From contig NZ_ML708623.1 in the NCBI RefSeq assembly GCF_008831305.1, positions 1 to 64,000 on the forward strand: a DNA stretch of 64,000 bases, read 5' to 3'. Position 1 is the first letter of the stretch; the number at the start of each line of letters is the position of its first letter. A model generated the notes under the pieces. It saw only the letters and a program-made list of their open reading frames with translations. It did no database searches and was not told the origin of the DNA. Source of the DNA: Kocuria coralli. GTDB lineage: Bacteria; Actinomycetota; Actinomycetes; Actinomycetales; Micrococcaceae. This document shows positions 1 to 64,000 of this stretch, piece after piece. A program made the position numbers and the translations under genes.

Positions 1-30
1 CAAAACACTATTGAGTTCTCAAACAACAGT
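1..30 (-). other. rRNA-operon leader segment (boxA-like)
   Basis: Read on the minus strand this end contains TTGTTTGAGAACTCAATAG, which resembles the antitermination leader found just upstream of 16S rRNA genes in actinobacteria. With the two promoters at 141-170 and 258-286 it implies an rRNA operon running leftwards out of the window. The 16S gene itself is not visible, so this is an inference from leader similarity. Confidence 0.6.
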
Positions 31-140
31 CCGATCACGGTACCCACACCGCCGCAGACCGCTCAGCTCGTGCATCTGCCGTAGCTGATTCTTGGTTTTG
101 CGGCTTCTCGGTGCTTCACACCGCGCCGAAGCGCTCCGCT

Positions 141-170
141 ACTCTACCGACTCGGTGTCCGTTCCGTCAA
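141..170 (-). promoter_or_regulatory. Promoter TTGACG-18-TAGAGT, probably rrn proximal promoter
   Basis: On the minus strand TTGACG (170-165) is followed after 18 bases by TAGAGT (146-141), a near-consensus sigma-70-type promoter. It would start transcription near base 134 and produce a leader of about 130 bases carrying the boxA-like segment at 1-30. No open reading frame fits between it and the window edge. Confidence 0.65.
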
Positions 171-257
171 CTCTGCGTTTCCAGCAGGTAAACGGTGAGG
201 AACCGTGGTCGTCCGGTCGCCTTCCTCATCGGTCGGCGCCCTGAGCAACGACGTGAA

Positions 258-286
258 ACAGTACACCCACATCTGACCCCTCGCAA
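258..286 (-). promoter_or_regulatory. Second upstream promoter TTGCGA-17-TACTGT
   Basis: On the minus strand TTGCGA (286-281) and TACTGT (263-258) are separated by 17 bases, about 116 bases upstream of the first promoter. Tandem promoters are normal for rRNA operons. The remainder of bases 1-355 holds no gene. Confidence 0.45.
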
Positions 287-300
287 CCAGGCCCGCATGA

Positions 301-334
301 CAGTGGCCCGGCCGTGGGGACGGCCGGGCCACTG
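301..334 (-). terminator. Hairpin terminator after the glucan operon
   Basis: A perfect 14-bp inverted repeat (301-314 with 321-334) has a 6-base loop (TGGGGA). It starts 22 bases beyond the branching-enzyme stop codon and separates that operon from the rrn promoters. There is no clear U tract, as is common in actinobacteria. Confidence 0.7.
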
Positions 335-355
335 CTCGATCTCTGGCTCAGAGGG

Positions 356-3300
356 CTAGCTCTGCACTGGCCGCAGCCACAGGGCCGCCAGCGGCGGGAC
401 GGTCACGATCGCATGAGCCGGCTGCGCATAGTGCGGCTTGTCGACAGCCGTGATGGTTCCGCCGTTGCCCACACCCGAACCGCCGTACTGCTCTTCGTCG
501 GAGTTCAGCACCTCTTCCCACTCCCCGGCGAACGGCAGGGCCAGCCGGTAGTCGTAATGGGGGTTGCCCGCGAAGTTGACCAGGCACACCAGGGGATTGC
601 CTTCACGGTCCCAGCGCACGAAGGAGAACGTGTTGCGGCCGGCGTCGTTGGCGTCCAGCCAGTTGAACCCGTCAGGGGTGTTGTCCTGCGCCCATAGTGC
701 GGGGGTCTCCTTGTAGACCTCGTTGATCCTGGCCACCAGCTCCTGGACACCGTGATGCGGCTCCGTGTCGGCGAGCCACCAGTCCAGGCTGCGCTCGTTG
801 TTCCACTCGGACTCCTGGGCGAACTCCTGACCCATGAACAGGAGCTGCTTGCCGGGGTGGGCCCACATGTACGCCAGGTACGCGCGGACCCCGGCCAGCT
901 GCTTCCAGCGGTCGCCGGGCATCTTCCGCAGCAAGGAGCCCTTGCCGTAGACGACCTCATCGTGCGAGATCGGAAGGATGAAGTTCTCCGAGTAGGCGTA
1001 GACGAGGGAGAAGGTCATCTTGCCGTGGTGGTAGTGGCGGTACATGGGGTCTTCGGCCACGTACTCCAGCGAGTCGTGCATCCACCCCATGTTCCACTTG
1101 ATCCCGAAGCCCAGTCCGTTGTTCTCGGTGGGCTGGGTGACGCCCGGGAAGGCGGTGGACTCCTCGGCGATCATCACGATGCCGGGGTTCCGGCGGTAGG
1201 CGGTGGCGTTGGCCTCCTGCAGGAAGGAGATCGCCTCCAGGTTCTCCCGGCCTCCGAACTGGTTGGGCTCCCATTCGCCGTCCTCGCGGGAGTAGTCGAG
1301 GTAGAGCATGGAGGCGACGGCGTCCACGCGCAGACCGTCGATATGGAACTCCTCGAGCCAGTACAGCGCATTGGCCACGAGGAAGTTGCGGACCTCGCTA
1401 CGGCCGTAGTCGAAGATGAGGGTGCCCCAGTCCTTGTGCTCGCCGCGGCGAGGGTCCGGGTGCTCGTACAGGGGTGCGCCGTCGAACTTCGCGAGCGCCC
1501 AGTCATCCTTGGGGAAGTGCCCCGGGACCCAGTCCACGAGAACGCCGATGCCGGCTTCGTGCAGGGCGTTGACCAGGTACTTGAAGTCATCCGGGTCGCC
1601 GAATCGGGACGACGGCGCGTAGTAACCGGTGACCTGGTACCCCCAGGAACCGCCGAACGGATGCTCCGCGACCGGCATGAACTCCACATGGGTGAATCCG
1701 TGGGCCTGGACGTACTCGACCAGCTCGGTGGCCAGGTCCCGGTAGGACAGGCCCTGCCGCCACGACGCGATGTGCATCTCGTACACGCTCATCGGCGAGT
1801 TGTGCGGATCGGTCTGAGTCCGGCGGTCCATCCAGGTGTCGTCGGTGAACTCGTAGTCGCCGTCCCAGACGCGCGAGCCCGTCCGCGGCGGCTCCTCGGT
1901 CCAGCGAGCCATGGGATCGGCCTTGTCGCGCCACTGCCCGTCCTTGCCGAGCAGCCGGTACTTGTAGGTGGTGCCGACGCCCACGCCCGGGATGAAGACC
2001 TCCCACACACCGCTGCCGCCCAGCGACCGCATGGTGTGCTCCGTGCCGTCCCAGCCGTTGAAGTCGCCGATCACCCTCACGGCCTGGGCATTGGGGGCCC
2101 ACACCGCGAAGCTCGTGCCGTGGATCTCGCCCATGGCCGACGGCCAGGAATGCACGTGCGAGCCCAGGACGTTCCACAGGGTTTCGTGCCGGCCCTCGCC
2201 GATCAGGTGCAGGTCCAGCTCGCCGAGGGTCGGCGCGTACCGGTAGGAGTCGTCGAGGTCGACCGGGTCCTGCCCGCCCCATGAGACGCGCAGCCGGTAG
2301 TCCGGGACTCCGTCTCCGTCAGCTGGAATCCGGCCCGAGAAGATCCCGCCCCACTCGTGGCTGAGGCGGCGCGTGGACCCGTCCGCGAGGACGACCGAGA
2401 CCTCCTTGGCGAAACGGCGCAAGGTGCGGATGACGATCGTTCCATCTCCGATGGGGTGGGCGCCGAGAACCTGGTGCGGATCGTAGTATCTGCCTTCGGC
2501 CACTGCGGCCAAGACATCCTCAGAGGTGGTGTATGACACGGGATACTCGCTTCCGGTTTCTTCGGGCTCTCCAGCGGGATCCTCGCTGGATCCTTGCGCC
2601 CACGGTAGGAAAGTGGGGGTTTTCGGCTCAACCGCCACATCGGACTCGACGTCAATTTCCTGCTGTGTGACGTCGGACATACTCGGTTCGCCCGCAGCCG
2701 GGGCCAGGGCACGGTCGACCGCCTGGCGCGGAACGTCGACCCAGTCAGGACGGTTACGGGTCTCGTAGACCACCTCGTACAACGCCTTGTCCAGCCACAG
2801 GGCCCGGAAGGCCGGGTCCTGGCGGTCGACGGCGACGCGGCTGACGGAGGTCCACCCCTCCAGGAACGCGGCGGCGGCCGTCTCGCCCCACTCGGTGGTG
2901 TCGGCGCCAGAGCTCCTGTGTCCGAACGCCGCGGCGTAGTCCAGCGACCTCAGCATGCCGACGACGTCTCGCAGGGCGAGATCCGGCAGCACCCGCTCAC
3001 GGATGGGGCGCAGCGGCTCACCCTCGAAATCCAGGATGCGGTAGGCGCCGTCGGCGCCTCTCAGCACCTGCCCCAGGTGGTAGTCGCCGTGGATGCGCTG
3101 GACGGCGGGCAGATCGCCCACCCGCTCGAGGTCTTCGACCACGCCCTCCAGGGCGGTGGCGTGCTCGTCCATCCGGGGGGCCAGGGCTTCTCCAGCCCAC
3201 GCGATGCGCTTGGTGATCCCTTGCAGCAGCTGGCCGCGCTGCTGCGCGTCCATCGTCCGGGACCCGAAGGCGCTCTCCAGGTCACGGTGCATACGCGCGG

Positions 3301-4135
3301 TCGCGCGGCCCAGTTCACGGGCCTCCACGGAGAAGTCCCGGTTCTGCGCGGCCGCTTCCACGGCCGTGGCCCAGGCATCGGAGGCGCCGTCGATCAGTTC
3401 GGTGACGACGACGATCTGCCCGGTCTGCGCCGCACCTGCCGTTCCGGCTTCTGAGCCACCGTCACCGGTGTGATCGACCCAGCTCAGGTCCGCCCACCCC
3501 CAGGTCCGCGGGACCACTGAACAGCCCAGGTCGGTCAGCGCGCGGCCGACCTCCACATCCGGGTTGCTCCCCGGAGAGATCACCCGGAAGAACTTGAGGA
3601 TGACCGCGTCCTCCCCCGGTTCGACGGGACGCACGATGACCGACGTGTTCGACTGTTCGCCGGAGATCACCTGGACCTGGTCCTCGGTGCGGACGGAGGT
3701 GGTGGCGATCAGCGCGGAGTTGGAGCCTCCGGTCAGCTCGGCGTCCTCCGCCCGCACCTTGCGCCGTCCCTCCATCAGGTTCAGGACCACTTCCAGGAAC
3801 TCGACGTCGTCCACGGCTTCGCGGATGTGAAGCCTCGCCCCCGCACCGCCCTGGACGGTGCCGATGTCCTGCGGGCTCGCCTCGCGTGCGAACCGTAGGG
3901 GGATCTGCACGAGCTCGGTGCGGTCTCCGATGGTGGCGCGCACGAGGTAGACGAAGCTGCCGGTCTCGTCGTCGCCATGGCGGATCACGGGGATCCGGGC
4001 CACGACACCGAGCTGCGGCTCACCCTGGGCTGCGTCGAACGGGAACCAGCGGCGCGAGGGAAGCCACTGCCTCAGGAGCGCTTCCACGCCCTCGGACCTC
4101 TCTGGAGGTGCGGGCTCCGGGATCTCGGTGCTCAA
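356..4135 (-). CDS. glgB: Maltokinase / 1,4-alpha-glucan branching enzyme fusion
   Basis: A 1259-residue protein that joins two steps of the GlgE pathway. Residues about 1-470 form a maltokinase (Mak/Pep2 type): kinase motif HGDYH with the HGD at 349-351 and the metal-binding DFEGEP at 369. It would phosphorylate maltose to maltose-1-phosphate. After an acidic linker (about 486-525), residues 530-1259 form a GH13 branching enzyme with a CBM48-type region (FAVWAPN...GDFNGW), nucleophile Asp938 in DGLRVDAV, acid/base Glu991 in IAEEST and ISHDEV. In many actinobacteria the two enzymes are separate genes of about 450 and 730 residues. Met486 (base 2680) lies exactly at the junction and could serve as an internal start, although no strong Shine-Dalgarno precedes it. 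The gene is the last of glgE-treS-mak/glgB, 42 bases after treS. Confidence 0.95.
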   Translation of the reverse strand: MSTEIPEPAPPERSEGVEALLRQWLPSRRWFPFDAAQGEPQLGVVARIPVIRHGDDETGSFVYLVRATIGDRTELVQIPLRFAREASPQDIGTVQGGAGARLHIREAVDDVEFLEVVLNLMEGRRKVRAEDAELTGGSNSALIATTSVRTEDQVQVISGEQSNTSVIVRPVEPGEDAVILKFFRVISPGSNPDVEVGRALTDLGCSVVPRTWGWADLSWVDHTGDGGSEAGTAGAAQTGQIVVVTELIDGASDAWATAVEAAAQNRDFSVEARELGRATARMHRDLESAFGSRTMDAQQRGQLLQGITKRIAWAGEALAPRMDEHATALEGVVEDLERVGDLPAVQRIHGDYHLGQVLRGADGAYRILDFEGEPLRPIRERVLPDLALRDVVGMLRSLDYAAAFGHRSSGADTTEWGETAAAAFLEGWTSVSRVAVDRQDPAFRALWLDKALYEVVYETRNRPDWVDVPRQAVDRALAPAAGEPSMSDVTQQEIDVESDVAVEPKTPTFLPWAQGSSEDPAGEPEETGSEYPVSYTTSEDVLAAVAEGRYYDPHQVLGAHPIGDGTIVIRTLRRFAKEVSVVLADGSTRRLSHEWGGIFSGRIPADGDGVPDYRLRVSWGGQDPVDLDDSYRYAPTLGELDLHLIGEGRHETLWNVLGSHVHSWPSAMGEIHGTSFAVWAPNAQAVRVIGDFNGWDGTEHTMRSLGGSGVWEVFIPGVGVGTTYKYRLLGKDGQWRDKADPMARWTEEPPRTGSRVWDGDYEFTDDTWMDRRTQTDPHNSPMSVYEMHIASWRQGLSYRDLATELVEYVQAHGFTHVEFMPVAEHPFGGSWGYQVTGYYAPSSRFGDPDDFKYLVNALHEAGIGVLVDWVPGHFPKDDWALAKFDGAPLYEHPDPRRGEHKDWGTLIFDYGRSEVRNFLVANALYWLEEFHIDGLRVDAVASMLYLDYSREDGEWEPNQFGGRENLEAISFLQEANATAYRRNPGIVMIAEESTAFPGVTQPTENNGLGFGIKWNMGWMHDSLEYVAEDPMYRHYHHGKMTFSLVYAYSENFILPISHDEVVYGKGSLLRKMPGDRWKQLAGVRAYLAYMWAHPGKQLLFMGQEFAQESEWNNERSLDWWLADTEPHHGVQELVARINEVYKETPALWAQDNTPDGFNWLDANDAGRNTFSFVRWDREGNPLVCLVNFAGNPHYDYRLALPFAGEWEEVLNSDEEQYGGSGVGNGGTITAVDKPHYAQPAHAIVTVPPLAALWLRPVQS

Positions 4136-4177
4136 GTGTGCTCCTGGTGATGAGTCGTATGGTGGCCGGTTCCGACC

Positions 4178-5953
4178 CTAGCCCAGGGAAGAGACGACGG
4201 GCAGGGCCCGGGTCTCCGGCTGGTTTCCTTCGGCGTCCGGTGCTCCGCGCAGCCGCAGCCAGTAGAAGTCCTGCGAGCCCAGGGTGACATGGAAGTTGCC
4301 GTCGTTGCCCACCATGCCGAACGTCTCGCCTCCGAAGATCTCGCGCAGTCCGCGCCCGGCGAACTCGGCCAGGTCCAGGACGGCGCGCACCGGGGTGTGG
4401 GACAGGTTGAAGACGCAGATCAGCGTCTCCGGGTACGGTCCGTGCCGGTCGTCCTCGGAACGGAATTCGCGGACGAAGGCCAGCACCGAATCGTGGTCCG
4501 CCGGAACGTTCCGGTAGTCGCCCAGCCCGAAGGCGGGGTGCTCGCGCCGGACCAGGAGCATGCGCCGGATCCAGTGCAGCAGCGACGAGGAGGAGGCGAG
4601 CTGCGCCTCGACGTTCGTCTGGGTGTAGTGGTGCACCAGCGACTGCACGACGGGCAGGTACAGCTTGCCCGGGTCGGCGGTCGAGAACCCCGCATTGCGA
4701 TCCGGGGTCCACTGCATGGGCGTCCGGGAGGCGTCGCGGTCATCGAGCCAGATGTTGTCGCCCATGCCGATCTCGTCCCCGTAGTACAGGAACGGACTGC
4801 CGGGCAGGGCGAAGAGCAGGGCGTGGATCAGTTCGGTCTCCGCCCTGGAGTTGTCCAGCAGCGTGGCCAGACGACGACGGATGCCCACGTTCGCACGCAT
4901 CCTCGAATCGGGTGCGTACCAGCCGAGCATGGCCTGCCGCTCCTCGGGGGTGACCATCTCGAGGGTCAGCTCGTCGTGGTTGCGCAGGAACGTGCCCCAC
5001 TGGGTCCCCCGGGGAATCGAGGGGGTCTCCTCCATGGTCTCCACGATGGGGCCGGCCTTCTGGTCCCGCAGCGCGTAGAAGATCCGGGGCATGATCGGGA
5101 AGTGGAAGCACATGTGGCATTCGGGGTCCGTCTCCGTGCCGTAGTACTCGACCACCTCCTCCGGGGGCTGGTTGGCCTCCGCGATGATGACGCGGCCCGG
5201 ATACTCCTCGTCCACCATGCGGCGCAGCCGCACCAGGAAGTCGTGGGTCCCGGGCAGGTTCTCGCAGTTGGTGCCGTCCTCCTCCACCAGATAGGGGATG
5301 GCGTCGGCGCGGAAGCCGTCGATCCCCATGTCCAGCCAGAACCTCACGACGTCGAAGACGGCCGCCTCGACCTTGGGGTTCTCGAAGTTCAGGTCCGGCT
5401 GGTGGGAGAAGAACCGGTGCCAGAAGAACTGGCGGCGCACGGGGTCGAAGGTCCAGTTGGACTCCTCCGTGTCCACGAAGATGATGCGCGCATCCTGGTA
5501 CAGCTCGTCGGTGTCCGACCAGACGAAGAAATCCCCGAACGGGCCGTCCGGATCCTCCCGGGAGGCCTGGAACCAGGGGTGCTGATCCGAGGTGTGGTTC
5601 AGGGGCAGGTCCGTGATCACCCGAAGGCCCCGGGCATGCGCTTCGGCCACCAGGCGCTTGAAATCGGAGACCGTGCCGAAGTCGTCCAGTACGGAGTAGT
5701 AGTCGGAGATGTCATAACCGCCGTCGCGCAGCGGGGACTCGTAGAACGGCGGGACCCACAGGCAGTCGATGCCGAGCCACTGCAGATAGTCCAGCCGGTC
5801 GATCAGACCTGAGAAATCCCCCGAACCGTCGCCGTTCGCGTCGGAGAAGGCCCGGACGAGGACTTCGTAGAAGACCGCCTTGCGGAACCAGTCCGGATCG
5901 TGAGAGATGCCCGGGGCGTTGATACCGAAGTTCGAGGGGTTGATGGCATTCAC
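4178..5953 (-). CDS. treS: Trehalose synthase (maltose alpha-glucosyltransferase)
   Basis: Cytosolic GH13 enzyme that interconverts trehalose and maltose and so feeds maltose to the neighbouring maltokinase. Numbered from an upstream GTG at 5974 the catalytic residues are Asp224 in GFRADAIPY, Glu266 in IIAEANQ and Asp334 in RNHDEL; the N-terminal FYEVLVRAF and NGDGSGDF motifs are typical. Length (about 590) is that of stand-alone TreS without a C-terminal maltokinase, which fits the fusion of maltokinase to GlgB next door. I chose GTG 5953 because AGGAG lies upstream of it (about 11 bases), whereas GTG 5974 has no ribosome-binding site; 5974 remains possible. The gene lies 87-108 bases after glgE. 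Confidence 0.95.
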   Translation of the reverse strand: MNAINPSNFGINAPGISHDPDWFRKAVFYEVLVRAFSDANGDGSGDFSGLIDRLDYLQWLGIDCLWVPPFYESPLRDGGYDISDYYSVLDDFGTVSDFKRLVAEAHARGLRVITDLPLNHTSDQHPWFQASREDPDGPFGDFFVWSDTDELYQDARIIFVDTEESNWTFDPVRRQFFWHRFFSHQPDLNFENPKVEAAVFDVVRFWLDMGIDGFRADAIPYLVEEDGTNCENLPGTHDFLVRLRRMVDEEYPGRVIIAEANQPPEEVVEYYGTETDPECHMCFHFPIMPRIFYALRDQKAGPIVETMEETPSIPRGTQWGTFLRNHDELTLEMVTPEERQAMLGWYAPDSRMRANVGIRRRLATLLDNSRAETELIHALLFALPGSPFLYYGDEIGMGDNIWLDDRDASRTPMQWTPDRNAGFSTADPGKLYLPVVQSLVHHYTQTNVEAQLASSSSLLHWIRRMLLVRREHPAFGLGDYRNVPADHDSVLAFVREFRSEDDRHGPYPETLICVFNLSHTPVRAVLDLAEFAGRGLREIFGGETFGMVGNDGNFHVTLGSQDFYWLRLRGAPDAEGNQPETRALPVVSSLG

Positions 5954-6061
5954 AGAAGCACGGTCTCCTGACACTGGGGCGATGGGGAGTTCACGGGCGG
6001 AGCGAGCCGGAATCCGTGCGGCCCGGCTTCGAAGAGCCAGGCCGTACGGACACCTCGGGAG

Positions 6062-8242
6062 TCACCGGCTGCGACGGACCTGAACGATGTGCACCGGTTC
6101 GTAGAACGGGTCCAGCCGGACCCATACCCGCTCGCCCCAGCGCCAGGAGGCGCCGGTGAGGAGGTCGTCCGCGGCGAAGGCGCCGTCGTCCCCGACATCC
6201 TCGGGGCGGAGGCCCAGCTCGTTCAGGTCGAGGTCGATATTGGCCATCCGCACGGCGTGGGGGTCGGTGTTCACGACCACGATCAGGGTGTCCTCGTGCT
6301 CGCCGTCGTCGTCCATGACCGTCTTGGTCTTGGAGTAGCACAGCACCGCATCGTCGTCGGTGTTGTGCAGCGTGAGGTTCTGCAGATCCAGCAGGGCGGG
6401 GTGCTCGCGCCGGATCTGGTTCAGCCGCCGGACGTAGGGAGCCAGCGAGTCGCCGCGCGCCTCGGCCCCCTCGAAGTCCCGGGGCCTGTACTCGTACTTC
6501 TCGTTGTCGATGGCCTCTTCGGCGCCGGGCCGTTGCACGTTCTCGTAGAGCTCGTAGCCGGCGTACATCCCCCAGACCGGCGACGCCGTGGCCGCGAGCG
6601 CGGCACGGATCTTGAAAGCGGGCCGCCCGCCGTGGACGAAGTAGTCCGTCAGGATGTCGGGGGTGTTGACGAAGAAGTTCGGACGGTAGTGCGCCGAGGT
6701 CTCGTGCGAGATCTCCTGCAGGTACTCCTCGAGCTCCCACTTGGCGTTGCGCCACGTGAAGTAGGAGTAGGACTGCTGGAAGCCCGCCTTCGCCAGGCCC
6801 TGCATCATCGCCGGCCGGGTGAAGGCCTCCGCCAGGAACACGACTCCGGGGTCGATCTCGTAGACCTTTCCCAAGAGCCACTCCCAGAACCACAGCGGCT
6901 TGGTGTGCGGGTTGTCCACGCGGAAGATGCGCACGCCATGGGAGATCCACAGCTCGACGATCCGCAGGACCTCACGGGAGATCCCCTCGGGATCGTTGTC
7001 GAAGTTGACCGGGTAGATGTCCTGGTACTTCTTGGGCGGGTTCTCCGCGTAGGCGATCGTGCCGTCGGCCCGGGTGGTGAACCACTCCGGATGCGACTGG
7101 ACCCACGGATGATCCGGGGAGGCCTGCAGGGCCAGGTCGAGAGCCACCTCGAGGCCCAGGGACTCGGCCCGGTCCACGAACGCGTCGAAATCGTCGAAGC
7201 CTCCCAGATCCGGGTGGATGGTGTCGTGACCGCCCTCAGCGGCGCCGACGGCCCACGGCGAACCGGGGTCCCCGGGGCCCGGGGTCAGCGAGTTGTTGGG
7301 GCCCTTGCGGTGGGCCACGCCGATCGGGTGGATGGGCGGCAGGTAGATGACGTCGAACCCCATCCCGGCCACGGCGTCCAGGCGCTGCGCCGCGGTCACG
7401 AGCGTGCCGGAGCGCCAGCGCCCGGTCTCGGGGTCCCACTCCGCGCCTTCGGAGCGGGGGAAGAACTCGTACCATGCGCCCCGGCCCGCCTTGTCGCGTT
7501 CGACGCGCAGCGGGTAGGCCCTGGACTCCGTCACCAGCGCACGGATGGGACGCGCCGCCACGGCGGCCAGGATCCCCCGGTCGGTGGCCTCGGCGAACCG
7601 CTGCCCGGCCGGTATCGAACGATCCTTCAGATGGTCGGAGACCTTGGCGAAGAGGCGTCGCTGCTCCTCGGGGCGATCCGTCTCGGCCGCCGCGCGCTCG
7701 AAGACCAGAGCGCCCTCGTCCATCATCAGCTCGACATCCTGGCCGACGGCCAGCTTGATGGCGGCGTCGTGGTGCCAGGTGCCGAAGACGTCCGACCAGC
7801 CCTCGACGGTGAAGCTCCACTCGCCTTCGGACTCGGGCGTCAGCCAGCCCTCGTAGCGGTCCGTGCCCTTGGCCTTGAGCTCCAGGGTCACGCGCTGCCG
7901 TTCCTCGCCGTCCGGACCGCGCAGGACGGCGGAGACCCCCAGCGCGTCGTGTCCTTCGCGGTAGACGGTGGCAGCCACCCGGATCGACTCTCCGGGGAGG
8001 GCGGTGGCGGGACGCCGCCCGTCGTGCACCACCGGGGAGACCTGCTCGATCGGAATGCGTCCGTAGACCAGCGACGAGCGGTCGACGACCGCCTCTGACT
8101 CGGGTTTGCCTGCCGCGGCCACCCCCGTCGTCGTCAACGGAGAACCGGCTGCCGGGGGCTTGGTGGCCGCATCGTTCGTCGAAGCTGGGACCTTGCGGTC
8201 CTGCGCGGGGGATGCGGGCTTGTTCGAGTCTGTCGAAGTCAC
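6062..8242 (-). CDS. glgE: Alpha-1,4-glucan:maltose-1-phosphate maltosyltransferase
   Basis: Transfers maltosyl units from maltose-1-phosphate to the non-reducing end of alpha-1,4-glucan, the defining enzyme of the GlgE pathway. The 726-residue protein has the GH13_3 hallmark RVDNPHTKP with nucleophile Asp443, acid/base Glu472 in FLAEAFTRP, and FVNTPDI. Residues 1-50 are a Ser/Thr/Pro/Ala-rich extension ahead of the usual start of the fold (around SSLVYGRIPI), giving about 50 residues more than the Streptomyces enzyme. The GTG start at 8242 lies 7 bases behind TACGGT (8255-8250), which suggests a leaderless message. First gene of the glgE-treS-mak/glgB operon, divergent from glgP. Confidence 0.96.
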   Translation of the reverse strand: MTSTDSNKPASPAQDRKVPASTNDAATKPPAAGSPLTTTGVAAAGKPESEAVVDRSSLVYGRIPIEQVSPVVHDGRRPATALPGESIRVAATVYREGHDALGVSAVLRGPDGEERQRVTLELKAKGTDRYEGWLTPESEGEWSFTVEGWSDVFGTWHHDAAIKLAVGQDVELMMDEGALVFERAAAETDRPEEQRRLFAKVSDHLKDRSIPAGQRFAEATDRGILAAVAARPIRALVTESRAYPLRVERDKAGRGAWYEFFPRSEGAEWDPETGRWRSGTLVTAAQRLDAVAGMGFDVIYLPPIHPIGVAHRKGPNNSLTPGPGDPGSPWAVGAAEGGHDTIHPDLGGFDDFDAFVDRAESLGLEVALDLALQASPDHPWVQSHPEWFTTRADGTIAYAENPPKKYQDIYPVNFDNDPEGISREVLRIVELWISHGVRIFRVDNPHTKPLWFWEWLLGKVYEIDPGVVFLAEAFTRPAMMQGLAKAGFQQSYSYFTWRNAKWELEEYLQEISHETSAHYRPNFFVNTPDILTDYFVHGGRPAFKIRAALAATASPVWGMYAGYELYENVQRPGAEEAIDNEKYEYRPRDFEGAEARGDSLAPYVRRLNQIRREHPALLDLQNLTLHNTDDDAVLCYSKTKTVMDDDGEHEDTLIVVVNTDPHAVRMANIDLDLNELGLRPEDVGDDGAFAADDLLTGASWRWGERVWVRLDPFYEPVHIVQVRRSR

Positions 8243-8360
8243 AAGTCACACCGTAGTCAGTCCTGCCCCCAGACTGAAGTTCCATAAGAGATCTATGTCA
8301 CGAAGACGAACGATTGCGGCGTGAATCGTGCGGGACTTCCCCAACGGATAGTCTGTGCCT
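8243..8360. promoter_or_regulatory. Divergent glgE / glgP promoter region
   Basis: This 118-base spacer holds a -10-like box for each side placed directly against the start codon. TACGGT (8255-8250, minus) is 7 bases before the glgE GTG, and TAGTCT (8349-8354, plus) is 6 bases before GTG 8361 of glgP. Neither start has a convincing Shine-Dalgarno. A shared spacer would allow synthesis and breakdown of glucan to be controlled together; no operator was recognised. Confidence 0.55.
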
Positions 8361-10943
8361 GTGAAGGCTATCCGCAGGTTCACCGTACGTACTGTCCTCC
8401 CCGAGTCGATTCGCCCTCTGAGCAGGCTCGCCAACAATCTCCGCTGGTCGTGGAACAAACCCACCGAACAGCTGTTCGCTGAACTCAACCCACAGGCGTG
8501 GGACAGCGTCAACCACGATCCCGTCAAGCTCCTCGGCTCGCTCACCCGGGAAGAGATCCAGCAGATCGCCGAGGACACCGAGCTGGTGGAGCGCATCCAG
8601 GCCCTGGACGCTCAACTCGACACGTATCTGACCGAGCCGCAGTGGTACCAGCAGACCCAGCGGGCCGACGCCCCCAAGTCCATCGCCTACTTCTCCGCCG
8701 AGTACGGCATCACCTCCGTCCTTCCGCAGTACTCCGGCGGCCTGGGCATCCTGGCCGGCGACCATCTCAAGACCGCGTCCGACATGGGCGTCCCGATCGT
8801 GGGCGTCGGCCTGCTGTACCAGCACGGCTACTTCAAGCAGTCCCTGTCCCGGGATGCCTGGCAGCTCGAGGACTACCCCGTCCTGGATCCCGACGGCCTG
8901 CCCCTGAGCCTCCTGCGGGAGGAGGACGGCGCTCCCGCCCGGGTGGAGCTTCCGCTTCCCGATGGCCGCAGGCTCCTGGCGCAGATCTGGCGCGCCGACG
9001 TCGGGCGCGTCCCCCTGCTGCTGCTGGACTCCAACATCGCCGACAACGACGACCACGCCCGCAATATCACCGACCGCCTCTACGGGGGCGGCGGCGACCA
9101 CCGCCTGCAGCAGGAGCTGCTGCTCGGCATGGGCGGCGTACGGGCGCTGCGCACCTTCTCCCGCCTCACCGGAGCCCCTGAGCCCGAGGTCTTCCACTGC
9201 AACGAGGGGCACGCGGGTTTCCTCGGCATCGAGCGGATCTCCGAGCTCATGTCCGCCGAGGAGGGGCGGAAGCCCCTGTCCTGGGAGGAGGCTCTCACGG
9301 CGGTCCGCGCGGCCACGGTCTTCACCACGCACACCCCCGTCCCCGCGGGCATCGACCGTTTCGAGAAGGACCAGATCTACCGTTTCTTCTCCGCGGGCCT
9401 CGCCCCCGGAGTCCCAGCCGAGAAGATCCTCGCCCTGGGCGACGAGAACTACCCCGGCGGCGACTCCTCGAAGTTCAACATGGCGGTGATGGGCCTGCGG
9501 CTGGCTCAGCGCGCCAACGGGGTGGCCAGGCTGCACGGCAAGGTCTCACGGGAGATGTTCGCCGGGCTGTGGCCGGGATTCGAGTTCGACGAGGTCCCGA
9601 TCGGGTCGGTGACCAACGGAGTCCATGTGCCGTCCTGGATCGACCCCCGGATCGAGGCGCTGGCCGTGGACCGTTCCCAGCCCAGCCTCGAGTCCCGCTG
9701 GCGTGCGATCAACTCGATCGACGACGCCAGACTCTGGAGGATCCGCCGGGAACTGCGCGACACCCTGGTCCAGGACGTCCGGGCCCGCCTGCGGACCTCC
9801 TGGAAGAAGCGGGGTGCCGCGGATGCCGAGCTGGCCTGGACCGACTCCGTCCTCGACCCGAACGTGCTGACCATCGGCTTCGCGCGCCGGGTTCCCACCT
9901 ACAAGCGGCTGACCCTGATGCTGCGGGATCCGCAGCGGCTCAAGCGTCTGCTGCTGGACCCGCAGCGGCCCGTCCAGCTGGTGGTCGCCGGCAAGTCCCA
10001 CCCCGCGGACGAGATGGGCAAGCAGATGGTCCGCGACCTGGTGAAGTTCACGGACGACCCGGAGGTCCGCCACCGCATCGTGTTCCTGCCGAACTACGAC
10101 ATCGCCATGGCCCGCACGCTGTTCCCCGGCTGCGACGTCTGGCTGAACAATCCGCTTCGGCCCCTCGAGGCCTGCGGCACGTCCGGGATGAAGGCGGCCA
10201 TCAACGGAGGGCTCAACCTCTCCGTGCTCGACGGCTGGTGGGACGAGATGTACGACGGCCAGAACGGATGGGCGATCCCCACCGCGGACAACCGCGCCAC
10301 GGCCGAGGAGCGGGACAACATCGAGGCCGCCGCCCTCTACGAGCTGATCGAGGATCACGTCGCTCCGCGCTTCTACGGCGAGAAGATCGCCAACGGCGGC
10401 GATCAGGTCCCCCACCAGTGGCTGGCCATGGTCAAGCACACGCTCTCGACCCTGGGACCCAAGGTCTCCGCCAAGCGGATGATCGAGGACTACGTCACCG
10501 GCCTGTACGTTCCGGCGGCCCTGGCCGGCAGGACCGTGGCGGAGGAGGAGCATGCCCAGGCCCGGGAGGCCTCCCGCTGGGCGGCCCGGGTCCACGAGTC
10601 CTGGGGAGCCGTTCACGTCGAGCACGTGGAGGCGGCCGACGTGGCTGAGGTGCCGCAGATCGGCGACACCCTCCAGGTCACCGCCTATGTGCATCTCGGC
10701 AACCTGCGGCCCGAGGACGTCACCGTGGAGATCGGCTACGGCCGCGTCTCCGAGTCGGACCACATCCATGAACGCCAGTTCTCCGAACTCGACGAGCACC
10801 GCGGCACGGAGGCCGGCAAATGGGCGTTCGCGGGATCGATCACGATCGACCGGTCCGGCCCGTTCGGCTACACCGTGCGGGTGCTGCCGCACCACGAGTC
10901 GCTGACCAACCGGGCGGAGCTGGGGCTGGTGGCCAGCGCCTGA
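8361..10943 (+). CDS. glgP: Alpha-glucan phosphorylase
   Basis: PLP enzyme that releases glucose-1-phosphate from the non-reducing ends of alpha-glucan, the degradative counterpart of the divergent GlgE operon. About 860 residues, with the N-terminal DUF3417-type region of the actinobacterial form (KAIRRFTVRTVLPE) and the PLP-lysine motif EACGTSGMKAAINGG near residue 615. An in-frame GTG also exists at 8355, but GTG 8361 gives the usual MKAIRRF start and lies 6 bases after the TAGTCT box, fitting a leaderless transcript. Followed by a strong hairpin. Confidence 0.95.
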   Translation: MKAIRRFTVRTVLPESIRPLSRLANNLRWSWNKPTEQLFAELNPQAWDSVNHDPVKLLGSLTREEIQQIAEDTELVERIQALDAQLDTYLTEPQWYQQTQRADAPKSIAYFSAEYGITSVLPQYSGGLGILAGDHLKTASDMGVPIVGVGLLYQHGYFKQSLSRDAWQLEDYPVLDPDGLPLSLLREEDGAPARVELPLPDGRRLLAQIWRADVGRVPLLLLDSNIADNDDHARNITDRLYGGGGDHRLQQELLLGMGGVRALRTFSRLTGAPEPEVFHCNEGHAGFLGIERISELMSAEEGRKPLSWEEALTAVRAATVFTTHTPVPAGIDRFEKDQIYRFFSAGLAPGVPAEKILALGDENYPGGDSSKFNMAVMGLRLAQRANGVARLHGKVSREMFAGLWPGFEFDEVPIGSVTNGVHVPSWIDPRIEALAVDRSQPSLESRWRAINSIDDARLWRIRRELRDTLVQDVRARLRTSWKKRGAADAELAWTDSVLDPNVLTIGFARRVPTYKRLTLMLRDPQRLKRLLLDPQRPVQLVVAGKSHPADEMGKQMVRDLVKFTDDPEVRHRIVFLPNYDIAMARTLFPGCDVWLNNPLRPLEACGTSGMKAAINGGLNLSVLDGWWDEMYDGQNGWAIPTADNRATAEERDNIEAAALYELIEDHVAPRFYGEKIANGGDQVPHQWLAMVKHTLSTLGPKVSAKRMIEDYVTGLYVPAALAGRTVAEEEHAQAREASRWAARVHESWGAVHVEHVEAADVAEVPQIGDTLQVTAYVHLGNLRPEDVTVEIGYGRVSESDHIHERQFSELDEHRGTEAGKWAFAGSITIDRSGPFGYTVRVLPHHESLTNRAELGLVASA

Positions 10944-10960
10944 GCTCAAGACCATGATGA

Positions 10961-11001
10961 CGGCCGTTCTCGATGGATCCTGGATCCATCGAGAACGGCC
11001 G
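10961..11001 (+). terminator. Intrinsic terminator of glgP
   Basis: A 20-bp perfect inverted repeat (10961-10980 with 10982-11001) around a single central base is followed by TTCATTTTT. The T-rich tail is on the plus strand, so it serves glgP. It also lies in the gap before the convergent glgX stop. Confidence 0.9.
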
Positions 11002-11039
11002 TTCATTTTTAGGGATGCGAGCCCGAGACCCGGGCGCGC

Positions 11040-13253
11040 TCAGATCACCCGCAGCACCGTCATCGACAGGGCCGGCGCCACGGTGGAGGCACCCGCCCGG
11101 TACTGCGTTCCGTAGCTCGTACGCAGGGCGGCCTCCGTCGAGAACAGCAGCTCGAACCCGCTCGGGGATTCCTCGGGGTGGGTGTCCTCCCCCTGGGTGA
11201 TGAGCCCCTGCAGCGCATCCAGCCCCGGGAGGGTGACCTCGACGTCGCTCGAGTCGCCGTTGACGAGCACCAGCCCCGTCGTCGTGCTGGCCCGGGCCCC
11301 CACCACCATCTGCACCGTGCGGAACCCGCTGGTCTGCCACTCATGGGGCTGCATGTGCTCCCCCGACGGTGAGAACCACTCCATGCGGACGTCGTTGACG
11401 CGCTTCATGTAGTCGTCGGGCTGGCTACGCAGGAAACGCCTGCGCAGCTGCAGCAGCTCCTTGGTGCACGCCAGCATGGCGCGGTCCGCCGGGGTCTTCT
11501 TCCAGTTCACCCAGCCGATCGGCGAGTCCTGGCAGTAGGCGTTGTTGTTGCCGTGCTGGGTCCTCAGGAACTCGTCGCCCGCGGTGATCATGGGAACGCC
11601 CTGGGAGAGCAGCAGCGTGGCCATGATGTTCCGTGCGGTCCGTGCGCGGGCTGCACGCACCGACGCCGTACGCGCCGGGCCCTCCTCGCCGTGGTTCCAC
11701 GAGTGGTTGTCGTTGGTGCCGTCCCTGTTGCCCTCGCGGTTGGCCTCGTTGTGCTTCTGGTCGTAGGCGGTGAGGTCGTAGAGCGTGAAGCCGTCGTGCG
11801 CGGTCACGAAATTGACGGCGGCCAGCGGCGTGCGGCCCGAGGCGGCGAACCGGTCGACGGAGCCCGCCAGGGCGTCGGCCAGCCTGGACAGACCTCCGCC
11901 GGTACCGCCCGAGGCCTTGATGCGCTGGTCCGTGAGCCAGAAGTCGCGCACCGTGTCCCGGTAGGCGTCGTTCCAGTCGGCCCAGCCCGGGGGGAAGTTG
12001 CCCGTCTGCCACCCTCCCATGCCGACGTCCCAGGGCTCCGCGATCAGCTTGGAGGCCCCGATGACCGGATCGGCCACGGCCGCCACCAGGAAGGGGTGGC
12101 GCGGGCTGAAGATGTGGCGTGCACCGCGGGCCAGAGCCGGGGCGAGGTCGAACCGGAAGCCGTCCACGTGGAGCTGGCGCACCCAGTAGCGCAAGGAGTC
12201 CAGGGCCATGCGCACGACGTTGGTATTGGCGAAGTCCAGGGTGTTCCCGCACCCGGTCACGTCCAGGTAGTGGCCGTCGTGGTGCCGGTACCAGTCGGCG
12301 TCCCCGAGCCCCCGCCAGCAGTAGGCCGGTTCCGTGGGGCCGCCTTCGGCCGTGTGGTTGTAGACGACGTCCAGCACCACTTCCAGCCCCGCCGTATGCA
12401 GGGCCTTGACCATCGTCTTGATCTCCTCCAGCACGCCTTGCGTACCGCGAGCGCGGGCCTCGACCGTGGCGTACGCGGCGTGGGGCGCGAAGTAGGACAG
12501 GGTGTTGTAGCCCCAGTAGTTGCTCAGCCCGTTCTCGGTCAGATGGGGTTCGTCCAGGTGGGCGTGGATCGGCAGCAGCTCCACCGTGGTCACGCCCAGG
12601 TCGCGCAGATACCCGATCATCACGGGGTGGGCCAGCCCGGCGTAGGTGCCGCGCAGCTCCTCCGGGATGTCGGGGTGCTGGATCGTCAGGCCCTTGACGT
12701 GGGCCTCGTAGATCACGGTGTCCCGCCAGGGGATGTCCGGGTGGACGTCGCCGCCCCAGTCGAAGCGCTCGTCGACCACCGAGGAGACGTAACGGGTGCC
12801 GTAGGCATCCATCCGCGGGTCGTGCGCGCTCAGGGCGTCGGGCCGGGATACCCGCTCCAGGCCGTGCCCGTGGGGGTCCAGCAGGATCTGCTCGGTCTCC
12901 GGCGTCCGGTTGCCCTCGCGGAGCATGGCCGACGACGACGGGATGAAACCGTAGCGGGTCCCCGGCGGCAGGGCCATGAAGGTATAGGGGTCCAGGTCGC
13001 TGTCGGCCGCCGCCGCGGCGCGCTCGGCACTGACGTGGATCAGGTCGAAGTGCACGCCTCCCTCGAGGTACCCGAGGGTATGCCTCTGCCACGGAAGGCC
13101 GGGCTCCGACCAGATCAGGTCCACCGCCTCCAGGCCGGGCGCCCAGACGGCCACGTTGGCGGCCAGGCTGTCCCCCGGGGTCCGGGAGACGCCCAGCGGC
13201 CGGGCACGCGGGCGCGGGTAGTCCCCGCTGATCGGGCGGTCCGGCATCTGCAT
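11040..13253 (-). CDS. glgX: Glycogen debranching enzyme
   Basis: Isoamylase-type GH13_11 enzyme that cleaves alpha-1,6 branches of phosphorylase-limited glucan, complementing GlgP. About 737 residues: CBM48-like N-terminus (NVAVWAPG), VIYEAHVKGLT, the NHTAEGG loop, nucleophile Asp in VDGFRFDLAP, Glu in LIAEPWDVG and the FVTAHDGF motif. ATG 13253 (or 13247) follows the rlmB stop by about ten bases; a longer frame from TTG 13289 would overlap rlmB and is less credible. Its position behind rlmB suggests some read-through from the carD-to-rlmB string. Confidence 0.93.
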   Translation of the reverse strand: MQMPDRPISGDYPRPRARPLGVSRTPGDSLAANVAVWAPGLEAVDLIWSEPGLPWQRHTLGYLEGGVHFDLIHVSAERAAAAADSDLDPYTFMALPPGTRYGFIPSSSAMLREGNRTPETEQILLDPHGHGLERVSRPDALSAHDPRMDAYGTRYVSSVVDERFDWGGDVHPDIPWRDTVIYEAHVKGLTIQHPDIPEELRGTYAGLAHPVMIGYLRDLGVTTVELLPIHAHLDEPHLTENGLSNYWGYNTLSYFAPHAAYATVEARARGTQGVLEEIKTMVKALHTAGLEVVLDVVYNHTAEGGPTEPAYCWRGLGDADWYRHHDGHYLDVTGCGNTLDFANTNVVRMALDSLRYWVRQLHVDGFRFDLAPALARGARHIFSPRHPFLVAAVADPVIGASKLIAEPWDVGMGGWQTGNFPPGWADWNDAYRDTVRDFWLTDQRIKASGGTGGGLSRLADALAGSVDRFAASGRTPLAAVNFVTAHDGFTLYDLTAYDQKHNEANREGNRDGTNDNHSWNHGEEGPARTASVRAARARTARNIMATLLLSQGVPMITAGDEFLRTQHGNNNAYCQDSPIGWVNWKKTPADRAMLACTKELLQLRRRFLRSQPDDYMKRVNDVRMEWFSPSGEHMQPHEWQTSGFRTVQMVVGARASTTTGLVLVNGDSSDVEVTLPGLDALQGLITQGEDTHPEESPSGFELLFSTEAALRTSYGTQYRAGASTVAPALSMTVLRVI

Positions 13254-13263
13254 CAGGGGACGG

Positions 13264-14265
13264 TCAGACCTCAGCACGGCGACGCGCAATCTCGTACAGG
13301 GTGATACCCACGGCCATCGAGGCGTTGAGCGACTCCATGGCGGAGTCGATCGGGATGGACACGATCTGATCGCAGTTCTCGGTGGTCAGGCGGGACAGGC
13401 CCTTGCCCTCCGACCCCACCACCACGAGCAGCGGCTCGGTGGCCAGTTCCAGCGACGGCAGCTCGATATCGCCGCCCCCGTCCAGGCCCACCACGAAATA
13501 GCCGAGGGCCTTGGCCTTCTCGACGGCGCGGTTGAGGTTGGTGGCCTTGGCCACCGGGACCCGGGCAGCGGCGCCCGCACTGGTCTTCCAGGCGGTGGCG
13601 GTCACCCCGGTGGACCGTCGTTCGGGCAGGATGACCGCATCCCCCGCGAAGGCGGAGACGCTGCGGATGATGGCCCCCAGGTTGCGGGGGTCGGTGATCC
13701 CGTCCAGGGCGACGATCAGCGGAACCGTCCCGCTCTTGTCCCGCTGCCAGGTCTCCATGGTCTCGGCGATGAGATCCTCGGCGTCCTCGTATTCGTAGGG
13801 CGGTACCTGCAGCGCCACGCCCTGATGGACGGCGTCCTCGGTCAGGCGGTCCAGCTCGGGCTTGGAGGCCTCCAGGACGGGCACGCCGGACTCGGCGCAC
13901 AGCTTGAGGATGTCGCGGATGCGGTCGTCCACCTCGAGGCGGCTGGCCAGGTAGAGGGTCCTCGCGGGAATGCCGGCCCGCAGCGACTCCAGGACGGCGT
14001 TGCGGCCGGTGACCAGGTCCTCGGTCTTGCCGGGGCCGCGGCGGTTGTGCCCTCGTGACGGACCGCGGTCCGGAGCGCCCTTGGGCCGTGCCGCGCTACG
14101 GCGTTCCGCGGCCTGCTTCATCTTGTACGCCTTGTGGTACGGGCGGTCCTCCGCCTTCGGAGTGGGGCCCTTTCCCTCGAGGCGCCGGCGTCCGTGCCCG
14201 CCCGTTCCTACGCTGGGTCCCTTCTTCTTGCTGTTACCCGAGCCCGGTCGACGACCTGCTGCCAT
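13264..14265 (-). CDS. rlmB: 23S rRNA 2'-O-ribose methyltransferase, RlmB/TrmH family
   Basis: SPOUT-class SAM-dependent methyltransferase, probably for G2251 of 23S rRNA. The first 85 residues are very basic (KKK, RRR, HKAYKMKQ), as in actinobacterial RlmB. Then come the substrate-binding domain (TGRNAVLESL) and the three knot motifs LDGITDPRNLGAIIRS, VVGSEGKGL and IPIDSAMESLNASMA. ATG 14265 gives MAAGRRPG; three codons further upstream are also open. Fifth gene of the conserved carD-ispD-ispF-cysS-rlmB order. Three 9-bp tandem repeats lie just upstream (14291-14317). Confidence 0.92.
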   Translation of the reverse strand: MAAGRRPGSGNSKKKGPSVGTGGHGRRRLEGKGPTPKAEDRPYHKAYKMKQAAERRSAARPKGAPDRGPSRGHNRRGPGKTEDLVTGRNAVLESLRAGIPARTLYLASRLEVDDRIRDILKLCAESGVPVLEASKPELDRLTEDAVHQGVALQVPPYEYEDAEDLIAETMETWQRDKSGTVPLIVALDGITDPRNLGAIIRSVSAFAGDAVILPERRSTGVTATAWKTSAGAAARVPVAKATNLNRAVEKAKALGYFVVGLDGGGDIELPSLELATEPLLVVVGSEGKGLSRLTTENCDQIVSIPIDSAMESLNASMAVGITLYEIARRRAEV

Positions 14266-14323
14266 GACTTTCAATCCCGCCTTTAGATATACGTTCTATA
14301 CGTTCTGTAGGTTCTGCACTTGC

Positions 14324-15784
14324 TCAGGCCAAGGCCCAGGTGGAGCCGTCGGATCCGTCGGCCACGTGGATTCCGGCGGCCGCCAGAGTGTCGCGCAACC
14401 TGTCCGCCTCTGTCCAGTTCTTCTCCGCCCTGGCAGCGGCCCTGCGCTCGAGCAGGTCCTGCACCAGGTGATCCAATGCCGCGTGCTCGCCGCCGCCGGC
14501 CGACCCCTCCAGGTCCATGAGCTGGCGCAGTCCGAGAATCTCGGACATGGCGGCCACACCACGGGCGGCTGCCGCCGCGGGGTGGTCCGCCGTCGTGGAC
14601 GACGGGTCGCCGGGACGCTGGGTATGCAGGGCCGCGTTGCCCTGGCGTACGGCCTCGTGCAGGGCACCCAGCGCCCTCGGGACGTTGAGATCGTCGTCCA
14701 TGGCCTCCCCGAAACCGCCGGGGACGTCCGCGGGCGTCCAGACCAGATCGATCCCCGCGTCCTGCGCGGTCTTCAGGAAGGCCTCGATCCGCTCGACGGC
14801 GGCAGTGGCCTCATCCAGGGACCCCGGCCGGTAGTCCAGGACGGAGCGGTACTGCGCCTGCCCCAGGTAGTAGCGGACCGCCAGCGGGCGCGCCATCTGC
14901 AGCATCTCCTCCGGGGAGATGGTGTTGCCCACGGACTTGGACATCTTCTCGCCCTGATAGGCCACCAGCCCGTTGTGCATCCAGTACCTGGCGAACCCGC
15001 GCCCCGCCGCCGCGGACTGGGCCAGCTCGTTCTCATGGTGGGGGAACCGCAGGTCCAGGCCGCCGCCGTGGATGTCGAAGGTCTCCCCCAGGTACTTCCC
15101 CGCCATGGCCGAGCATTCGAGATGCCAGCCCGGCCTGCCGCGACCCCAGGGAGAATCCCAGGCCGCCGTGCCGGGATCCTCGGGCTTGTGCCCCTTCCAC
15201 AGCGCGAAGTCGCGGGGATCCCGCTTGCCCCGGGGATCGGCGTCGGGGGCGTCCTGCATATCCTCCACGCGCTGGCGGGTCAGTTCGCCGTACCGCGGCC
15301 AGGAACGGACGTCGAAGTAGACGTCCCCGGAGCCGTCCTCGGCCGGATAGGCGTGGCCGGCCCGGATCAGCTGGTCGATCAGCTGATGCATCTCGGGAAT
15401 GTGACCCGTGGCCCGGGGCTCGTAGGTGGGGTCCTCGATCCCCAGCGCGGCATAGGACTCGGCGAAGATCCTCTCGAAGCGGTAGGCCAGGGCCCACCAG
15501 CTCTCGTCCGGATGCTCGCCCTGGAAGCCGTCTGCGAAGGAGGCGGCCGAGTTGGCCAGGATCTTGTCGTCGATGTCGGTCACATTGCGCACGGAGATCA
15601 CCCGGAACCCGCGGAACCGCAGCCAGCGGGTCAGGATGTCGAAGACGAGAGCGGACCGGACGTGACCGATGTGCGGGCGGCCCTGAACGGTGGCACCGCA
15701 GTAGTACAGCCGGACTTCCCCGTCGTGCACGGGCTCGAAGTCTTGGACGGAGGCTGAAGCTGTGTCGTAGAAGCGCAGGGTCAC
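14324..15784 (-). CDS. cysS: Cysteinyl-tRNA synthetase
   Basis: Class I aminoacyl-tRNA synthetase that charges tRNA-Cys. It has 486 residues with the HIGH signature in GRPHIGHVRSA near residue 37, the KMSKS loop in GEKMSKSVGN near residue 280, and zinc ligands in the first CGATV cysteine and the ECSAM / PHHENE region. Start GTG 15784 is preceded at 7 bases by TAGACT (15797-15792), so it may be transcribed separately as a leaderless mRNA as well as from the carD string. Confidence 0.96.
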   Translation of the reverse strand: MTLRFYDTASASVQDFEPVHDGEVRLYYCGATVQGRPHIGHVRSALVFDILTRWLRFRGFRVISVRNVTDIDDKILANSAASFADGFQGEHPDESWWALAYRFERIFAESYAALGIEDPTYEPRATGHIPEMHQLIDQLIRAGHAYPAEDGSGDVYFDVRSWPRYGELTRQRVEDMQDAPDADPRGKRDPRDFALWKGHKPEDPGTAAWDSPWGRGRPGWHLECSAMAGKYLGETFDIHGGGLDLRFPHHENELAQSAAAGRGFARYWMHNGLVAYQGEKMSKSVGNTISPEEMLQMARPLAVRYYLGQAQYRSVLDYRPGSLDEATAAVERIEAFLKTAQDAGIDLVWTPADVPGGFGEAMDDDLNVPRALGALHEAVRQGNAALHTQRPGDPSSTTADHPAAAAARGVAAMSEILGLRQLMDLEGSAGGGEHAALDHLVQDLLERRAAARAEKNWTEADRLRDTLAAAGIHVADGSDGSTWALA

Positions 15785-15828
15785 GCGCGCAAGTCTAGCG
15801 ATCTCACAGGGTCGCCCCGACCGGCTGG

Positions 15829-16347
15829 TCAGGGCGCCGGGACCACCAGCGCGGTGGCCACGGCGGCGAGCCCTTCGGCGCGGCCGGTGAAACCCAGCCG
15901 GTCCGAGGTGGTGGCGGACACGGTGACCGGGCAGCCGGCTGCCTTCGAGAGGATCCTCTCGGCCTCCTCCCGCCGCGGGGCGAACCTGGGGCGCTGCCCG
16001 ATCAGCTGCACCGCGATATTGCCGGGATCGAAGCCGGAGAGGATCACGATCTCGGCGGCCTCCGAGAGCACCCGGACCCCCGCCGCCCCCGCCATGTCCG
16101 GGCGGTCCACGCCGAAGTTCGAACCGAGGTCTCCGCAGCCCGCTGCCGAGAACAGGGCCTCCGCGGCCGCGTGCGCCACGACGTCGCCGTCGGAGTGACC
16201 CGACAGGCCCCGCTCACCGGGCCAGTGCAGCCCGGCCAGCCACAGCGGGACCATGCCCGCCGGGTCCAGCGCGCACTCCTCATCGGTCGCGAAGGCGTGG
16301 GCGTCCACCGAGATGCCGGTCCTGGGCAGGGGGTAAGGGGTGCGCAC
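15829..16347 (-). CDS. ispF: 2-C-methyl-D-erythritol 2,4-cyclodiphosphate synthase
   Basis: Forms the cyclic diphosphate intermediate of the MEP isoprenoid pathway, in a zinc-dependent homotrimer. The 172-residue protein shows metal ligands Asp and His in [22 protein letters not shown] and the C-terminal [15 protein letters not shown]. The first motif varies from the usual G-x-D-x-H context but keeps both ligands. GTG 16347 has AAGGAG 8 bases upstream. It lies 69 bases after ispD, with cysS following. Confidence 0.95.
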
Positions 16348-16416
16348 TCGCGGTTCTCCTTCGCTGCGATGAGGTCCAGCCGGGGTCGTAGCGCCTCGGC
16401 CGTGAAGCGCACGGCC

Positions 16417-17163
16417 TCAGGTACGGGCTGTGGCCAGGATAGCCTCCGCCAGGAGCAGGTCCATGGGCCGGGTGACTTTGAGGGCTGCCTCGTCACCAGG
16501 CACGGTGCGCACAGGCACCTCGGAGAACAGCTCGACGAGGGAGGCGTCGTCCGTGATCCGCTCGTCGCGTTCCCCCGCCGCGGCGTCGTTGACCTCGAGC
16601 AGCAGGTCCCAGGAGAAGCCCTGCGGGGTCTGGACGGCGCGCAGCAGGCCGCGGTCCACGGTGCCCTGGCTGCTGCCCTCCTCGTCCACCCGGCGGATGG
16701 TGTCCACGACGGGCAGCACCGGCACCACGGCCCCCTGGCCCGCGGCCACCGCGGCGGCCACCCGGTGGAAGACGGCCGCCGGCGTCAGGCAGCGAGCGGC
16801 GTCGTGCACCAGGACCCCTCGAGGCGAGCACCCCGCGGAACGCAGCTGTTCGAGGGCGTGCCGGACGCTCGCGGCGCGGGTGGCCCCTCCCTCCACAGCG
16901 CGGACGCCATGGCGGGTGGCCACGGCGGTGAGTTCGGTGTCGCCCGGGGGCACGGTCACCACAACCGGCCCGGCGGGCCAGGTGCCGTGCGCAGCGGTGA
17001 CTCCGGACGCCTCGATCCTCTCCAGGCTGTGCTCGAGGATGCTCTTGCCGCTCACGTCCACCAGGGCCTTGGGGATCCCCCGGCCGAGCCGGGTGCCGGA
17101 ACCGGCTGCGACGACGACGACGGCGAACCCACCGGTCTGCGATGGGTCCGCCGTCGTCGTCAT
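16417..17163 (-). CDS. ispD: 2-C-methyl-D-erythritol 4-phosphate cytidylyltransferase
   Basis: Transfers CMP to MEP in isoprenoid synthesis. About 248 residues with the nucleotide-binding loop AAGSGTRLGRGIPKA, VLVHDAARCLTP, QTPQGFSWD and TDDASLVE. The usual Pro of HDAARP is Cys here (HDAARC), a tolerated position. ATG 17163 was preferred; the longer frame would begin with TTG 17175. Directly followed by ispF, as in many actinobacteria. Confidence 0.95.
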   Translation of the reverse strand: MTTTADPSQTGGFAVVVVAAGSGTRLGRGIPKALVDVSGKSILEHSLERIEASGVTAAHGTWPAGPVVVTVPPGDTELTAVATRHGVRAVEGGATRAASVRHALEQLRSAGCSPRGVLVHDAARCLTPAAVFHRVAAAVAAGQGAVVPVLPVVDTIRRVDEEGSSQGTVDRGLLRAVQTPQGFSWDLLLEVNDAAAGERDERITDDASLVELFSEVPVRTVPGDEAALKVTRPMDLLLAEAILATART

Positions 17164-17235
17164 TCTGAGTCTCAATTCGCCAGGCGTCGTGACACGCGCG
17201 GGGCTCGCCGTGGAGACGAGCCCTGCGGGCAGCGA

Positions 17236-17718
17236 TCAAGCCGCCAGAACGTCGTCCAGCCGCTTCTCGGCCTCGTCCTCGTCGATGTCCTTGGCCAGGG
17301 CCAGCTCGGAGGTGAGGATGTGCCGCGCCTTGGTCAGCATGCGCTTCTCCCCGGCGGAGAGACCGCGGTCCTTGTCCCGGCGCCACAGGTCGCGGACGAC
17401 CTCGGCCACCTTGAGCACATCGCCGGACGCGAGCTTCTCGACATTGGCCTTGTACCGGCGGGACCAGTTGCTGGCCTCCTCGACATCCTGCGCCTGCAGG
17501 ACCGCGAAGACCTCCTTGAGGCCCTCCTCGTCGACGACGTCGCGCACGCCGACCAGGTCGACGTTCTCCGCCGGGACCTCAATCACCAGGTCACCCTGGG
17601 TGACCTTGAGCTTGAGGTACATCTTTTCTTCGCCCTTGATGGTGCGGGTCTTGATCTCCTCGATCAGTGCCGCCCCGTGGTGGGGGTAGACGACTGTCTC
17701 GCCAACCTCGAAAACCAT
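17236..17718 (-). CDS. carD: CarD-family RNA polymerase-binding regulator
   Basis: Essential actinobacterial factor that binds the RNA polymerase beta subunit and stabilises open complexes, mainly at rRNA and housekeeping promoters. 160 residues: N-terminal Tudor-like RNAP-interaction domain ([16 protein letters not shown]) and a helical DNA-binding half with the conserved [13 protein letters not shown] segment that contains the wedge tryptophan. ATG 17718 has GGAAAGGGG 8 bases upstream. TAGAAT (17749-17744) gives a good -10, so this message has a leader of about 20 bases, unlike the leaderless genes nearby. Confidence 0.96.
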
Positions 17719-17743
17719 GTATTGTGCCCCTTTCCGACGGTCG

Positions 17744-17749
17744 ATTCTA
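17744..17749 (-). promoter_or_regulatory. -10 box TAGAAT of carD
   Basis: TAGAAT on the minus strand (17749-17744) lies 25 bases upstream of the carD ATG. No convincing -35 hexamer was found at 16-19 bases, so this is a -10-only call. Confidence 0.5.
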
Positions 17750-17957
17750 GCATGCTGCGCATCACGGTCCCGGGCGTCCGCGACCAGCGATCACGTCGGC
17801 CGGGAGGGGTTCCTCACCCCCGGTGACGGGACAGGACCGGAAAGATGATCGCCCCCGCGGCAATCCGGCGGCTCATGACGGCCGCGGATGCGGACGAACC
17901 GTCGCCAAGCGGATAGCATGGGGCGGAAAGCCACCGAACCGTCGAGGAGTTCGCGCC

Positions 17958-18503
17958 GTGAACATCGCCGCCCGCAAGAAGGCCAAGATGGCTGGTCTCT
18001 GCGCAGCAGTCTTTGCAGCCACCCTGTCCGTGACAGGTTGCTCGTACATCAACCCCCAGACCACCACCCTGGAGTACTCGCCGGCCGATGGCATCGTGGA
18101 GGAGATGGAGGACGTGTCGCTGAACAACGTCCTCATCGTGGCGGAGTCGGGCGATCAGCCCGGCCGCCTTCTGGGCACCGTGGTGAACAAGACGGCGCAG
18201 GACGTCACCCTGAACGTCTCGACGAACGAAGCCTCCGCTCAGGTCGAGGTCCCCGCCAACGGGGAGACCCTCCTGGAGGACGCCGACAACGAGACCCTGC
18301 TCGATCCTGCGGGTGCCGAGCCCGGCATGATGATCGAGACCACCTTCAGCACCGACCTCGACTCCCTGACCAAGTCCTTGCAGGTGCTGGACCACACCTT
18401 CCCGCGTTATGCCGAGTACGTGCCCGGCGGCGCCCCCTCGACTCCCGCGAACCCGTCGAACACCCCCGGTGCGGCGGAAGAGGCGCACGGCGGCGGGCAC
18501 TGA
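17958..18503 (+). CDS. Putative lipoprotein of unknown function
   Basis: I do not recognise a named family. GTG 17958 is preferred because GAGGAG lies 8 bases upstream and it gives a proper N-terminus; the open frame continues further 5' but that part looks non-coding. The 181-residue product starts with a basic stretch (RKKAK), a hydrophobic segment and a lipobox ending in VTGC, so it should be an exported, diacylglycerol-modified protein. The mature part has low-complexity beta-rich character and a Pro/Thr/Ser-rich tail ending in GGGH, which might bind metal. It sits between carD and regX3, a conserved type of position in actinobacteria, and is convergent with regX3. Confidence 0.8.
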   Translation: MNIAARKKAKMAGLCAAVFAATLSVTGCSYINPQTTTLEYSPADGIVEEMEDVSLNNVLIVAESGDQPGRLLGTVVNKTAQDVTLNVSTNEASAQVEVPANGETLLEDADNETLLDPAGAEPGMMIETTFSTDLDSLTKSLQVLDHTFPRYAEYVPGGAPSTPANPSNTPGAAEEAHGGGH

Positions 18504-18514
18504 CCTTCCAGGTT

Positions 18515-18545
18515 CGCCGCCGGTCCGTTCGCCGGACCGGCGGCG
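18515..18545. terminator. Bidirectional hairpin between lipoprotein gene and regX3
   Basis: A 13-bp perfect stem (18515-18527 with 18533-18545) with a TTCGC loop lies between two convergent genes. There is no T tract. Confidence 0.65.
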
Positions 18546-18552
18546 CCTGCGG

Positions 18553-19236
18553 TCACAGTTCGAACTTGTAGCCCAGTCCTCGCACCGTGATCAGGTGCCT
18601 GGGGCTCGAGGGGTCGGGCTCGATCTTCGAGCGCAGCCGCTTGACGTGCACATCCAGGGTCTTGGTATCGCCCACGTAGTCGGATCCCCAGATCCGGTCG
18701 ATCAGCTGTCCTCGGGTCAGCACTCGCCCGGCGTTGCGCAGCAGCATCTCGAGCAGCTCGAACTCCTTGAGCGGCATGCTCACGGTCTGGCCGTCCACCG
18801 TGACCACGTGGCGTTCGACGTCCATCCGGACAGGCCCGGCCGCCACGGACGATACGGCCTCCGTCTCCTCCGGCTCCGTACGGCGGCGCAGCACCGCCCG
18901 GATGCGCGCCACCAGCTCCCGCGATGAATACGGCTTGGTGACGTAATCGTCCGCCCCGAGCTCCAGGCCGACCACCTTGTCGATCTCGGCGTCCTTGGCC
19001 GTGAGCATGATGATGGGCACCGCGGAGCGCTGCCGGATCTGCCGGCAGACCTCGGTGCCGGACTGCCCCGGCAGCATGAGGTCGAGCAGGACCAGGTCAG
19101 CGCCGTTGCGGTCGAACTCGGCGACGGCGTCGATGCCGTTGTCCACGACCTGCGTCTCGAAACCCTCACGACCGAGCAGGTAGGACAGGGGGTCGGACAG
19201 CGACTCCTCGTCTTCTACGATCATGATTCGGGTCAT
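18553..19236 (-). CDS. regX3: Response regulator RegX3 (OmpR/PhoB family)
   Basis: DNA-binding response regulator paired with SenX3 for phosphate-limitation signalling. 227 residues: receiver domain with acidic pocket Asp9/Glu10, phosphoacceptor Asp52 in LVLLDLMLPG and Lys101 in VTKPYS; winged-helix domain (about 130-227) with LKEFELLEMLLRN and the DNA-contact helix TLDVHVKRLRSKIE. Starts with ATG 19236, overlapping the senX3 stop by four bases (ATGA), so the pair is translationally coupled. Confidence 0.95.
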   Translation of the reverse strand: MTRIMIVEDEESLSDPLSYLLGREGFETQVVDNGIDAVAEFDRNGADLVLLDLMLPGQSGTEVCRQIRQRSAVPIIMLTAKDAEIDKVVGLELGADDYVTKPYSSRELVARIRAVLRRRTEPEETEAVSSVAAGPVRMDVERHVVTVDGQTVSMPLKEFELLEMLLRNAGRVLTRGQLIDRIWGSDYVGDTKTLDVHVKRLRSKIEPDPSSPRHLITVRGLGYKFEL

Positions 19237-20546
19237 CGTTGCTCTCCATTCGTCTCTGGGGCCTTCACGGGCACGGATTCGGTCTCGGTACTGTCATCGG
19301 CGGCGCTGGCACCGACGTCATGCTCGGGATGCTCGGGGTCTGGGCGCGCCGCCCCGGAGGGCCGGGGTCCGGGCTGCGCGAGCACGGCGCCGTCCTCGCC
19401 GCGCGAGGCGTCACCGGCGCCCATGTCCTCCATGACGGGAATGGCCATGGTGAACGTCGACCCCTGGCCTTCGCGGGACCACACGGAGACCTCTCCGCCG
19501 TGCTGCTGCATCACGTGCTTGACGATGCTCAGCCCCAGGCCGGTGCCCCCGGTCTGCCGCGACCGCGCGGCATCTATGCGGTAGAAGCGTTCGAAGATGC
19601 GCCCCTGCTCGTCCTCGGAGATCCCCGGTCCCTGGTCGGTCACGGAGACCTGGACCATGCCGTCTCGTTCGCGTACGCCCACGCCCACGCGCGTTCCGGC
19701 CGGCGAGTACCGGATCGCGTTGTCGATGAGGTTCCGCAGTGCCGTGATCAGCAGATCCGCGTCCCCGAAGACCTGGGCGTCGACCTTGCGGCCGACCACG
19801 ATGCTGATGTCACGGGACTCCGCCGTCAGCCGGTTCCGATCGACGGCCTCGTTGATCACCCGGTCGAGCTCGACGGGCAGACCCGCTGCGACCACGTCCG
19901 TCCCCTGCAGCCTGGACAGCTCCATGATGTCCTGCACCAGCGCGGTCAAACGTCCGGACTCCTTGTGCAGGCTCTTGGTGAAGTGCCGGATGGCCTCCGG
20001 GTCGTCGGCCGCATCGTCGATGGCCTCCGAGAGGAGACGGATGGCGCCCACCGGCGTCTTGAGCTCATGGGACACGTTGGCCACGAAGTCGCTGCGCACC
20101 GACTGTGCCCGCACGATCTCCGTCTGGTCGTCGGCCAGCAGCAGCACGTACTCGTCCCCCAGGATCGCGACGCGCATGTCCAGGACGGTCACCCCGAAAT
20201 GGTCGGGCGCACGGCCCAGCTCCAGGCGGTGCTCCTCCGTCACCCCGGAGGCCCGCACGGTACGGATCATCCTCAGCAGCTCGGGCTGGGCCACCGAGTA
20301 ACCGCGCACCAGTCCGAAGGCGTACGCCGCGGGTGAGGCCCGGACCACCCCGTCGACCCCGTCGACCACCACGTAGGCCTGGCCGATCACGGCCAGCACG
20401 TCTGCGGCGCCGTCGGGCAGCCCGGGCTCGTCGATCTCCATGGCGACGGCACGACGGCGCGACGTACCTCTGAGCACGAGCAGTCCGCTCAGGCCCAGGA
20501 GCAGGCCGATGAGTCCGGAGACGGCGGCGACGACGGATGAGTCCAC
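19233..20546 (-). CDS. senX3: Sensor histidine kinase SenX3
   Basis: Membrane sensor kinase that phosphorylates RegX3 in response to phosphate status. From GTG 20546 the protein has 437 residues: an N-terminal hydrophobic segment (about 5-26), a PAS-like region, the HisKA motif NVSHELKTP with His160, and the ATPase domain with NLIDNAIRYS, DQGPGI and GTGLGLSIVK. The open frame continues upstream to 20741 but those codons look non-coding. TACGCT (20559-20554) is 7 bases before the GTG, consistent with a leaderless transcript. Divergent from phoU, the usual order in high-GC Gram-positives. Confidence 0.94.
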   Translation of the reverse strand: MDSSVVAAVSGLIGLLLGLSGLLVLRGTSRRRAVAMEIDEPGLPDGAADVLAVIGQAYVVVDGVDGVVRASPAAYAFGLVRGYSVAQPELLRMIRTVRASGVTEEHRLELGRAPDHFGVTVLDMRVAILGDEYVLLLADDQTEIVRAQSVRSDFVANVSHELKTPVGAIRLLSEAIDDAADDPEAIRHFTKSLHKESGRLTALVQDIMELSRLQGTDVVAAGLPVELDRVINEAVDRNRLTAESRDISIVVGRKVDAQVFGDADLLITALRNLIDNAIRYSPAGTRVGVGVRERDGMVQVSVTDQGPGISEDEQGRIFERFYRIDAARSRQTGGTGLGLSIVKHVMQQHGGEVSVWSREGQGSTFTMAIPVMEDMGAGDASRGEDGAVLAQPGPRPSGAARPDPEHPEHDVGASAADDSTETESVPVKAPETNGEQR

Positions 20547-20834
20547 GCCCCTTAGCGTATGCGGGCGATCGCTCCCTTGGGACCAGGTGCGGAACCCGTC
20601 CGGCATGAGATCGGGACCCGTCACCGACCATTCCCTGTTCGTTGGCCAGACGTTCACCCAGCCGTCTCCGGCTGTGCGCGATCCGACGGTCTCATGGGCG
20701 GAGGCCGCCGGTAGGCTTGTTGGCTGGATCGTGAACGGCACGACCGTGCCCGAACAACTCGGTGCTCAACCCCGGACCGGCGAACATGCAGTACAGCATT
20801 CATACCGGTCAGGCATCGGATTCGAGAGGAGCGC
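20547..20834. promoter_or_regulatory. senX3 / phoU divergent control region
   Basis: The 288-base spacer carries the senX3 -10 box (20559-20554) and, at about 20619-20662, elements resembling a degenerate PHO box: a TCACC-type and a TTCACC-type element about 33 bases apart, with weaker 11-base-phased units between. This fits autoregulation by phosphorylated RegX3 but is only a visual match. No gene is present. Confidence 0.35.
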
Positions 20835-20837
20835 ATG

Positions 20838-21533
20838 ATGCGCGAAGTTTTCCAGGCTGAGCTCAAGCAGGTCGGCGAGGAGCTGGTGGAGATCGCCACG
20901 CTGGTGCACAAGGCCCTGTCCGAGGCCCGCCAGGCCTTCCTGGAGGCTGATCTGGAGACCGCCCAGGAGGTCATCGCGGGGGACGCCCGCATCGACTTCA
21001 TGCAGAACGAGCTGGATGAACGGTCGATCGACATCCTGGCCCTGCAGGCGCCGGTGGCATCCGACCTGCGCATGATCGTGGGGGCCCTGCGCATGAGCTC
21101 CTCGCTCGAGCGCATGGGGGATCTCGCCCGCCACCTGGCTCAGGACGCCCGTCGTCGTTATCCCGACCCGGTGCTGCCCGAGCAGCTGGTGGCCACGTTC
21201 TCCCGGATGTTTGACCTGGATCTGGAGATCATCGACGGCGTCGTACAGATCCTGGAGACCCGGGACATGGGCGTGGCGGACACCATCTACGCCAAGAAGG
21301 CGGAGGTCAACGGCCTGCACCAGGACATCTTCAACGCCCTGAGCAGCGACTCCTGGGACTCGCCGGTCTCCACCGCCGTGGATGTGACGCTCTCGGCCCG
21401 CTACCTCGAGCGCATCGGCGATCACGGCGTGTCCGTGGCGCGCAAGGTCGCCTACCTCGTGACGGGCGAGTGGACGCCGTCGGCCACCATGGACCGCCCC
21501 ACCGGGCACGGGCACATCACCATCGCGGACTGA
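20838..21533 (+). CDS. phoU: Phosphate signalling protein PhoU
   Basis: Cytosolic helical regulator that links phosphate transport to the SenX3-RegX3 system. About 231 residues forming two three-helix repeats, with the metal-binding E/D-rich helices visible (ERMGDLARHLAQD in repeat 1, ERIGDHGVSVARK in repeat 2). Tandem ATGs at 20835 and 20838; AGGAG is 6 bases before the second, which I chose. Followed by two large hairpins. Confidence 0.94.
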   Translation: MREVFQAELKQVGEELVEIATLVHKALSEARQAFLEADLETAQEVIAGDARIDFMQNELDERSIDILALQAPVASDLRMIVGALRMSSSLERMGDLARHLAQDARRRYPDPVLPEQLVATFSRMFDLDLEIIDGVVQILETRDMGVADTIYAKKAEVNGLHQDIFNALSSDSWDSPVSTAVDVTLSARYLERIGDHGVSVARKVAYLVTGEWTPSATMDRPTGHGHITIAD

Positions 21534-21580
21534 TACGCCGGCGGTCGGCGACGACCGGCCCGGCTGTGACCGCGAGCGGC

Positions 21581-21637
21581 ACGACGAGGGGCGGGGCCCG
21601 CGAACCACATAGGTTCGCGGGCCCCGCCCCTCGTCGT
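21581..21637. terminator. Very long hairpin between phoU and gpmA
   Basis: A perfect 26-bp stem (21581-21606 with 21612-21637) closes a 5-base loop (ACATA). It lies between the convergent genes phoU and gpmA and should terminate both. GC-rich, with no T tract. Confidence 0.75.
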
Positions 21638-21640
21638 GGT

Positions 21641-21700
21641 CGTTCACGTGCGCCCTCTGCGCAGGCTTCGACGCCTGCGCAGAGGGCGACCGGGTGAACG
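21641..21700. terminator. Second hairpin next to the first
   Basis: A 16-bp perfect inner stem (21651-21666 with 21673-21688) has loop TTCGAC. Outer arms CGTTCAC (21641-21647) and GTGAACG (21694-21700) extend it after a small internal loop. It ends 11 bases from the gpmA stop codon and probably terminates gpmA. Confidence 0.7.
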
Positions 21701-21711
21701 GCCTGAGACCG

Positions 21712-22467
21712 CTACTTCTTGCCCTGGTTGGCGACGGCCTGGATGTTGGCGGCCGCGGCCTCCGGATCCAGGTACTCGCCACCGGGGTGAACGGGCTTGA
21801 AGTTCTGGTCCAGCTCGTAGTACAGCGGGATGCCGGTGGGGATGTTCAGGCCGGCGATGTCGTCGTCCGAGATCCCGTCCAGGTGCTTGACCAGCGCGCG
21901 CAGGGAGTTGCCGTGGGCGGCGACCAGGACGGTCCGGCCGGCCTTCAGATCCGGGACGATCTGCTCCTTCCAGTACGGAAGGAAACGCTCCAGTACGTCC
22001 TTGAGGCACTCGGTGCGCGGCGCGTGGTGGATGTCCGCGTAGCGGGCGTCGTGCGCCTGCGAGTACTGGTCGTCGTCGTCCAGCTCGGGCGGCGGGACGT
22101 CGTAGGAACGGCGCCAGGTCATGAACTGCTCTTCACCGTATTCGTCGCGGACCTGGGCCTTGTCCTTGCCCTGCAGTGCACCGTAGTGGCGCTCGTTCAG
22201 GCGCCAGGAGCGCTTGACCGGGATCCAGTGACGGTCAGCCTCGTCCAGGGACAGGTTGGCGGTCATGATGGCGCGGCGCAGCAGGGAGGTGTGCACGAGA
22301 TCCGGGAGGATGCCGCGCTCCTTGAGCAGCTGGCCACCGCGAGCGGCCTCGCTCTTGCCCAGCTCGGTCAGCGGGACATCCACCCAGCCGGTGAAGAGGT
22401 TCTTTTCGTTCCAGTCCGACTGCCCGTGGCGCAGGAGGATCAGCTTGTACTTGGTTTCATTAGCCAT
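21712..22467 (-). CDS. gpmA: 2,3-bisphosphoglycerate-dependent phosphoglycerate mutase
   Basis: Glycolytic enzyme interconverting 3- and 2-phosphoglycerate. 251 residues with the catalytic RHGQSDWN loop (His about 14), [13 protein letters not shown], the ERHYGALQG substrate loop and the second catalytic His in [14 protein letters not shown] 22467 (MANETKYKL) is chosen; the frame is open upstream to 22539 but that stretch lacks family similarity. It is a single gene. Confidence 0.95.
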
Positions 22468-22578
22468 GGGCTCAGTATTCCATCGGCCACCGCCGTGGTG
22501 GACGGTGTTGCGGCCACGTGTCTGCGTTTTACCAGCCATATGCGGCGGACGGCTCTCGGCCGGCCACCGTTCGGTCGG

Positions 22579-22941
22579 TCACCAGGCCGAAGGACCCGAC
22601 GACTCGATGTCCACGGCCGGTTTGACGTCGGCCAGGTACACCCCGCAGGCGGTGGCCGCGATCATGGAGACGATGTAGGAGACGGACAGCTCGAGCCGCC
22701 CGGCCACCACGGAGGCCACGGTGGTGACCGCGAGGAGGGCCGTGATCGCGAAGCAGGCGCCGGTCACGGCCATCCAGAAGTTCCGCGTGCGCTTGAAGGC
22801 GCGTTCGAACTGCACGGCCTTGGTCCTGGACAGGCAGTGGAAGAAGGCCATCGCGCACAGGACCGCCACGAACACCAGGACGGCTACGTTGGTCCACGAC
22901 ACGATCTGGGCGATCAAATACTGGAACGGCGTGGGGCTCAT
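22579..22941 (-). CDS. DUF2516-type small membrane protein
   Basis: A 120-residue protein with three hydrophobic segments (about 10-35, 52-78, 82-104) and the C-terminal YLADVKPAVD that is characteristic of the actinobacterial DUF2516 family. Function unknown. Its ATG overlaps the stop of the upstream PLP enzyme by four bases (22938-22941), so the two are translationally coupled, though no functional link is known. Confidence 0.8.
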   Translation of the reverse strand: MSPTPFQYLIAQIVSWTNVAVLVFVAVLCAMAFFHCLSRTKAVQFERAFKRTRNFWMAVTGACFAITALLAVTTVASVVAGRLELSVSYIVSMIAATACGVYLADVKPAVDIESSGPSAW

Positions 22942-24089
22942 GGGACGAGCTTAACGGTCCGGAGGCCCTGGTCCAGATCGGCCCAGAGGTCCTCGACGTT
23001 CTCGATGCCGACCGACAGGCGCAGAAGGCTCTCGGGAACGGAGTCGGGTTCGTCGTGGTGGCGCCGGCGGCGTTCGATCAGCGATTCCACCCCGCCCAGC
23101 GAGGTGGCGGGGGTCCATACCTTGAGAGCCGACACCACCTGCTCGGCGCTGGCGGCATCGGCGGCCAGCTCGATGCTGATGATCGCGCCGAAACGGCCGT
23201 CCATCTGCTCGGAGGCGCGCTCATGGCCGGGATCGGTGACCAGGCCCGGATAGCGCACGCGCGTGACCGCGGGATGCTCCGTCAGGCGCTGCGCCAGGTC
23301 GAGGGCGTTCTGCCCCGCGCGCTCGACCCGCAGGGCGAGCGTGCGCATGCCGCGCAGCGCGAGCCAGGTCTCGAAGGCCCCGGGGATGGCCCCGCTCATG
23401 GTGCGGTGGTGGTGCAGTCTCTCCCGCAGCTGCGGGTCGGAGGTGACCACGGCGCCCAGGACGACGTCCGAGTGCCCGGCCAGGTATTTGGTCACCGAGT
23501 GCACGACGATGTCCGCCCCCAGCGTCAGCGGGCGCTGCAGCAGGGGGGTCGCGAACGTGTTGTCGACCGCGGTCAGCACGCCGGCGCTGCGAGCGCCGGC
23601 GAGGATGGCCGGGAGGTCCGCCACCTCGAGCATGGGGTTGGTGGGGGACTCGATCCACAGCAGGTCCGCGCCGGGGATCTCCGCCAGCACCGCCTCGGTG
23701 TCCTTGACGTCCACGCGGGTGACCGTGAACTGGCCCGCTCGGCAGGCGTCGTCCATCAGCACCTGGGAGCCCTGGTAGGCGTGGGTGGGCATGACCACCC
23801 GGCCGCCGATGGGGACCAGGGACATCACGGCGGCGACCGCGGCCAGGCCGGAGGCCATCGCCAGCGCGGGGTGGGCCGCTTCCTCCAGGTGCCCCAGCAC
23901 GCCCTCGAAGTCCTCCCACGTGGGGTTCGACGTACGACCGTATCCGCGGTCCCCCTCGCGGGCCTCACCGGTTCCGCGGTACGTGGAGGTCAGGGTCAGG
24001 GACGGGCTCACGGGCGCGTCGTGGACGGGGTCCGGCCGGCCTCCCGTGACGACGACGGTATCCGGACGCAGATCTTCAGAGTGGAGCAT
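22938..24089 (-). CDS. Cystathionine gamma-synthase / gamma-lyase family PLP enzyme
   Basis: Trans-sulfuration enzyme of the Cys/Met metabolism PLP family, 383 residues, working in the cytosol on homoserine esters or cystathionine. The PLP lysine is in HSVTKYLAGHSD; other family motifs are YGRTSNPT, ESPTNPMLEV, DNTFATPLLQRPL and SLGGVESLIE. Sequence alone does not separate synthase (MetB) from lyase. ATG 24089 is the natural start; the frame stays open to 24692 only because it lies opposite tmk. Divergent from tmk with a 54-base spacer. Confidence 0.88.
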   Translation of the reverse strand: MLHSEDLRPDTVVVTGGRPDPVHDAPVSPSLTLTSTYRGTGEAREGDRGYGRTSNPTWEDFEGVLGHLEEAAHPALAMASGLAAVAAVMSLVPIGGRVVMPTHAYQGSQVLMDDACRAGQFTVTRVDVKDTEAVLAEIPGADLLWIESPTNPMLEVADLPAILAGARSAGVLTAVDNTFATPLLQRPLTLGADIVVHSVTKYLAGHSDVVLGAVVTSDPQLRERLHHHRTMSGAIPGAFETWLALRGMRTLALRVERAGQNALDLAQRLTEHPAVTRVRYPGLVTDPGHERASEQMDGRFGAIISIELAADAASAEQVVSALKVWTPATSLGGVESLIERRRRHHDEPDSVPESLLRLSVGIENVEDLWADLDQGLRTVKLVP

Positions 24090-24143
24090 GCAGCAAGTAT
24101 GCCCGCCCCCAGGGCTGTCCGATGACGCCGCTACAGTTGAGCC

Positions 24144-24839
24144 GTGACTTCCACCGACTCCCCCGGCGCCCGGGCCGCCGACGCCGATCCACAGGCCGCA
24201 GGCACCCGCCCCGGGCTGTTCATCGCCCTGGAGGGCGGGGACGGAGCCGGCAAGTCCACGCAGATCAAGCGCTTGTCCCGGGCCCTGACCGAGGCCGGGA
24301 CCAGCGTGCTGACCACGCGTGAGCCCGGTGGCTCCCCCTTGGGCGAACGGATCCGGCACCTCGTGCTCAGCCCGGAGTTCGCCCCGGTGGACGCCCGCAC
24401 GGAGGCCCTTCTGTTCGCCGCCTCCCGCAGCGCGCACGTGGAGACCGTGATCCGTCCCGCCCTGCAGCGCGGCGAGGTGGTCATCACCGACCGTTTCCTG
24501 GATTCCTCCGTGGCCTACCAGGGCGCCGGCCGCGGTCTGGGCGCGGAGGCGGTCCGGGAGATCAGCATGTGGGCCGTGGCCGGCCTGGTACCGGACCTCA
24601 CCGTCCTGCTGGATGTCAGCGAGGCCACCGGGCGGGCGCGGAGGTCGTCCCGGGAGCAGGACCGCATGGAGCAGGAGCCGGAGCAGTTCCATCGCGAGGT
24701 CCGGGAGGCCTTCCTGGCCCTGGCCTCCGATGCGCCGGACCGCTACCTGGTCCTGGACGCGGATGCCCCCGTGCCGGTCCTGGCGGAGGAGATCCTCCGC
24801 CAGGTCCGTGACCTGCTGACCGCCAGGAGGATGCTGTGA
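24144..24839 (+). CDS. tmk: Thymidylate kinase
   Basis: Phosphorylates dTMP to dTDP. 231 residues with P-loop EGGDGAGKST (about 31-40), the DR motif TDRFLDSS, REPGGSP and a lid region with RRSSREQDRME. About 25 residues precede the fold. GTG 24144 is 6 bases after TACAGT (24132-24137) and has no Shine-Dalgarno, so the operon is probably leaderless. First gene of tmk-holB-peptidase, each overlapping the next by four bases. Confidence 0.95.
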   Translation: MTSTDSPGARAADADPQAAGTRPGLFIALEGGDGAGKSTQIKRLSRALTEAGTSVLTTREPGGSPLGERIRHLVLSPEFAPVDARTEALLFAASRSAHVETVIRPALQRGEVVITDRFLDSSVAYQGAGRGLGAEAVREISMWAVAGLVPDLTVLLDVSEATGRARRSSREQDRMEQEPEQFHREVREAFLALASDAPDRYLVLDADAPVPVLAEEILRQVRDLLTARRML

Positions 24840-25975
24840 ACGTGTGGGAGGAGCTGGTGGGCCAGGACGCCGTCGTCGCGCAGCTGCACCGCGCGGCGCA
24901 GGAGGAGAGCCCCACGCACGCCTGGCTGTTCACCGGCCCCCCGGGGTCGGGGAGGTCCAGCGCGGCGCTGGCGCTGGCGGCCGCCCTGTTGTGCGAGCAG
25001 CCCGACCCCGCCCAGCGCGGCTGCGGCCGGTGCCAGGGATGCCGCACCGTGGCCTCGGGATCTCACGCCGATCTGACCCATTTCCGCACGGAGCACAACG
25101 AGATCCGCATCGACGACGCCCGCGAGCTCGTCGTCCGCGCCCAGGACAAGCCCTCAGTGGGCCGGTGGCGGGTCATGGTCGTGGAGGACGCCGACCGTAT
25201 GGTCGAGCGCACCTCCAACGTCATGCTCAAGGCCATCGAGGAACCGCCGCCCAGCACCATCTGGCTCCTGTGCGCCCCCAGCCCCATGGACGTCCTGGTC
25301 ACCATCCGCTCACGGTGCCGTCCGGTCACGCTGCGCGTCCCGCCCGTCGAGGCCGTGGCCCAGCTGCTGGAGACCCGCGACCAGGTGCCCCCGGCCCTCG
25401 CCGCCGAATGCGCGCGGCTGGCCCAGTCCCACGTGGGGATCGCCCGGCGGCTGGCCCACTACGACGACGCCCGGGAACGCCGTCGTCGTGTGGTCGAGAT
25501 GCCGCTGCGGCTGGGCGGCGTCTCGGATGCCGTCCGCGAGGCCGACCGGCTGACCAAGCTCGCCGAGGAGGAGGCGGCAGCCGACGCCGAGACCCGCCAC
25601 GAGGACGAGAAGGCCCATCTCCTGGTGGCCATGGGAGCTCCCGAGTCCGGGCGGATGCCGCCCAACGTCCGCAGCGCCCTGAAACGGCTCGAGGACGACC
25701 AGAAACGCCGCTCCAAGCGGATCCGCACGGACACCCTGGACCGTTTCCTCATCGATCTCACCACGTTCTACCGCGACGTCCTGACCCTTCAGCTGGCCAC
25801 GGGTTCCACGCTGATCAACCACCATCTCCAGGACGACCTGCGCGACTACGCCGCGAACAGCTCACCGGAGGAATCCTTGCAACGCATCGACGTGATCACC
25901 CGGACCCGTTCCAGGATCCGCACCAACGCCGCGGCCGGCCTGGCCTTCGAGGCGATGGCGGTGTCACTGCTGTGA
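24836..25975 (+). CDS. holB: DNA polymerase III delta' subunit
   Basis: Clamp-loader subunit. 379 residues with AAA+ fold: P-loop-like GPPGSGRSS (Arg in place of the Walker Lys, as in actinobacterial delta'), four-Cys zinc module C-x8-CGRC-x2-C near residues 54-68, VVEDADRM, and the SRC motif in RSRCRPV. C-terminal helical domain about 210-379. GTG start overlaps the tmk stop (GTGA). The tmk-holB order is conserved in actinobacteria. Confidence 0.94.
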   Translation: MNVWEELVGQDAVVAQLHRAAQEESPTHAWLFTGPPGSGRSSAALALAAALLCEQPDPAQRGCGRCQGCRTVASGSHADLTHFRTEHNEIRIDDARELVVRAQDKPSVGRWRVMVVEDADRMVERTSNVMLKAIEEPPPSTIWLLCAPSPMDVLVTIRSRCRPVTLRVPPVEAVAQLLETRDQVPPALAAECARLAQSHVGIARRLAHYDDARERRRRVVEMPLRLGGVSDAVREADRLTKLAEEEAAADAETRHEDEKAHLLVAMGAPESGRMPPNVRSALKRLEDDQKRRSKRIRTDTLDRFLIDLTTFYRDVLTLQLATGSTLINHHLQDDLRDYAANSSPEESLQRIDVITRTRSRIRTNAAAGLAFEAMAVSLL

Positions 25976-27513
25976 GGACGGCGTTCAAGCGTTCCGGTCG
26001 GCTCGTGGCAGCGCTCTGCGCCGTCGTGCTGATCGCAGGGTGCGGTGGCCAGGAGACGTCCTCCGGAGGCCCGGACTCCCTCCAGGGCACGGATCCCGAC
26101 CTGGCCCGCTTCTACGAGCAGGAGGTCTCCTGGGGCGATTGCGAGGAGACCAGCGGCGACACCGGCCTCGAATGCGCCGACCTGGAGGTCCCCGCCGACT
26201 ACGACCAGCCGGACGGTGAGACCACCACCGTAGTGATGGCGCGTTCCGCCTCCACCTCCGACGCCGCCGGAGGCTCGCTGATCCTGAACCCCGGTGGTCC
26301 AGGCGGTTCGGGAGTGGATCTGATGCAGGTGGCCCCGGGGTACTTCGACAGCTCGATCCAGGAGCGGTACGACCTGGTCTCCTTCGATCCCCGCGGCGTC
26401 TTCCGCTCCGACGGCATCGACTGCCTCGATGCTGAAGGCCTGGACCGGTGGCGCGCCGAATCCGCCTACGACCCCGCCGCGGAATCACTGGACGAGCTGC
26501 GTTCGAGCTACCAGGAGGTCGGCGAGGCGTGCGCGGAGAACTCTGGCCCGGTCCTGGAGCACATGGACACCGATTCGGTCGCGCGCGACCTGGACGTCAT
26601 GCGCGCGGTCCTCGGCGATGCCCGGACCAACTACGTCGGGTTCTCCTACGGCACCCAGATCGGGGCGGCCTATGCCGAGCTCTTCCCCGACCGAGTGGGG
26701 CGTTTCGTGCTGGACGGCGCCGTCGACCCCTCCTTGTCCAACGCCGAGATCACGCTCGGCCAGGCGGAGTCGTTCGAGGCCTCGCTCCGGCAGTTCATCC
26801 AGGAGTGCACGGAGACGAACGCCGAGTGCTTCACCGACGGCACGGTCGACGACGGCCTGGCCGAGGTGCAGCGCATCATCGCACGCACCCAGGACGAGAC
26901 GATCACGGCGCGGGACGGCCGGCAGATCTCGGCGGTCTCCGCCGTCGAGGGCGTCCTGGTCCCGCTGTACAACCCGGCGGCGTACTCGACCCTGAACGAG
27001 GCGCTCGTGGATGCCCAGGGAGGCGACTACACCGCCCTGATGGGCATCTCCGACACCAACCACGGCCGACAGAGCGACGGGACCTACCGGGGCAACTCGA
27101 GCGTCGCCTTCGCCGCGGTGAACTGCCTGGACTACGACTCCCGGAACGTCACGGACGAGCAGATGGCGGCCGATCAGGGGGCTCTGGAGCAGGTCTCGCC
27201 CACGTTCGGGCAGTTCCTCGGCTACACGGACGCCGCCTGCCAGGGGTGGCCGTTCGGCCCCAGCGGTTCACCGCACGCCGCCCAGTACACGGGTGACTCG
27301 GAGGTCCTGGTGGTCGGGACCCGGCACGACCCTGCCACCCCGTACCCCTGGGCTGAAGCTCTGACGGAGCAGCTGGGCAACGCCCGTCTGCTGACCTACG
27401 AAGGGTGGGGCCACGGCGCCTATACCTCCGGCAACGCCTGCGTGGTCTCCGCGGTCGATGCCTACCTCGTCGACGGCGAACTCCCTCCGGAGGGCGAAGT
27501 CTGCGGCGGGTGA
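25972..27513 (+). CDS. Secreted lipoprotein alpha/beta-hydrolase, tripeptidyl aminopeptidase type
   Basis: Probable cell-surface peptidase that removes tripeptides or other short N-terminal units from extracellular peptides. From GTG 25972, which overlaps the holB stop, the 513-residue precursor has a signal peptide and lipobox LIAGC with Cys24. The hydrolase fold shows the oxyanion motif NPGGPGGSG, nucleophile Ser225 in GFSYGTQ, Asp453 in TRHDPATPY and His481 in GWGHGAY, plus a TAP-like C-terminal domain. Its frame is open far upstream inside holB, but only the part from the lipoprotein signal is real. An odd partner for tmk-holB, yet a common neighbour in this order. Confidence 0.9.
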   Translation: MRTAFKRSGRLVAALCAVVLIAGCGGQETSSGGPDSLQGTDPDLARFYEQEVSWGDCEETSGDTGLECADLEVPADYDQPDGETTTVVMARSASTSDAAGGSLILNPGGPGGSGVDLMQVAPGYFDSSIQERYDLVSFDPRGVFRSDGIDCLDAEGLDRWRAESAYDPAAESLDELRSSYQEVGEACAENSGPVLEHMDTDSVARDLDVMRAVLGDARTNYVGFSYGTQIGAAYAELFPDRVGRFVLDGAVDPSLSNAEITLGQAESFEASLRQFIQECTETNAECFTDGTVDDGLAEVQRIIARTQDETITARDGRQISAVSAVEGVLVPLYNPAAYSTLNEALVDAQGGDYTALMGISDTNHGRQSDGTYRGNSSVAFAAVNCLDYDSRNVTDEQMAADQGALEQVSPTFGQFLGYTDAACQGWPFGPSGSPHAAQYTGDSEVLVVGTRHDPATPYPWAEALTEQLGNARLLTYEGWGHGAYTSGNACVVSAVDAYLVDGELPPEGEVCGG

Positions 27514-27541
27514 GACGTGCGCTCCGCCGCGTCGTCGTGAT

Positions 27542-27572
27542 TTGGGAAGCTGGCCCGCCACGGTGCTAAAGT
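27542..27572 (+). promoter_or_regulatory. Promoter of tRNA-Thr
   Basis: TTGGGA (27542-27547) and TGC-TAAAGT (-10 at 27567-27572, extended by TGC) are separated by 19 bases. The tRNA begins 36 bases further on. Confidence 0.5.
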
Positions 27573-27607
27573 GTCGTGCGCGCTGAACAAAGCGTTGTCT
27601 CGTGCGC

Positions 27608-27680
27608 GCCTCCTTAGCTCAGTCGGTAGAGCGATTCACTCGTAATGAATAGGTCGCCGGTTCGATTCCGGCAGGAGGCT
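27608..27680 (+). tRNA. tRNA-Thr (anticodon CGT)
   Basis: 73-nt cloverleaf: acceptor GCCTCCT/AGGAGGC, D arm with AGTCGGTAGA, anticodon stem ATTCA/TGAAT with loop CTCGTAA (anticodon CGT, reads ACG), T arm GGTTCGATTCC. CCA is not encoded. Confidence 0.96.
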
Positions 27681-27685
27681 CCCTG

Positions 27686-27719
27686 GAACGGCTCGTCACC
27701 CTCGGGTGGCGGGCCGTTC
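27686..27719 (+). terminator. Hairpin after tRNA-Thr
   Basis: GAACGGCTCG (27686-27695) pairs with CGGGCCGTTC (27710-27719) allowing one G-U pair, and CACCC/GGGTG extends the stem inside. Confidence 0.65.
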
Positions 27720-27750
27720 GTCGTCTCAGCCGCCAGCACCCCGATCCCGC

Positions 27751-27806
27751 CGAGATGGGAGTTGAGCCGCTCATCAGCCCTGATGGGCGGTCGAAGTCGC
27801 TGCTCG
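27751..27806. repeat. Type B intergenic palindrome, copy 1
   Basis: An imperfect palindrome centred near 27778. Its right arm matches the right arm of the palindrome at 50758-50811 in 25 of about 27 positions (core TGATGGGCGG...CGAAGTCGCTGCTCG). The left arm has drifted. It lies in the gap ahead of the end of the helical-protein gene and could terminate it. Confidence 0.6.
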
Positions 27807-27830
27807 GCTGAAGAACGAGCTGGCGCGTGC

Positions 27831-28310
27831 TCAGCCGTGGTGGGCCCGCAGGAGTTCCTCGGCGCGCTCGACCCGTTCCGTCACCGTGTGCGCTCGCCGG
27901 TGCAGGGCCTGCGTGCTGAGTTCCATGCTCCGGGCGGTGGTCTCGCCGGGGCCGTGGAAGCGCGCCATGGCAAGGGCCTCCGCGGCCTGGGCGAGGTCGT
28001 TGCCGGCACGGGAGAGCTCACGGTGCAGATCGTGCAGCCAGCCGCCGTCGGAGGACGGGATCTCCTGGCTCTCGGCCGGCGCGAAGGACTGGGCGGTCAT
28101 GCAGATGGACCGCACCCTGGGGAGCAGATCCGCCAGCTCGTTGGCCACGGGGACCACCTGCGTCACCAGATCCTGATCCTGGATCTGTTCCAGGACCTGA
28201 TGGAACCGGTCCAGCCCACGGCGGAAGCGATCGTGTGCCCTGCGCCAGACGCCCTGGCCCAGCTCCTTCTGATCCCGGCGCCCCGCGAGGTGCTCTGTGA
28301 AAAATCCCAT
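27831..28310 (-). CDS. Conserved-looking helical protein of unknown function
   Basis: No family recognised. A 159-residue protein from ATG 28310 (a GTG/ATG pair a few codons upstream is also possible), with no signal peptide or membrane segment. The sequence is rich in Arg, Glu, Ala and Leu with long amphipathic helices (for example LDRFHQVLEQIQ and VTERVERAEELLRAHH) suggesting a helical bundle or coiled coil. Codon use is normal for the window. It follows the ybdD-cstA operon on the same strand, beyond a hairpin. Confidence 0.65.
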   Translation of the reverse strand: MGFFTEHLAGRRDQKELGQGVWRRAHDRFRRGLDRFHQVLEQIQDQDLVTQVVPVANELADLLPRVRSICMTAQSFAPAESQEIPSSDGGWLHDLHRELSRAGNDLAQAAEALAMARFHGPGETTARSMELSTQALHRRAHTVTERVERAEELLRAHHG

Positions 28311-28382
28311 GGTGAACACATGTTCTCAGACGGGGCGCACCGATCAGGACACGCAGGGACCCGGGCAACGGCCGCACAAGAG

Positions 28383-28421
28383 CGCGCGGGGGCTCACCCG
28401 GAATGGATGAGCCCCCGCGCG
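28383..28421 (-). terminator. Hairpin after ybdD
   Basis: A 14-bp perfect stem (28383-28396 with 28408-28421) encloses an 11-base loop, about 80 bases beyond the ybdD stop. It likely ends the cstA-ybdD transcript. Confidence 0.65.
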
Positions 28422-28499
28422 ACGGCCCTCTCGGCCGCACCAGCCGGCGAGCTTACTCAGAGCCCCCGCTTGACACGGGTGCCGAGCCGGCGGCGCGGA

Positions 28500-28715
28500 T
28501 CAGCAGCAGCGCCCCTGCGGGTTGTTCTGCTGATAGTCCTGCCAGTCCCGCCAGAACTCCCTCTCGGTCATGGGGGTTTCCCCCGGATCGCCGTGGGCGG
28601 CGTGGTACTCCAGGTAGCGCTCGTACTTGTCGGCGCCCATGACCCCGGAGAACCAGCGGCGGGCTCCCCCGAGATTCCGGCCCACCGCAGCGGCAGCGGC
28701 GCGCAACGTGGTCAT
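28500..28715 (-). CDS. ybdD: YbdD/YjiX-family small protein (DUF466)
   Basis: 71-residue soluble protein typically encoded directly behind cstA; in enterobacteria such partners are needed for CstA/BtsT-type pyruvate uptake. Matches the family by the pattern GADKYERYLEYHAAHGDPGETPMTEREF and the Cys-rich end GRCC. It lies 42 bases after cstA on the same strand. Confidence 0.88.
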   Translation of the reverse strand: MTTLRAAAAAVGRNLGGARRWFSGVMGADKYERYLEYHAAHGDPGETPMTEREFWRDWQDYQQNNPQGRCC

Positions 28716-28757
28716 CGGAATCCACCTCCCGTTACGGGGCCGGGTCGCCGGCGTCGG

Positions 28758-31055
28758 TCAGTGCCCATGGCCGTGGTGCCCTTGAGCGGCTCCGGGAGTG
28801 CGCACTTCCAGGGGAAGCTTTGCCCACTGCTTCTCCAGGTCCTTCTCGGCCGCGGTGGGCAGGAAGCCGGCCGGCGCGAAGAACCTGGAATCGACGAAGG
28901 GATCCTCGTGGACCTCGGGGGTGCGCTGCCTGAAGCACTGGATCGTGCGGAGGATCGCAGTGACGGCGACCACCAGCGCCAGCACCACGAACACGATCGA
29001 CAGGGTCCCCTGCACCGCGGTGTTGCGCACCACGGCCTCCATCGCCTCGACGCTCTGGGCCGTGCCATGGCTGGTCTCACCGGCGGCCAGGGCATCGCGG
29101 AAGGTGAAGTGATTGGCCCAGTAGCCGACGGCGGGTTCGGAGGAGAAGATCTTCTGATAGGAGCCCACGACCGTGACCACCAGGTCGAAGGCCAGCGGGA
29201 CGATGATGATCCACAGATACTTGAAGCTGCCGCGCGAGGCGGCGATGGCCAGGCACACGGACAACGCGATCGCCGCCAGCAGCTGGTTGGCGATGCCGAA
29301 CAGCGGGAAGAACGTGTTGATGCCGCCCAAGGGGTCCGTGACGCCCAGGATCAGGATCGACCCCCAGCCGGCCACCATGATCGCCGTCGTCAGCCAGGTG
29401 CCCAGCCGCCAGTTGGTATCGGCGAACCGCGGGAACGCGTTGCCCAGCGAGTCCTGGAGCATGAAGCGGGCCACGCGGGTGCCGGCGTCGACGGCGGTGA
29501 GGATGAACAGGGCCTCGAACATGATCGCGAAGTGGTACCAGAAGCTCATCATCGACGCACCGCCGAACCATTGCTGCATGATGTGCGCCAGGCCGACGGC
29601 AAGGGTGGGCGCACCGCCGGTGCGGGAGACGACGGTCTCCTCCCCCACGGCGTCGGCCGTCCCCTGGAGCAGCTCGGGGGTCACGTGCACGCCCGTGAGC
29701 CCGAGCGAGTTCACCCACGCCACCGCGCCTTCGACGGTCCCGCCGGTCACGGCGGCCGAGGAGTTCATGGCGAAGTAGATGCCACGATCGATCGAGATGG
29801 CGGCCACCAGGGCCATGATCGCCACGAAGGACTCCATGAGCATGCCGCCGTAGCCGATCATGCGGGTCTGGCGTTCCTTCTCGACCATCTTGGGCGTGGT
29901 GCCCGACGCGATGAGGGCGTGGAAGCCGGAGAGCGCACCGCACGCGATCGTCACGAACAGGAAGGGGAAGAGGGAGCCGGAGAACACGGGGCCGTCGCTG
30001 CGCCCGGCGAACTCGGAGACCGCGGGAACCGTGATCTCCGGTCGCACGACGACGATGGCGAGCGCCAGCAGCACGATCACCCCCACCTTCATGAAGGTGG
30101 AGAGGTAGTCGCGCGGGCTGAGCAGCAGCCACACCGGCAGGACCGCGGCGATGAAGCCGTACAGGATCACGAACCAGGCCAGGGTGGTGCGGTCCAGGGT
30201 GAAGAGCTCGGCGCCCCAGGAGGTCTCGGCGACCCAGCCGCCCGCCACGATGGCCAGCATCAGGAGGGCGAAGCCGATCACGGAGATCTCCATGACCTTG
30301 CCCGGCCTGATGTAACGCAGGTAGAGCCCCATGAAGATCGCGATGGGGATGGTCATGCCCACGGAGAACACGCCCCACGGGGATTCGCCCAGCGCGTTGA
30401 CCACGACCAGGGCCAGGATGGCCACGATGATGATCATGATGGTCAAGGTCGCGATGATCGCCGCCCAGCCGCCGATGGGTCCGAGCTCGTCGCGCGCCAT
30501 CTGGCCCAGGGAGCGGCCGCCGCGGCGCATCGAGAAGAACAGGACCAGGTAGTCCTGGACGGCGCCGGCGAGGATCACGCCCACGATGATCCAGATGGTT
30601 CCGGGCAGGTAGCCCATCTGCGCTGCGAGGACCGGACCGACCAGGGGCCCGGCACCCGCGATCGCGGCGAAGTGGTGCCCGTAGAGGACCCGGCGGTCGG
30701 TGGCCAGGTAGTCCCGGCCGTTGGCCTTGTACTCGGCCGGCGTGGCCCGGGTGTCATCGGGCTTGACCAGTTTGTTCTCGATGAACTTGGAGTAGAAGCG
30801 GTAGGCGATCAGGTAGCTGCACACCGCGGCCATGACGAACCAGATGGCGTTGACCGTCTCGCCGCGCACGATGGCCAGCATCACCCAGGCCACTCCGCCG
30901 AGCAATGCGATGGCCACCCACAGGGCGATCTTCGCCGGGGTCCACCGGCGGTGCTCCTCTTCGAGCACCTCGGGGTCGACTGCAACCGGGGGCAGTTCCA
31001 TGTCGGGTTCGGATCCTGAGCCGCCGGAGCTCGGCGGGTTGACTGTGGTACTCAT
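28758..31055 (-). CDS. cstA: Carbon starvation protein CstA (pyruvate/peptide permease)
   Basis: Integral membrane transporter, 765 residues with roughly 16-18 hydrophobic segments. Characteristic CstA stretches are GHHFAAIAGAGPLVGP, AAQMGYLPG, GAVQDYLVLF and SSAAVTGG. It imports pyruvate or peptides when preferred carbon is exhausted. ATG 31055 has AGGAG 4 bases upstream; the frame remains open to 31391 without meaning. The C-terminus ends in a His/Gly-rich tail (GHHGHGH). ybdD follows. Confidence 0.94.
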   Translation of the reverse strand: MSTTVNPPSSGGSGSEPDMELPPVAVDPEVLEEEHRRWTPAKIALWVAIALLGGVAWVMLAIVRGETVNAIWFVMAAVCSYLIAYRFYSKFIENKLVKPDDTRATPAEYKANGRDYLATDRRVLYGHHFAAIAGAGPLVGPVLAAQMGYLPGTIWIIVGVILAGAVQDYLVLFFSMRRGGRSLGQMARDELGPIGGWAAIIATLTIMIIIVAILALVVVNALGESPWGVFSVGMTIPIAIFMGLYLRYIRPGKVMEISVIGFALLMLAIVAGGWVAETSWGAELFTLDRTTLAWFVILYGFIAAVLPVWLLLSPRDYLSTFMKVGVIVLLALAIVVVRPEITVPAVSEFAGRSDGPVFSGSLFPFLFVTIACGALSGFHALIASGTTPKMVEKERQTRMIGYGGMLMESFVAIMALVAAISIDRGIYFAMNSSAAVTGGTVEGAVAWVNSLGLTGVHVTPELLQGTADAVGEETVVSRTGGAPTLAVGLAHIMQQWFGGASMMSFWYHFAIMFEALFILTAVDAGTRVARFMLQDSLGNAFPRFADTNWRLGTWLTTAIMVAGWGSILILGVTDPLGGINTFFPLFGIANQLLAAIALSVCLAIAASRGSFKYLWIIIVPLAFDLVVTVVGSYQKIFSSEPAVGYWANHFTFRDALAAGETSHGTAQSVEAMEAVVRNTAVQGTLSIVFVVLALVVAVTAILRTIQCFRQRTPEVHEDPFVDSRFFAPAGFLPTAAEKDLEKQWAKLPLEVRTPGAAQGHHGHGH

Positions 31056-31118
31056 GTCGCTCCTGAGGGGAAGGTGGCCGATCGGATGAAGGGGTGGGAT
31101 CAGCCAGGGGACAAGGAG

Positions 31119-31147
31119 AGTGTAAATGTCTTGGTGATCCAGGTCAC
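31119..31147 (-). promoter_or_regulatory. cstA promoter with Crp/GlxR-like operator
   Basis: On the minus strand TACACT (31124-31119) forms a -10 and GTGACC (31147-31142) sits 17 bases upstream. The same bases contain GTGA-N6-TCAC (31134-31147), the core of the Crp/GlxR cAMP-receptor consensus, overlapping the -35 and spacer. The fit with carbon-starvation control is good, but the site is a visual match only. Confidence 0.45.
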
Positions 31148-31309
31148 GCTCTGTCCGGACAACCTTCTCTCCGCAGATCAGTGAGCCCTCCCTGGCCGCC
31201 GTGCCGCCGTCGTCACCGCCGGACCACGACGACGGGGCTCCTGTCAGGCCGGCTGCGGGGATATGGAACAATGGGGCCGGTGCGAACGCCGGAAGCCGGA
31301 TCGCCACCT

Positions 31310-31397
31310 GGAAGGTTGTCCGAGCGGCCGAAGGAGCCGGTCTTGAAAACCGGTGTGCGGTAACCCCGTACCGTGGGTTCGAATCCCACACCTTCCG
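31310..31397 (+). tRNA. tRNA-Ser (anticodon TGA)
   Basis: 88-nt class II tRNA: acceptor GGAAGGT/ACCTTCC, anticodon stem CCGGT/ACCGG with loop CTTGAAA (TGA), long variable arm, T arm GGGTTCGAATCCC, discriminator G. Confidence 0.96.
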
Positions 31398-31405
31398 CTT
31401 GAGTC

Positions 31406-31447
31406 AAGGCCCTCCCGCCCCCGTGAACACGGGGAAGGGAGGGCCTT
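31406..31447 (+). terminator. Hairpin after tRNA-Ser
   Basis: An 11-bp outer stem AAGGCCCTCCC (31406-31416) / 31437-31447 encloses an inner CCCGTG/CACGGG stem. It begins 8 bases after the tRNA. Confidence 0.75.
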
Positions 31448-31479
31448 CGTCATACCCCGGATGATCCGGGAGGCCCGGC

Positions 31480-32058
31480 CTAGGCGGGCCGCCGGTGCAG
31501 CGCCACCAGCGCCGCCCCCGCGCATCCCGCGAGGACGTCCGTGACGGTGTCCAGGGGCGGGACGTGGATGTCGGGCGAGACGAAGAGGTAGCCGAGCAGT
31601 TCCATGGCCTCCCATACCAGCGCCAAGATCAGGCCGACGAGCGTGCACGCGACGACGCGTTGACGCGCACGACGGCGGTTCAGCGCACCCGCGGCGGTCG
31701 CCGCCCAGCCGAAGACCGCCCGGTCGCGCAGGACGCAGTAGTTCCACCACACCCGTACCAGGCCATAGGTCAGGAGGAAGTGGACGATCAGATCCAGTGG
31801 GAGGAAACGCTCGTACAGCAGCTCGGCAGCGCTCACGCCGGCGATCAGCAGGACGGCGCCGACCAGCGCTCGCGGCGCGCCCGTGCGGAAGGCCAGCAAC
31901 GTCATGACCTGCCCGAGGCCCACGAGCATGAGTACCGCGACGTCGACGATCCGGCCCTGGGACCAGTAGAAGGCGGCGGCGAGGATCCCCGTGAAGCACA
32001 GGGCGGTCCCCAGCGTCTCGACCGGTGTCGACGTCGCGACCTTCATCCCGGTCTTCAT
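31480..32058 (-). CDS. Integral membrane protein, DUF2238/YjdF-like
   Basis: 192 residues from ATG 32058, which overlaps the stop of the upstream glycosyltransferase by four bases. About six hydrophobic segments alternate with short loops. The C-terminal pattern WEAMELLGYLF ... PPLDTVTDVLAGCAGA resembles the conserved W-E-x-x-E ... D-T-x-x-D motif of YjdF/DUF2238 membrane proteins; the match is by eye. Function unknown. Coupling to a family 2 glycosyltransferase suggests a role in an envelope lipid or glycan modification, which is inference. Confidence 0.7.
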   Translation of the reverse strand: MKTGMKVATSTPVETLGTALCFTGILAAAFYWSQGRIVDVAVLMLVGLGQVMTLLAFRTGAPRALVGAVLLIAGVSAAELLYERFLPLDLIVHFLLTYGLVRVWWNYCVLRDRAVFGWAATAAGALNRRRARQRVVACTLVGLILALVWEAMELLGYLFVSPDIHVPPLDTVTDVLAGCAGAALVALHRRPA

Positions 32059-32951
32059 CCGGATCCGCGCATCCGGTGTCGCCCGGCCGCCGGATTGTCG
32101 AGGAACCTGCGCTGCAGCCGTTCCCACGGCTTCTCCGAGCGCCACTGCTCGCGCAGCAGCGTTCGCGCCATGCACTGCTGCCTGACGATCCGCCGGGGCG
32201 ACAGGACGGCGCGCCAGGACACCGCGACGACGCTGCTCCGGTCCATGAGGATGGCCTCGTGAGGTCGGAGTTGGAAACTGAGACCGTAGTCGTCGTGGAC
32301 GTCGGCGCCGAGCTGGACGTGATCGCGCACCTCGCGCCACCACGAGGCCCGCATGGCCATGTTCGAGCCCCACAGGGGCGCGTGCCCCAGGGCCAGCCCG
32401 GCCGCGCCGCGATAGGCGGCCAGGTAGAGGCGGCACAGGCTCTCACCGAGAAACCGCGGGCTCGGCGCGAACCTCCCGGACCCCGAGACCGCCACCACAT
32501 CCCGGCCCGCCCGTGACTGCGATCGCAGCGGTGATCGCGGTTGTGATCGCGCCTGTAATCGCGGCCGCGCCAGGTGCACCGCCTGCCGGTGCACCCAGCA
32601 GGCGTCCGGGGTGCTGTCGGCGTCGCAGCGGGCGATGATCTCGAATCGGGCGGTGTCGTAGCCCGTCGCAGCCGCGTAGGCCACACCGGTCCGGGGCTCG
32701 TGGACCACCACGATCTCCAGGGGATGAGAGCGCCGAGCCGTCCGGACGGCGTCGTCCAGGTCGTCCGTGGAGCCGTTGTCCACCACCACGACCTCGTCCG
32801 GAACCTGCGTCTGACCGCTCAACGCCGTCAGGCAGCGCCGCAGATGCGCAGCGTCGTTGCGCACCGGTATTACCACGCTGACCCCGGTGGATCCATGGGC
32901 CGAATCGGGCGTCATCGTGGGCGGTTGTGCCGGCGTCCCCGGCAAGCGCAC
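32055..32951 (-). CDS. Family 2 glycosyltransferase
   Basis: GT-A fold glycosyltransferase of about 298 residues: nucleotide-binding start SVVIPVRNDAAHLRRCL, VVVDNGSTDD, the metal-binding ARCDADS (DxD) and acceptor-side segment HDDYGLSFQL. No membrane helices, so probably cytosolic or peripheral. GTG 32951 lies 6-7 bases after TATGAAT on the minus strand, another candidate leaderless start; ATG 32915 is the alternative. Between the two halves lies an in-frame run of four 12-bp repeats encoding an RS-rich stretch (32521-32568). Couples to the membrane protein that follows. Confidence 0.87.
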   Translation of the reverse strand: MRLPGTPAQPPTMTPDSAHGSTGVSVVIPVRNDAAHLRRCLTALSGQTQVPDEVVVVDNGSTDDLDDAVRTARRSHPLEIVVVHEPRTGVAYAAATGYDTARFEIIARCDADSTPDACWVHRQAVHLARPRLQARSQPRSPLRSQSRAGRDVVAVSGSGRFAPSPRFLGESLCRLYLAAYRGAAGLALGHAPLWGSNMAMRASWWREVRDHVQLGADVHDDYGLSFQLRPHEAILMDRSSVVAVSWRAVLSPRRIVRQQCMARTLLREQWRSEKPWERLQRRFLDNPAAGRHRMRGSG

Positions 32952-33110
32952 TGATGATTCATAAAGTGAAGCATATCGCGGCGTGATCTGGCTCGGACTG
33001 CTGGCTGGCTTTCAGCACGGATCAACGCGTCACGCCAGCTCCGAAGTGCTCTTATCCGTGTTCCGCGTCCTTCCGCCCGGCCCGGCACACGGTTCCGGTA
33101 CCTTGAGCGC

Positions 33111-34118
33111 ATGGATCACGCCACGCCGTCGTCGTCTCCCCCATCCGCGCAACCATCCGCGCATCGGAGGCACACCGAGACCCTGCGATTCCTCGCCGCG
33201 CCGACCGATCTGGGGCACTCCGGCACGGTGGATGCCGGGAGGGTCCTGGAGTGGGTGGACAAGGCCGCGTTCGCGGCGGCCACGGCCTGGTCGGGCTCGT
33301 ACTGCGTGACCGCCTACGTGGGCAACATCCACTTCCGCCATCCCGTCCAGGTGGGCGAGATGGTCGAGGTCACGGGCACGATCCTGCATACCGGGCGTTC
33401 GTCCATGCACGTCAGCACCGTGGTGCGCTCCGGCGACCCCAAGACCGGGGAACTCGAGGAGCGGGCGCGGTGCCTGGTGATCTTCGTGGCGGTCGACGAC
33501 GGCGGGAAGTCCACCCCCGTCCCCGTCTTCTCGCCTCAGTCCCTCGAACAGGAGCTGGCCCAGGAATACGCGCTGGCCCGGATCCCGACCCGCAACGAGA
33601 TCACCGAGCTGCTGGCGGGCCAGGGCCCGGTGGAGGACGGCACCGCGGAGCACGTCGTGCTGCGTTTCATGGCGGCACCCACCGATGTCAACTGGGGCGG
33701 CAAGGTCCACGGCGGCATCGTCATGGAATGGATCGACCAGGCCGCATATCTGTGCGCCAGCCGCTACTGCGGGCAGGACACCGTGGCGGTGTTCTCCGGC
33801 GGCATCCGTTTCCTGCAGCCGTTGCGCATCGGGGACCTCGTCGAGGTCGACGCCCGGCTGATCTACACCGGCAACAAGGGCATGCACATCCGGGTCGAGG
33901 TCCGTTCGGGAGACCCCAAGAGCGGCGACCTGCACGTGACCACCAACTGCATCACGGTCATGGTCGCCCGCGACGCCGAGGGCACCTCCGTACCGGTCCC
34001 CCGATGGGAGCCTCGCACCGCGGACGATCAGCGCCTGTGGCAGCTGGCCCGGGACCTGCTGAAGATCCGCGGCCACGCACCGGGCAACCGGCTGCCCCAT
34101 CACCTCGTGGAGAAGTAG
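33111..34118 (+). CDS. Double hot-dog acyl-CoA thioesterase
   Basis: Cytosolic acyl-CoA hydrolase, 335 residues made of two hot-dog domains (about 22-155 and 180-315). The second domain keeps the canonical KVHGGIVMEWIDQAAY helix; in the first the matching segment is TVDAGRVLEWVDKAAF, with His-Gly replaced by Asp-Ala, so the domains probably pair to form unequal active sites. Each has the NIHFRHPVQVG / GIRFLQPLRIG strand. ATG 33111 lies 6 bases after TACCTT (33099-33104), a further candidate leaderless start. Confidence 0.88.
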   Translation: MDHATPSSSPPSAQPSAHRRHTETLRFLAAPTDLGHSGTVDAGRVLEWVDKAAFAAATAWSGSYCVTAYVGNIHFRHPVQVGEMVEVTGTILHTGRSSMHVSTVVRSGDPKTGELEERARCLVIFVAVDDGGKSTPVPVFSPQSLEQELAQEYALARIPTRNEITELLAGQGPVEDGTAEHVVLRFMAAPTDVNWGGKVHGGIVMEWIDQAAYLCASRYCGQDTVAVFSGGIRFLQPLRIGDLVEVDARLIYTGNKGMHIRVEVRSGDPKSGDLHVTTNCITVMVARDAEGTSVPVPRWEPRTADDQRLWQLARDLLKIRGHAPGNRLPHHLVEK

Positions 34119-34134
34119 CGGGCGCGTTCCAGCC

Positions 34135-34194
34135 GCCGAAACCGGAGTCCGGTCGCCGATCGAAGCTGATCGGCGACCGGACTCCGGTTTCGGC
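34135..34194. repeat. Type A palindrome, copy 1 (terminator-like)
   Basis: Perfect 27-bp stem (34135-34161 with 34168-34194) and a 6-base loop, between the convergent thioesterase and monooxygenase genes. About 40 bases including GCGTTCC upstream recur at 35845-35916, on the other side of the monooxygenase gene; the core also recurs at 47621-47678. Probably a bidirectional terminator. Confidence 0.8.
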
Positions 34195-34205
34195 GCAGCG
34201 GATGG

Positions 34206-35627
34206 TCAGGCCCCGGCGAGATCCCGCGCCGGGGTGTCCGCCGTCGACGGCCGACCCGCGAACGCGCCCCGGTACTTGGCGGCCGGATGGCTGTCCAGGA
34301 CCTTGGACCGGCCCGCACCGTAGAGGTTCTCCCGGAGCGTGGAGCCCTCGTACTCGGTGCGGTAGCGCCCGCGCTTCTGCAGCTCGGGCACCACGTAGTC
34401 CACGAAGTCCTCGAAGGAGCCGGGAGAGACGTGGTAGGCCAGGTTGATACCGTCCAGGCCGCCGTCGTCGATCCAGGTCTCGAGCTGATCGGCGACTGTC
34501 TCCGGGGAACCCACCAGCACGGAGCCCATCCCGCCGATCGCGCAGTGGGCGGCGATGTCCCGGCGGGTCCACTCGCGGCTCTTGTCCTGCATGGTGAACG
34601 GGGCCAGGAAGGACTGGATGGACTCGGTCTGGACGTACTTGAGCACCTCGTCCTCGTCGAACCGTGAAAGGTCCACCCCGGACCATCCGCCGATGATCGC
34701 CTGCGAGGACTCGAGGTTCACGTACTGGAGGTAGTCGCGGTACTTCGCCTCGGCCTTGGCATCGGTCTCGTCGACCACCACCGAGAGCATCGCGTAGATC
34801 TTCAGGTCATCGCGGTCCCGCCCGGCCTCCTCGACCTTGTCCCGGAAGCGATCGGTCATGAACCGGGTGAGATCCGGGCGCAGCGCGGTGATGAAAGCCG
34901 CCTCGGCGTGCTTGCCGGCAAAGGCCTGTCCTCGGGAGGAGGCGCCGGCCTGGAAGATCAGCGGGGTCCGCTGAGGGCTGGGCTCGGTGAGGCCCGCGCC
35001 GGGAACCGTGAAGTGCTTGCCGTGATGCTGGATCGGGTGGACCAGGGCGGGATCCGCGTAGAGACCGCGCTCGCGGTCCTTGACCACCGCACCGTCCTCC
35101 CAAGATCCCTCCCAGAGCTTGTAGCAGACATCCAGGAACTCGTCGGCGATCTCATACCGCAGATCATGCTCGATCTGCTGCGGCAGCCCCTGGTTCTCGG
35201 CCGCGGAGGCCAGATAGGAGGTCACCACGTTGAAACCCACGCGACCACGGGTCAGGTGATCGAGCGTGGCGTACTTGCGGGCCAGGGTGTAGGGCTGTTC
35301 ATAGGTGACTGCGCTGGTCACGCCGAACCCCAGGCCCTGGGTCACGGCGGCCATGGCGGAGATCTGCATGAACGGATCGTTCACCGGGACCTGCGCGCCG
35401 TCGGCGATCGAGGGGGCGGCGGAGTTCTTGTAGACGTCGTAGATCCCCACCACATCGGCCAGGAACAGGGCGTCGAAACGACCGCGTTCCAGCGTCCTGG
35501 CCAGGTCCGTCCAGTATTCGATCGTGTTGTATTCGGTGGCACGTGAGCGGGGGTGACGCCACAGGCCGAAGCTCTGATGCCCTACGCAGGTCATGTCGAA
35601 GGCATTGAGGGAAATCCGCTTGCTCAC
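34206..35627 (-). CDS. Flavin-dependent monooxygenase, NtaA/SnaA/DszA (LLM) family
   Basis: Bacterial-luciferase-like TIM barrel of 473 residues that uses reduced FMN from a separate reductase. The NtaA/DszA/SnaA subgroup is indicated by LNAFDMTCVGHQSFGLWRHP, ARTLERGRFDALFLADVVG, GRVGFNVVTSYLASAAENQG and FQAGASSRGQAFAGKHAEA. GTG 35627 has AAGGAG 8 bases upstream. A SAM-IV riboswitch lies in its leader and a sulfonate-type ABC transporter diverges from it, so it most likely releases sulfite or another sulfur group from an organosulfur compound. The substrate cannot be read from the sequence, and no flavin reductase is nearby. Confidence 0.9.
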   Translation of the reverse strand: MSKRISLNAFDMTCVGHQSFGLWRHPRSRATEYNTIEYWTDLARTLERGRFDALFLADVVGIYDVYKNSAAPSIADGAQVPVNDPFMQISAMAAVTQGLGFGVTSAVTYEQPYTLARKYATLDHLTRGRVGFNVVTSYLASAAENQGLPQQIEHDLRYEIADEFLDVCYKLWEGSWEDGAVVKDRERGLYADPALVHPIQHHGKHFTVPGAGLTEPSPQRTPLIFQAGASSRGQAFAGKHAEAAFITALRPDLTRFMTDRFRDKVEEAGRDRDDLKIYAMLSVVVDETDAKAEAKYRDYLQYVNLESSQAIIGGWSGVDLSRFDEDEVLKYVQTESIQSFLAPFTMQDKSREWTRRDIAAHCAIGGMGSVLVGSPETVADQLETWIDDGGLDGINLAYHVSPGSFEDFVDYVVPELQKRGRYRTEYEGSTLRENLYGAGRSKVLDSHPAAKYRGAFAGRPSTADTPARDLAGA

Positions 35628-35709
35628 CCAGGGTCTCCTTGGAGTTCGTCCGACCCGCTCCCCGTGCCCCGCCGACGGCGGCCATCCTGCGGGTCCGGCG
35701 CTCGGCGCC

Positions 35710-35822
35710 GTACTTGCCGCACGCGGTATGTCGTGCGGCCCGATCCTCACCTGGGGCACCCCGCTACGGGGAGAGGGTTGCCGTCCGGCCAGCCAGGGCT
35801 TCGCACCGGAACTCATGATCGT
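35710..35822 (-). ncRNA. SAM-IV riboswitch
   Basis: On the minus strand the leader of the monooxygenase gene contains the SAM-binding core: P1 CGATC (35821-35817) pairs with GATCG (35745-35741); ATGAG follows P1; P2 is TCCGG/CCGGA; then CGGCAACC and GGGGTGCCCCAGGTGA. A downstream hairpin GCCGCACG/CGTGCGGC (35739-35732 with 35723-35716) ends in GTGCGGCAAG, matching the extra 3' stem and GCGGCAAG segment of SAM-IV rather than SAM-I. It begins about 12 bases after a TAGAAT box. High S-adenosylmethionine should lower expression. Confidence 0.85.
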
Positions 35823-35832
35823 TCTGGTGGCG

Positions 35833-35838
35833 ATTCTA
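35833..35838 (-). promoter_or_regulatory. -10 box TAGAAT of the SAM-IV transcript
   Basis: TAGAAT (35838-35833, minus) is placed so that transcription would begin at about 35826, just ahead of P1. The -35 position falls within the type A palindrome (35853-35916). Confidence 0.55.
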
Positions 35839-35852
35839 GCGACGCGTTCCGG

Positions 35853-35916
35853 CCGCCGAAACCGGACTCCGGTCGGCGGTCAGCGCTGATCGGCGACTGG
35901 AGTCCGGTTTCGGCGG
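35853..35916. repeat. Type A palindrome, copy 2
   Basis: 32-base arms (35853-35884 with 35885-35916) pair at all but three positions, two of which can form G-U pairs. It closely resembles copy 1 at 34135-34194 but lies between the divergent promoters, where a terminator would not be expected. Three near-tandem GCACGGG units follow at about 35920-35940. Confidence 0.75.
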
Positions 35917-35990
35917 CGGGGCACGGGGCACGGGGCACGGGACGCGGGGGCGGGGATGGCACCGCTGGGGACACCCGGCGTCACACCGAT

Positions 35991-36020
35991 TTGCCTCAAC
36001 CCGGGTCGACCGCGTTGAAT
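35991..36020 (+). promoter_or_regulatory. Putative promoter of the ssuBAC transcript
   Basis: TTGCCT (35991-35996) and TTGAAT (36015-36020) are 18 bases apart, and the S-box starts about 12 bases downstream. The -10 departs from TANNNT at position 2, so confidence is moderate. Confidence 0.4.
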
Positions 36021-36031
36021 CGCCTCGGTTC

Positions 36032-36144
36032 CCATCCAGAGCGACCGAGAGACCTGGCTCCGTGACGTCGCAGCAACCCGCAGATCGCGCCTCGCTCCGC
36101 TGAGGCCGTCAATCCGGCGTGGTGCTAACGCCAGGATTCGATGG
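36032..36144 (+). ncRNA. SAM-I (S-box) riboswitch
   Basis: P1 CCATC (36032-36036) pairs with GATGG (36140-36144). Between them lie AGAG, P2 GCGAC (36041-36045) / GTCGC (36066-36070), the kink-turn-like GAG...GGCTC, AGCAACC, and the 3' core GGTGCTAA (36121-36128). The layout with k-turn and without a SAM-IV tail indicates the S-box class. The Shine-Dalgarno GGAG (36143-36146) of the first gene overlaps the 3' strand of P1, so ligand-stabilised P1 would hide it. Confidence 0.8.
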
Positions 36145-36151
36145 AGTGGTG

Positions 36152-37018
36152 ATGACGGCTGCCCCTGCCTCGCCCTCGTTGAATGCGACCGCCGGACGCG
36201 GCACGCGCGCTTACCCCGTACAGGCCGCGACCGTGTCCTTCGACGGTGTCGGCAAGTCCTTTCCCGCCGCCCGCGGCACCAAGAGGGGCGCTTCCGCTCC
36301 CGGAGGCGGCCTCAGGCAGGTCCTCTCGGACGTCTCCTTCGACGTGGAACCCGGGCAGATCGTGTCCATCCTGGGGCCGTCGGGCTGCGGCAAGTCCACT
36401 CTCCTGCGGGCTGCCGCCGGGCTGAGCACCGCGACGGCGGGACAGGTCCGGATCGACGGCTCCCCGGTGAGCGGGATCGACCCCCGTTGCGCCGTCGGGT
36501 TCCAGGAGCCCCGGCCGCTGCCCTGGCGCTCCGTGACGGACAACGTTGCCATGGGCCTGCCCCGGGGGACGCCCAAGGCCGACGGCGGACGGCGCGTGGC
36601 CGAACTGATCGACCTGGTGGGCCTGACCGGCTCAGCGGGCCATCGCCCCGCCGAGATCTCCGGCGGTATGGCCCAGCGCGCCTCCCTGGCCAGGGCCCTG
36701 GCCCGCAATCCCGGCGTGCTGCTGCTCGACGAGCCGTTCGGCGCACTGGACGCCCTGACCAGGCTCAAGATGCAGGATCTGCTCCTGGACGTCCACGCCG
36801 CGGATCCCACGACCGTCCTGATGGTCACCCACGACGTCGAGGAGGCCCTCTACCTCTCGGACCGGGTGATCCTGCTGGGCAGCCGCGACCCCGCCGGCCC
36901 TGCCGGCATCGCCGAGGACATCAGGATCAGGGTGCCCCGTCCCCGCTCGCGCGAGGACGCCGAGCTGGCCCGGCTCCGCTCGCATCTCCTGGCCCAGCTG
37001 GGCGTCGAAGGCCACTGA
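36152..37018 (+). CDS. ssuB: Sulfonate/nitrate-type ABC transporter ATPase
   Basis: Cytosolic ATPase of an SsuABC/TauABC-like importer. 288 residues: Walker A GPSGCGKS at 75-82, Q-loop VGFQEPRPLPW, signature SGGMAQRASLARAL, Walker B LLLDEPFGALD and switch His in MVTHDVEEAL. ATG 36152 is 5 bases after GGAG; the longer frame from 36119 would lie inside the S-box. First of three genes. The SAM riboswitch points to organosulfur rather than nitrate, though the exact substrate is unknown. Confidence 0.9.
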   Translation: MTAAPASPSLNATAGRGTRAYPVQAATVSFDGVGKSFPAARGTKRGASAPGGGLRQVLSDVSFDVEPGQIVSILGPSGCGKSTLLRAAAGLSTATAGQVRIDGSPVSGIDPRCAVGFQEPRPLPWRSVTDNVAMGLPRGTPKADGGRRVAELIDLVGLTGSAGHRPAEISGGMAQRASLARALARNPGVLLLDEPFGALDALTRLKMQDLLLDVHAADPTTVLMVTHDVEEALYLSDRVILLGSRDPAGPAGIAEDIRIRVPRPRSREDAELARLRSHLLAQLGVEGH

Positions 37019-37069
37019 CCACACCCCCTGCCGGCTCCCCGGCACCCGAGGACGGACACTCCCACGAAC

Positions 37070-38110
37070 ATGGCTGATCTCTCACGACGCAATCTGCTCC
37101 GCGCCACCGGCCTGGGCGCGGCGACCCTGGCGCTGTCCGGCTGCATGGCGGGCGAGGGCGCCGGCACCGGCGTGGCCAACGCCGATTCGGCCGGGTCCAT
37201 CACCCTGGACTACGCCACGTACAACCCGCTGTCCCTGATCATCCGCAGCAAGGGCTGGCTGGAGAAGGTCGCCGACGGCATCGGGCAGTCGGTGGAGTGG
37301 GTCAACTCCGCCGGGTCCAACAAGGCCAACGAGTACCTGCGCGCCGGGGTGATCGACGTCGGTTCGACGGCCGGCTCCGCCGCGCTGCTGGCCCGCGCCA
37401 ACGGCTCCCCCATCAAGGTCATCGACATCTTCTCCCAGCCCGAATGGTCGGCACTGGTCAAGACCCCGGATTCCGATATCGACTCCGTAGCCGACCTCAA
37501 GGGCGCCTCCATCGCGGCGACCCTGGGCACGGACCCGTATTTCCTGCTGCTGCAGGCTCTCGAGACGGCCGGTCTGAGCGCAGACGACGTCTCGGTGCAG
37601 AACCTCCAGCACGCGGATGGCCGCACCGCACTGGACACCGGGCAGGTGGACGCGTGGGCGGGGCTGGACCCGATCATGGCCGCGGCCGAAGAGGGCGGGG
37701 ACCTCCTGTTCTACCGGAACCTGGACTTCAACACCTACGGCTTCCTCAACGCCAGGGAGTCCTTCCTGACGCAGAACCCGACGGGAGCCCACGCCGTCGT
37801 GAACACCTATGCGTACGCGCGCGAGTGGGCCCTGGCCCACGAGGAGGAAGCCGTGACGATCCTGGGCGAGGAAGCCGGGATCGAGCCGGGCACCGCCCAG
37901 AAGGTCTGGGAGCGGACCCACCTGGACATCGACCCCGTCCCGGGAGACGACCAGATCGCCGTCCTGGAGAACATCGGCCCGATCCTGGTCGAGTCCGGGG
38001 ACGTCTCCTCCCAGGAGAACGTCGACGATGCGCTGGCGAGCATCGTGGAGAAGAGCTATGCCGAAGCGGCCGACCGCACCGCCGTCGCCGGCGCTATCGA
38101 GGGGAACTGA
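37070..38110 (+). CDS. ssuA: ABC transporter substrate-binding lipoprotein (sulfonate type)
   Basis: 346-residue extracytoplasmic binding protein. The N-terminus SRRNLLRATG has a twin-arginine and is followed by a hydrophobic stretch and lipobox ALSGC, suggesting Tat export and lipid anchoring. The mature protein has the SsuA/NMT1-like pattern: YNPLSLIIRSKGWLEK, ANEYLRAGVIDVGSTAGSAALLARANG, ADLKGASIAATLGTDPYFLL, VDAWAGLDPIMAAAE. It lies 51 bases after ssuB and 6 bases before ssuC. Confidence 0.9.
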   Translation: MADLSRRNLLRATGLGAATLALSGCMAGEGAGTGVANADSAGSITLDYATYNPLSLIIRSKGWLEKVADGIGQSVEWVNSAGSNKANEYLRAGVIDVGSTAGSAALLARANGSPIKVIDIFSQPEWSALVKTPDSDIDSVADLKGASIAATLGTDPYFLLLQALETAGLSADDVSVQNLQHADGRTALDTGQVDAWAGLDPIMAAAEEGGDLLFYRNLDFNTYGFLNARESFLTQNPTGAHAVVNTYAYAREWALAHEEEAVTILGEEAGIEPGTAQKVWERTHLDIDPVPGDDQIAVLENIGPILVESGDVSSQENVDDALASIVEKSYAEAADRTAVAGAIEGN

Positions 38111-38116
38111 CGCACG

Positions 38117-39052
38117 ATGAGCATCAACACGGGTCCCACCCGGACCATCGACCGTAGCCGCTCCGTCCCGGAGGCCGAGAGACCCGGTGCCCTCGGCCCG
38201 GCCACGGGATCCGCTCGCGGTTCCGGCATGCCGGAGACCCCCGCCCCGGTGCGCTCCCGCGGATCGTTGTTACGCGCCGTCGCCCGCAACAAGTGGCTGG
38301 CGGGCGCGCTGGGTCTCGCCCTTCCGGTCCTCATACTGCTCCTGTGGCACACGTTGTCCTCCAACGGCACCTTCTCCCCCGTGCAGCTGCCTGCACCGAG
38401 CACCGTGCTGGCCGCCGGTGTGGAGCTGGCCCAACGCGGTGACCTGTGGTTCAACGTGGCGATCTCCGTCCAGCGGGTGGTGCTCGGCTTCCTGATCGGC
38501 TCCACGCTGGGGATGGTGCTCGGCGCACTGATCGGCCTGTCCCGCTGGGCCTCCGTGCTGGCCGGCCCGACCATCGGCGCCATACGCGCGGTCCCCTCCC
38601 TGGCCTGGGTCCCGCTGCTCATGCTGTGGATCGGCATCGGAGAGAACTCGAAGGTCACCCTCGTGGCCATCGGAGCGTTCTTCCCCGTCTACACCACCGT
38701 GTCCGCGGCCCTGAAACACGTGGACCGGCAGCTGATCGAAGCCGCTCGCTCCTTCGGGATCACGGGCCTCCAGCTCTTCTTCCAGGTGCAGCTGCCCGCC
38801 GTCCTCCCCTCCGTGATCTCGGGCCTGCGCCTGGCGCTGGCCCAGGCCTGGCTGTTCCTGGTGGCCGCCGAGCTGCTGGGCGCCGCGATGGGCCTGGGCT
38901 TCCTGCTCACGGAGTCCCAGGGCAACGGCCGCACCGACCGGCTGCTGCTCGCCATCCTGCTGCTGGCGATCCTGGGCAAGCTCTCCGATGCCCTGGTGGG
39001 CGTCTTCGAGCGCTGGGCGGCCCGCCGGTGGGGCGCGGCGCCCGCGGCCTGA
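38117..39052 (+). CDS. ssuC: ABC transporter permease (sulfonate type)
   Basis: 311-residue inner-membrane permease with about six transmembrane helices after a polar N-terminal 60 residues. The family loop that contacts the ATPase is visible as EAARSFGITGLQLFFQVQLPAVLPSVISGLRLALAQAW, in the SsuC/TauC style, preceded by RAVPSLAWVPLLMLWIG. ATG 38117 lies 6 bases after the ssuA stop. Last gene of the riboswitch-controlled operon. Confidence 0.91.
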   Translation: MSINTGPTRTIDRSRSVPEAERPGALGPATGSARGSGMPETPAPVRSRGSLLRAVARNKWLAGALGLALPVLILLLWHTLSSNGTFSPVQLPAPSTVLAAGVELAQRGDLWFNVAISVQRVVLGFLIGSTLGMVLGALIGLSRWASVLAGPTIGAIRAVPSLAWVPLLMLWIGIGENSKVTLVAIGAFFPVYTTVSAALKHVDRQLIEAARSFGITGLQLFFQVQLPAVLPSVISGLRLALAQAWLFLVAAELLGAAMGLGFLLTESQGNGRTDRLLLAILLLAILGKLSDALVGVFERWAARRWGAAPAA

Positions 39053-39140
39053 TCCGGGCCGCCCGGGGTGCCGCTCCCCGACCAAGCCCTTCCGAAACCT
39101 CCTGTCATCAGTTCTCACCGCGAAACCGAGGATCTCGTCC

Positions 39141-41282
39141 ATGACCAGCCCGGCCCGCCACTCGTTCTCCGATCCGCTGAACCCCACGCCCAACCCGGCG
39201 CTGGTCTCCGACGACGACCGGGTGGCCTTCTGGGCCCGTCAGGCCGGACGCCTGGACTGGGCCGAGCCCTGGCATACGACCCACCGCTTCGACCGCCCAC
39301 GGATCATCGGCCAGGACGACGACGGCAACCCCACCTACTCCGTCCCGGAGATCGCCTGGTTCGAAGGCGGGAAGCTCAACGTCGCCTACAACTGCGTGGA
39401 CCGGCACGTGGAGGCCGGGCGGGGCAACCACGTGGCCCTGTACTTCGAGGGCGAGCCGGGCGACCAGCTCGTCTACACCTACGCCGACCTGCAGCGGGAG
39501 GTCTCCCGGGCGGCCAACGCCCTGCTCGGACTGGGCGTCGGCAAGGGCGACCGGGTGGTGATCTACCTGCCGGTGATCCCCGAGACCGTGATCATCACCC
39601 TGGCCTGCGCGAGGATCGGGGCGGTGCATTCGCTGGTCTTCGGCGGGTTCTCGGCAGAGGCGCTGAAGTTCCGCGTGGAGGACACCGGCGCCAAGGTGCT
39701 CGTGACCACCGACGGGCAGAACCGCCGCGGCAAGGTGGTGCCCGTCAAGGCCGATGCGGACGAGGCCTGCACCGGCGAGAACCGGATCGAGCACGTGATC
39801 GTCGTCCGCCGCACCTCCCGGCCGGGTAACAAGCAGCTGGCGGCGGGCACCCGCGGGTCGCGGTCCAACGACGAGCTCGAGGTCCCCTGGACGCCGGGGC
39901 GCGACGTGTGGTGGCACGACCTGGTCAAAGACGCCTCGCCCGTGCACGAACCCGAGTCCTTCGACGCCGAGACCCCGCTGTTCATCATCTACACCTCCGG
40001 AACCACGGGGCGCCCCAAAGGCCTGGTCCACACGATGGGCGGCTACCTGGTGCAGACCGCCTACACCCACGCCCTGCTGTTCGACCTGCTGCCCGACGTC
40101 GAGGACGGCAACGGCACGCTGCGCCCCGACGAGCTGTCCACCGTGAACGATCCGGCCAAGGTGGACTCCACCGTCCACTGGTGCACGGCGGACCTGGCCT
40201 GGGTCACCGCGCACACCTACGAGATCTACGGCCCCCTGGTCAACGGCGTCTCCGAGGTGATCTACGAGGGCACCCCGAACACACCCCACCCCGGCAGGCA
40301 CTTCGAGGTCATCGAACGCTACGGGGTGACCAACTACTACACCGCGCCCACCCTGATCCGCTCGCTCATGGGGGCCTTCCCCCACGGGATCCCGCAGATC
40401 TACAACCTGTCCTCGATCCGCCTGCTGGGCTCCGTCGGGGAGTCGATCAATCCGGAGGCCTGGAGGTGGCTGCGTCATCAGATCGGCCGGGATGAGGTGC
40501 CGTTCGTGGACACGTGGTGGCAGTCGGAGACCGGCTCCTGCGTGGCCTCCCCGCGCCCCCACGACCCCCAGTTCGCCCCCGCCGGGACCTTCGCCGCCGG
40601 CACGCCGCGCACCACGGTCAAGCCGGGGTGCGCCACGCGCGCGATCCCCGGTGTATCGGTCCGTGTGCTGGACGAGGCGGGCCGGGAGGTCGGACCCGAT
40701 CAGCAGGGCCTGGCGGTCGTCGACGCCATCGGGCCCTCCATGGCCCGGACGGTGTGGGGCGACCCCCAGCGCTACCTGAACTCCTACTGGGCGCAGTACG
40801 GCGAGCGCGGCTGGTTCCTGGCCGGCGACGGGGCACGGACCGATGCCGAGGGCGACCTCTACATCCTGGGACGGGTGGACGACGTCATCAATGTCTCCGG
40901 CCACCGGCTGTCCACGATCGAGATCGAGTCGGCGCTGGTGACCCACCCGTTCGTCGTCGAGGCCGGCACCACGCCCGTCGAGGACCCGCTCACGGGTCAC
41001 GCCGTGCTCGCGTGCGTCGTGCTCAACGACGACGGACTGGCGCTGACCGAGACCGAGCTGCACGCCGAGCTGTGCGCCCACGTCACCCGGGAGATCGGCC
41101 CCATCGCCAAGCCGCGCGAGGTGGTCGCCGTGCCGGACCTGCCCAAGACGCGCTCGGGTAAGATCACCCGGCGGCTGCTGGCCCAGCTCTACGAGGGCAA
41201 GCCCCTGGGCGATCGTTCCTCGTTGCAGAACGAGGAGGCCCTGGACGCCATCGCACGGGCCATGGCGGACCGCCGCTCGTAG
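39141..41282 (+). CDS. acs: Acetyl-CoA synthetase
   Basis: AMP-forming acyl-CoA synthetase that activates acetate (or propionate). 713 residues: YTSGTTGRPKGLVHT (P-loop), VDTWWQSETGS, GRVDDVINVSGHRLSTIEIE and the C-terminal PKTRSGKITRR, whose lysine is the usual acetylation site. An insertion of about 25 residues (VEDGNGTLRPDELSTVND) lies after the P-loop region, somewhat longer than in the E. coli enzyme. GAGGA is about 10 bases before ATG 39141. The gene lies 88 bases after ssuC and probably has its own promoter. Confidence 0.93.
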   Translation: MTSPARHSFSDPLNPTPNPALVSDDDRVAFWARQAGRLDWAEPWHTTHRFDRPRIIGQDDDGNPTYSVPEIAWFEGGKLNVAYNCVDRHVEAGRGNHVALYFEGEPGDQLVYTYADLQREVSRAANALLGLGVGKGDRVVIYLPVIPETVIITLACARIGAVHSLVFGGFSAEALKFRVEDTGAKVLVTTDGQNRRGKVVPVKADADEACTGENRIEHVIVVRRTSRPGNKQLAAGTRGSRSNDELEVPWTPGRDVWWHDLVKDASPVHEPESFDAETPLFIIYTSGTTGRPKGLVHTMGGYLVQTAYTHALLFDLLPDVEDGNGTLRPDELSTVNDPAKVDSTVHWCTADLAWVTAHTYEIYGPLVNGVSEVIYEGTPNTPHPGRHFEVIERYGVTNYYTAPTLIRSLMGAFPHGIPQIYNLSSIRLLGSVGESINPEAWRWLRHQIGRDEVPFVDTWWQSETGSCVASPRPHDPQFAPAGTFAAGTPRTTVKPGCATRAIPGVSVRVLDEAGREVGPDQQGLAVVDAIGPSMARTVWGDPQRYLNSYWAQYGERGWFLAGDGARTDAEGDLYILGRVDDVINVSGHRLSTIEIESALVTHPFVVEAGTTPVEDPLTGHAVLACVVLNDDGLALTETELHAELCAHVTREIGPIAKPREVVAVPDLPKTRSGKITRRLLAQLYEGKPLGDRSSLQNEEALDAIARAMADRRS

Positions 41283-41353
41283 CGGTCGGCGTCCTCCCAG
41301 CGGGTGCGGCTAGTTTTCATCACGGAGCCATACCCTTCACACACGTTCGCAGA

Positions 41354-41392
41354 GGTTCCAGAGGGAAGTTCCGGAAGGAAGTTCCAGAAGCA
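41354..41392 (+). repeat. Three 13-bp tandem repeats in the metY leader
   Basis: Units GGTTCCAGAGGGA, AGTTCCGGAAGGA and AGTTCCAGAAGCA run head to tail (41354-41392) and end one base before the AGGAGG ribosome-binding site. Each contains GTTCC. Confidence 0.8.
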
Positions 41393-41402
41393 GGAGGAAT
41401 GC

Positions 41403-42722
41403 ATGGCTGAGCACCAGTTCGGGTTCCGCACCCGGGCACTGCACGCCGGTGGCACGCCCGACGCCGAGCACGGCGCGCGCGCGGTTCCGATCTACCAGAC
41501 CAGTTCGTTCGTGTTCAAGGACGCCGACGACGCCGCCAACCTCTTCGCGCTGCAGAAGTACGGCAATATCTACTCGCGGATCGGCAACCCCACGGTGGCG
41601 GCCTTCGAGGAGCGCATCGCCTCGCTCGAAGGCGGCATCGGCGCCGTGGCCACCGCCTCGGGCATGGCGGCGGAGTTCATCACCTTCGCCGCGCTGTGCG
41701 GGTACGGCGACCACGTGGTCGCCTCCTCCCAGCTGTACGGCGGGACGGTGACGCAGCTTGACGTGACCCTGCGCCGCTTCGGCGTGGAGAACACGTTCGT
41801 GCCGGGCACCGACCCGGCCGACTTCAAGGCCGCCCTCCGGCCGGAGACCAAGGCGGTCTACACCGAGCTGGTGGCCAACCCCTCGGGCGAGGTGGCGGAT
41901 CTGGCGGGGCTGGCCGCCGTCGCGCACGAGGCCGGGGTTCCGCTGATCGTGGACGCGACGCTGAACACCCCGTACCTTTCACGGCCGCTCGAACACGGCG
42001 CGGACATCGTGATCCACTCGGCCACCAAGTTCCTGGGCGGGCACGGCACGACCCTGGGCGGCGTGGTGGTCGAGTCCGGCCGGTTCGACTGGGGCAACGG
42101 GAACTTCCCGTCCATGACCGAGCCCGTCCCCTCCTACAACGGCGTGAGCTGGTGGGGGAACTTCGGCGAGTACGGGTTCCTGACCAAGCTGCGGTCGGAG
42201 CAGCTGCGCGACATCGGCCCGGCTCTGGCCCCGCAGTCCGCCTGGAACCTGCTCCAAGGGGTGGAGACGCTGCCGCAGCGCATGGACGCGCACGTGGCCA
42301 ACGCACGGCAGGTCGCCGAGTGGCTGGACTCCGACCCGCGCGTGGCCTACGTCAACTACGCCGGGCTCCCGGGGCATCCGCACCACGAGCGGGCGCGGAA
42401 GTACCTGCCGGACGGCGTGGGCTCCGTCTTCGCCTTCGGTGTGGCCGGCACGGCCGAGCGCTCGCCCCGCGAGGTCGACGCGCGGTTCATCGAAGGCCTC
42501 CAGCTGGCCTCCCACCTGGCCAACATCGGGGACGCCCGGACCCTGGTACTGCATCCGGCATCGACGACCCACCAGCAGCTGACCCCCGAACAGCTCGCCT
42601 CGGGCGGTGTGGGCGAGGACCTCATCCGCATCTCGGTGGGTCTCGAGGATCCCGCGGACATCCTGTGGGATCTCGACCAGGCACTGACGGCAGCCACGGG
42701 CCTGACCCGCGAGCAGAACTGA
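41403..42722 (+). CDS. metY: O-acetylhomoserine (thiol)-lyase
   Basis: PLP enzyme making homocysteine directly from O-acetylhomoserine and sulfide. 439 residues with YSRIGNPT, ASGMAAEFITFAAL, the PLP lysine in HSATKFLGGHGT, and the long SWWGNFGEYGFLTKLRSEQLRDIG segment typical of this family rather than of MetB. ATG 41403 has AGGAGG 6 bases upstream. Followed after 11 bases by its usual partner, a CoA-binding-domain protein. Together with the trans-sulfuration enzyme at 22938-24089 it gives two routes to homocysteine. Confidence 0.94.
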   Translation: MAEHQFGFRTRALHAGGTPDAEHGARAVPIYQTSSFVFKDADDAANLFALQKYGNIYSRIGNPTVAAFEERIASLEGGIGAVATASGMAAEFITFAALCGYGDHVVASSQLYGGTVTQLDVTLRRFGVENTFVPGTDPADFKAALRPETKAVYTELVANPSGEVADLAGLAAVAHEAGVPLIVDATLNTPYLSRPLEHGADIVIHSATKFLGGHGTTLGGVVVESGRFDWGNGNFPSMTEPVPSYNGVSWWGNFGEYGFLTKLRSEQLRDIGPALAPQSAWNLLQGVETLPQRMDAHVANARQVAEWLDSDPRVAYVNYAGLPGHPHHERARKYLPDGVGSVFAFGVAGTAERSPREVDARFIEGLQLASHLANIGDARTLVLHPASTTHQQLTPEQLASGGVGEDLIRISVGLEDPADILWDLDQALTAATGLTREQN

Positions 42723-42733
42723 GGAGGCAGCTG

Positions 42734-43237
42734 ATGAGCACCGAACGCACCTGGGTGGGCCCTTCCGCCCCGGAACGACTGTCGATCCTGCACGGCACCA
42801 CGTCCATCGCGATCGTGGGGATGTCCGATAAACCGGCCCGTGCCTCCTATTTCGTCTCGACCTACCTGTTGTCGTCGTCGCCGTACACGGTGTACTTCGT
42901 CAACCCGATCCTCGCCGCCAAGGGCAAGGAGGTCCTGGGGCAGCCGGTCTACGCGTCCCTCGAGGACCTGCCGGAGGCGCCCGACGTCGTCGACGTCTTC
43001 CGCAAGCACGACGACCTGCCCGAGGTCGCGCGCGAGGCCGTTGCCGTGGGGGCCAAGACCCTGTGGCTGCAGCTGGGTTCCTGGAACGAGGAAGCCGCGG
43101 CGATCGCGGAGGAGGCCGGCCTGAACGTGGTCATGGACCGTTGCGTGAAGATCGAGCACGCCCGGTTCCACGGTGGCCTGCACCTGGCCGGGTTCAATAC
43201 CGGCGTGATCTCCGCCAAACGGCAGGTGCTCGCCTGA
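42734..43237 (+). CDS. CoA-binding-domain protein (YccU-like)
   Basis: 167-residue Rossmann-type protein related to the CoA-binding domain of succinyl-CoA synthetase. Motifs: SIAIVGMSDKPARASYFVSTYL, the YFVNPILAAKGKEVLGQPVYASLEDLP strand-loop, VDVFRKHDDLPE and VMDRCVKIEH. GAGGAGG lies 7 bases before ATG 42734 and overlaps the metY stop region. Such proteins are often encoded beside metY; their role is unknown. Ends ahead of a 30-bp hairpin. Confidence 0.87.
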   Translation: MSTERTWVGPSAPERLSILHGTTSIAIVGMSDKPARASYFVSTYLLSSSPYTVYFVNPILAAKGKEVLGQPVYASLEDLPEAPDVVDVFRKHDDLPEVAREAVAVGAKTLWLQLGSWNEEAAAIAEEAGLNVVMDRCVKIEHARFHGGLHLAGFNTGVISAKRQVLA

Positions 43238-43250
43238 GCCCTCCGCCCGG

Positions 43251-43315
43251 ACGCCCTTGACGTGCTGATGACCGCGGATCGACCTGATCCGCGGTCATCA
43301 GCACGTCAAGGGCGT
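43251..43315. terminator. 30-bp perfect hairpin after metY operon
   Basis: Arms 43251-43280 and 43286-43315 are fully complementary around a 5-base loop (GACCT). The tail on the plus strand is TCTTCTCCCC. It lies between convergent operons and probably terminates both. Confidence 0.8.
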
Positions 43316-43355
43316 TCTTCTCCCCCGGCTCAGCCTGGATACTCGGCCCGGATAC

Positions 43356-45413
43356 TCAGCCCAGGATCGCTGCGGCCACCCGGTCGGCGTCGGCGAGGGT
43401 GCGCGCGCCGAGCCCGGCGGGGGCGCCGGCCTCCGCCGCGATCGAGGTGCCCCACTGGGCGGAGGCCAGCTGCAGTCCCAGCAGCCAGATGCCCTCGCGC
43501 GGCTGCCCGTCCGTTCCCACCGCCCGGTAGGGGGCCGGGGTGACGTCCAGGCCGGGCCCAGCCACGTGGGCGGCGCCGTCGGCGAGGTGCAGGGACTTCG
43601 CCCGGACCAGGCCGTGGTCGTGCATCGCGGTCAGCAGCGGGGAGATATTGCGGCGCACCTCGTTGGGCGGGGACATCGCCTCGATGAACCAGGCGCCCCG
43701 GAAGGGCTCGTCGGCCACCCACGGCGAGCTGGCCTCGAAGCAGCCGTGCTCGGCCTCGATGCGGAACACGGGGTTCGGTCCCAGGAAACGCACCACCCCC
43801 GCACGGGCCAGGGCGGCCAGCTGCTTGATCCGCAGGGCGGGCGGGCCCGAGGCCACGCCCTCGACCAAGGGCGAGAAGGACTGCATGAGCTCCTCGTACC
43901 AGGACTCGTCCTGGAGGCCGCGCTCCGCGATGATCTGCTTGAGCAGCGTCCGCGACCAGTTCAGCGAGGAGAACGCGACCTTGGCCGGGTCGTCCTCGCC
44001 GGCCTCCGACCCGGCGGCGTCCCGGTCGAGCCAGTGCACCACGGCCGCGGCGTACTCCTCGTGCGAGCCGAACCTCTCGTCCAGGAACGGATAGGACTGC
44101 CACTTGATGTTCAAGTGGTCCTCGTAGGGGACGGCCTGGTTGACCAGGCGTTCCACGCGCACGTCCCACGGCGTCGTCTCCTCCGAGCCGGCGGCCCCCG
44201 GTACGCCCAGCTCCCGGTCCAGATCGGCCAGGAAGCGCTGGGCCGGCCGGTCGAAGGCCTCCGGACGGACCCGTGCCAGGGTCCGGTAATACGAGCGGAT
44301 GGCGTCCTTGCGGGCCAGCGGCAGCAGGTCCCGGTCGAAGACCAGGGGCCCTCCCTCAGCCAGGCTCCGCACGGTCTGCGGGGTGAGGAACCTGTGGTCC
44401 AGGCAGCTGGCGTAGTAGCCGCCCATCTCCGCCTTGGCCCGGTAGGGCGTCCCCCGCCTGGAACCGACGACGACGAACGGCTCTTCGCCCGACGGGAGGT
44501 ACACCAGCCGAGCCGGATCGTTCTGCGCGGGGGTGAAGACTCCCCCGCGGCCTTCGGTGAGCTCGGCGATGACATCGTGGAAGTTCAGCCCCATGCCGCG
44601 CACCAGGATCGTCTCCCCGGCCGGCAGCTCGTCCCAGTGGACGTCCGAGGGGACCGCGGGAGGCCGGTAGTTCAGCCCGTGCTCCGCGGCACCGTCCACG
44701 AGGTCCTTCTGGTCGCGGCGCAGATGGGCGTCCAGGTGGCCCAAGGCCAGCACGATGTGGTCGGCGGGAAGTTCCTGCTGTCCGCCGATCTCCACCGCGA
44801 AGCGGTGCCGCCCGGCCTCCACGGGCCGGGCCCCGACGGCTTCGTCCCGGTGCACCCTCAGCTCGACCGAGTCCGGCAGCCCGGCCACGAGGGCGTGAAA
44901 CACCCAGTCCAGGTAGCGTCCGTAGAGCTGCCGCGGAGGGAAATCCGTGCTGCCCATGGCTCGTAGGACCTCGAGCTCCTCGGGGGTCAGGTTCGGGTCG
45001 GCGAGCGAACCGGCCGCGGCAGCCCTCCTCCAGGCGTCGAAGGACATCCCCCGGAGAGCGGGGATCGGATCGACGGGGAGGACGCCGTCGTCGGCGATCA
45101 CCGTGGGGAAGAGGCTCGGCGTGTTCATGAGGAACCGCGGCGACTGGCTGGTGCGCCACACGTGGCCGGGTCCCGGCGGGAAAGGATCCACGAGATCCAC
45201 GACGACCCGCCGCCCGGTCGCGGCCGAACGCGCCACGATGCGCTCCAGCGCGGAGAGCCCGCGGGGGCCGGCACCGACGATCACCACCCGCGGAACGCCC
45301 GCGGGAGCCGACGGCTCCCCGGGGATCTCCGAGCCCGCCCCGGGATCGCCGGTGCCCTTGACAGAGCCTTCGGGGGCATGCGGAGATCGTCCGAGTTCAG
45401 GTGGGAGCGTCAT
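43356..45413 (-). CDS. FAD/NAD(P)-binding protein (NAD_binding_9 type)
   Basis: 685-residue soluble protein with an N-terminal dinucleotide fold VVIVGAGPRGLSALERI (about 42-58) and the family stretches FLMNTPSLFPT, HIVLALGHLDAH, ILVRGMGLNFHDVIAEL, PYRAKAEMGGYYASC and LLGLQLASAQWGTSIAAE. These large FAD/NAD(P)-binding proteins are frequent in actinobacteria and have no established substrate. ATG 45413 is used; ATG 45425 four codons upstream is equally possible. Divergent from the S9 peptidase. Confidence 0.85.
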   Translation of the reverse strand: MTLPPELGRSPHAPEGSVKGTGDPGAGSEIPGEPSAPAGVPRVVIVGAGPRGLSALERIVARSAATGRRVVVDLVDPFPPGPGHVWRTSQSPRFLMNTPSLFPTVIADDGVLPVDPIPALRGMSFDAWRRAAAAGSLADPNLTPEELEVLRAMGSTDFPPRQLYGRYLDWVFHALVAGLPDSVELRVHRDEAVGARPVEAGRHRFAVEIGGQQELPADHIVLALGHLDAHLRRDQKDLVDGAAEHGLNYRPPAVPSDVHWDELPAGETILVRGMGLNFHDVIAELTEGRGGVFTPAQNDPARLVYLPSGEEPFVVVGSRRGTPYRAKAEMGGYYASCLDHRFLTPQTVRSLAEGGPLVFDRDLLPLARKDAIRSYYRTLARVRPEAFDRPAQRFLADLDRELGVPGAAGSEETTPWDVRVERLVNQAVPYEDHLNIKWQSYPFLDERFGSHEEYAAAVVHWLDRDAAGSEAGEDDPAKVAFSSLNWSRTLLKQIIAERGLQDESWYEELMQSFSPLVEGVASGPPALRIKQLAALARAGVVRFLGPNPVFRIEAEHGCFEASSPWVADEPFRGAWFIEAMSPPNEVRRNISPLLTAMHDHGLVRAKSLHLADGAAHVAGPGLDVTPAPYRAVGTDGQPREGIWLLGLQLASAQWGTSIAAEAGAPAGLGARTLADADRVAAAILG

Positions 45414-45467
45414 GGTCTTCAGCATAGAACGGGCATGCGGACCCCGCCGGGGCTTAGGCTCGCGTGC

Positions 45468-47603
45468 ATGAGCGTTCAAGACATCCACGACGACGTCCTC
45501 TGGCTGGAGGAGATCCACGACCCTGCGGCTCTCGAGTGGGTTCAGCGTCAGAACGACCGGACCGAGACGCTCCTGGTCACGGATTCGTTGCGGCGCATCG
45601 AGGCCGGCGCGCTGGAGGTCATGGACTCCACCGCCAAGATCCCCATGGTCTCCAAGCAGGGGCCCTTCTACTACAACTTCTGGCGCGACGCAGATCACCC
45701 CCGCGGCCTATTCCGCCGGACCACCTGGGACTCCTGGGCCGGCGAATCCCCGGAATGGGAGATCCTCCTGGACCTGGACCGGCTCGCGGAGGCCGAGGGC
45801 ACGCCGTGGGTGTGGGCCGGATCCCGCCTGCTGCGCCCCCAGTACACGGACGGGCAGTGGCGCCGGGCTCTGATCTCGCTGACCCCGGACGGCGGCGATG
45901 CCCGGCGGGTCCGCGAATTCGATCTCACCACCCGCGAGTTCGTGGCTCCAGCCGACGGCGGTTTCGACATTCCCGTGGCCAAGACCTCCGCCTCCTGGGT
46001 GGATGCGGACACCCTGCTCGTGGCCACGGAGACAGGGCCGGGATCGCTCACCTCGTCCTCCTACCCGGCCCAGGTGAGACGGCTCCGCCGGGGCGAGGCC
46101 CTCGCGGAGGCCCCCGTGGTGTTCGAGGTCGCCCACGACCACGTCCAGGCATGGGCGGGACGCGATCACACCCCCGGGTTCGAGCGCATGCTGGCCATGG
46201 ACGTCATCGACTTCTTCCGCTCGGTGACCTACGTGTTCGACGACGACGGCCGGCCCGTCCCGATCCGGGTGCCCGAGTCCGTGGAGGTGTCCGTCCACAA
46301 GCAGTGGGTGCTGTTCCGGCCCCAGGAGACCTGGCGCCATCAGGATGCCGAATACGCACCCGGGACGCTGCTGGCCGCCGACCTGGAGGCCTTCCAGGGC
46401 GGGGAGCGCGAGCTGGACGTCCTGTTCGCGCCGGATCCGCATGTCAGCCTGCAGGGCTGGTCCTGGACCGCCGACCGCCTGGTCCTCCAGCTGCTGCACG
46501 ACGTCTCCTCGGAGATCCGGATCCTGACCCCCGGCACCTGGGAGTCCCGCCCGTTCGAGGCGGGCCTGGCCCACCACTCGACCTCCGTCTGGGCGGTCGA
46601 CGACGAGGACCCGGACGAGGGCGACGACGTCTGGGTCAGCACGTCCGGTTTCCTGCGCCCCACCACGATCATGCGCGGCACCCTGGGAGTGGAGTCCGCC
46701 GAAGGGACGGCGCCGCGCACGATCAAGCGGGCGCCGTCGTTCTTCGACGAGTCCGGACTCAGCGTCGAGCAGCACTGGGCGGTCTCCGCCGACGGCACCC
46801 GGGTCCCCTACTACCAGGTGGGCCCGGCAGGGCTACCGCTGGACGGGCGCAATCCCGTGCTGCTGTCGGGCTACGGAGGGTTCGAGGTCTCCCGCACGCC
46901 CGCCTACTCCGGGGTGATCGGCCGTTCGTGGCTCACCCGGCGCCTCGAGGACGACGCAGCGCACACCGGGGGACCCGTGGCCGCCGGACGCACCGGCGTG
47001 TACGTCGTCGCCAATATCCGAGGCGGTGGCGAGTTCGGCCCCGGCTGGCACCGCGCGGCGCTCAAGGAGAACCGGCACCGGGCCTACGAGGACTTCGCCG
47101 CCGTGGCTCAGGACCTGCACGACCGCGGTGTCAGCTCCCCCGCGACGCTGGCGTGCTCGGGTGGTTCGAACGGCGGGCTGCTGGTGGGCAACATGCTCGT
47201 GAGCTACCCGCACCTGTTCGGCGGGATCTCCTGCGGCGTCCCGCTCCTGGACATGCGCCGCTATACGAAGCTCTCGGCGGGCACGTCGTGGATGGCCGAA
47301 TACGGCGATCCCGAGGACCCGGCGCAGTGGGAGTTCATCCGGACGTTCTCCCCGTACCACCTGGTACAGCAGGGCGGGGTCTATCCTCCCGTGCTGTTCT
47401 GGACCGCCACGAGCGACGACCGCGTGGGCCCCGTGCAGGCCCGCAAGATGGCGGCCCGCATGATCACCCAGGGACACGACCGGGTGTGGTTCCACGAGAC
47501 GCTCGAGGGCGGACATGCCGGGGCGGGCGACAACAAGCAGGCCGCCCGCTCCCACGCACTGTCCTTCGAGTTCCTGTGGCGGTGCGTGACGGGAACGCTG
47601 TAG
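45468..47603 (+). CDS. Prolyl oligopeptidase family (S9A) peptidase
   Basis: Cytosolic serine peptidase of 711 residues that cuts short peptides, probably after proline. N-terminal signature DDVLWLEEIHDPAALEWV, a beta-propeller (about 70-430), then the hydrolase domain with nucleophile Ser in CSGGSNGGLLVGN, Asp in TSDDRVGP and His in EGGHAGAGD. No signal peptide. ATG 45468 is 7 bases after TAGGCT (45455-45460) with no Shine-Dalgarno, so leaderless translation is likely. Confidence 0.92.
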   Translation: MSVQDIHDDVLWLEEIHDPAALEWVQRQNDRTETLLVTDSLRRIEAGALEVMDSTAKIPMVSKQGPFYYNFWRDADHPRGLFRRTTWDSWAGESPEWEILLDLDRLAEAEGTPWVWAGSRLLRPQYTDGQWRRALISLTPDGGDARRVREFDLTTREFVAPADGGFDIPVAKTSASWVDADTLLVATETGPGSLTSSSYPAQVRRLRRGEALAEAPVVFEVAHDHVQAWAGRDHTPGFERMLAMDVIDFFRSVTYVFDDDGRPVPIRVPESVEVSVHKQWVLFRPQETWRHQDAEYAPGTLLAADLEAFQGGERELDVLFAPDPHVSLQGWSWTADRLVLQLLHDVSSEIRILTPGTWESRPFEAGLAHHSTSVWAVDDEDPDEGDDVWVSTSGFLRPTTIMRGTLGVESAEGTAPRTIKRAPSFFDESGLSVEQHWAVSADGTRVPYYQVGPAGLPLDGRNPVLLSGYGGFEVSRTPAYSGVIGRSWLTRRLEDDAAHTGGPVAAGRTGVYVVANIRGGGEFGPGWHRAALKENRHRAYEDFAAVAQDLHDRGVSSPATLACSGGSNGGLLVGNMLVSYPHLFGGISCGVPLLDMRRYTKLSAGTSWMAEYGDPEDPAQWEFIRTFSPYHLVQQGGVYPPVLFWTATSDDRVGPVQARKMAARMITQGHDRVWFHETLEGGHAGAGDNKQAARSHALSFEFLWRCVTGTL

Positions 47604-47620
47604 GCGCGGGCCGGTCCGTG

Positions 47621-47678
47621 CCGAATCCGGAGTCCGGTCGCTCATCGGGGTCGATGGGCGACCGGACTCCCGTCTGGG
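47621..47678. repeat. Type A palindrome, copy 3 (terminator-like)
   Basis: Arms 47621-47646 and 47653-47678 share an 18-bp near-perfect inner stem with one G-U pair and contain the GGAGTCCGGTCG core found at 34135 and 35853; the outer bases have diverged. It lies between the convergent S9 peptidase and P-type ATPase genes. Confidence 0.75.
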
Positions 47679-47693
47679 CGGTCGTTGGGGCGG

Positions 47694-50495
47694 TCAGCGT
47701 ACGACGGCGCCGGCCTCCCGCCTGCCGTAGATGATCAGCTTGGCCATCTCCATGACGAGGAAGACGATCACGCCGGCGGCCGCGGTCATGCCGATCTCGA
47801 CGAGCTGCAGGTCCGAGGTGCCGAAGGCCTCGTGGAACACCGGCCAGTAGATGAACACGAGCTGCAAGGCCGTCAGGATCCCGACGACCAGCCAGGCCAC
47901 CTTGTTGTTGAGGAACGTCCTGGGATGCAGGCTGGAGGTCTCCAGGGCCTTGACGTTGAACAGATAGACGACCTGCGCCGCCACGAGCACGGTGGTGGCC
48001 ACCGTGCGGGCCGATTCCAGGGTGTCCCCCGCGCCCAGGCGCCAGTAGAACACGCCCATCGTCAAGCCGCTGATGAGCACGGAGGCCACCGCGATCTGCA
48101 CGATGTGCCGTAACCGCACGATGGACTCCCCCGCCGCCGCCGGCTTGCGCTTCATGATGTCGCCCTCGGCCGGCTCGAAAGCAAAAGCGAAGGCGAGGGT
48201 CACGCCGGTGACCATGTTCACCCACAGGATCTGCAGCGGCGTCAGCGGCAAGGTCCAGCCGAAGAAGACCGCGAACAGCATCACCAGCGATTGAGCGCCG
48301 TTGGTGGGCAGCAGGAACACGATGGCCTTCCGCAGGTTGTCGTAGATCCGCCGCCCCTCCTCCACCGCGGTCTCGATGGTGGAGAAGTTGTCGTCGCCCA
48401 GGACGACCTCGGCCGACTCCTTGGTCACCTCGGTCCCCTTGATGCCCATGGCCACGCCGACGTCGGCCCGCCGCAGGGCGGGAGCGTCGTTGACGCCGTC
48501 GCCGGTCATCGCGACGACCTCCCCCTCCGCCTGCAGCGCGCGGACCAGCCGCAGCTTGTGCTCGGGGCTGGTCCGGGCGAAGACATTGTGGGTACGGACC
48601 AGGGTGCGCAGCTCGTCGTCGCCGGCCTCCTCGAGCTCCTGGCCGGTGATCGCTCCCGCGCCGTCGTCGATGCCCATCTGGCGGGCGATGGCGGTGGCCG
48701 TTCCCGCGTGGTCGCCGGTGATCATCTTGATCACGATGCCCGCCTCCTGGCAGGCCTTGACGGCGGTGATGGCCTCGCTGCGCGGCGGGTCCACGATGCC
48801 CACCACGCCCACGAACTGGAGTTCCTGCCCCAGGGACTCCGGAGTGAGCGCATCGGTGTCTCCGTCGCGGGCAGGCCGGCGGGCTGCTGCGAGCACGCGC
48901 AGCCCCTGGTCGCTCAGGTCCTGGATGCGCCGCTCCCAGCCTTCACGGTCCAGGTCACGGGCGCCCCCGGAGGCATCGATCTGGCTGGCCGATCGCGATA
49001 GCAGAACGTCCGGCGCCCCCTTGACCATGACGCAGGCGCCGTCACCGCCGGGCAGCTCCAGGGTCGCGGCCATGAATTTGTAGTCCGAGCTGAAGGGCAG
49101 GACCGCCCGGCGGCCGATGGATGAGCGGTCGAGGTCGAGCTTGGCGGCGAACGAACGCAGAGCGCCCTCGGTGGGCTCGCCCACGACCTTCCAGCCCTCC
49201 TCGTCTTCGACCAGGTCGGCATCGTTGACTGCGCCCATGGCCTCGGCCAGCGGGCGCAGAGCGGGATGGTCCAGGCCCAAGTTTTGCCCGCCGGCTGTCA
49301 CGGAGCCGTGCGGATCGTATCCGGATCCCGAGACCTCGAATTCGAGGTCTCCCACCACCCCGCGAACCACGGTCATCTCGTTCTTGGTCAGCGTGCCCGT
49401 CTTGTCCGAGCAGATCGTGGTCACGCTGCCCAGCGTCTGGACCGCGGGCAGTTTCCGGGTGATGGCCTTCTGGCGGGCCATGGCCTGCACACCCAGCGCC
49501 AGGGTGATCGTGATCAGCGCGGGCAGCCCCTCGGGAATGGCGGCGACGGCGAAGCCCACCGCCGCCAGCAGCAGCTCCAGCAGGTCCGTGCCGTGGACCA
49601 GCCAGCCCACCAGGACCAGGGCCACGGAGACCACCAGCACGCCCAGCGACAGCCACTTGCTGAACACGGCGACCTGGCGGGTCAACGGGGTCTCCAGGGT
49701 CTCGACCTCGGACATCATCTCGTTGATGCGCCCGATCTCCGCCGTGGGGCCAGTTTCGACAACGATGCCCGCCCCCGCCCCGGAGGCCAGCATCGAGCCG
49801 GAGAACACCATGGAGGTGCGGTCCCCCAGGGCAGCGCCCTCGGCGACCTCCGGAACGGATTTCTCGGCGGGAACGGACTCGCCGGTCAGCGCGGATTCCT
49901 CGGAGGTCATGTTCGCGGCGTCGAGCAGCCGGATATCGGCCGGGATCTTGTCACCGGCGCTGAGCCGGACGACGTCGCCGGGCACCAGGTCCTCGGCGTC
50001 CACGGTGGACCAGGAACCGTCGCGTTTCACGCTGGCCGTGGCGGAGAGCATGTCCCGGATGCCCTCCAGTGCCTTCTCGGCCCGGCCTTCCTGGATGAAG
50101 CCGATCGCCGCGTTGACGAGCACGACCACCAGGATGACCGCCATGTCCACCCATTCCTGCAGGATGCCTGTCAGGACGGCGGCCACCAGCAGGACGTAGA
50201 TCAGGACATCGTTGAAGTGCCGCAGGAACCTGACCACGGCGTTGTCCCGTGGCGGATCGGGAAGCCTGTTCGGTCCGGCCTGCTGGCGCCGGGTCTCCAC
50301 GTCGTGGGAGCCGAGCCCCCGGTCCGGATCCACCCCCAGCTGTTCGCGGACCGCCTCCGCGGGCAAGGCGTAGGCATCCTCCACCGGGGTGAACCCCGGC
50401 GTCTCCTGCACCACGTCATGCGACACGTCGTGCAAGGAGATCTTGCTGTCGGCGGGGGTCTCGATGGTTCCGGACGGACGGGGGTCGGCTGGCAC
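47694..50495 (-). CDS. P-type cation-transporting ATPase (Ca2+/Na+-type, P2)
   Basis: Membrane cation pump, 933 residues with about ten helices. Phosphorylation site Asp364 in CSDKTGTLTKNEM, actuator motif TGES, helix-4 motif AAIPEGLPALITITLALG as in calcium pumps, hinge GDGVNDAPAL, and M6 ILWVNMVTGVTLA. Residues 1-50 are an extra acidic N-terminal extension. The ion is not certain: PEGLP favours calcium-like, but P2 pumps for sodium or other cations share it. GTG 50495 has GAGGAG 9 bases upstream. Confidence 0.92.
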   Translation of the reverse strand: MPADPRPSGTIETPADSKISLHDVSHDVVQETPGFTPVEDAYALPAEAVREQLGVDPDRGLGSHDVETRRQQAGPNRLPDPPRDNAVVRFLRHFNDVLIYVLLVAAVLTGILQEWVDMAVILVVVLVNAAIGFIQEGRAEKALEGIRDMLSATASVKRDGSWSTVDAEDLVPGDVVRLSAGDKIPADIRLLDAANMTSEESALTGESVPAEKSVPEVAEGAALGDRTSMVFSGSMLASGAGAGIVVETGPTAEIGRINEMMSEVETLETPLTRQVAVFSKWLSLGVLVVSVALVLVGWLVHGTDLLELLLAAVGFAVAAIPEGLPALITITLALGVQAMARQKAITRKLPAVQTLGSVTTICSDKTGTLTKNEMTVVRGVVGDLEFEVSGSGYDPHGSVTAGGQNLGLDHPALRPLAEAMGAVNDADLVEDEEGWKVVGEPTEGALRSFAAKLDLDRSSIGRRAVLPFSSDYKFMAATLELPGGDGACVMVKGAPDVLLSRSASQIDASGGARDLDREGWERRIQDLSDQGLRVLAAARRPARDGDTDALTPESLGQELQFVGVVGIVDPPRSEAITAVKACQEAGIVIKMITGDHAGTATAIARQMGIDDGAGAITGQELEEAGDDELRTLVRTHNVFARTSPEHKLRLVRALQAEGEVVAMTGDGVNDAPALRRADVGVAMGIKGTEVTKESAEVVLGDDNFSTIETAVEEGRRIYDNLRKAIVFLLPTNGAQSLVMLFAVFFGWTLPLTPLQILWVNMVTGVTLAFAFAFEPAEGDIMKRKPAAAGESIVRLRHIVQIAVASVLISGLTMGVFYWRLGAGDTLESARTVATTVLVAAQVVYLFNVKALETSSLHPRTFLNNKVAWLVVGILTALQLVFIYWPVFHEAFGTSDLQLVEIGMTAAAGVIVFLVMEMAKLIIYGRREAGAVVR

Positions 50496-50757
50496 TCGTG
50501 AGCTCTCCTCAAGCGGGTTCGGCGGCCCCGGGGGTGGCTCCGTTTCCTGCGGACCTTCCTGCGGTGCGGATCGCCTTCTCCGAGGTGCAGACCGTCGGAG
50601 GCGACCCGCTGGATCCGGTTGCGGAGAGGAACCGTCGGGGCCGTCTTTCCAGATTAGAAAGCTTGCTCCCTACTTTCACGCCGAGAGCGTCCGGTGGCAG
50701 GAGTTGCCCTGTTGCGCTGGTCACGTAGGGTGCCCCTCCGCCGGCTCTTCCCCCGCC
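50496..50757. other. Gene-free leader/promoter region of the ATPase gene
   Basis: I see no credible gene here. On the minus strand TAATCT at about 50650-50660 could be a -10 box, which would give the ATPase message a leader of roughly 150 bases. No known riboswitch core was recognised. GC content falls locally around 50650-50690. Confidence 0.35.
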
Positions 50758-50811
50758 GAGTAGTGACTTCGGCCGCCCATCAGCGCTGATGGGCGGCCGA
50801 AGTCGCTACTC
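50758..50811. repeat. Type B palindrome, copy 2
   Basis: Nearly perfect 27-bp arms (50758-50784 with 50785-50811, one mismatch) meeting at AGC|GCT. The right arm is 25/27 identical to that of copy 1 at 27751-27806. Confidence 0.75.
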
Positions 50812-50870
50812 GCGCTTCAGGCGGCGCTGCACGGGCCCGTGTCAACGAAATGCGTCTCGCATCAACGAAA

Positions 50871-50903
50871 AACGACGCCCCTGCCAGTGGCAGGGGCGTC
50901 GTT
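50871..50903 (-). terminator. Intrinsic terminator of tRNA-Ser
   Basis: A 16-bp stem (50871-50886 with 50888-50903) is followed on the minus strand by TTTTTCG, a classic intrinsic terminator 15 bases after the tRNA 3' end. Confidence 0.9.
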
Positions 50904-50917
50904 GCTGGTCAAACCAG

Positions 50918-51006
50918 CGGAGACGGAGGGATTTGAACCCTCGATCCAGGTTTCCCCGGATCCTTCATTAGCAGTGAAGTCCATTCGGCCGCTCTGGCAC
51001 GTCTCC
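50918..51006 (-). tRNA. tRNA-Ser (anticodon GCT)
   Basis: 89-nt class II tRNA on the minus strand: acceptor GGAGACG/CGTCTCC, anticodon stem TTCA/TGAA with loop CTGCTAA (GCT), long variable arm, T arm GGGTTCAAATCCC, discriminator G. Confidence 0.96.
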
Positions 51007-51161
51007 TGGCCATATCCCGGGCGACGAAGCCGCCGATGGGAAACAGCATCAGCCATGGTAGTCGGAGCGGGTGATCCGGGTCAAAACCTCGAACGACGCG
51101 CACCCGCCGCCCGGTCCCCGACGATCTAGCGGTGCCGGGTCGCGGTCAGCCGGGCAGGCGG

Positions 51162-53351
51162 TCAGCCTCGTGAGGCGAGGACGAAGGGAAGGACCGGGCC
51201 CAACCCGGCCAGGCGGAGCTCACGAGCGGCGACCGTCAGGGACCACCGGCTGTCCACCAGGTCGTCGATGAGCAGCACTGGTGCGCCGGCCAGGTCCTCC
51301 ATGGCTTCGCGGAGCTGAGGGGTGACCACGAACTTCTCCCATACCGCCGCCAGCTGATACGCGCCGTTGCCGCCTCCCCCTCCGGGATGGTCAGGGGCCA
51401 GGCCGAGCTCCCCCAGGTACGGCAGATGGCCCGCGCTCGCGAGACCGGCCGCCAGTGACCGCACCAGCCGAGGACGGGCGACGGAGGGCATCGAGATGAT
51501 CCCCTCCGGGCGTCCCGTACCGCCCCAGCCGTCGTGGCTCCACTGGGCGAGGACCTCGACGCAGGCGCGCCCCAGCCCCTTGTCGACCTCCTGGTCCATC
51601 GGCAACCCCTGGGCATCCGTGTGGAAGACCTCTCGTAAACGATTACCCCAGCCGAGGTCGGTGAGGCGGGCCACGGCCCGCCCGGCGGAGGCCCGCTCCT
51701 CCGGCGGGATGTTCCCCTTCAAGGGCACGCCCAGCCTCTGCATGCCGACCGGCCACTGGGCCCGGGGATCGATCTCCACCCCCACCCGCTTGAGGGCGGT
51801 CGTGGCGGAGTCGGAGGCCTCACGGCTGATCTGGGTGGCATACCAGGCGCCCGCGCAGTTGTCGCACCGCCCGCATGGCGCCGCCTGAGGATCATCCAGC
51901 TGCTCGACCAGCATCTCCATGCGGCAGGTGGACTTGTTCTCGTAGTCCAGCATCGCGTTCTGCTCGACGATCCGCGCCTGATGGATCCGCGCATATCGTT
52001 CGGCGTCATAGCTCCAGGGTCTGCCGGTCGACTGCCAGCCGCCCTGGACCTGCTCGACGGCGCCGTCCACGGCCAGCACCCGGAGGAGCATGTTCAGGGG
52101 CGAGCGCTTGATGTCCACGCGAGCCTCCAGCGCTCCCACGCTCAGCGGCCGCTCCGAGGCCCCCAGCTCCCCCAGGACGGCCGTCGCCTTGGCCTCCGTG
52201 GGCATGGACGCCGTGGCGAAGTACTCCCAGATCTCGCGGTCCTCGGTTCCGGGCAGCAGCAGTACGTCCGCCCTTTCGGTGGCTCGTCCGGCTCGGCCCA
52301 CCTGCTGGTAGTAGGCCACCGGCGACGACGGCGCCCCGAGATGCACCACGAAGCCCAGGTCCGGCTTGTCGAACCCCATGCCCAGCGCGGAAGTCGCCAC
52401 GAGCGCTTTGACCCGGTTCTCCTTGAGCTCCAGTTCGAGCCGTTCGCGATCCGCGGGGTCCGTACGGCCGGTGTAGGCCTCCACCGTGTACCCGGCCTCC
52501 GACAGCGCATGAGCGGTGTCCTCGGCGGCGCTGATGGTCAGGGCGTAGATGATGCCGGACCCCTGGAAGTCGTTCAGATGCTCCAGCAGCCATGCCAGCC
52601 GAACCGTGTTCGACGGCAGGCGCAGGACCCCCAGGCGCAGGGAGTCGCGTGCCAGAGGGCCCCGCAGGGTCAGCACGGGCTCCCTGCCGTCGGAGGCGAG
52701 CCCCACGCCCAGCTGCTCCTCGACGTCGTGGACCACCCGCTGATTCGCGGTGGCCGTGGTGGCGAGCACCGGAACGCTCTGCGGGAGACGACCGATCAGG
52801 TCCCGGATCCGCCGGTAGTCCGGCCTGAAGTCGTGCCCCCAGTCGGAGATGCAATGGGCTTCGTCGATGACCAGCAGCCCCATGCGTTCGACCAGCTGGG
52901 GGAGCCTCTCCTCCCGGAAACGGGCGTTGTTGAGGCGTTCGGGCGAAATCAGGAGGACGTCCACGTCGTCGTGGTCCAGCCGCTCCAGGATCTCCCCCCA
53001 CTCGGTGGCGTTGGCGGAGCTGATGGAGGCCGCGCGCACCCCGGCCCGGGCGGCCGCCGCGACCTGGTCGCGCATGAGGGCCAGCAGCGGCGAGACGATC
53101 AGGGTGGGGCCTCTCCCCCGGGCCCGCAGAAGCAGCGAAGCGATGAAATAGACGGCGGACTTGCCCCAGCCGGTGCGTTGCACCACGAGCGCCCTGCGCC
53201 CCTGGGCGACCAGCGCCTCGATGGCCTCGAACTGCCCGGGGTGGAACACGGCGTCGTCGCGCCCCGTGAGCGCGCGCAGCAGCTCGATCGCCTGATCCTT
53301 CAGACCGGGATCGGTACCAGCGGTGGGTGCTGCTCTTTCCGGAATCGCCAT
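51162..53351 (-). CDS. recQ: RecQ-family helicase with phosphoribosyltransferase-like C-terminus
   Basis: ATP-dependent 3'-5' DNA helicase, 729 residues. Helicase motifs: QRTGWGKSAVYF (Walker A, about 58-69), LLVIDEAHCISDWGHDFRPDY (DEAH), ATTATAN, and motif VI QQVGRAGR. A four-Cys zinc module (C-R-M-E ... CGRCDNC) lies near 490-515. The tail (about 600-729) is not an HRDC domain; it contains APVLLIDDLVDSRWSLTVAARELR with IDD at 694-697, like the PRPP-binding motif of ComF-type phosphoribosyltransferases. The usual T-G-x-T loop is S-R-W-S here, so catalytic activity is doubtful. ATG 53351. Confidence 0.9.
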   Translation of the reverse strand: MAIPERAAPTAGTDPGLKDQAIELLRALTGRDDAVFHPGQFEAIEALVAQGRRALVVQRTGWGKSAVYFIASLLLRARGRGPTLIVSPLLALMRDQVAAAARAGVRAASISSANATEWGEILERLDHDDVDVLLISPERLNNARFREERLPQLVERMGLLVIDEAHCISDWGHDFRPDYRRIRDLIGRLPQSVPVLATTATANQRVVHDVEEQLGVGLASDGREPVLTLRGPLARDSLRLGVLRLPSNTVRLAWLLEHLNDFQGSGIIYALTISAAEDTAHALSEAGYTVEAYTGRTDPADRERLELELKENRVKALVATSALGMGFDKPDLGFVVHLGAPSSPVAYYQQVGRAGRATERADVLLLPGTEDREIWEYFATASMPTEAKATAVLGELGASERPLSVGALEARVDIKRSPLNMLLRVLAVDGAVEQVQGGWQSTGRPWSYDAERYARIHQARIVEQNAMLDYENKSTCRMEMLVEQLDDPQAAPCGRCDNCAGAWYATQISREASDSATTALKRVGVEIDPRAQWPVGMQRLGVPLKGNIPPEERASAGRAVARLTDLGWGNRLREVFHTDAQGLPMDQEVDKGLGRACVEVLAQWSHDGWGGTGRPEGIISMPSVARPRLVRSLAAGLASAGHLPYLGELGLAPDHPGGGGGNGAYQLAAVWEKFVVTPQLREAMEDLAGAPVLLIDDLVDSRWSLTVAARELRLAGLGPVLPFVLASRG

Positions 53352-53428
53352 GCGGCCAGTCTGCCAACAGGCTCGGACAGCACAACAGGCTGCAGCGCCG
53401 GCTGTGGAGAAGTCACGGGAAAGTCATG

Positions 53429-53527
53429 GGGGTTGGGACCGGCCCCCCGACCGATCCCAACCCCTTGAACTCGCCGCCTCTCCCCAGATGCGGCGGGCCA
53501 CTTGGCGGCCTAGCACCCCCCGATGCT
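53429..53527 (+). ncRNA. Candidate 6C-type small RNA
   Basis: Two successive hairpins present the same octamer loop CCCCCCGA. The first has a 10-bp stem (53429-53438 with 53455-53464) and the loop at 53443-53450 closed by GG/CC. The second has loop 53516-53523 closed by AGCA/TGCT. Between them is a third short hairpin (CGCCGC/GCGGCG). Paired hairpins with six or more C in each loop define the actinobacterial 6C RNA. No clear promoter or T tract was found, and the outer pairing of the second hairpin is weak. Confidence 0.4.
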
Positions 53528-53887
53528 CAGCACGCCGAAGCTCGTCCATGGATCCCTGGATGGGCAAGTAATCTGCCGTCCAGACGTCTCTGAGGTCGAG
53601 CCGTTGAATGAAATCGTGACAGATCTACAACCGCCGAGTACATAGCCGTTGGCAACTTGTTCTCAGCCACCACAGAACGGGTGAACGGCATCGCCGCGGA
53701 TCAGCGCATGATTGCGCCCATCAGGGGCATGCGGGACCCTCCCTCGCACCCACCCCTGTCAGGCAAAATGGGGACAGGAAACGCCCTCCATCGGCTCGCT
53801 GAGGCGGCGTAATGCAGCTTCATCTAGGGATGCATCCACTCTGGAGGGCGCGGAGGACCACTCCGGGGCCACGGCCGTCAGCGGCCC
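53528..53887. other. Gene-poor spacer before the acyltransferase gene
   Basis: No gene can be supported. The stretch is less GC-rich than its surroundings and its codon periodicity is poor in every frame. It contains a long-range inverted repeat (CGCCCTCCA near 53782 and TGGAGGGCG near 53845) enclosing an ATGC/GCAT pair, possibly the terminator of the acyltransferase gene. Confidence 0.4.
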
Positions 53888-56038
53888 TCACCAGTCGAGT
53901 GCCGCCAGCAACCGCCGTTCGAGCTCGGGTGCAGTGGTCAGCCCGAAGGTCCGGGTGACGTGGTCCATGTCCCGGTAGACCATCATGTTGCCCGTCACGG
54001 GACCGCACTGGCCATCCGGGCAGTACAGGTCTGTCAGGTCCACCAACGGCACGTCCGGATGCTCTGCCTCATGCTGGTCCACGATCGCCTGGCCGCCCAG
54101 GGCGTCCTCCAGGGAATCGGAGCACATGGCGCTGTCGGCGCCGTACAGGTCCACGCACTCGTACATGTCGCGTTCCCAGCGGGGGTTGTCCCGGACGCTC
54201 ACGATGGAGATGCCCTCCGCCGCGAACGGCTCCATGCCCTCGTCCCAGTGGGCGACGAGCTCCTCCCGGTCGCCGTCCTTGAGCGAGCGGGTGCCCTGCC
54301 CGATCACGGCGTCGGGGTCCAGGTCCAGGACGGCGGCGCGGGCGGTCTCGTTGAAGGCGTTGCACTCGTCGGTGTAGTCGTCGTTGTGGCCGGCGTAGCG
54401 GCAGGCCGGGTAGAGGTAGCTGACCAGCTGCCAGTTCTGCGCGTCGGCCACGGCCTTCAGCGGCTCGGAGAGCTGCTTGGCATGCGAGTCTCCCAGCAGG
54501 ACGACGGTGCGCTGGGGCTGGTCCCCGTCCTGCTTCAACGGGGTGGCGGCGACCTCGTCGCCGACCGCCTCCGCATCCTCGGCCCCGGGATTGGGGTCGT
54601 AGACGTAGCATTCGCCGCCGTCCTCGAAGCCGTCAGGGATCTGGTCCCCGGTGCACTCCGGGCCGGGATCGCCCCATTCCCCGTCGATCTCCGACCACAT
54701 GGGGATCGGTTCCAGGTCCGGCAGCGCCGAGGAGTCGTAGGCGTCCGTGGCCACCGCCGCCCCGGGGTAGTTCTCCGCCGAGCGGTCGTAGTCGGCCTGC
54801 ACCCGCGCTTTCGTGTCGGTCCAGGCCTGGGCGGCGGTCACCGGAAGGGCGACGACGCCGACGATCGCCACGAGTCGGACCAGTTCCTTGCGCGTGGAGG
54901 CGCGTTGCTTGGCCGAACGCGGACGGGTGACGAACTTGACCGCCTGCTCCGTCCCCAGGGACAGCAGGATCGAGAGGGCGACGATGGCCAGCCCGACGTG
55001 CAGCGGCACGGTCTCGCGCCCGGTGCGCAGCAGGTAGGTGATCAGCAGCGGCCAGTGCCACAGGTAGATGCCGTAGGAGCGGTCGCCCACCCAGGTGAGC
55101 CAGCGGGCGCGCAAGGGGGCCTGGACCCCGTGAGCGCCGCCGTCGTCCTTGACCATGAGGACCATGGCTGCACCCACGGTCGGCAGCAGCGCGGCCCAGC
55201 CCGGGAAGAGCGCATCGGGGCCCACGATGAAACCGGTGCCGAAGACCGCCGCCGCACCGGTCCAGCCCAGGACGACCGCGAGCCGGCGGGGGATGGGCCG
55301 GGTGACGATCAGCGCGACCAGCGCACCCAGTGCGAACTCCCACAGCCGCAGGCGGGTGTCGAAGTAGGCCGGGGCCGGGTTCAGGTGCGTGGTGGCGATC
55401 GACGCCGCCAGGGAGGTGACGAGAACCGTCGCGAAGACGACGACGGCCACCGGCCGGAACCGGAACCCGCAGATCCGGGCGATCAGCACCGCCACGGCGA
55501 TGAGCACCGGGAACAGCACGAAGACCTGGCCCTGGACGGCCAGCGACCACATGTGCTGAACCGGGCTCGAGGTGGCCCCTCCGCCCGCGTAGTAGTCCAC
55601 GGAGCTCTGCGCCAGGTTCCAGTTCAGGTGGTAGGTGGCCGCTGCCAGCAGCTGCTCCCACAACGCCTGCCACCTCGACCGCGGATAGATGGCGATGGCA
55701 CAGGCCAGGACGGTCAGCAGCACGATGCCCACCGGCACCAGGAGACGCACGAACGTCCTCGACCAGTAGTGCAGCAGCCCCAGCGGCCTGCCGCCCTCGG
55801 CCTTGCGCATGAAGGAGAGGGTCAGGAGGTAGGCGGAGATCACGAAGAAGACGTCGACGCCGCCGGAGACGCCGCTGCCCCAGAGGTGGAAGCCCACGAC
55901 CAGCAGCAGGGCCAGGCCGCGCAGGCCCTGGATCTCGGGCCGGCGAGCCGCCTGTCGTTCCTTCCGGCCGGCTCCGGCAACGGGCTCTCCCCGTACCGCC
56001 CCGACGGCGGACGGGTCCGGGGGAAGCCCGGCGGACAT
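53888..56038 (-). CDS. Acyltransferase 3 / SGNH-domain membrane protein
   Basis: Envelope O-acyltransferase of the OafA/YrhL type, 716 residues. Residues about 35-420 form ten or so helices with the conserved RGLALLLVVGFHLW His, FFVISAYLL and YGIYLWHWPLL; the extracytoplasmic part (about 480-716) is an SGNH domain with LLGDSHAKQ (Ser) and DMDHVTRTF (Asp/His). It should move acetyl groups onto a surface polysaccharide or peptidoglycan. ATG 56038 has no clear Shine-Dalgarno. Divergent from the POT transporter. Confidence 0.9.
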   Translation of the reverse strand: MSAGLPPDPSAVGAVRGEPVAGAGRKERQAARRPEIQGLRGLALLLVVGFHLWGSGVSGGVDVFFVISAYLLTLSFMRKAEGGRPLGLLHYWSRTFVRLLVPVGIVLLTVLACAIAIYPRSRWQALWEQLLAAATYHLNWNLAQSSVDYYAGGGATSSPVQHMWSLAVQGQVFVLFPVLIAVAVLIARICGFRFRPVAVVVFATVLVTSLAASIATTHLNPAPAYFDTRLRLWEFALGALVALIVTRPIPRRLAVVLGWTGAAAVFGTGFIVGPDALFPGWAALLPTVGAAMVLMVKDDGGAHGVQAPLRARWLTWVGDRSYGIYLWHWPLLITYLLRTGRETVPLHVGLAIVALSILLSLGTEQAVKFVTRPRSAKQRASTRKELVRLVAIVGVVALPVTAAQAWTDTKARVQADYDRSAENYPGAAVATDAYDSSALPDLEPIPMWSEIDGEWGDPGPECTGDQIPDGFEDGGECYVYDPNPGAEDAEAVGDEVAATPLKQDGDQPQRTVVLLGDSHAKQLSEPLKAVADAQNWQLVSYLYPACRYAGHNDDYTDECNAFNETARAAVLDLDPDAVIGQGTRSLKDGDREELVAHWDEGMEPFAAEGISIVSVRDNPRWERDMYECVDLYGADSAMCSDSLEDALGGQAIVDQHEAEHPDVPLVDLTDLYCPDGQCGPVTGNMMVYRDMDHVTRTFGLTTAPELERRLLAALDW

Positions 56039-56220
56039 GCTGGCGCTGGTGCTGCTAGTGATGCTGGGACCTCAACCGGTGGGAAAGCCTTTACCAGCAG
56101 GCCAGTTTACGCATGCTAACTACGCGGGGAAAGGGTCTGGGGCGGGAGTTCGGTCACTCCCCCGCGCCGCACATGATGCGCACCACCACGGCAAGAATCA
56201 TTGGCGGCGGACCCGAACGG

Positions 56221-57747
<1,527 letters not shown>

Positions 57748-57783
57748 CGCGGCACCATCACCACCCACGGGGCACCTGGGCGG

Positions 57784-59046
57784 CTACGGGCCCGGACGCC
57801 GGCCCGCATCGCCGCTCAGGTGCCCCACCGTCTCGGACAGGTAGTGCACCAGACGCTCCAGCGGGCCTCTCCCCCATAGCAGGGTCCAGGCCACGCATCC
57901 GGAGACGATGCCCAGAGTCATGGGCCAGAACGGGTCGGCTGCCCTGAACGCGGACAACGAGTCGGCCTGGGCACCGCTCCCCGGTGCGAGCATCATCCAG
58001 ATCCACCAGGCGATCAGGTGAGCGGTATAGGCGGTCAGGGGCATCGACCCGACCGCCCGGAGGGGCCAGGCGACCCAGCGCAGGGGCGTCCTACCGATCA
58101 GGACGCAGAGCGCGACCAGCGCCAGCGCGAAGCCCCCGGAGCCGATCGCCTCCCCCACCCCGGAGGAATGCGGGAAGTCCTGCAGCACCGACAAGACCCA
58201 CAGCCGGGTCCCGGGCTGGAGAGCCTCGCCGTACCGGTCGACGACGGCGTTGCCGACCGGGCCGATCAGCCCGTATCCCACGACGGCCAGCCCGGCCCCG
58301 AGGCCCAGCAGCAGCCACGCCCGGGCGATCCCGTGCGCCAGGAACCTCCCGGCACCCAGGCCCGCCGCCACGAAAGCGATCCAGACGACGAACGGATAGT
58401 TCCAGCCCAGCAGGAACGACACCATCTCGGCGAAGCCCCCGGGTGCGGGCGGGCCTCCGGCATTGATCAGCGCGACGACGAACGGACCGGTCACCGCGGC
58501 GGCCCCCGCCGCGGTGAACAGGGCGCGGGTGGACCATCCCACCATGCGGGCACCTGCCCAGAGCAGCAGCCCGTAGGCGGGGAGCACCACGTACACGGGG
58601 ACCTCGAGCCCGAGCAGGAACAGCCCCAGTGCCCAGATGAGGACGGCGCGGGTGGTGATGGACTCGCGTGCGCGCTCGAGACCGGAACCGGCCGGCGCGG
58701 CTGCATCCGCCGGAAGCGCCTCCCGGGAGGACGAGGTCGTGAGCAGTCCCAGCGAGACTCCCGCCAACGTGGCGAACGTGATCGCCGAGCGGCCCTCCAC
58801 GATGCCCAGCCAGGTGTCCGGCGCCGTCCAGGAGAGGGGCGTCACCGCCAGCAGATGGGCCGCGAACATCCCCAGGACGGCCAGCCCCCGGGCCAGATCG
58901 ATCCCCGGGGAACGGCGCGGCGGCTCCAGCCGGGCGATGTTGGCGCGAAGGCGGTCGTTCACGGTGGAGGTGAGGCTCTCGGGCTCAGGGACACGGACGG
59001 TGCCTACGATTCTGCCCCACATCGACGGAACGATTGAACGCCCCAT
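57784..59046 (-). CDS. DUF418/HGSNAT-like multi-pass membrane protein
   Basis: 420-residue membrane protein with about ten helices. After a polar 45-residue N-terminus comes RSPGIDLARGLAVLGMFAAHLL, the hallmark of the DUF1624/DUF418 acyltransferase-like group, and the C-terminal part carries RAVGSMPLTAYTAHL...W. Probable but unproven role in moving acyl groups across the membrane. ATG 59046 is used; ATG 59022 is an alternative. Convergent with the POT gene and divergent from the sugar cluster. Confidence 0.8.
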   Translation of the reverse strand: MGRSIVPSMWGRIVGTVRVPEPESLTSTVNDRLRANIARLEPPRRSPGIDLARGLAVLGMFAAHLLAVTPLSWTAPDTWLGIVEGRSAITFATLAGVSLGLLTTSSSREALPADAAAPAGSGLERARESITTRAVLIWALGLFLLGLEVPVYVVLPAYGLLLWAGARMVGWSTRALFTAAGAAAVTGPFVVALINAGGPPAPGGFAEMVSFLLGWNYPFVVWIAFVAAGLGAGRFLAHGIARAWLLLGLGAGLAVVGYGLIGPVGNAVVDRYGEALQPGTRLWVLSVLQDFPHSSGVGEAIGSGGFALALVALCVLIGRTPLRWVAWPLRAVGSMPLTAYTAHLIAWWIWMMLAPGSGAQADSLSAFRAADPFWPMTLGIVSGCVAWTLLWGRGPLERLVHYLSETVGHLSGDAGRRPGP

Positions 59047-59143
59047 TCATGTCCAGATGTACTAACATTTGGGGAGGCCGATGTGACCTGCATCGCAATC
59101 ACCGCGGAGGTCACGAACTCCGATGAAGGGGACATGGAAGCCC
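59047..59143. promoter_or_regulatory. Spacer with ATGT-N4-ACAT operator-like site
   Basis: The 97-base spacer contains ATGTACTAACAT at about 59055-59066, a 4-bp inverted repeat around CTAA that resembles GntR- or LacI-type operators. GGAGG at 59106-59110 and AAGGGG at 59126-59131 are possible ribosome-binding sites for the isomerase gene. No regulator gene is in the cluster. Confidence 0.35.
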
Positions 59144-60028
59144 ATGACCAAGATCTCCATGAACGTCACGACGACCTTCCACGGCAACGTCGTCAACGAC
59201 ATCGCCGTCGCCAAGGCTGCGGGATACGGCGGGATCGAGCTGCAGAGTCCCAAGCTCTACCGGTATCTGGACGCGGGATTCCCGGTCGACTCCCTGCCGC
59301 CGCTGCTCGAAGGGCTCGAGGTGACCGGACTGGGCGCCGTGCTCGACATCGAACGACGCGGCCGGGAACGCGAAGACTTCATCGCCGAGGTGGAGCGCAT
59401 GGCCGATATCGCCGTGGTCGTGGGAGCACCCATCGTGCAGCTGTGCACGGGCCCCGTCGACTGGAACGTCGTCAAGGACTTCCGGGCCGGCTCCCTGGCG
59501 GCCGATGACCCCCGCTACCGCGGCACCCTGGGTCTCGACGAGGACGAGGCGATCGAGGTGCTCGCCGCCAACGTGCGGGAGGCGGCCGACGTCGCGGGTG
59601 CCCGCGGGCTCGATCTCTACCTCGAGCCCCTCGCGTGGTCGAACGTGAACCGTCACCGCCACTCGCTGGAGATCATCGAGCGCGCCGGCCGGGAGAACGT
59701 GGGCATCGCCCTCGACACCTGGCACTACTGGACGGTCGGCGACACGCTCGAGGAGGTCGCGGCCACCCCGAAGGAACTGATCAAGGCGGTGCACATCTCC
59801 GACGGCCTCGATCTCGATCGCGCCAACGACGTGCCCGATCAGAGCGTCCACCGCAACGTGGTGATCGGCGGCGGGGCCATTCCGCTCCAGGAATGGGTGG
59901 ACGCCGTGAAGACGACCGGCTACGACGGCTGGTGGGTCTCGGAGATGTTCTCCGACAAGGCCAACGAACACGACTTCCTCAAGGTGGCGACCACGATGCG
60001 CAACCTGCTCGACATCCTCGTCAGCTGA
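59144..60028 (+). CDS. Sugar phosphate isomerase/epimerase (xylose isomerase-like TIM barrel)
   Basis: 294-residue AP-endonuclease-2-type TIM barrel of the IolE/IolI/hydroxypyruvate-isomerase kind. Metal-binding positions are visible as YLEPLAW (Glu), IALDTWHYW (Asp, His), VHISDG and WVSEMFSD (Glu). Cytosolic; the substrate is unknown, but pairing with Gfo/Idh/MocA dehydrogenases is typical of inositol or uncommon sugar catabolism. ATG 59144 gives MTKISMN; ATG 59123 is an alternative. The dehydrogenase starts 30 bases after its stop. Confidence 0.86.
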   Translation: MTKISMNVTTTFHGNVVNDIAVAKAAGYGGIELQSPKLYRYLDAGFPVDSLPPLLEGLEVTGLGAVLDIERRGREREDFIAEVERMADIAVVVGAPIVQLCTGPVDWNVVKDFRAGSLAADDPRYRGTLGLDEDEAIEVLAANVREAADVAGARGLDLYLEPLAWSNVNRHRHSLEIIERAGRENVGIALDTWHYWTVGDTLEEVAATPKELIKAVHISDGLDLDRANDVPDQSVHRNVVIGGGAIPLQEWVDAVKTTGYDGWWVSEMFSDKANEHDFLKVATTMRNLLDILVS

Positions 60029-60058
60029 ACCGGACCTGATCCAGAACGGAGACATGCC

Positions 60059-61069
60059 ATGCAGCGATTCGCTCTCCTGGGCGCGGGTTTCATCGGCGCC
60101 GTCCACGCCGGGAACCTGGCGGCCAACCCCGATATCGCCTTCGAGCTCGTCTACGACGCCGCCGTCGAGCGCGCCACGACGATCGCGAAGACGCACGGTG
60201 CCAGCGTCGCGCGGTCCATCGACGAGGTGTTCGACCCGGCAGCGGTCGATGCCGTGCTGATCGCCTCCTCGACGGACACGCACGCGCAGTACCTCCGCCT
60301 GGCCGCTGATGCGGGCATCGCGGCCTTCGTCGAGAAGCCCATCGATCTCGATCTCCCCGCCGCGCGCGGGACCATCGCGCACGTCGAGGACCGGGGCATC
60401 ACGGCGATGGTCGACTTCAATCGCCGCTTCGACCGGGACCATGCGGAGCTGCGACGACTCATCCAGGCGGATGAGGTGGGCAAGGTCGAACTCGTCCAGC
60501 TGACCTCACGGGGGCCGGCGTCGCCGCCGCTCGACTACGTGAAGGTCTCCGGGGGCCAGATGCGGGACCAGACGGTGCACTTCTTCGATCTCGCACGGTG
60601 GATCTGCGGCGAGGACCCCGTGGAGGTCTTCGTGGCCGGATCCGCACTCGCCGACCCGCGGATCACCGAGTTCGGGGACGTCGACACCTCGGTCGCCACG
60701 CTGCGGATGCCCAGCGGTGCGCTGGTGCAGATCGACAGCGTCCGGCGCACGGGCTACGGATACGACGAGCGCATCGAGGTCATGGGGGCCACGGGCCTCG
60801 CCGAATCCCGGCGGCAGCCATCCGGCAATGTCGTGCGGTACGGCGGAGGCCATGCCGTCGCCGACGGCCTGCACGCGGGCTGGTTCGAGCGGGTCAGGCC
60901 GACCTATGCCTCCGCGCTGGCCGGGTTCGTGGACGCCCTGGAGAACGGCGCCCCTCCCCCGGTGACTCTCGACGACGGCCTCAAGGCGCAGGCGATCGCC
61001 GAAGCCGCGACGCTCTCGCTGCGCAGCGGCCGGCCGCAGGCGGTCGACTACCGCGGTGACGCCGGCTGA
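60059..61069 (+). CDS. Gfo/Idh/MocA oxidoreductase (inositol dehydrogenase-like)
   Basis: NAD(P)-dependent sugar or inositol dehydrogenase of 336 residues: Rossmann start FALLGAGFIGAVHAGNL, the EKP motif in AFVEKPIDLD, and the substrate-side GGQMRDQTVHFFDLARW with a likely catalytic Asp/His pair. Closest in pattern to IolG-type 2-dehydrogenases. GGAG lies 7 bases before ATG 60059. Second gene of a two-gene unit with the isomerase, convergent with a second dehydrogenase. Confidence 0.88.
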   Translation: MQRFALLGAGFIGAVHAGNLAANPDIAFELVYDAAVERATTIAKTHGASVARSIDEVFDPAAVDAVLIASSTDTHAQYLRLAADAGIAAFVEKPIDLDLPAARGTIAHVEDRGITAMVDFNRRFDRDHAELRRLIQADEVGKVELVQLTSRGPASPPLDYVKVSGGQMRDQTVHFFDLARWICGEDPVEVFVAGSALADPRITEFGDVDTSVATLRMPSGALVQIDSVRRTGYGYDERIEVMGATGLAESRRQPSGNVVRYGGGHAVADGLHAGWFERVRPTYASALAGFVDALENGAPPPVTLDDGLKAQAIAEAATLSLRSGRPQAVDYRGDAG

Positions 61070-61105
61070 GGTGCCGAAGGCCTGGTTCTCCCGGCCCCGG
61101 CAACC

Positions 61106-62140
61106 TCACCCGTCCACCACGACCGTGCGCCGTTCGCGGTCGCTGCGCCGGACGGCGTCGAGCACGCGCAGTACGGCCACGCCCTCCTCGGCGGGAACGG
61201 GTCCGGGCCCGCCCTGGCTGACGGCCCTGCCGAATTCGTCGTAGTAGACCGTGTAGTCGCCCTGCTCCGATGGCACGATCGTCGCGCCGTCGTCGGTACG
61301 GAGCACACCCCAGCGAGCGCGGTCCTCGAACCCCCAGGCCTCGCGGTCCTCCGAGGGCCGGGCGCCGCGCCTGATCGCATCGATCTGAACGTCCGAGTAG
61401 TCCGAGGTATACGAGCCCTCGCTCCCGTAGACCCGTAGCTCCTTCGAGACGAGGTGATTCGTCTTCGACGCCGAGACGCGCGAGACGGCGCCCGATCCGT
61501 GCTCGAGGACCAGCGCTAAACCCGCGTCCGTGCGGCCCTCGGGCAGATCGATCCACGACAGCTGCGCGGTCACGGCCCGTACCGGGCCCATCAGGTGGAT
61601 CGCCTGGTCCACGACGTGCGAACCGAGGTCCCGCAGGAGACCGCCGGACTCGCCGGCCTCCAGCGTTTCCGGTTCGTCGAGGTCCAACCTCAGGTCCAGA
61701 CCCCGGAGGCTGCCCAGCCGGCCGCTGTCGATGACACGACGCGCCGTCACGATATCGGTGTCCTGACGTCGATTGTGGAAGACATTGAGGAGGGCTCCGT
61801 ACTCGCGAGCGCGATCGGCCAGCCGCTGCCCGTCGGCACCGGTCGGCGCGAACGGCTTGTCGGCCACGACGGCGACTCCCCGTTCGAGCGCCTCCAGGAC
61901 CAGGGCGCGGCGCGTCTGAGGCGGGGTCGAGACGACGACGGCGTCGACCCCCGCATCGAGCAGGTCCGTCAGGGACGGATAGGCCGAGACGCCGGGAAGG
62001 TCGTCCCGCACCCGCGCGATCGATGCTTCCGAGCGGGCGACAACCCCAACGAGTTCGCATTCCGGCGACGCCTGGATATACGGGGCATGGAAGAGCTGCC
62101 CGCCGTCGCCGTATCCGACCAGACCCATACGTATCGCCAT
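61106..62140 (-). CDS. Gfo/Idh/MocA oxidoreductase
   Basis: 344-residue NAD(P)-dependent dehydrogenase: MGLVGYGDGGQLFHAPYI (Rossmann start), DKPFAPTG in place of the usual EKP, and LLRDLGSHVVDQAIHLMGP with the conserved Asp/His. It resembles YvaA/scyllo-inositol dehydrogenase-type enzymes more than its neighbour does. ATG 62140 is preceded by GGGAGGAG at 6 bases, one of the strongest ribosome-binding sites in the window. It is transcribed towards the isomerase unit. Confidence 0.88.
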   Translation of the reverse strand: MAIRMGLVGYGDGGQLFHAPYIQASPECELVGVVARSEASIARVRDDLPGVSAYPSLTDLLDAGVDAVVVSTPPQTRRALVLEALERGVAVVADKPFAPTGADGQRLADRAREYGALLNVFHNRRQDTDIVTARRVIDSGRLGSLRGLDLRLDLDEPETLEAGESGGLLRDLGSHVVDQAIHLMGPVRAVTAQLSWIDLPEGRTDAGLALVLEHGSGAVSRVSASKTNHLVSKELRVYGSEGSYTSDYSDVQIDAIRRGARPSEDREAWGFEDRARWGVLRTDDGATIVPSEQGDYTVYYDEFGRAVSQGGPGPVPAEEGVAVLRVLDAVRRSDRERRTVVVDG

Positions 62141-62233
62141 GCTCTTCTCCTCCCGCCGGGTGCGAAACCCATATGTCAGAACGTCAGGACTAATGACTAT
62201 CACAGCTGAATACCGCAGCCGTGTCCATGCGGC

Positions 62234-64000
62234 TCAGGACCGGTCCGCGAGGGTGAGCGCGGCCTGGATGAGCGCCAGGTGACTGAGGGCCTGGGGCAGG
62301 TTGCCGAGGAAGTCACCGGTCGCGGGGTCGATCATCTCGGGCCACACGCCGACGTCGTTCGCCAGGGCGAGCAGCTCCTCCATCCATTCGCCGGCTTCCT
62401 CGGCACGATCGACCAGGGCGAGCGCGGCAACGCCCCAGAAGGCGCAGGCGACGAACGCGCCTTCCTCGTCCGGCATGCCCGTGTAGCGGTAGAGCAGCGG
62501 CCCGGAGCCGAGCTCGGCGCGCAGCGCGTCGATGGTGCGGCTCATCCGCTCGCCGGTGTCGAAGCCGCTGCGGGCATGCAGCAGGATCGACGCATCGAGC
62601 GCGTCGCCGCCGGGGTACATGAGATAGGCGCCGCGTTCCTCGGACCAGCAATGCTGATCGACCCACGCGCTGATGCGGTCGGCCTCGGCGTTCCACCGGC
62701 CTGCATCGCCGGGGATCTGCCCCAGTTCCGCCAGATGCGCCGCGCATTTCAAGGCCTGCCAGCAGCCCAGCTTGGAGGACGTGTAATGGTGCTCGTCGGG
62801 AAGCTCCCACATGCCGGCGTCGCGCCGATGCCAGGCATCCGCGGCCTCGTCCGCGACCGAGGCCAGCAACCTGCCGGTCTCGGCGTCCAGGAGGTTGCCG
62901 GCGTCGACGTAGCCGCGCACCACGGCCAGGATGTCCCCGTAGACCCCCAGCTGCAGCTGGTCATGGGCCCGGTTGCCGGTCAGGACCGGGCCGATCCCCC
63001 GCCATCCCGGCACGTCGGAGGCCCGCGGCTCGGGCGGCAGCGAACCGTCGAGGGCAAAGAAGATCTGCATGCCGTGCTCGCGCAGCGTGCGCAGCGTCCA
63101 GGAGATGGCGGCGTGGACCTCCTCCCGCAGCCCGAAGCCGAGCCATGCGTCCAGTGTGTAGGCGGCGTCGCGGACCCATGCGTACCGGTAGTCCCAGTTC
63201 TTGCCGCCGGCTCGGCTCTCGGGCAGCGACGTGGTTCCCGCTGCGGCGATCGCCCCCGTGGGCTCGTGCAGCAGGAGCTTGAGGGCGAGAGCGCTGCGCT
63301 GCACGGCCTTGCCCCACGGCCCGTCGTAGTGGAACTCCCGCGACCAGGCCCTCCAGTTGTCGATGGACCGATCGATGCCGCGGTCGACATCCTCGGGATC
63401 CGGCAGGAAGACGGGCTCGCCGAGGGTGCCGGCCAGCACCACCAGGTGCCGGGAACCCTCGGCGGTCGCGAACTCGCCGCGGCAGGACTGCTGACCGGCC
63501 TCGGTGTCCATCTCCCCGAGCGTGCGCACGGCCAGGGTCACGCCGTCGTCGTGGATCACCGGGCCCAGATGCGTCTGCTCCACCCACGGCGAGGCCATGC
63601 CCAGCACGGTGCCGGGCGCTACCTGCCAGGCCATCGGCACGGCTCCGGACAGTCCTTCGACACGACAGGCGAGCTCGCTCCACGGCAAGCGCCCGGCCAC
63701 GCCCGTGTTCATCGACAGGGTGACCCGCACCCGTCCGTCCTCGGTGTCGTACGTCGTGACCAGCACGTTGGTCCCGACGACGTATTGCCGGCTCAGGTGG
63801 TAGGGCACCGTCGGCACCAGCTCGGCGAATCCGCCGTTCTCCGCGTCCAGCAGTGCGGCGAAGACCGGGGGCGTGTCCAGGTCGGGGACGGGGAACCAGT
63901 CGATCCGGCCGTCGTCGGCGACGAGGGCGACCGTCCGGCCGTCGCCGAGCGCGGCGTACGCCCGCAGGTCCGCATAGCCGTCCGTCCGCGGGGTGGGGCG
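62234..64000 (-). CDS. Glycoside hydrolase family 15 (glucoamylase/trehalase-like), 5' end outside
   Basis: The frame is open through the right edge without a stop or good start, so the N-terminus lies beyond 64000; about 589 residues are visible. The N-terminal GH15 pattern is present (YAALGDGRTVALVADDGRIDW, PPVFAALLD), then NWDYRYAWVRDAAYTLDAW, WELPDEHHYTSSKLGCW (first catalytic Glu region) and EEGAFVACAFWGVAALAL (second). Actinobacterial GH15 enzymes of this form hydrolyse trehalose or alpha-glucosides, which could link to the trehalose/glucan genes at the left end. ATG/GTG codons further in (for example 63817) are internal. Likely cytosolic. Confidence 0.9.
   Translation of the reverse strand, partial: RPTPRTDGYADLRAYAALGDGRTVALVADDGRIDWFPVPDLDTPPVFAALLDAENGGFAELVPTVPYHLSRQYVVGTNVLVTTYDTEDGRVRVTLSMNTGVAGRLPWSELACRVEGLSGAVPMAWQVAPGTVLGMASPWVEQTHLGPVIHDDGVTLAVRTLGEMDTEAGQQSCRGEFATAEGSRHLVVLAGTLGEPVFLPDPEDVDRGIDRSIDNWRAWSREFHYDGPWGKAVQRSALALKLLLHEPTGAIAAAGTTSLPESRAGGKNWDYRYAWVRDAAYTLDAWLGFGLREEVHAAISWTLRTLREHGMQIFFALDGSLPPEPRASDVPGWRGIGPVLTGNRAHDQLQLGVYGDILAVVRGYVDAGNLLDAETGRLLASVADEAADAWHRRDAGMWELPDEHHYTSSKLGCWQALKCAAHLAELGQIPGDAGRWNAEADRISAWVDQHCWSEERGAYLMYPGGDALDASILLHARSGFDTGERMSRTIDALRAELGSGPLLYRYTGMPDEEGAFVACAFWGVAALALVDRAEEAGEWMEELLALANDVGVWPEMIDPATGDFLGNLPQALSHLALIQAALTLADRS

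Follow-up and report, generated by a model that had tools for sequence, protein, structure and literature searches.

A P4-less SAM-I-type aptamer and a SAM-IV aptamer ahead of divergent organosulfur genes in Kocuria coralli

In Kocuria coralli two sets of putative organosulfur genes diverge from a single spacer, for which a preliminary description had proposed two riboswitches of different classes, one in each direction and both for S-adenosylmethionine (SAM). The question raised by such a locus is what these two RNAs are, and whether both operons would be shut by the same metabolite. We have examined a stretch of 64 kb containing the spacer (hereafter the window), in which Rfam 15, at its gathering thresholds, found two riboswitches, both located in this one spacer, and three tRNAs. 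The nearest relatives with names are Kocuria, the monooxygenase encoded to the left being 95% identical to that of Kocuria subflava. Our reading, which we hold to be very probable, is that the spacer carries two SAM OFF switches, each leading its own divergent transcript, that would jointly shut the organosulfur genes. With the class membership of both RNAs and their conserved core bases at hand, joint shut-off by SAM appears the best reading of the locus, as a proposal.

Two SAM-clan aptamers of different architecture

The leftward element (35705..35820, minus strand) was recognized by cmscan as a SAM-IV aptamer (RF00634) over the full length of the model (positions 1–116), with 97.1 bits against a gathering threshold of 38 and an E value of 1.8e-16. 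It has P5 and the pseudoknot PK-2 and no P4, as the class requires, and its helices covary among 16 Kocuria leaders. In P5, four of the ten pairs changed on both sides, with 84.4% of the cells paired. PK-1 joins the P2b loop (CCUGG, 35793–35797) with the strand located before the 3' side of P1 (CCAGG, 35750..35754, minus strand); its five pairs are all kept and one of them is double-changed in 5/16 leaders. The four pairs of PK-2, between its 3' strand (35708..35711, minus strand) and the P3 loop (35766–35769), are invariant in 16/16 leaders and therefore give no evidence of covariation.

The rightward element (36029..36147, plus strand) scored 51.0 bits with the SAM-I (S-box) model RF00162 (gathering threshold 44.4, E 8.8e-9). 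The Infernal comparison with Rfam that the preliminary description had suggested leaves both regions above their thresholds, a SAM-IV element before the flavin monooxygenase gene and an S-box ahead of ssuBAC, with ends 2–5 nt from those given there. The claim that the S-box follows its class in the order of stems did not hold, since helix P4 is missing, and of the label S-box/SAM-I we retain the SAM clan and the match to RF00162 but not the canonical form. In the cmscan alignment, the 18 model positions of P4 are swapped for 3 nt. The distance from GGUGC to the 3' strand of P1 (GAU) was 12–14 nt in 108/108 elements, against 27–31 nt in 6/6 Bacillota controls; it was 13–14 nt in all 78 elements of the genus, that of the window included, and in 13/13 from named loci, and 12–14 nt in 17/17 others, 15 of them from six other families of the order and two from Nesterenkonia. 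This test omitted the named Kocuria loci except K. palustris, as duplicates, and one of the 16 hits from other families (G031:C1:408491). When the search was extended to the whole class, 28 of the best 30 loci kept a spacing of 23–53 nt, and the other two (L263 and L284) gave a false value because of a second GGUGC near P1. Six lower-scoring complete loci of the class were P4-less in four cases from other orders and one from the same family, and canonical in one; one of the four from other orders is weak, with GGCGC replacing GGUGC. Judged by these spacings, the P4-less form is usual in the order and is not confined to it.

The rest of the rightward aptamer is kept. We aligned 45 of the 58 representatives from the spacing test, and the pseudoknot between loop 2 (CCUGG, 36053..36057, plus strand) and J3/4 (CCAGG, 36131–36135) had three of its five pairs double-changed, with 99.1% of the cells paired. 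Like in the pseudoknot, both-sided changes were found in P2a (4/5 pairs), and no pair of P1 or P3 changed on both sides; both helices hardly vary and thus give little covariation. The element of the window has AGAG, GCAACC, GGUGC and GAU, which we take to be the core bases that contact SAM. Over the 45 sequences there is little or no variation in GAG, GCAACC or CAGCAACC, GGUGC and GAU, and the first A of AGAG varies. The GA steps expected of a kink-turn in P2, judged from sequence only, are also present (5' side G in 41/45 and A in 45/45; 3' side G in 44/45 and A in 45/45). R1, a covariance model that we built for the P4-less form, gave 88.5 bits to the element of the window, which belongs to its training set, and 91.4 bits to another element of the K. 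coralli genome, outside the training set (G000:C7:118899-119008, before a MetE-like gene), that had 41.2 bits with RF00162, i.e., below the cut-off. Five held-out P4-less elements scored 62.3–87.6 and 37 canonical ones 32.3–61.9, so that the two populations separate, barely at the boundary. The SAM-I/IV model RF01725 had no match in the genome even at E <= 1. We had also considered that the S-box pseudoknot had moved to a place like that of SAM-IV, and discarded it: the Bacillota controls share, by eye, a CUGG/CCAG-type position before P4, indicating that P4 is simply missing. With P4 absent, the pseudoknot covarying and RF01725 negative, we place the rightward element in the SAM clan as a SAM-I variant without P4 and do not call it canonical SAM-I. 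In another locus (L159, uncultured Nesterenkonia) two P4-less SAM-I elements are divergent from each other (8478-8589, minus strand, and 8711-8810, plus strand).

Genes behind the aptamers and conservation of the pair

The gene to the left (34206..35627, minus strand, GTG start) codes for an FMN-dependent, luciferase-like monooxygenase of the NtaA/DmoA family (TIGR03860, 540 bits, cut-off 280; PF00296). To the right follow ssuB, an ABC transporter ATPase (36152..37018, ATG at 36152, with GTG 36149 as possible start), ssuA, the aliphatic sulfonate substrate-binding protein (37070..38110; TIGR01728, 195.5 bits, cut-off 163.5), the permease gene ssuC (38117..39052; best model SsuC PRK11365, below the equivalog cut-off), an AcsA-like acetate-CoA ligase (39141..41282; NF001208, 756.7 bits, cut-off 657), metY, an O-acetylhomoserine sulfhydrylase (41403..42722; TIGR01326, 571.7 bits, cut-off 495), all on the plus strand, and a gene for a CoA-binding protein. 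The aliphatic-sulfonate transporter model ranked second for SsuB and first for SsuC, below the equivalog cut-off. The names given before to the genes downstream of both elements were right at family level (TIGR03860 and SsuA-family scores). The desulfonation that had been attributed to the monooxygenase is unsupported, because it is not an SsuD (TIGR03565, 74.6 bits against a cut-off of 518), and the SfnG model also scored far under its cut-off. Acetate is set free by MetY, and a ligase next to it could recapture this acetate, which would account for the position of the ligase gene in the operon.

We searched 39 genomes, 25 of them of the genus (Kocuria coralli included), with RF00162 and RF00634, and found SAM-I in 29/39 and SAM-IV in 33/39. 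Among the 25 genus genomes, 19 carry SAM-IV ahead of the monooxygenase gene. None of these 19 lacks a divergent SAM-I upstream, and the gene behind this SAM-I is ssuB in 13 genomes and that of the acetate-CoA ligase in 6. The gap between the two elements ranges from 95 to 2892 nt, being of 208 nt or less in 7/19 genomes and of 630–2892 nt in 12/19. In the other six genus genomes, the monooxygenase homologue is absent or has 36–44% identity. A 44% homologue at G024:C194:37-1419, a frame with one stop, has a SAM-IV match about 1.5 kb off on the same strand. We analyzed besides 38 named loci of Kocuria/Rothia type (the titles include one Curtobacterium, one Canibacter and one Micrococcaceae), with SAM-IV before the monooxygenase gene in 36; the exceptions, Rothia santali and R. 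halotolerans, keep the divergent SAM-I. Where the flank retrieved includes a divergent homologue of ssuB or of the ligase gene (acs), SAM-I is present in 28/29 loci; the nine loci whose flank has no such homologue all lack SAM-I, and for two of them the upstream flank is short (L106, 1234 nt; L121, 234 nt). Both classes were present in 26/38. The survey of relatives proposed at the outset thus shows a pair kept in the genus and in many Rothia-type relatives, and the Rfam matches together with the pairing in 19/19 genomes uphold the central claim that two SAM-clan aptamers of different architecture head divergent sulfur operons. Since the ligase gene follows the SAM-I leader where ssuBAC is missing, SAM-I is tied, on this distribution, to the operon rather than to whichever gene comes first in it. 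Four genomes (G008, G009, G015 and G022) have divergent SAM-IV/SAM-IV pairs 258–294 nt apart, one element of each being weak (34.8–38.2 bits); those of G009, G015 and G022 precede two uncharacterised gene families.

The genus table comprised 162 elements, 78 SAM-I and 84 SAM-IV, ten of them below threshold (6 SAM-I and 4 SAM-IV), with one SAM-I hit (G009:C1:1729292) of 79 left out; downstream genes of SAM-IV were tabulated for all hits in 13 genomes and for the best or paired hits only in the other 12. In this table the monooxygenase gene (19 cases) and metQ (13) follow SAM-IV alone, and ssuB (15), the ligase gene (6), a MetE-like gene (20) and an acyl-CoA-dehydrogenase-like gene named by eye (9) follow SAM-I alone. 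One metY paralogue has SAM-IV in 23/23 cases and the metY type of the window has SAM-I in 13/13, and a third group of MetY type has both classes (9 SAM-IV, 1 SAM-I). Before the metY of the window itself neither RF00162 nor R1 finds a SAM-I, in contrast to 13 other Kocuria genomes that have one. Elsewhere in the K. coralli genome, elements precede two more MetY-family genes, metF, metQ and the MetE-like gene. The metF homologues have P4-less SAM-I in 13 Kocuria genomes and SAM-IV in four others (G006, G010, G012 and G023). In Bacillota, homologues of the monooxygenase have a SAM-I on the same strand, 122–1335 nt upstream, in 16 of 17 scanned (of 18, L154 was left out), and these 16 are 50–54% identical to that of the window. 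With metF mixed and the Bacillota homologues following SAM-I, the riboswitch class before a homologous gene, as assigned by the models, changes between lineages. At L005 (3-1715, minus strand), the metF frame runs without a stop into the start of the MetE-like gene, a possible MetF-MetE fusion.

Proposed control of the two transcripts and rival readings

The rightward aptamer appears to occupy nearly the entire 5' leader, its end being 4 nt from the start codon of ssuB. The motif GAUGGAG (36140..36146, plus strand) contains the 3' strand of P1 (36140–36144, partner 36032–36036) and the Shine-Dalgarno GGAG (36143–36146), an arrangement found in 21/21 Kocuria ssuB/acs leaders. Stabilization of P1 by SAM would sequester this Shine-Dalgarno, ribosomes would be excluded, and the products of ssuBAC, acs and metY, which are probably cotranscribed, would not be made. 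A block of translation through a ribosome-binding site held in P1 is already described for actinobacterial SAM-I in the parts of PMC2258182 available to us. In energy models of the 21 leaders the aptamer fold lies 0.4–7.8 kcal/mol above the ligand-free minimum, a gap that the ligand and the pseudoknot could supply. Modelled without ligand, the Shine-Dalgarno of the window is mostly paired (unpaired 0.18), what speaks against a wide ON/OFF range, and the folding energy of the ssuB leader is not lower than that of shuffled sequences (z 0.34). On the other side SAM-IV heads the FMN monooxygenase gene and would repress it when SAM is high, so that a full methionine/SAM pool would shut organosulfur uptake, oxidation and sulfhydrylation together.

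In the leader of the monooxygenase gene there are 64 nt from the end of the SAM-IV aptamer to the Shine-Dalgarno-like AAGGAG read from the sequence (35635..35640, minus strand). The consensus fold of 16 Kocuria leaders (RNAalifold) pairs the PK-2 3' strand with a downstream GCGCYG strand, giving a possible anti-PK-2 hairpin (CGGCGC with GCGCCG, 35696..35710, minus strand) of six pairs with one-sided changes only, and the helix was significantly longer than in shuffled sequences in 0/19 Kocuria and 0/16 Rothia-type monooxygenase leaders. A conserved stem, GACCCGC/GCGGGUC (35652..35695, minus strand), follows, with 99.1% of the cells paired and one pair double-changed in one sequence. A further pairing suggested by RNAalifold, of the 5' strand of P1 with early codons of the monooxygenase gene, was rejected, as its sole double change is a synonymous change of a single clade and by eye it is not fully kept in Rothia-type sequences. 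Bound SAM would probably trap the PK-2 3' strand and so free the downstream one. PK-2 takes part in the switching of SAM-I/IV riboswitches. The leader could act on transcription, by a terminator, by Rho or by a terminator without U run, instead of translation, and we see this as a real possibility, somewhat short of an even chance. In 5/16 Rothia-type monooxygenase leaders, the strand that might capture the PK-2 strand also forms the 5' side of a stable hairpin with TTTT behind it, and a U-tailed hairpin follows the aptamer in 4/4 SAM-IV metF leaders of Kocuria (G006, G010, G012 and G023). These hairpins hint at the PK-2 strand as the one that switches in the SAM-IV leader. A premature transcription unit with a predicted SAM-IV is also reported for Streptomyces clavuligerus in the portion of PMC8269248 available to us. 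Against a transcriptional action, the SAM-IV leader of the window has no intrinsic terminator or other U-tailed hairpin, and none of the 19 Kocuria monooxygenase leaders has, within 150 nt, a T run like that of the metF leaders. Models of the translational alternative gave nearly the same opening of the Shine-Dalgarno in both aptamer states for the window (0.53 and 0.52), and in 5/16 leaders it was more open by over 0.3 in the aptamer state, opposite to what an OFF switch requires.

A DNA-binding sulfur regulator acting in the spacer might mainly co-regulate both genes and leave to the RNAs a secondary tuning. Divergent promoters in one spacer would suit it, and so would the 72-bp near-perfect palindrome located between them (35849..35920; 36-nt arms, 89% complementary). 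Each element had been credited with its own -10 box, and both are seen by eye, TAGAAT for the SAM-IV transcript (35833..35838, minus strand) and ATTTGC (35989–35994) with TTGAAT (36015–36020) for the SAM-I transcript (plus strand), the latter as ATTTGC...TTSAAT largely kept across 16 Kocuria leaders, but a strict sigma-70 scan recovered neither. However, the palindrome is a dispersed repeat found in 11 places of the genome (three pairs are 0.9–1.8 kb apart), so it is no operator peculiar to the spacer, and both riboswitches are kept in the 12/19 genomes where 630–2892 nt separate them. We consider such a regulator improbable. By position, the palindrome runs into the place where the -35 of the monooxygenase promoter is expected. 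A second copy (34129-34195) lies just beyond the 3' end of this gene, and the two copies bracket the gene and the SAM-IV riboswitch. Matches to microRNA families at 35835–35933, all far under their thresholds, are due to the palindrome and were discarded. We consider quite improbable that SAM-IV is the sole working switch and the weaker SAM-I a decayed S-box. The score of only 51.0 bits, the absence of P4 and the Shine-Dalgarno modelled as mostly paired even without ligand would fit decay, but the P4-less spacing is uniform in the 108 elements, many of them ahead of methionine genes, the core bases are kept, the pseudoknot covaries, and R1 scores highly an untrained element of the same genome that RF00162 leaves below its cut-off. 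Finally, a periphery unlike that of canonical SAM-I might mean that the P4-less element senses a relative of SAM, e.g., S-adenosylhomocysteine; the near invariance of GAG, GCAACC or CAGCAACC, GGUGC and GAU, and genes for sulfur and methionine uptake and synthesis that fit SAM feedback, make this hardly credible. The two aptamers are best read, from class and core bases, as putative SAM-binding OFF switches.

Comparison with known SAM riboswitches

One genus has here two receptor architectures for one ligand with a largely fixed assignment to genes, and metF and the monooxygenase gene indicate that the class ahead of a homologous gene can change nevertheless. Such an arrangement allows a direct comparison, set up by nature, that bears on why cells retain several classes of SAM riboswitch. 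The part of SAM-I that nature can dispense with is suggested by the P4-less form, and elements of this kind can escape the Rfam threshold. As a broader and rather doubtful proposal, P4-less SAM-I might be an undescribed clade-wide subclass, the usual S-box of the order, and the Kocuria/Rothia spacer a conserved two-sensor device of differing affinities, in which uptake and oxidation would shut in sequence as SAM rises. The searched literature, represented in part by partial texts and with the SAM-IV discovery paper outside its scope, yielded neither a divergent SAM-I/SAM-IV pair nor a P4-less SAM-I, and the novelty of both is provisional.

SAM-I and SAM-IV occur together in the genome of another actinobacterium, Streptomyces lividans TK24, where, in the sections of PMC8079986 available to us, they are found in separate places before other genes and not in one spacer. 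With the SAM-IV family RF00634 the leftward aptamer shares the full length, PK-1, PK-2, P5 and the absence of P4, and we saw no difference in the aptamer; the NtaA/DmoA monooxygenase target and the divergent partner were not met in the literature searched. SAM-I/IV (RF01725) belongs to the same clan and has the same binding core, according to the parts available of PMC6890682 and PMC2864571, and the rightward element differs from it in retaining the internal loop of P2 and in having no P5 or PK-2. Compared with SAM-I (RF00162), the rightward element has no P4 hairpin and its CCUGG/CCAGG pseudoknot lies a few nt from P1, but it shares the core bases, the kink-turn-like P2 loop, P3 and the pseudoknot between loop 2 and J3/4 and, like the SAM-I in the available parts of PMC2258182, has the ribosome-binding site in the 3' strand of P1.
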